14,529 bases of DNA from Microbacteriaceae bacterium (GTDB taxonomy: Bacteria; Actinomycetota; Actinomycetes; Actinomycetales; Microbacteriaceae): positions 1 to 14,529 of the forward strand of contig RFQD01000013.1 of NCBI GenBank assembly GCA_009925875.1. Direction: 5' to 3'. This document shows positions 1 to 14,529 of the stretch, one piece after another. Both the position numbers and the translations under genes were made by a program. The first letter of the stretch is position 1, and every line of letters starts with the position of its first letter. The notes under the pieces were generated by a model. That model was not told the origin of the DNA, ran no database searches, and saw only the letters and a list, made by a program, of their open reading frames with translations.

Positions 1-206
1 GTCGCGCCGGCGTCAACGACGCCGCGCAGCGACTTCTTGGCCAGATTCGTTCCGAGTTTGAATTCCGTCCGGTTATCGAACTGCTCGACGCTTTGCCCGA
101 ACACATGGAAGAGGTGCAGGCGGTGTGTTCGGCCGCGAGCGATGCCATCCGACAGCGGTACTTTCCCACGAGCGCCGTCCCGGTGTGGATCGGAGAGACG
201 TCATGA
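1..206 (+). CDS. Alpha-E domain (DUF403-like) protein, C-terminal end only
   Basis: An open frame runs from the window edge (first full codon at base 3) to TGA at 204-206 and gives the last 67 residues of a protein whose start is outside the window. It contains QRLLGQIRSEFEFRPVIELL, then HMEEVQAVCSAASDAIRQRYF, an all-helical arrangement matching the C-terminal end of alpha-E domain proteins. These are known to sit next to circularly permuted ATP-grasp proteins and transglutaminase-like proteins, and the next gene here is transglutaminase-like. The stop overlaps the next start by 4 bp (ATGA, 203-206), so the two genes are translationally coupled. Function in the family is unproven; an amide-bond-forming or peptide-modifying system is the usual proposal. 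The call rests on a short fragment plus gene context. Confidence 0.7.
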   Translation, partial: RAGVNDAAQRLLGQIRSEFEFRPVIELLDALPEHMEEVQAVCSAASDAIRQRYFPTSAVPVWIGETS

Positions 207-1048
207 GTCGACTTCGCGTCATTCACCGCACGGGTTTCACCTACAACCTGCCGGCTCAGGCGAGCTACAACGAGGCGCGCATGCTTCCCGCCCATTCGGG
301 CGACCAATTCGTGTTGTCTACCAACCTCGAGATCAGCCCGCCGGCCATCCAGCACTCGTACATCGACTACTGGGGAACGCGCGTGAGCACGTTCGAGGTG
401 CTCACGCCACACACCGAGCTCTCGGTCACGGCGACGTCCCTCGTTGAAGTCCGCCCGTCGGATGCTCCGGCGCCGGATGCCACGTGGCGAGATCTCGAGG
501 CGCTCGCGAACACCTCGGTGCATTTTGTCGAGCACCTTCGCCCGACTCGACTTACCGCACCCCACGAAGAGGTGGAACGCTTGGCCCGCGCGACGCGGGA
601 GGCAGGTGCGAACCCGCACGAAACGGCACTCGTGTTGGCGCGTGCCGTGCACGATCGAATCGAGTATCAGCGGGGTGTCACGGGTGTGCATTCAACGGGT
701 GCCGAAGCATGGACGGCGGGAAAGGGTGTGTGTCAGGACTTTGCGCACGTGTTAATCGGCGCCCTGCGATCACTCGGGATTCCCGCTCGCTATGTGTCCG
801 GATACCTCCACCCCAAGCCCACCGCGCTCATTGGCGAAACGGTCACGGGAGAATCGCATGCCTGGGTCGAGTGGTACGCCGGAGAGTGGTTTGGATACGA
901 CCCCACCAACATGTTGGAGATTGGTGAGCGCCACGTCCTCGTCGCACGTGGCCGTGACTACACCGACGTATCGCCGCTGCGTGGGGTTTACGCCGGTCCG
1001 AGCGCCTCAAGCATCTTTGTTCGAGTCGAGATAACTCGCGAAGCTTGA
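203..1048 (+). CDS. Transglutaminase-like cysteine protease family protein
   Basis: The 281-residue protein starts at ATG 203, chosen because it overlaps the preceding stop as ATGA and gives the typical N-terminus MSRLRVIHRTGFTY; an upstream GTG in frame at 125 lies inside the previous gene. Residues 1-85 form the beta-rich N-terminal domain typical of bacterial transglutaminase-like proteins. The papain-like core follows, with the catalytic triad visible as Cys177 (GKGVCQDFAH), His219 (GESHAWVEW) and Asp233 (GYDPTN). No signal peptide or membrane segment is seen, so it should be cytoplasmic. In many bacteria it is encoded with alpha-E and ATP-grasp proteins, as here; the substrate is unknown. 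It converges on the photolyase gene with only 8 bp between the stop codons and no terminator hairpin. Confidence 0.88.
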   Translation: MSRLRVIHRTGFTYNLPAQASYNEARMLPAHSGDQFVLSTNLEISPPAIQHSYIDYWGTRVSTFEVLTPHTELSVTATSLVEVRPSDAPAPDATWRDLEALANTSVHFVEHLRPTRLTAPHEEVERLARATREAGANPHETALVLARAVHDRIEYQRGVTGVHSTGAEAWTAGKGVCQDFAHVLIGALRSLGIPARYVSGYLHPKPTALIGETVTGESHAWVEWYAGEWFGYDPTNMLEIGERHVLVARGRDYTDVSPLRGVYAGPSASSIFVRVEITREA

Positions 1049-1056
1049 TCTGACGT

Positions 1057-2496
1057 TCACGGAATGAGTGACACAGGCGGTCGAACGATCTTTGATTTGC
1101 CGCTGACCTCGGCAAAAGCGGCGAGCGCATTTGTACGGGAATCCCCCAAGTCGATTAACGGTGGCGGATAGGTCGGGTCCGATTCGTATGCACCGAGGTA
1201 CCGATGACGATATCGATTGTCCGGGTCGAATTTCTCGGCCTGAAGCATGGGATTAAAGACTCGGAAATACGGTGCGGCATCGGCTCCGCATCCCGCAACC
1301 CATTGCCAACTCGCCGCGTTGTTTGCCGCATCCGCGTCGACGAGGGTGTCCCAAAACCATTCCTCGCCGAGCCGCCAATCGATGAGCAGATTCTTGACCA
1401 AGAAGCTCGCGGTGACCATGCGCACGCGATTGTGCATATATCCCGTTTGCCAGAGTTCTCGCATTCCTGCGTCAATGAGCGGCACGCCCGTCGTTCCTTC
1501 GTGCCAGCGAGCGAGCCGGCCATCGCGGGGGTCACTCCAGGTGAAGTTATCGAACCGGCTGTCAAAATTTCGACGTGCGAGATCGGGCCAGTGAAAGAGC
1601 AGGTGGTAGCTAAATTCGCGCCACCCCACCTCTGCTCGAAAACGGCGGATGCCTTCGGTGAGATCGTCGCCCCCGGAGGTACGCGCGGCTGCGGGGATGG
1701 CATCGATGGCGTGAAAAATCTGAAACGGCGATATTTCGCCAAACCGGAGATGTGGGGACAGCTCGCTCGTGTTGTTCTCGCCGGGAAAATCACGACCCGT
1801 CGCGTATCGGTGGAGGCGTGTCTCGATGAAGTGCGACAGTTTTTCGTGTGCGGTGAGCTCTCCCGGTCGCCAGCGCAGGGCGAGCCCGAGGGACCAATCC
1901 GGGTTTGTCGGGAGCAACTCCCAGGTTTCGAGCGCGTCGCTGCGCGGTGCGTCGTCGGTAAGTCCGTGCAGCGTTGATGGCGCGCTCAGTGGTTGGCGAA
2001 CCGGCTCGGGGCGCCCGAGGCATGATTTCCAGAATGGCGTGAAGACCGTGTACGGGGTGCCCGAACCGGTGCGTATGGTCCACGGTTCGAATAAGAGGTT
2101 GGCTTGGAAGCTGTGCGTTTGTAGACCGGCGGCGCTTGCATACGCCTTGATGTCCGCATCGAGCGCGCGTTCGGCTCCTCCGTAACGCCGATTCCAAAAA
2201 ACCGCGTCGGCCATCGTGTCGCGAATGAGTTCGCGCATGTGGTCGAATGCGGCCCCTCGCCGAAGGATGAGGGTCCCTTCGAGTCGGCGAATGCGCCCAT
2301 GAAGGTTCGTCAGGCTGTGATGGAGCCACCATTTCGTGGCCCCACCGAGCGGGCGAATTCCGGGGGATGCGTCATCGAGGATGTACGTGATGATGACGTG
2401 GCCCCCGGACGCTTCAGCGTGCTCGACGGCGGCCGTGAGCGCAGGGTTGTCTTCGAGGCGAAGATCGTCCCGGAGCCAGACGAGGGCGTTGCCCAT
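1057..2496 (-). CDS. phr: Deoxyribodipyrimidine photolyase (class I cryptochrome/photolyase family)
   Basis: The enzyme repairs UV-induced cyclobutane pyrimidine dimers using blue light and reduced FAD. The 479-residue form starts MGNALVWLRDDLRL, the family's usual N-terminus. Residues 1-130 are the Rossmann-like antenna domain and about 220-470 the FAD-binding helical domain. Visible family motifs are NNTSELSPHLRFGEIS (241-256), TTGVPLIDAGMRELWQTGYMHN (335 onward) and ASWQWVAGCGADAAPYFRVF (395 onward), which includes the tryptophan of the electron-transfer chain close to FAD. Start choice: ATG 2496 is preceded by a strong AAAGGAAAGG Shine-Dalgarno. A GTG at 2529 in the same frame sits exactly 6 bases after a TAGTCT hexamer and could give an 11-residue longer leaderless form (see findings). 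CPD rather than (6-4) specificity is inferred from overall similarity; the antenna pigment cannot be told from sequence. Confidence 0.93.
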   Translation of the reverse strand: MGNALVWLRDDLRLEDNPALTAAVEHAEASGGHVIITYILDDASPGIRPLGGATKWWLHHSLTNLHGRIRRLEGTLILRRGAAFDHMRELIRDTMADAVFWNRRYGGAERALDADIKAYASAAGLQTHSFQANLLFEPWTIRTGSGTPYTVFTPFWKSCLGRPEPVRQPLSAPSTLHGLTDDAPRSDALETWELLPTNPDWSLGLALRWRPGELTAHEKLSHFIETRLHRYATGRDFPGENNTSELSPHLRFGEISPFQIFHAIDAIPAAARTSGGDDLTEGIRRFRAEVGWREFSYHLLFHWPDLARRNFDSRFDNFTWSDPRDGRLARWHEGTTGVPLIDAGMRELWQTGYMHNRVRMVTASFLVKNLLIDWRLGEEWFWDTLVDADAANNAASWQWVAGCGADAAPYFRVFNPMLQAEKFDPDNRYRHRYLGAYESDPTYPPPLIDLGDSRTNALAAFAEVSGKSKIVRPPVSLIP

Positions 2497-2535
2497 GCCT
2501 TTCCTTTCGTTGACGCGAGTGCATCGCACATCTTC

Positions 2536-2541
2536 AGACTA
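2536..2541 (-). promoter_or_regulatory. Candidate -10 element of phr
   Basis: TAGTCT on the minus strand. Its last base is 6 bases before GTG 2529, so transcription would begin at that GTG, 33 bases before the Shine-Dalgarno-led ATG 2496. No convincing -35 hexamer is seen 16-19 bases upstream. Confidence 0.5.
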
Positions 2542-2577
2542 GTGACGCGGTCGTCGCGCCGTCGGAGTGGATTAACG

Positions 2578-2615
2578 ACAAAAGAGAGGGCCCGTCGAAG
2601 TCAACGGGCCCTCTC
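2578..2615 (-). terminator. Rho-independent terminator after the winged-helix regulator
   Basis: A 12-bp perfect stem, GAGAGGGCCCGT (2584-2595) paired with ACGGGCCCTCTC (2604-2615), closes an 8-base loop. On the minus strand the 3' arm is followed by TTTTGT (2583-2578), so it terminates minus-strand transcription arriving from the regulator gene and insulates phr. The plus-strand side has no T-tract. Confidence 0.88.
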
Positions 2616-2750
2616 CTCGTTACACCAAGAGTGTCAGCAATCACATTTTCAACCGCCACAGCAAACGGCTGTAAAGCGACTTTATAACGGATTGATAACG
2701 ACGCACAAGTGTCTGTTCAACAAATATTTTCTCGCCCTCCGCGGCGCCGA
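2616..2750 (-). other. Gene-free 3' region of the winged-helix regulator
   Basis: These 135 bases separate the regulator stop from its terminator and look richer in A+T than the genes around them. They hold a direct repeat of ATAACG at 2684-2689 and 2695-2700 (11-base period) and no open frame with a Shine-Dalgarno. A 21-codon GTG-started frame (2641-2706, minus) was judged unsupported. The region is probably a long 3' untranslated region. Confidence 0.4.
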
Positions 2751-3413
2751 CTAGAAGACATCTGGACTCGGCGCACTCGCAAACAGCACAGACACATCCG
2801 GATGAGGATCAAAGCGGTACCCCTCACCGCGGACGGTACGCACAATGTCTTCAAAACGCCCCAGCTTTGACCGAAGTCGGCGCACGTGCACGTCGATCGT
2901 GCGGTCATTGGGAATATCGACATCGTCGGCACGCCACAGCGAGCGGATAATTTCGGCGCGAGAAATCGTGAGACTCTTGTGCGTCACCAGATATTGCAGG
3001 AGTTCGAACTCTTTGAACGTGAGCGGCGAAATCTCGTCATCAATCGTGACGCGCTTGCGTGAGATATCGATAACGATTCCCGCCAGATCTTTTTCGTCGA
3101 CGTCATCGCTCCGATGCCGTGCGACGGCGCTCGGTTCTTGGAGCGCGAGGCGAACCACATCCACGCTACGACCGCCCGAACCGACCGGTGCCAGGGCAAC
3201 CGCGGCATAGGTTTCCGCCCCGGGGGCAAGTGACGTCGTGAGGTTCTTCAGAGCCGTCACGATCTGAGAAAGATCGATGCCGTGCTCGGCGGCCGCCGCT
3301 TCGTCGATGCCGACATACAGCGCGAATCCGCGCGCCTTTGTGTCACGCGGAACGGCCTTCACGCTCGGTCGCGGAGTTTCGTCTGGAACGGGAACGAGTT
3401 TTGTTGTTGCCAT
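2751..3413 (-). CDS. Orphan winged-helix transcriptional regulator (OmpR/PhoB-type DNA-binding domain, no receiver)
   Basis: The 220-residue protein has a clear OmpR/PhoB-type winged-helix domain at about 112-202: SPLTFKEFELLQYLV, recognition helix around RTIDVHVRRLRSKL (171-184), and wing VRTVRGEGYRF (191-201). The N-terminal half (about 28-95) is not a CheY-like receiver: no acidic pocket, phosphoacceptor Asp or conserved Lys is recognisable. Instead it reads ALYVGIDEAAAAEHGIDLSQ and continues as a compact alpha/beta segment of unknown role, which could sense a ligand or dimerise. The start ATG 3413 follows AAAAAGGA with about 10 bases spacing. A long leader with a polycysteine ORF lies upstream, and a strong terminator lies 135 bases downstream, so it is probably transcribed alone. 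The DNA-binding class is secure; targets and signal are unknown. Cysteine or sulfur control is an inference from the leader only. Confidence 0.85.
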   Translation of the reverse strand: MATTKLVPVPDETPRPSVKAVPRDTKARGFALYVGIDEAAAAEHGIDLSQIVTALKNLTTSLAPGAETYAAVALAPVGSGGRSVDVVRLALQEPSAVARHRSDDVDEKDLAGIVIDISRKRVTIDDEISPLTFKEFELLQYLVTHKSLTISRAEIIRSLWRADDVDIPNDRTIDVHVRRLRSKLGRFEDIVRTVRGEGYRFDPHPDVSVLFASAPSPDVF

Positions 3414-3459
3414 GATGATGAATCCTTTTTATCGTGTCGCATCGCGTGCCGGGGAGAGT

Positions 3460-3525
3460 GCTCGAACGCCCTCAATCGACCACGCGCGAATGCGAAAGTG
3501 AATGAATGTTTGCTGAGGGATGAGC
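3460..3525 (-). promoter_or_regulatory. Possible attenuator-like leader hairpin between polycysteine ORF and regulator
   Basis: On the minus-strand RNA, GCUC (3525-3522) plus CCCUCA (3519-3514) can pair with UGAGGG (3474-3469) plus GAGC (3463-3460), giving 6 and 4 bp separated by an internal loop and closing a 39-base loop. The CCCUCA arm can instead pair with the Shine-Dalgarno region UGAGGGGAU of the short ORF (3594-3586, one bulge), so the two structures exclude each other. The hairpin has no U-tract and does not cover the regulator's own Shine-Dalgarno, so the mechanism is uncertain. Confidence 0.35.
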
Positions 3526-3526
3526 G

Positions 3527-3577
3527 TTAGCAACAACACATTCGACAACACGCCATGCTCTCGTCGCGCATCATCAT
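3527..3577 (-). CDS. Polycysteine leader peptide (16 codons)
   Basis: This small frame in the regulator's leader reads MMMRDESMACCRMCCC then TAA, with 5 cysteines in the last 7 residues (codons TGT TGT ... TGT TGT TGC). It is preceded by GAGGGG 10 bases before the first of three consecutive ATG codons, a good Shine-Dalgarno spacing. The stop is 113 bases upstream of the regulator start. Short ORFs ending in cysteine runs are known in mycobacteria as cysteine-responsive attenuators, where ribosomes slow at Cys codons when Cys-tRNA is scarce. The peptide itself probably has no function. Conservation cannot be tested here; five cysteines in seven codons is very unusual for actinobacterial coding sequence. 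The frame remains open upstream into upp, so the translation start rests on the Shine-Dalgarno alone. Confidence 0.5.
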   Translation of the reverse strand: MMMRDESMACCRMCCC

Positions 3578-3677
3578 CGCGACGTATCCCCTCACCTCAA
3601 CGGCGGACGTAGGGACAACACGGTTCGTCATGACAAAAGGGTACCGCATGCCTCGACGAGTACCGCACAATACAAGG

Positions 3678-4316
3678 TCAATATGCCCCAAAGAGTCGAT
3701 CGCCGGCGTCCCCAAGCCCAGGCACGATGTACCCCTGGTCATTGAGTCCATCGTCGATGACCGCGACGAACAAGCGAGTCGTTCCGCCCAGACGCAGGAA
3801 CGCCCGCTCGACCGCGGCCACACCTTCGGGCGACGCGACAAGACAGGCGCAGGTCACATCGGTCGCGCCACGTGAGTGCAGATTCTCGAGCGCCGTGATC
3901 AACGAACCACCCGTTGCGAGCATGGGGTCCATGACGATGACCTGCCGATCAGCTAAATCCTCGGGCATCCGATTCATGTACACGACGGGGAGCAACGTCG
4001 TCTCGTCCCGTTTCGTTCCGAAAAACCCGACTTCGTTCACGGGAATCAGGGTGAGAAAGCTGTCGAGCATGGCGAGACCTGCGCGCAAGATGGGGACGAG
4101 AAGTGGTCCGGGTTGCGGCAATTCGAGACCGACGGTGTGCGAGACGGGAGTGGTGACGGGCCGAGGTTCCGTGTGCAGTGCGGCGCAGGCAGAGACCCCC
4201 ACAATCGTGGCGAGCGACGAAACGGCGTGGCGAAAAAGCCACGCAGGAGTGCTCGCATCGCGCAGAATCGCCAGTTGATGTGCAACGAGAGGATGCTCCA
4301 CCACGGTCACGCTCAT
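3678..4316 (-). CDS. upp: Uracil phosphoribosyltransferase
   Basis: Converts uracil and PRPP to UMP in pyrimidine salvage, in the cytoplasm. The 212-residue length is normal for the family. The PRPP-binding loop is VMDPMLATGGSL (128-139), the flexible-loop region FFGTKRDETT lies at 98-107, and the C-terminal uracil-binding segment is GYIVPGLGDAGDR (195-207). The start ATG 4316 lies exactly 6 bases after a TAGGGT hexamer, predicting a leaderless mRNA. GAAGGA just before the ATG is too close to act as a Shine-Dalgarno for it but is 6 bases before an in-frame GTG at 4310, so a start two codons in is possible if a longer transcript exists. The gene is divergent from tadA, with 42 bp between the starts. 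Confidence 0.95.
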   Translation of the reverse strand: MSVTVVEHPLVAHQLAILRDASTPAWLFRHAVSSLATIVGVSACAALHTEPRPVTTPVSHTVGLELPQPGPLLVPILRAGLAMLDSFLTLIPVNEVGFFGTKRDETTLLPVVYMNRMPEDLADRQVIVMDPMLATGGSLITALENLHSRGATDVTCACLVASPEGVAAVERAFLRLGGTTRLFVAVIDDGLNDQGYIVPGLGDAGDRLFGAY

Positions 4317-4322
4317 TCCTTC

Positions 4323-4328
4323 ACCCTA
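4323..4328 (-). promoter_or_regulatory. -10 element of upp, leaderless arrangement
   Basis: TAGGGT on the minus strand ends 6 bases before ATG 4316, placing the predicted transcription start on the A of the start codon. No -35 consensus is seen. Confidence 0.6.
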
Positions 4329-4346
4329 CGCGTTGCAAACGAGCCG

Positions 4347-4352
4347 TAGCCT
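4347..4352 (+). promoter_or_regulatory. -10 element of tadA, leaderless arrangement
   Basis: TAGCCT ends 6 bases before ATG 4359. There is no Shine-Dalgarno in front of the ATG, which supports a leaderless transcript beginning at the start codon. No -35 consensus is seen. Confidence 0.6.
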
Positions 4353-4358
4353 TGTGAC

Positions 4359-4829
4359 ATGACCAGGGTGGACCCGACTCACCGCGTCCTCATGCAACGG
4401 TGCATCGAGGAAGCGCGTCTCGCGCCCGTCACCGGCGATGTTCCGGTCGCGGCGCTCGTCGTCGACAGCGCCGGAGTTGTCCTCGCCTCAGCGAGGAATG
4501 AGCGCGAGGCAACGGGTGACCCCACTGCGCACGCCGAGGTGCTCGCCATTCGACGAGCAGCGGAAACTCGGGGTGAGTGGCGTCTCGAAGGGTGCACGTT
4601 GGTTGTCACGCTCGAGCCGTGCGTGATGTGCGCTGGGGCAATTCTTGCCGCGCGCATCCCCGTTGTTGTGTTTGGCGCATGGGATGAAAAAGCCGGTGCA
4701 GCTGGGTCACTTGTAGACGTCTTACGTGATCGACGACTCAATCATCGAGTTCAGGTCATTGGTGGTGTCGAGGAACCGGAGTGCGCAGCAATGATGAGGT
4801 CATTTTTTGCTCAAGCGCGTGAGTCGTGA
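4359..4829 (+). CDS. tadA: tRNA-specific adenosine deaminase
   Basis: Zinc-dependent deaminase that converts adenosine at the wobble position of tRNA-Arg(ACG) to inosine. The 156-residue protein carries the cytidine/deoxycytidylate deaminase zinc site: HAEV (His58, catalytic Glu60) and PCVMCAGA (Cys88, Cys91). FGAWDEKAGAAGS (105-117) and the C-terminal FF pair (MRSFFAQAR) are typical of TadA rather than of guanine deaminase or cytosine deaminase. ATG 4359 is the only sensible start and lacks a Shine-Dalgarno. The gene converges on the cation efflux gene with only 4 bp between the stops and no terminator. Divergent pairing with upp is a common actinobacterial neighbourhood. Confidence 0.93.
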   Translation: MTRVDPTHRVLMQRCIEEARLAPVTGDVPVAALVVDSAGVVLASARNEREATGDPTAHAEVLAIRRAAETRGEWRLEGCTLVVTLEPCVMCAGAILAARIPVVVFGAWDEKAGAAGSLVDVLRDRRLNHRVQVIGGVEEPECAAMMRSFFAQARES

Positions 4830-4833
4830 CCCG

Positions 4834-5796
4834 TCAGTCGAGCCCGCGCACCACGATTGATTCGGTCGAGGGGGTGCTGTTCTTAGTTTTTCGAACGACG
4901 TCGGGTTCGATGTAGATGACCCGCGCCACAGGAACGTTGGCGCGGATGTCGGCCTCGAGCGCATCAATGGCCGCAGCGACGTCGGCGAGTTTTGCCGTGG
5001 CGCCGAACCCGACCTTGGCCGCCACGAGCATTTCATCCGGACCGAGATACAAGGTCTTCATGTGAATCAAGGCGGTCACGTGTGGAGACGACGTGATGAC
5101 GCGAGAGATGGTGTCGACATCTTCGGGGCGAGCCCCCTCACCGACCAGGAGAGACTTGGTTTCGATGCCGAGAATGACGGCGACTGCGATGAGCAACGCA
5201 CCGATGAGCAACGTGCCCACGGCGTCAAAGACACCCAGTCCGGTGAGCGCGGTCAGCCCGATTCCGACGAACGCAAACACGAGGCCCAAGAGCGCGGCGA
5301 GATCCTCGAGAAGCACCACGGGAAGTTCCGGTGCCTTAGCTCTGCGAATGAATTGCACCCAGCTTGCGTTTCCGCGAATCGGGTTGGACTCTTTCACAGC
5401 CGTACGCAGACTGAAAGCCTCTAAGACAATCGAGACCGTCAGCACAATCATCGGCAACCACCACAGTTCGAGCGGGTGAGGGTGTTGGAGCTTATCGATG
5501 CCCTCATAAATCGAAAAAACGCCGCCGATGGTGAACAGGATGATCGACACAATGAACGCGTAAAAATAACGCTCTCGACCGTAACCAAACGGATGCGTTG
5601 CCGTCGCGCTTCGCGCTGCACGCTTGCCCCCCACGAGCAGCAGAATCTGGTTTCCCGAGTCAGCGAGCGAATGAACGCCCTCAGCCAACATCGACACAGC
5701 GCCCGAAAATCCCCACGCCACGAACTTCGTTGCCGCAATTCCGAGATTGGCAAGCAGTGCCGCGACGATTGCCCGAGTTCCACCCTGTGTGCTCAT
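4834..5796 (-). CDS. Cation diffusion facilitator family transporter
   Basis: A proton-coupled divalent metal exporter of the cytoplasmic membrane, 320 residues. Hydrophobic segments can be read at about 10-28, 32-56, 78-97, 112-131, 158-182 and 190-212, consistent with the six-helix CDF fold, followed by a cytoplasmic ferredoxin-like domain (about 215-305). Metal-site residues are His42 and Asp46 in AEGVHSLADSGNQ. In the fifth helix the site is VVLLEDLAALLGL, with Glu164-Asp165 and a valine, not histidine, four residues before the Asp. The motif HPFGYGRERYFYA (68-80) fits the SLC30A9-like branch. Metal specificity cannot be predicted. The start ATG 5796 sits 6 bases after a TAGAAT hexamer. 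It is divergent from proC and convergent with tadA. Confidence 0.88.
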   Translation of the reverse strand: MSTQGGTRAIVAALLANLGIAATKFVAWGFSGAVSMLAEGVHSLADSGNQILLLVGGKRAARSATATHPFGYGRERYFYAFIVSIILFTIGGVFSIYEGIDKLQHPHPLELWWLPMIVLTVSIVLEAFSLRTAVKESNPIRGNASWVQFIRRAKAPELPVVLLEDLAALLGLVFAFVGIGLTALTGLGVFDAVGTLLIGALLIAVAVILGIETKSLLVGEGARPEDVDTISRVITSSPHVTALIHMKTLYLGPDEMLVAAKVGFGATAKLADVAAAIDALEADIRANVPVARVIYIEPDVVRKTKNSTPSTESIVVRGLD

Positions 5797-5802
5797 GGGT
5801 CG

Positions 5803-5808
5803 ATTCTA
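5803..5808 (-). promoter_or_regulatory. -10 element of the cation transporter gene
   Basis: TAGAAT on the minus strand ends 6 bases before ATG 5796. It overlaps the proC -10 element by two bases. Confidence 0.65.
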
Positions 5809-5812
5809 GGAT
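5807..5812 (+). promoter_or_regulatory. -10 element of proC
   Basis: TAGGAT ends 6 bases before ATG 5819, predicting a leaderless proC mRNA. It shares bases 5807-5808 with the divergent transporter -10. Confidence 0.65.
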
Positions 5813-5818
5813 GGGACC

Positions 5819-6664
5819 ATGACCGCACCCCGAGTTGAGTTGCCGACAATCGCGTTGATCGGCGCCGGATCCATGGGCCGAGCGATTCTCGCTGGACTAC
5901 TTGCGCCCCATGTCGAGGTGGTGGGCGGCATCCGTGTGACCAATCGGGATCCGGCCCGCGCCGCGGATTTCGATTCCGAAACTCGCGTGACGGCGCTGAC
6001 AACGGGGGAAAATCCGAACGCCAATCGTGACGCCGTGGTCGGAGCATCCATTGTGGTCATTGGGGTCAAGCCCGCCATGGTGACCGGCGTGCTCGATGAG
6101 ATTGCCGACGTGCTCGAGCCGCATGCCCTCATCATCAGCGTCGCCGCAGGAATAAGCACGCGAACCATGGAAGCGCACCTTTCCGGCGGTCAACCCGTGG
6201 TTCGTACGATGCCCAACACCCCAGCGACCGTTGGTCGAGCAGTAACGGGGATTTCGGGCGGCACCCGAGTGACACCCGACGATCTCGAACTCGCGGTTCG
6301 ATTATTTGACACCGTCGGCGATGTGCTCGTGATTGAAGAAGACCGAATTGACGCACTGGGGTCGATATCCGGGTCGGGACCGGCTTACGTCTTTTATTTT
6401 GTTGAGCAATTTGTTCGTGTGGCCGAAGCGAAAGGGTTCACGCGGGAACAGGCCGAACTTCTGGTTCGCGGAACTTTTCGCGGCGCTATCGATTTGCTTG
6501 AGGCGTCGGGTGAGTCGCCCGAAGAACTTCGTCGCCGCGTCACGAGTCCCGGAGGTTCGACAGAGAGAGCGATTGCCGTGTTTGATGAAGCCGACATTCA
6601 CAAGATTTTTGTTGCCGCCACGGACGCAGCCGTTGCCAGGCAGCGCGAGATGGGCACGTCATAA
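5819..6664 (+). CDS. proC: Pyrroline-5-carboxylate reductase
   Basis: Catalyses the last step of proline synthesis, NAD(P)H-dependent reduction of 1-pyrroline-5-carboxylate. The 281-residue protein begins with a Rossmann fold carrying GAGSMGRA (15-22), then IGVKP (81-85) and MPNTPATVG (131-139) around the cofactor site. The C-terminal helical dimerisation domain carries the signature SISGSGPAYVFYFVE (183-197) and VTSPGGST (241-248). Length and motif order are normal. The start at ATG 5819 has no Shine-Dalgarno and is placed at the predicted transcription start. Downstream lie a small HTH regulator and the bS22 gene; proC, a small DNA-binding protein and bS22 in that order are also found in Mycobacterium, although the DNA-binding protein there is a different family. 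Confidence 0.96.
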   Translation: MTAPRVELPTIALIGAGSMGRAILAGLLAPHVEVVGGIRVTNRDPARAADFDSETRVTALTTGENPNANRDAVVGASIVVIGVKPAMVTGVLDEIADVLEPHALIISVAAGISTRTMEAHLSGGQPVVRTMPNTPATVGRAVTGISGGTRVTPDDLELAVRLFDTVGDVLVIEEDRIDALGSISGSGPAYVFYFVEQFVRVAEAKGFTREQAELLVRGTFRGAIDLLEASGESPEELRRRVTSPGGSTERAIAVFDEADIHKIFVAATDAAVARQREMGTS

Positions 6665-6693
6665 AACTTTGGTCGAATTATCCCCCTCGGCGT

Positions 6694-6699
6694 TACTGT
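6694..6699 (+). promoter_or_regulatory. -10 element of the ArsR-like gene
   Basis: TACTGT ends 7 bases before ATG 6707. TTGGTC at 6669-6674 is a possible -35 with a 19-base spacer. The placement favours ATG 6707 over the GTG at 6698, which lies within the hexamer. Confidence 0.5.
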
Positions 6700-6706
6700 G
6701 GACCGT

Positions 6707-7078
6707 ATGGCGGATATTTTCGATGTCTTGAGTGACGACAACAGGCGGCAAATTCTCGTACTGCTGCGTCAATTCGCTCGTGGACTCGACTCAGCCCCCG
6801 TGGAAGCCAGCGTGTCAGAAATCGTGGCCGCCACCGGTCTGTCGCAACCGACGGTTTCCAAGCAACTCAAGGTCTTGCGTGATGCGCACGTGGTGACTGT
6901 TCGAGAAGACGGTCAGCACCGTCTGTATCGCCTGAATGTCGATCCCCTTCGATCGGCTGAGGCGTGGCTCTCCGAATTCCTCCCGCGCGAGACGGGGACG
7001 CAAGAGATGCTCCGTCGACGCGCGCGAGACTTCGGTGGTGCCCTGGCCGAATTCGCCGCAAAGGCACCGTGGCGATAA
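6707..7078 (+). CDS. ArsR-family winged-helix transcriptional regulator
   Basis: A 123-residue protein with an ArsR-type winged-helix domain: ADIFDVLSDDNRRQILVLL (2-20) is the first helices, SVSEIVAATGLSQPTVSKQLKVLRDAHVV (35-63) the helix-turn-helix, and REDGQHRLYRL (66-76) the wing. There are no cysteines at all, so the classical ArsR/SmtB alpha3 metal site is absent and metal sensing by thiols is excluded. The C-terminal 40 residues form a basic helix. ATG 6707 is preferred to the in-frame GTG 6698 because the latter lies inside the -10 hexamer. It lies 42 bp after proC and 77 bp before bS22; ligand and targets are unknown. Confidence 0.85.
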   Translation: MADIFDVLSDDNRRQILVLLRQFARGLDSAPVEASVSEIVAATGLSQPTVSKQLKVLRDAHVVTVREDGQHRLYRLNVDPLRSAEAWLSEFLPRETGTQEMLRRRARDFGGALAEFAAKAPWR

Positions 7079-7083
7079 TCCGC

Positions 7084-7089
7084 TAGACT
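7084..7089 (+). promoter_or_regulatory. Candidate -10 element for the bS22 gene
   Basis: TAGACT lies 66 bases before the GTG start of the bS22 gene. Other TAnnnT matches (TAGCCT at 7105-7110, TATCCT at 7139-7144) lie in the same gap, so the actual promoter is not settled. Confidence 0.3.
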
Positions 7090-7155
7090 CGCCCAAGGCT
7101 TTTCTAGCCTGTCTCTCCGGGCGTTTGTCCGGTCCGTTTATCCTGTGAGGTTTTC

Positions 7156-7254
7156 GTGGGTTCCGTCATCAAAAAGCGTCGCAAGCGCATGGCGAAAAAG
7201 AAGCACCGTAAGTTGCTTCGAAAGACACGCCACCAGCGTCGCAACAAGAAGTAG
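7156..7254 (+). CDS. Small ribosomal subunit protein bS22 (AURKAIP1/COX24 domain)
   Basis: A 32-residue, extremely basic peptide starting at GTG 7156 and ending at TAG 7254. It reads (M)GSVIKKRRKRMAKKKHRKL and then a second basic stretch ending RRNKK. This matches the actinobacterial mini-protein first annotated as an AURKAIP1/COX24 domain protein and later identified as bS22 in the mycobacterial 30S subunit, near the decoding-site face. GAGG lies 5 bases before the GTG, a proper Shine-Dalgarno, so this mRNA is leadered unlike most of its neighbours. The position behind proC is the same as in Mycobacterium. A terminator follows 34 bases after the stop. Confidence 0.92.
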   Translation: MGSVIKKRRKRMAKKKHRKLLRKTRHQRRNKK

Positions 7255-7288
7255 TTGCCGTCGCGGCGCACGTCGTCGCGCGCAACGC

Positions 7289-7325
7289 AAGAGCGTTACC
7301 CCTGACGGGTGGCGCTCTTTCTTTG
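7289..7325 (+). terminator. Rho-independent terminator after bS22
   Basis: AAGAGCG (7289-7295) pairs with CGCTCTT (7313-7319), with an inner ACCC/GGGT pairing at 7298-7301 and 7307-7310, followed by the T-rich TCTTTG. It ends the proC-side plus-strand unit before the TetR gene. Confidence 0.8.
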
Positions 7326-7361
7326 TCACCACCGCATCCGTTGCGAATTTTTTGCCTTCGG

Positions 7362-7367
7362 TAGACT
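7362..7367 (+). promoter_or_regulatory. -10 element of the TetR gene, leaderless arrangement
   Basis: TAGACT ends 6 bases before ATG 7374. TTGCGA at 7341-7346 is a possible but short-spaced (15 bases) -35. Confidence 0.6.
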
Positions 7368-7373
7368 GACACA

Positions 7374-7994
7374 ATGTCGAAAGCAGCCATGCACCCAACG
7401 CGGGAAAAACTCCTGCTCACGATGGTGGAGATGCTGGATGGACCCGACCCCGAGCACGTAACGGTCGAGGAGGTTCTTTCCCGCTCCGGTGTCTCGCGGG
7501 GGTCGCTGTATCACCACTTCGAGGATTTCGAGCAACTTTACGAAACCGGCTTGGCTTACCGAATCACTCAGTGGGTCACGGAGTCGGCTGAGGCCATCGA
7601 AAACATTTTTGTCACCGCTTCGTCGGGTGAGGATATTCGTGAGGGAGTGCGTGCCATCACTGCTGCATCGCAGGGCGCCAACCGCAGACTGAATCGACTC
7701 GAACGAGCTCGCGCATTCGGTCTTGCCGGATTCAACCCGCGCTTCCAGGCTGTTCTCGGTGTTGAGCAGGCTCGCATGACCGAGGTGTTTCGAAGCCTCA
7801 TTGAACGCGCGCAAGAACGCGGCTGGGTCAATTCCTCGGTAGATCCGATGGCTATGGCTGTGTTCATCCAGGCGTATACGCTGGGGCGGGTCGTCGACGA
7901 TATTAGTCCGGAGAAAGTCGATCCGAATAAATGGACCGAGCTCATTGAAGCGGTCGTCGATCACATTCTTTTTGCGACCCCCGCGAATCCCTGA
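7374..7994 (+). CDS. TetR/AcrR-family transcriptional regulator
   Basis: The 206-residue protein has the TetR N-terminal helix-turn-helix: REKLLLTMVEML (9-20), then VTVEEVLSRSGVSRGSLYHHFEDFEQLYETGL (about 29-60), with the family hallmark SRGSLYHHF. The remaining residues form the all-helical ligand-binding and dimerisation domain, which is variable in the family and gives no ligand clue. The predicted transcript is leaderless. A thioredoxin-fold protein begins 2 bases after the stop (TGAGCGTG), so the two are co-translated and the regulator may control its own redox partner; that link is inference. The usual self-repression could act at the promoter at 7362, but no clear palindrome is visible there. 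Confidence 0.88.
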   Translation: MSKAAMHPTREKLLLTMVEMLDGPDPEHVTVEEVLSRSGVSRGSLYHHFEDFEQLYETGLAYRITQWVTESAEAIENIFVTASSGEDIREGVRAITAASQGANRRLNRLERARAFGLAGFNPRFQAVLGVEQARMTEVFRSLIERAQERGWVNSSVDPMAMAVFIQAYTLGRVVDDISPEKVDPNKWTELIEAVVDHILFATPANP

Positions 7995-7996
7995 GC

Positions 7997-8251
7997 GTGG
8001 CTGAACATTCGCTTACCCTGATTGGGCGCTCGGGCTGTCATTTGTGCGATGACGCCAGAGTCGTCGTGACATCGGTCTTGGCCGAGCTGAGGGACTTGCC
8101 GGGCACTCGTGTTCTCACGGAGATTGATATCGACATTGACCCGGATGCTCAGCGAATGTATTCGGATCAAATTCCGGTGCTTCTCATCGACGGCCAGGTC
8201 CACAACTTCTGGCGGATTGACCGGCATCGCCTAATGAGAGCGCTGTCGTGA
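7997..8251 (+). CDS. Glutaredoxin-like (DUF836-type) thiol-disulfide protein
   Basis: The 84-residue protein starts at GTG 7997, two bases after the TetR stop. It has a single thioredoxin-like fold: LTLIGRSGCHLCDDAR (6-21) with active-site Cys14 and Cys17, and IPVLLIDGQVHN with the cis-proline that faces the CXXC. This pattern (GCHLCDDA, short length, IPVLLIDG) is that of the glutaredoxin family proteins often found beside regulators or hemA/rex in actinobacteria. It probably reduces or exchanges disulfides in the cytoplasm; the partner is unknown. Its stop overlaps a short ORF as GTGA (8248-8251). Confidence 0.85.
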   Translation: MAEHSLTLIGRSGCHLCDDARVVVTSVLAELRDLPGTRVLTEIDIDIDPDAQRMYSDQIPVLLIDGQVHNFWRIDRHRLMRALS

Positions 8252-8346
8252 TTTCTTCGGGCAGGGTCCTTGCACTCTCAAGTGCGAATCGGGGTCGCGG
8301 TGAGGATCGCGGTGGGGTGAAGACGGCGCTCGCGCGCATTCTTTAG
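8248..8346 (+). CDS. Hypothetical 32-residue ORF coupled to the glutaredoxin-like gene
   Basis: A frame starting with GTG 8248 overlaps the previous stop as GTGA and ends at TAG 8344-8346, seven bases before the bidirectional terminator. The product reads MISSGRVLALSSANRGRGED, then RGGVKTALARIL; it is glycine- and arginine-rich with no membrane segment or known motif. It may be a real coupled small protein, the remnant of a lost third gene, or chance. Only the overlap geometry and the fit to the terminator support it. Confidence 0.3.
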   Translation: MISSGRVLALSSANRGRGEDRGGVKTALARIL

Positions 8347-8352
8347 GCAACA

Positions 8353-8390
8353 AAACACCGCCCGCTCCCGGATGGGAGCGGGCGGTGTTT
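8353..8390. terminator. Bidirectional rho-independent terminator
   Basis: A 17-bp perfect stem, AAACACCGCCCGCTCCC (8353-8369) with GGGAGCGGGCGGTGTTT (8374-8390), closes a 4-base GGAT loop. The A/T ends give T-tracts on both strands (TTTCTTAG on plus; TTTTGTTG on minus). It serves the convergent TetR/glutaredoxin unit and the SHOCT gene. Confidence 0.95.
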
Positions 8391-8430
8391 CTTAGTTTCG
8401 GCGTTTTCTCGATGTCAAGAAAACAGGTGG

Positions 8431-8811
8431 CTACTTACCGGCCAGGATTTTCTTCTTGAGAGCCGTGAATTCAGCCTGGCTAATGGCGCCTGACTTGAGC
8501 AGGTCGTTCGCTTTCGCGATTTCATCGGTGTGGCTGGTACCCGCAACATTCCGGATGTAGTCCTCTTGTTGCTTCTGGGCGGCCGCAATCATGGCCTGAC
8601 GACGTTGAGCCATTCCGCCACCGCGCACGATGAGGTAAATCAGCGCTCCAAGCCACCACGTGACAATGAGCAGGATGATCCACAGTGCTTTCGCACCACC
8701 GCTCAGGTCGTGGTCGCTGAACAGATCCGTCACGATGTTGATGAGAATCATGAAGTAGGCGATGAACAGGAAAATGAGGATAAAGTCCCAGAGGAAATCA
8801 ACAATATGCAT
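8431..8811 (-). CDS. PLDc_N and SHOCT domain membrane protein
   Basis: The 126-residue protein has two hydrophobic segments, about 5-30 (FLWDFILIFLFIAYFMILIN) and about 43-63 (LWIILLIVTWWLGALIYLIV), joined by FSDHDLSGGAKA. That layout matches the phospholipase D N-terminal-like (PLDc_N) membrane module common in small actinobacterial proteins. The C-terminal 30 residues are a SHOCT domain: EIAKANDLLKSGAISQAEFTALKKKIL. Such proteins are frequent but uncharacterised; a SHOCT tail is thought to mediate oligomerisation or interaction. ATG 8811 is 7 bases after TAGGCT, and GAGGA lies only 2 bases before the ATG, too close for a normal Shine-Dalgarno. No enzymatic phospholipase motif (HKD) is present. 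Confidence 0.85.
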   Translation of the reverse strand: MHIVDFLWDFILIFLFIAYFMILINIVTDLFSDHDLSGGAKALWIILLIVTWWLGALIYLIVRGGGMAQRRQAMIAAAQKQQEDYIRNVAGTSHTDEIAKANDLLKSGAISQAEFTALKKKILAGK

Positions 8812-8818
8812 GGTCCTC

Positions 8819-8824
8819 AGCCTA
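8819..8824 (-). promoter_or_regulatory. -10 element of the SHOCT gene
   Basis: TAGGCT on the minus strand ends 7 bases before ATG 8811. An identical TAGGCT lies 11 bases further upstream (8830-8835), so two alternative starts are possible. Confidence 0.5.
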
Positions 8825-8869
8825 GCGTGAGCCTAGAACAATAGTCGCGCGACGGAGCCTGTGTGTCTT

Positions 8870-8875
8870 TAGAAT
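8870..8875 (+). promoter_or_regulatory. -10 element of the mycoredoxin gene
   Basis: TAGAAT ends 6 bases before ATG 8882 and there is no Shine-Dalgarno, which predicts a leaderless mRNA. Confidence 0.65.
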
Positions 8876-8881
8876 GGTCGC

Positions 8882-9145
8882 ATGACGACTCCCGAAGCAC
8901 AGAAAATCACGATGTACGGCGCTGAATGGTGCGGCGACTGCCGCCGGTCGAAGGCGTTCCTCGATGGTCACGAGGTGGAGTACGACTATGTCGACCTCGA
9001 GGCACACCCTGAGGCGGCTGAAGTTGCGCAGGCGATCGCGGGGCGCAAGAACATCCCCGTCATTTCGTTCCCTGACGGCACGTTCGCCGTCGAGCCCTCG
9101 GATGCCGATTTGCGGAGCAAGCTCGAGGAACTCGGCGCGCTCTAG
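8882..9145 (+). CDS. Mycoredoxin-like glutaredoxin
   Basis: The 87-residue thioredoxin-fold protein has active site EWCGDC (Cys17, Cys20), cis-proline in NIPVISFPDGT, and the C-terminal GTFAVEPSDADL helix region. This is the pattern of actinobacterial mycoredoxin (Mrx1), which reduces mycothiol mixed disulfides, although Mrx1 of mycobacteria has WCGYC rather than WCGDC. Mycothiol use is therefore inferred from family and lineage. The gene is divergent from the SHOCT gene (70 bp between starts). Its stop interlocks with the aspS stop on the opposite strand at the palindrome CTAG (9142-9145), a 4-bp convergent overlap. Confidence 0.85.
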   Translation: MTTPEAQKITMYGAEWCGDCRRSKAFLDGHEVEYDYVDLEAHPEAAEVAQAIAGRKNIPVISFPDGTFAVEPSDADLRSKLEELGAL

Positions 9146-10452
9146 GGCGCGAGTCGATTCGGTCCTCGAAAGAGGTAAGTGACCTCGCGGAGGTTGGGCT
9201 GGTGCAGCAAGAGCATCATGACCCGTTGTAAGCCCATGCCGAAGCCGCCATGGGGAGGAACTCCGTAGCGGAAAAAGTCGAGATAAAACTCCAGCTCCGC
9301 GGGGTCGAGACCCTTTTCCCGCGCCTGAGATTCCAGAATCTCGACACGGTGCTCGCGCTGTGCTCCCGTCGTGATTTCGGTTCCCCGCCAGATGAGGTCG
9401 TAGCTGTTTGTGATGGTCGGATCACCCTCACGACGCATGTGGTAGAACGGGCGAATCGACGAGGCGTAGTCGGTGAGGAACACGAACTCGTGACCAAAGG
9501 TTTCGGCAACGTATGCCGCAATCTGGCGTTCGCCCTCCGGGTCCATGTCGTCATCCGCACGAGGTACTTCGTACCCCCGTTCGGCAACGATGCGCTTTGC
9601 TTCCGCTAGCGGGATGCGCGGAAACGGAATCGTCGGGACGACGACATCAACGTCGAAGAGTTCCTTTATCTCGTCACCATGTTTTTCTTTCACCGCCGAA
9701 ATCGCGGCCACGAGAAGTTCTTCCTGCATTTTCATGACATCCTCGTGGCTGTCAATCCAGCTGATCTCGGTGTCAACGGAAATGAACTCCGTTGCGTGCC
9801 GTGACGTGAAGGAGGGATCCGCACGAAAGACAGGGCCAATCTCAAAAATCTTGCCGAATCCTGCGGATTGTGCCATTTGCTTGAAAAACTGGGGACTCTG
9901 AGCCAAGTACGCCGTGGTCTCGAAGTAGTCGAGCTCGAAGAGTTCGGCGTTTGACTCGGAAGCGCTCGCCATGAGCTTGGGCGTGTGCAACTCGATGAAA
10001 CCGTGCTCGATCCAATAGGTGCGCATGGCGTGCTCGAGAGTTGTCTCAATGCGGAAGATGAGGTTGTTGCGCGGGTGGCGCAAGTCGAGGAAGCGCCAGT
10101 CCATTCGCTTATCAATGCTCGAATCGGCGGCAATCGGTGTTTCGGCAATTGCGGCCGTCACAATCTCGAGTGTCGCAATCTTGATCTCCAGCCCGCCCAG
10201 CTTGACGCGCTCATCGAGCTTTAACTCGCCTGTGACGCGAACGTGTGTTCCGGCGGCGAGCCCACTGATGACATCGGCGAGTGGATCGACGTCGTCGGGC
10301 CGCGGATGCACGAGCTGAGCTGCTCCAGATTCGTCTCGCAACACCACGAACTGAACCTTTTTTTGGTCCCGTACGGTGTCGACCCATCCGGCAACGGTCA
10401 CTTCGCCTTCGGGTGTGCGGGAGAGTTCTGAAATCAGCGTGCGCGCGGTCAT
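9142..10452 (-). CDS. aspS: Aspartyl-tRNA synthetase, archaeal/short type (probable aspartate-tRNA(Asp/Asn) ligase)
   Basis: The 436-residue class II synthetase lacks the roughly 130-residue GAD insertion of the usual bacterial AspRS (about 590 residues), so it belongs to the archaeal-type AspRS group used by some actinobacteria. An OB-fold anticodon domain (about 1-105, VTVAGWVDTVRDQKKVQF) precedes the catalytic domain. Motif 1 is around GFIELHTPKLMAS, motif 2 is FRADPSFTSRHATEF, where Asp replaces the usual Glu after FRA, and motif 3 is PPHGGFGMGLQRV, with Gln before the motif 3 Arg. Substrate loops include YLAQSPQFFKQM and RGTEITTGAQREHR. Start: ATG 10452, because the upstream in-frame TTG at 10461 lies at the -10 element. 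Whether it is non-discriminating (making Asp-tRNA-Asn for GatCAB) cannot be decided here. Confidence 0.9.
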   Translation of the reverse strand: MTARTLISELSRTPEGEVTVAGWVDTVRDQKKVQFVVLRDESGAAQLVHPRPDDVDPLADVISGLAAGTHVRVTGELKLDERVKLGGLEIKIATLEIVTAAIAETPIAADSSIDKRMDWRFLDLRHPRNNLIFRIETTLEHAMRTYWIEHGFIELHTPKLMASASESNAELFELDYFETTAYLAQSPQFFKQMAQSAGFGKIFEIGPVFRADPSFTSRHATEFISVDTEISWIDSHEDVMKMQEELLVAAISAVKEKHGDEIKELFDVDVVVPTIPFPRIPLAEAKRIVAERGYEVPRADDDMDPEGERQIAAYVAETFGHEFVFLTDYASSIRPFYHMRREGDPTITNSYDLIWRGTEITTGAQREHRVEILESQAREKGLDPAELEFYLDFFRYGVPPHGGFGMGLQRVMMLLLHQPNLREVTYLFRGPNRLAP

Positions 10453-10460
10453 AGCGCCCA

Positions 10461-10466
10461 AGTTTA
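10461..10466 (-). promoter_or_regulatory. -10 element of aspS
   Basis: TAAACT on the minus strand ends 8 bases before ATG 10452, predicting a leaderless or nearly leaderless transcript. No Shine-Dalgarno is present. Confidence 0.5.
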
Positions 10467-10506
10467 CTCAGCGCGAGGGTCGGGAAATCCCCCGTCACCC
10501 CGTCCG

Positions 10507-10512
10507 TAGACT
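10507..10512 (+). promoter_or_regulatory. -10 element of the histidine phosphatase/ccs operon
   Basis: TAGACT ends 6 bases before ATG 10519. It would drive the whole cytochrome c maturation cluster from a leaderless first cistron. Confidence 0.65.
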
Positions 10513-10518
10513 TGACGC

Positions 10519-11178
10519 ATGGTGGCCCGTCACATTCATCTCGTGCGTCACGGCGAGGTGTTCAATCCCGATCGCGTACTTTATGGTCGCATTCAGGGAT
10601 TTGGCCTGTCTGAAAAAGGAATGCGCATGGCGACGCTTGCCGCGACGAATCTCGCTGGGCGTGACCGAACATTTTCTAAACTCGTTGCGTCTCCGTTGCA
10701 GCGCACACGGGAATCGGCGGAGCCCATCGCTTTAGCACTGGGCCTCGATATCACCGTGGATGAGCGAATCATTGAACCCTTCAATGCCTTCGAGGGCCGA
10801 CACATGCGAGGGCGCGAAGCAGCTTGGATGAATCCGAAATTTTGGAAGTATCTCGTGAACCCGTGGCGTCCAAGTTGGGGTGAACCGTATCGCTCCATCG
10901 TGAACCGAATGATGGCGGCGATCCTCGACGCGGCACATTCCGTCGAGGACGGCGATGTTGTGCTTGTGAGTCACCAACTTCCGATTTGGATGGTCAACCG
11001 TCACCTTTCGCACAAATCGCTGGCTCACTTCCCGGGTCGTCGCGAATGTTCGCTCTCGAGCATCACGACGTTGGAGTGGCTCAACCGTGCTGACCCCTCT
11101 CGTGGATTGCAGATTGTGGGCTACGTCGAGCCGGCGGCCGAACTTGCCGGTGACTCGATTGACGTGGGTGCGGTGTGA
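10519..11178 (+). CDS. Histidine phosphatase superfamily protein
   Basis: The 219-residue protein has the phosphoglycerate-mutase-like fold: RHGE (Arg10, His11 as phosphoacceptor, Glu13), ASPLQRTRESAEPIA (second active-site arginine), EPFNAFEGRH (acid/base region) and the second histidine in VVLVSHQLPIWMV. The physiological substrate is unknown. In Mycobacterium an orthologous-looking gene (Rv0525) also precedes the thioredoxin, ccdA, resB and ccsA genes, so the order here is conserved, but a role in cytochrome c maturation has not been shown to my knowledge. Its stop overlaps the next start by one base (TGATG, 11176-11180). Confidence 0.88.
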   Translation: MVARHIHLVRHGEVFNPDRVLYGRIQGFGLSEKGMRMATLAATNLAGRDRTFSKLVASPLQRTRESAEPIALALGLDITVDERIIEPFNAFEGRHMRGREAAWMNPKFWKYLVNPWRPSWGEPYRSIVNRMMAAILDAAHSVEDGDVVLVSHQLPIWMVNRHLSHKSLAHFPGRRECSLSSITTLEWLNRADPSRGLQIVGYVEPAAELAGDSIDVGAV

Positions 11179-11801
11179 TGGGCCTGGAGAGGTTTGGTAG
11201 CAGTCGAAGCCGTCGGGTTCATGTTGCCCTCGGGGCTGCCGCCCTCTCTCTTTCGCTCCTGACGTTGTCCGCGTGCGCGAGCGACCCATTGGCCGAGCAA
11301 TATCGTGCTGGGTCGGGTAAGAATTACATCGCGGGTGATGGCTCGATTACCGAAATCGTCCCCGAGAATCGCGGCGAGCCGGTCATTTTTTCGGGCATCG
11401 ATCAATCCGGACGTGCGATTGATTCGAGTTCATTTGCGGGCAACGTCACGGTTGTCAATTTTTGGTACGCGGGTTGCGCGCCGTGCCGGCAAGAAGCTCC
11501 TCTTCTTGAACGCGCGGCCGAATCAACTTCAGCTACTGGCGCACATTTCGTTGGCATCAACGTGCGAGATCAAGCCGAAACGGTCGCGACCTTCAACGAG
11601 GAATTCGGCGTAACTTACCCGAGCATTATTGACACGGAAGGTGGTGCGCAGCTTGCGTTTTCCACGAACGTGCCCCCCAATGCCGTTCCGACAACTCTCG
11701 TCCTCGACCGTCAGGGTCGTGTGGCCGCACGCATTCTTGGTGCTCTCGCCGACGTTTCTATCTTGACGACCCTCGTCACCGACATCGCAAACGAAAAGTG
11801 A
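11178..11801 (+). CDS. TlpA/ResA-like thioredoxin-fold lipoprotein
   Basis: The 207-residue protein begins with a basic stretch and hydrophobic segment (VHVALGAAALSLSLLTLSAC), with lipobox LSAC and Cys33 as the lipidated residue, so it is exported and anchored outside the membrane. Residues 65-205 are a TlpA-like domain with active site WYAGCAPCRQEAP (Cys100, Cys103), GINVRDQ, and cis-proline before TTLVLD (Pro171). It should act as the reductant of apocytochrome c CXXCH cysteines, fed by CcdA encoded 3 bases downstream. ATG 11178 (TGATG overlap) is preferred over GTG 11175 one codon earlier; both give the same signal peptide. Confidence 0.92.
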   Translation: MGLERFGSSRSRRVHVALGAAALSLSLLTLSACASDPLAEQYRAGSGKNYIAGDGSITEIVPENRGEPVIFSGIDQSGRAIDSSSFAGNVTVVNFWYAGCAPCRQEAPLLERAAESTSATGAHFVGINVRDQAETVATFNEEFGVTYPSIIDTEGGAQLAFSTNVPPNAVPTTLVLDRQGRVAARILGALADVSILTTLVTDIANEK

Positions 11802-11804
11802 CTC

Positions 11805-12539
11805 ATGGGTGACGTCGTCTTCGCAGGCAGTCTCTGGCTCGCTGTTCTCGTGGCCGTCGCAGCCGGCTTCGTGTCGTTCGCGTCTCCCTGCGTTTTGCCC
11901 CTGGTACCCGGGTACCTCGGCTACGTCAGTGGATTTGCGGGTGAATCGTCCCTCGGTGCGCGTCGCGGTCGGGTGGTGCTGGGTGCCGTTCTCTTTGTTC
12001 TCGGTTTTTCCGTGATTTTCATCAGTTTCGGTGTGCTGTTCGGGGCCGCCGGGGCGGCAATTCGACCATGGCTCGATCTGGTCACCCGCGTGCTCGGTCT
12101 CGTGGTCATACTGCTGGGGTTGGTTTTTGTTGGACTGTTTTCGCGTTTTCAGCGCACGGCAAAATTGCCTATCCGACCGACAACGGGTCTGATTGGTGCA
12201 CCTGTGCTCGGGGCAGTTTTTGGCTTGGGCTGGACACCCTGCATCGGGCCGACTCTCGCCGCTGTGTTTGCGTTGAGTCTCGACGGCGCCTCACCGAGTC
12301 GGGGGGCAATCTTGGCGCTGAGCTATTGCGTGGGTCTCGGCTTGCCGTTTGTGCTCGTCGCACTCGGATTCGCCTGGGCAACGCGGACACTCGGGGTGCT
12401 CCGACGGCACATCCGCGCCATCAACATCGCGGGCGGCGTCGTACTCATCGCCGTCGGTGTGCTCATGGTGACGGGTCTCTGGTCGATATGGATGGCCAAC
12501 CTGCAAGCGATGATGGGGTCATATGTCCCCGCAATCTGA
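11805..12539 (+). CDS. ccdA: Cytochrome c biogenesis protein CcdA
   Basis: The 244-residue membrane protein has six hydrophobic segments (about 8-28, 57-80, 92-112, 128-157, 167-190 and 207-230). The two redox cysteines lie in paired pseudo-symmetric motifs, SFASPCVLPLVPGYLGYVSG (Cys29) and GLGWTPCIGPTLAA (Cys146), the hallmark of CcdA. It passes electrons from cytoplasmic thioredoxin to the extracytoplasmic TlpA-like lipoprotein encoded just upstream. The resB start lies 17 bases inside its 3' end, so the cistrons are coupled. Length is normal for short CcdA without fused periplasmic domains. Confidence 0.95.
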   Translation: MGDVVFAGSLWLAVLVAVAAGFVSFASPCVLPLVPGYLGYVSGFAGESSLGARRGRVVLGAVLFVLGFSVIFISFGVLFGAAGAAIRPWLDLVTRVLGLVVILLGLVFVGLFSRFQRTAKLPIRPTTGLIGAPVLGAVFGLGWTPCIGPTLAAVFALSLDGASPSRGAILALSYCVGLGLPFVLVALGFAWATRTLGVLRRHIRAINIAGGVVLIAVGVLMVTGLWSIWMANLQAMMGSYVPAI

Positions 12540-14070
12540 CGACGTCATGAATCCACGACTCTCACTGGTCGGGTGGTTTCGCTGGTTTTGGCGGCAGCTC
12601 ACGAGCATGCGCACGGCGCTCCTGTTGCTCCTGCTCCTGGCCATTGCGGCAATTCCCGGGTCGCTTTTCCCGCAGCGTTCGTCCGACCCCAACGGAGTGA
12701 CGGCCTACTTCGCCAACAATAAAAACCTGGCCCCCGTTCTCGACGCTTTTCAGCTATTTGACGTCTATGCATCAGCCTGGTTCTCAGCGATTTACCTTCT
12801 TCTTTTTATCTCCTTGATTGGCTGCGTAGTTCCGCGTGTGGCATACCACTGGAATGCGTTACGCAGCGCCCCGCCCCGAACGCCATCAAATTTTGCTCGA
12901 TTGCCAGCACACGACTCTTTCGTCACCAGTGCCAAAGAAGAGCTCGTCATGGAGAGGGCGCGTGCGCTCCTCCGGCGACGCGGATATCGCGTCGCCCCTT
13001 ATGACACTCCGGATCGACGCACTTTGTCTGCGGAACGAGGTTATGCGCGGGAGACGGGAAATCTCGTCTTTCACGCCGCACTCGTCGGAGTCCTCGTGAC
13101 GGTCGGAGTGGGGAGTGGAGGCGGGTTCACTGGGCAACGCGTGATCTACGAAGGGCAAGCCTTTGCGAACACCCTGCTCGCCTACGACACGTTTAGTCCG
13201 GGGCGGTTCTTCGACGCATCCTCTCTCACTCCGTATACGGTGCGACTCGACTCATTCACCACCGTGTACGAAGAGAAAAACCCCAACGCCATCGGGCAGC
13301 CGACCGATTACACGGCCGATGTCACGGTGCAACGCAAGGATCAGGCGCCCGAAAAGGCGGTCATCAAGGTGAACGACCCGTTGCGTTTGGGTGACACCGA
13401 CATTTACCTTCTCGGTAACGGATACGCACCCCAGGTGACCGTTCGTGATCCCGATGGGCGAGTCGTGTTTGCCGACACCATTCCGTTCTTGCCGCAAGAC
13501 AAGAACCTCACGTCGGTTGGCGTGGTGAAGCTTCCCGACGGGCTTTCTGAGCAGCTCGGCCTCGTGGGATTTTTCTACCCCACCGTCAGTCAAGGGCACT
13601 CGGGCGCGTTTTTTTCCATGTACCCCGATTTGGTTGATCCGATGCTGACGTTCAACGTGTGGAAGGGGGACCTCGGCCTGAATGACGGGGTACCCCGCTC
13701 GGTTTACGCCTTAGATACGTCGAAGATGACGAAGTTGACGGGACAAAAGACACAGCTCTCGTCACTCGAGCTCCGTCCGGGCGAGACGGTTGAGCTACCC
13801 GAAGGACTGGGCAGCGTGACCTTCGACGGCGTCAAGAAGTTTGTCTCGCTAGACATTCACAAAGACCCGGCCCAGGGGTGGGTGCTGTTCTTCGCGCTCA
13901 CGTCGCTGGGCTCGTTGCTGTTTTCACTCTTTATTCCGCGTCGACGGGTCTGGATTTCCGTGAAGGGGTCGTCGGTTGAGGTGGGGGCGCTGGCACGCAA
14001 CGATGATCCGACCCTCGACGCGCGGGTCGCCGAGCTCGTCACGGAATTGAGAACCGAGTTGGGAACTTAG
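12523..14070 (+). CDS. resB: Cytochrome c biogenesis protein ResB (Ccs1)
   Basis: The 515-residue partner of CcsB in System II heme delivery and attachment. Membrane segments are read at about 31-49, 84-103, 179-197 and 452-472, with a large extracytoplasmic domain (about 200-450) between the last two, the usual ResB topology. N-terminal MRTALLLLLLLAIAAIPGSL and FPQR fit the family, and FHAALVGVLV contains the conserved membrane histidine (His184). ATG 12523 is chosen because ATGGGG lies 4 bases before it; a second in-frame ATG at 12547 has no such site. It overlaps ccdA by 17 bp. Confidence 0.93.
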   Translation: MSPQSDDVMNPRLSLVGWFRWFWRQLTSMRTALLLLLLLAIAAIPGSLFPQRSSDPNGVTAYFANNKNLAPVLDAFQLFDVYASAWFSAIYLLLFISLIGCVVPRVAYHWNALRSAPPRTPSNFARLPAHDSFVTSAKEELVMERARALLRRRGYRVAPYDTPDRRTLSAERGYARETGNLVFHAALVGVLVTVGVGSGGGFTGQRVIYEGQAFANTLLAYDTFSPGRFFDASSLTPYTVRLDSFTTVYEEKNPNAIGQPTDYTADVTVQRKDQAPEKAVIKVNDPLRLGDTDIYLLGNGYAPQVTVRDPDGRVVFADTIPFLPQDKNLTSVGVVKLPDGLSEQLGLVGFFYPTVSQGHSGAFFSMYPDLVDPMLTFNVWKGDLGLNDGVPRSVYALDTSKMTKLTGQKTQLSSLELRPGETVELPEGLGSVTFDGVKKFVSLDIHKDPAQGWVLFFALTSLGSLLFSLFIPRRRVWISVKGSSVEVGALARNDDPTLDARVAELVTELRTELGT

Positions 14071-14073
14071 GAT
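14068..14073 (+). promoter_or_regulatory. Possible internal -10 element before ccsB
   Basis: TAGGAT overlaps the resB stop codon and ends 7 bases before ATG 14081. AGGA within it is also 8 bases from the ATG and may simply be the Shine-Dalgarno. Confidence 0.25.
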
Positions 14074-14080
14074 TACCCCC

Positions 14081-14529
14081 ATGACCGATACGTTTTCGCA
14101 GTTCTCCGTGCTGTCGCTGTACTCGGCTATGGGGCTGTACGCCGTTGCGTTCATCCTGTTCACTCTTGACTTGTCGGGGCTGGCACCCGAACGGCTTCGG
14201 CTCGCCCGCATTGGGTTAAGCATCACGTGGCTGGGATTCGCGCTCCAGGTTGTTGCGACCGCATTGCGGGGTCTGGCCGCAAGTCGTGTTCCGTGGGCGA
14301 ACATGTATGAGTTTGCGATGACCGGAACTTTGATGATGATGTTGGTGTTCCTGGTTGTGAACCTCAAGTGGGACGTTCGCTACCTTGGAGCGTTCATCAC
14401 CGGCTTCGTGCTGCTCGCGCTCGGTATCTCGGCAACTCGGTATTACGTCGAAGTCGTCCCGTTGCCCCCTGCGCTTCAGTCGTACTGGCTGGTCATCCAC
14501 GTGTTTGTGGCGACTCTGGCGACCGGTTT
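14081..14529 (+). CDS. ccsB: Cytochrome c biogenesis protein CcsB (ResC/CcsA family), 5' part
   Basis: The frame from ATG 14081 stays open to the window edge and gives the first 149 residues. Hydrophobic segments are at about 14-31, 42-60, 78-93 and 98-116. The family signatures VPWANMYEF (70-78) and the later QSYWLVIHVFVATLATG, with the conserved heme-ligand-type histidine in WLVIHV, identify the heme-handling subunit of System II. The WWD motif expected further on lies outside the window. Spacing of 10 bases to resB indicates the same operon. Confidence 0.92.
   Translation, partial: MTDTFSQFSVLSLYSAMGLYAVAFILFTLDLSGLAPERLRLARIGLSITWLGFALQVVATALRGLAASRVPWANMYEFAMTGTLMMMLVFLVVNLKWDVRYLGAFITGFVLLALGISATRYYVEVVPLPPALQSYWLVIHVFVATLATG

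Follow-up and report, generated by a model that had tools for sequence, protein, structure and literature searches.

We found that an orphan winged-helix regulator gene of Microbacteriaceae is preceded by a short upstream open reading frame (uORF) of about 33 codons that ends in cysteine codons, and that this uORF is real and widespread in the family. The best reading of the sequences is that of a cysteine-responsive attenuator ahead of a transcription factor gene, in which the uORF probably acts as the cysteine sensor deciding the amount of regulator made. If this is true, cysteine-responsive uORFs occur beyond mycobacteria, in another large family of actinobacteria, and are linked to a transcription factor of unknown function, which would gain its first testable role.

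The uORF in the window

The window, the whole stretch of 14,529 nucleotides that was analysed, comes from a draft genome of 1.75 Mb (93.9% complete), in which it is contig 25. The original prediction was a Cys-rich ORF of 16 codons led by a GAGGGG Shine-Dalgarno (SD) sequence in front of the regulator gene. The letters are as predicted: on the minus strand, the 16 codons encode MMMRDESMACCRMCCC, of which five of the final seven are Cys, with GAGGGG ending 10 bases 5' of the first of three ATGs. However, this ORF is only the 3' half of a longer one, as its reading frame is open further upstream and the relatives place the conserved start at the ATG at 3631, giving the 34-codon uORF MTNRVVPTSAVEVRGYVAMMMRDESMACCRMCCC (Table 1). 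A profile built with the window peptide among its members (profile A1) matches the window uORF at E=2.2e-12. The Met codons in the middle of the uORF form the loop of a hairpin, and the Microbacterium counterpart, GCCGGC-ATGATGATG-GCCGGC, is similar.

Table 1. Features of the uORF and regulator region in the window
Feature	Position	Strand	Basis
uORF, 34 codons plus TAA, MTNRVVPTSAVEVRGYVAMMMRDESMACCRMCCC	3527..3631	-	conserved ORF, 98/104 loci
16-codon ORF from internal ATGATGATG, 3' half of uORF	3527..3577	-	sequence; internal start disfavoured by relatives
hairpin GTCGCG-ATGATGATG-CGCGAC inside uORF, Met codons as loop	3563..3583	-	sequence and fold
putative sensor codons TGT TGT CGA ATG TGT TGT TGC adjoining stop	3530..3550	-	CGA-ATG in 96/98 loci; core pN 0.011, pS 0.30
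-10-like TACCCT, ends 6 bases 5' of uORF ATG	3638..3643	-	sequence; TACCCT/TATCCT in L003, L004
leader, uORF stop to regulator ATG, 36 C and 25 G of 113, candidate Rho-entry region	3414..3526	-	
regulator SD AAGGA, 9 bases 5' of regulator ATG	3423..3427	-	sequence
GCAACAACA at regulator codons 2-4, fully complementary to the final three Cys codons, TGTTGTTGC	3402..3410	-	
orphan winged-helix (Trans_reg_C) regulator, 220 aa	2751..3413	-	ATG at 3413
upp, upstream neighbour, outside the unit	3678..4316	-	no upp match in the examined upstream DNA of 59/89 uORF loci

Distribution of the uORF

By a tail motif that was composed after the members had been seen, and is therefore no unbiased detector, the uORF is present in 98 of the 104 non-redundant regulator loci; many of the loci are close relatives (chiefly Microbacterium), so the locus counts are not independent. 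One more locus (L069) has it by eye, three (L052, L062 and L088) have too little upstream DNA for a judgement, and L022 and L028 are without a uORF among the 104. Loci entered the set when their regulator matched at 44% identity or more, with L027, L029, L030 and L031 below the cut and uncounted, and the match in L028 is partial and weak. By reading, the uORF is present in 23 of the 24 family genomes with an ortholog (best regulator match at E<=1e-50), three of them with weakened tails (L020, L021 and L025). Conservation in relatives makes a chance origin of the window ORF unlikely.

Profile A1, of which some of the matched sequences had themselves been part, was searched against 40 genomes; 18 of the 25 family genomes have a match at E<=2e-6, one in each and all just upstream of the regulator. 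Strong matches in these 40 genomes are confined to the DNA before the orphan regulator; among those weaker than E 2e-6, the ones in G006 and G007 fall at the uORF (L008 and L025). The window's own genome has no profile match besides the uORF of the regulator leader, and the two other places of a 12-base pattern in it fall in long open frames. A search with a 15-base pattern in 296 genomes of the class gave 59 places, spread over 49 of them. We read 30 of these loci and found a uORF tail in 13 of the 14 family loci, L156 being the exception. The 16 non-family loci have no uORF-like tail, because at least eight codons continue past the motif in every one of them.

Of the two order-level relatives that have orthologs, L024 has a uORF with the tail CCRMHA, and L027 has a 24-codon ORF, MHRSPCHRLARSAIAMMRCVRGLR, that begins 7 bases behind AATAAT and is without the tail. 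L022 has no uORF; there, a TAACCT box ends 6 bases 5' of the ATG of the regulator itself, as though this gene had turned leaderless.

Coding selection and codon use

The consensus of 28 diverse members is MTxxARxLxxxEAxGxAGxMMPxxxVMCCRMCx, in which M1, R30, M31 and C32 are invariant and M20 and M21 nearly so. The word polycysteine, used in the original prediction, is too strong for most members, with three cysteines in the tail in 54 of the 87 distinct uORFs, four to six in 16, two in 13 and one in 2 (the remaining 2 were unscored). A check suggested with that prediction was whether the short ORF, its stop position and its Cys codons are kept among relatives while the flanking DNA varies. Frame, stop position and Cys codons are indeed kept, and the DNA downstream of them is not: the pairwise identity among 36 Microbacterium leaders is 0.848 in the uORF versus 0.557 in the leader downstream of it. 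Across the 87 distinct uORFs, pN/pS is 0.42, and the six core codons have a pN of 0.011 with a pS of 0.30. The uORFs thus show the conservation of Cys codons and the coding selection that mark the polycysteine-uORF class. Their stop codons vary (TGA 44, TAG 33, TAA 21) at a conserved place.

The codons themselves are also restricted. A CGA-ATG pair is fixed in 96 of 98 loci, the window CGA being uORF codon 30 (3542-3544), and CGA makes up 5859 of 36093 Arg codons (~16%) in the long open frames of high-GC loci. Where Cys is encoded within the last eight codons of high-GC uORFs, the codon is TGT in 161 of 226 cases, versus 718 of 3626 in long open frames, this background consisting of unannotated frames. 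The invariant Met and CGA are not accounted for by Cys sensing alone. In one locus (L026) the tail is CSMCMCMCMCR, where alternating Cys and Met codons replace the CRMC core; it looks as if the Cys/Met content had been retained through the swap.

Promoter and apparently leaderless layout

A -10-like box ends 6-9 bases 5' of the upstream start in 74 of the 96 uORFs scored, and at 6-7 bases in 73 of them; these boxes in the relatives are of the CATAAT/TTTACT type. TTGAC is found 28-44 bases upstream of the uORF in 81 of the 96, and both elements together in 65. The window and its two closest relatives count among the TTGAC misses of this scoring, and L001, L003 and L004, of the window's genus, have a TACCCT/TATCCT box and no TTGAC -35. 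A consensus scan of the window gave no minus-strand promoter. The position of TACCCT in the window, recognised by eye, would put the transcript start at or beside the uORF ATG.

Because the -10 box ends 6-7 bases 5' of the ATG in relatives, the window uORF looks leaderless and GAGGGG is probably unused. The start at the ATG at 3577 behind GAGGGG, as originally assigned, thus gives way to a probably leaderless start at 3631, which the relatives favour. An internal SD-led start of the 16-codon ORF was considered and is disfavoured, as the -10 boxes of the relatives precede the upstream ATG; by a loose test, an SD-like tetramer lies 5' of the internal ATG run in 36 of the 85 uORFs having such a run. 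In the spacer of the Microbacterium uORF promoters, we noticed by eye that GAC often recurs about 10 bases after the GAC of the -35 element. This repeated GAC could be a direct-repeat operator for autoregulation.

The regulator and its neighbours

The sole Pfam match of the regulator is Trans_reg_C at residues 130-201, and all its NCBIfam matches, among the best 25 of 37, are below their own cut-offs. Solved relatives of the regulator profile, among the best 60 of 65, align from position 95 on, which is the DNA-binding half. They include 8hig/8hih, which we take to be GlnR. The N-terminal half matches no Pfam family, and two models of this domain are of low confidence (mean pLDDT 67 and 72). 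Residues 1-110 (2754-3413) are strongly conserved, with stretches such as GFALYVGID and VDVVRLAL. An attachment of the uORF to upp or tadA was considered and rejected, as the upstream DNA examined contains neither gene in 52 of 89 loci, and the neighbour genes in nine regulator loci gave nothing informative.

We also investigated sulfur genes. A sulfite reductase domain is found in 4 of 25 family genomes, a MetN NIL domain in 18 and a MetE N-terminal domain in 8; none of these three domains was found in the window's draft (93.9% complete). Since the sulfite reductase domain occurs in only 4 of the 25, sensing of reduced sulfur could be a real need in this family. No CRMC-type uORF was found before the sulfur genes at the testable loci (21 of 23 metN (PF09383), 6 of 8 metE and 1 of 4 sulfite reductase loci). 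In L184, L195 and L196, Cys-rich frames lie 219-457 bases upstream of sulfur genes.

Leader composition and Rho

Usable leaders were obtained from 89 of the 98 uORF loci. From the uORF stop to the regulator SD, they average 0.428 C and 0.251 G, and the control upstream of the uORF 0.333 C and 0.326 G. Every one of the 89 leaders has more C than G, with a mean C-G of 0.178 versus 0.026 in 111 other 5' leaders, whose genes were selected by reading-frame composition and not by annotation. A C-G of at least 0.15 is found in 73 of the 89 uORF leaders versus 5 of the 111. The C excess of the window leader is moderate (Table 1).

Rho prefers C-rich, G-poor RNA. Of the 25 family genomes, 19 have a Rho protein that scores above the curated cut-off, and in five others there are long matches (211-491 bits). 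In the window's own fragmented draft Rho was not found, except for a Rho_N-like stretch below the cut-off. Because C exceeds G in every leader, Rho action fits better than the sealing of a ribosome site.

RNA structure

We then investigated RNA structure in the uORF and the leader. An intrinsic terminator, as in a classical trp-type attenuator, was looked for and the idea rejected, since there are no terminator-like sites at 3380-3800. Rfam gave no matches at 3300-3800 up to E=1. Compared with shuffled versions of itself, the window leader has no better fold (z 0.65). RNAalifold on the alignment of 36 leaders gave 21 pairs with one double change, among which the hand-tested helices are absent, and the consensus structure from a 40-leader alignment differs from it. 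Within the uORF, stability is not above that of synonymous recodings (mean z +0.18, 87 uORFs); by composition-keeping permutation the mean z is -0.66, with 64 of 87 negative. Helix P1, which pairs uORF codons 3-5 with codons 24-26, has 88.2% of cells paired and 5 of 8 pairs changed on both sides, and 5 of 500 shuffles score as high. A coarser test on 94 uORFs gave a weak result (best-helix score 16.9, versus 16.0 when partners were swapped and 14.5 when codons were shuffled). Because of these two-sided changes in 5 of 8 pairs, some of the uORF conservation may be structural.

Long-range pairing of the Cys codons was examined in several ways. In the 36 Microbacterium leaders, ATGTGTTG[TC] stands opposite GCA[AG]CACA upstream of the regulator ATG with 81.8% of cells paired, against 17-56% in slid registers; 5 of 500 shuffles reach its covariation score and 36 its paired percentage. 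The best complement (at least 6 bp) of the Cys arm lies 40-85 bases 5' of the regulator ATG in 39 of 89 leaders (shuffles mean 9.6, maximum 19), this zone having been picked after inspection of the data and the 89 rows being non-independent. Three control arms gave 19, 8 and 6 in the same zone versus 14.5, 11.8 and 7.7 in shuffles, and control arm 2 likewise shows an excess of complementarity, outside the zone. Strong complements to the Cys arm are found in Alpinimonas (L034/L035) and Curtobacterium leaders. In the window, TGTTGTTGC and GCAACAACA could form 9 bp, with p=0.03 when judged by length and 0.27 when judged by energy, and the longest complements in L003 and L004 sit elsewhere than at regulator codons 2-4. 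Over all leaders, the longest complement has p<=0.05 in 16 of 89 by length and the energy in 6 of 89 (an earlier test gave <0.05 in 15 of 96), and the energy of the core duplex barely beats shuffles (z averaging -0.41 to -0.47).

We simulated ribosome stalling on the uORF in the 89 leaders by masking. The mean unpaired value of the SD is 0.419 free versus 0.412 stalled, with 30 leaders going up and 27 down, and for the window together with its two closest relatives, fold prediction gave no consistent SD opening. Sealing of the SD that stalling would relieve is therefore not supported, the predicted SD exposure showing no overall change. Directly 5' of the SD, the Microbacterium leaders have a hairpin GAACCCG...CGGGTTC, with the matched variants GAATCTC/GAGATTC in L083 and GAATCCC/GGGATTC in L087.

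Proposed mechanism and alternatives

With moderate confidence, we favour the explanation that the leaderless uORF and the orphan regulator form one unit in which Cys-tRNA is sensed and transcription is attenuated through Rho. The two would share one transcription unit, and 70S ribosomes would load at the 5' AUG to translate the uORF. With ample Cys-tRNA, the ribosomes would reach the stop and leave, baring the C-rich, G-poor leader; Rho would load there, and little mRNA would extend to the regulator. When Cys-tRNA is scarce, a ribosome would halt at the Cys codons, a few codons from the stop, with a footprint that would cover the stop, the start of the C-rich stretch and an arm of the long-range helix, and the regulator would continue to be transcribed and translated. 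Low cysteine would in this way raise the level of the transcription factor, a direction suggested by the leader layout and by analogy with mycobacteria. Cys-tRNA sensing with Rho-dependent attenuation is the most economical model, base pairing being a helper or an alternative output. More tentatively, a family-wide ribosomal sensor of cysteine, and perhaps of methionine, may set a master regulator through the CGA-ATG pair and Rho entry on the C-rich leader, so that one sensor would drive a regulon instead of many uORFs each controlling one operon, in hosts most of which have no sulfite reductase seen.

In a translation attenuation of the mycobacterial style, the Cys stretch would pair near the regulator's ribosome site and a stalled ribosome would free that site. 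The Microbacterium helix speaks for such pairing, with its 81.8% paired cells and a covariation score reached by few shuffles, as do the clustering of best complements above the shuffled level, the strong complements in Alpinimonas and Curtobacterium, and the complementarity of TGTTGTTGC to regulator codons 2-4 in the window. However, the partner site varies among genera and even inside the window's genus, and significant complements are few by length, by energy and in the earlier test. The core duplex energy is hardly below shuffles, control arm 2 has its own excess and the zone was chosen post hoc. SD sealing of this style is unsupported, because the predicted stalled ribosome frees no SD overall, and we consider this output doubtful. 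The nascent peptide, rich in Met and Cys and ending ...CCRMC near the stop, might instead be an arrest peptide, a metal binder or a redox sensor, so that the signal would not be Cys-tRNA. The invariant M1, R30, M31 and C32, the nearly invariant M20 and M21 and the low core pN are consistent with a peptide function, and a redox role has also been suggested for mycobacterial Cys uORFs. Yet codons are kept and not residues alone, as the fixed CGA and the favoured TGT indicate, and tails such as CSMCMCMCMCR, CCRMHA and SKMCA are ill-suited to a single arrest motif; we regard a peptide signal as unlikely.

Very improbable, in our view, is a Cys-rich ORF that arose by chance or an RNA element that is not translated. 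Helix P1 lies inside the ORF and has its two-sided changes, as an untranslated element might. On the other hand, different stop codons at a conserved place, a core with synonymous and hardly any replacement changes, and a uORF start 6-7 bases behind the -10 boxes all point to a coding function. Cys-tRNA sensing with Rho-dependent attenuation thus stays our preferred reading.

Comparison with known systems

Polycysteine leaderless short ORFs of mycobacteria were reportedly described by Canestrari in 2020. Their action is termed translation attenuation in the accessible part of PMC13236596, and the portion of PMC4633059 available to us describes polycysteine leaderless uORFs in the cysA2, nirA and Rv0485 leaders. 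As far as that portion goes, the Microbacteriaceae uORF resembles them in its probably leaderless layout, in having Cys codons that adjoin the stop, and in its likely place as the first gene of its unit. A downstream gene in cysteine or sulfur metabolism is a mark of the mycobacterial type, though not a strict one, as the Rv0485 leader shows; here an orphan winged-helix regulator follows. The uORF described here differs in its bacterial family, in the usual Cys-Cys-Arg-Met-Cys tail with conserved Met pairs and a fixed CGA, and in that its strong profile matches lie only ahead of one orphan regulator. The transcription factor gene that the original prediction placed downstream is there, but a uORF before a regulator has precedents. 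One is Rv0485, whose leader, in what is available of its description, likewise has a uORF ahead of a transcriptional regulator. Another is whiB7, where, according to the excerpts at hand of PMC4128351 and PMC13236596, a uORF attenuator also sets the level of a transcription factor; that system has an SD-led uORF and a Rho-independent terminator and is induced by stalling in the uORF.

Leader peptides of actinobacterial cys operons were predicted in 2005 (PMC1262725). In the text of that paper available to us, they share with the present uORF the short ORFs, the Cys codons near the stop, the lack of a conserved terminator and the proposal of Rho. They stand ahead of cys operons in Mycobacterium and Propionibacterium and of cbs in Bifidobacterium, in contrast to the orphan regulator here, and their candidate Rho sites lack conservation, whereas all 89 leaders here have more C than G. 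The open-licence literature searched, at the level of listings, contained no report of this Microbacteriaceae uORF. The novelty lies in the family, in the conserved CCRMC/CGA core with its Met pairs and in the strict coupling to a single orphan regulator. The leader of metL in Streptomyces lividans is, in the accessible passages of PMC8079986, leaderless with 29 codons ending ARCMCRRMCAF; it is called methionine-related there and precedes metNIQ methionine import, whereas a regulator follows here. Its tail, as given in those passages, resembles the CACRRMCCSN of the Aurantimicrobium uORFs.
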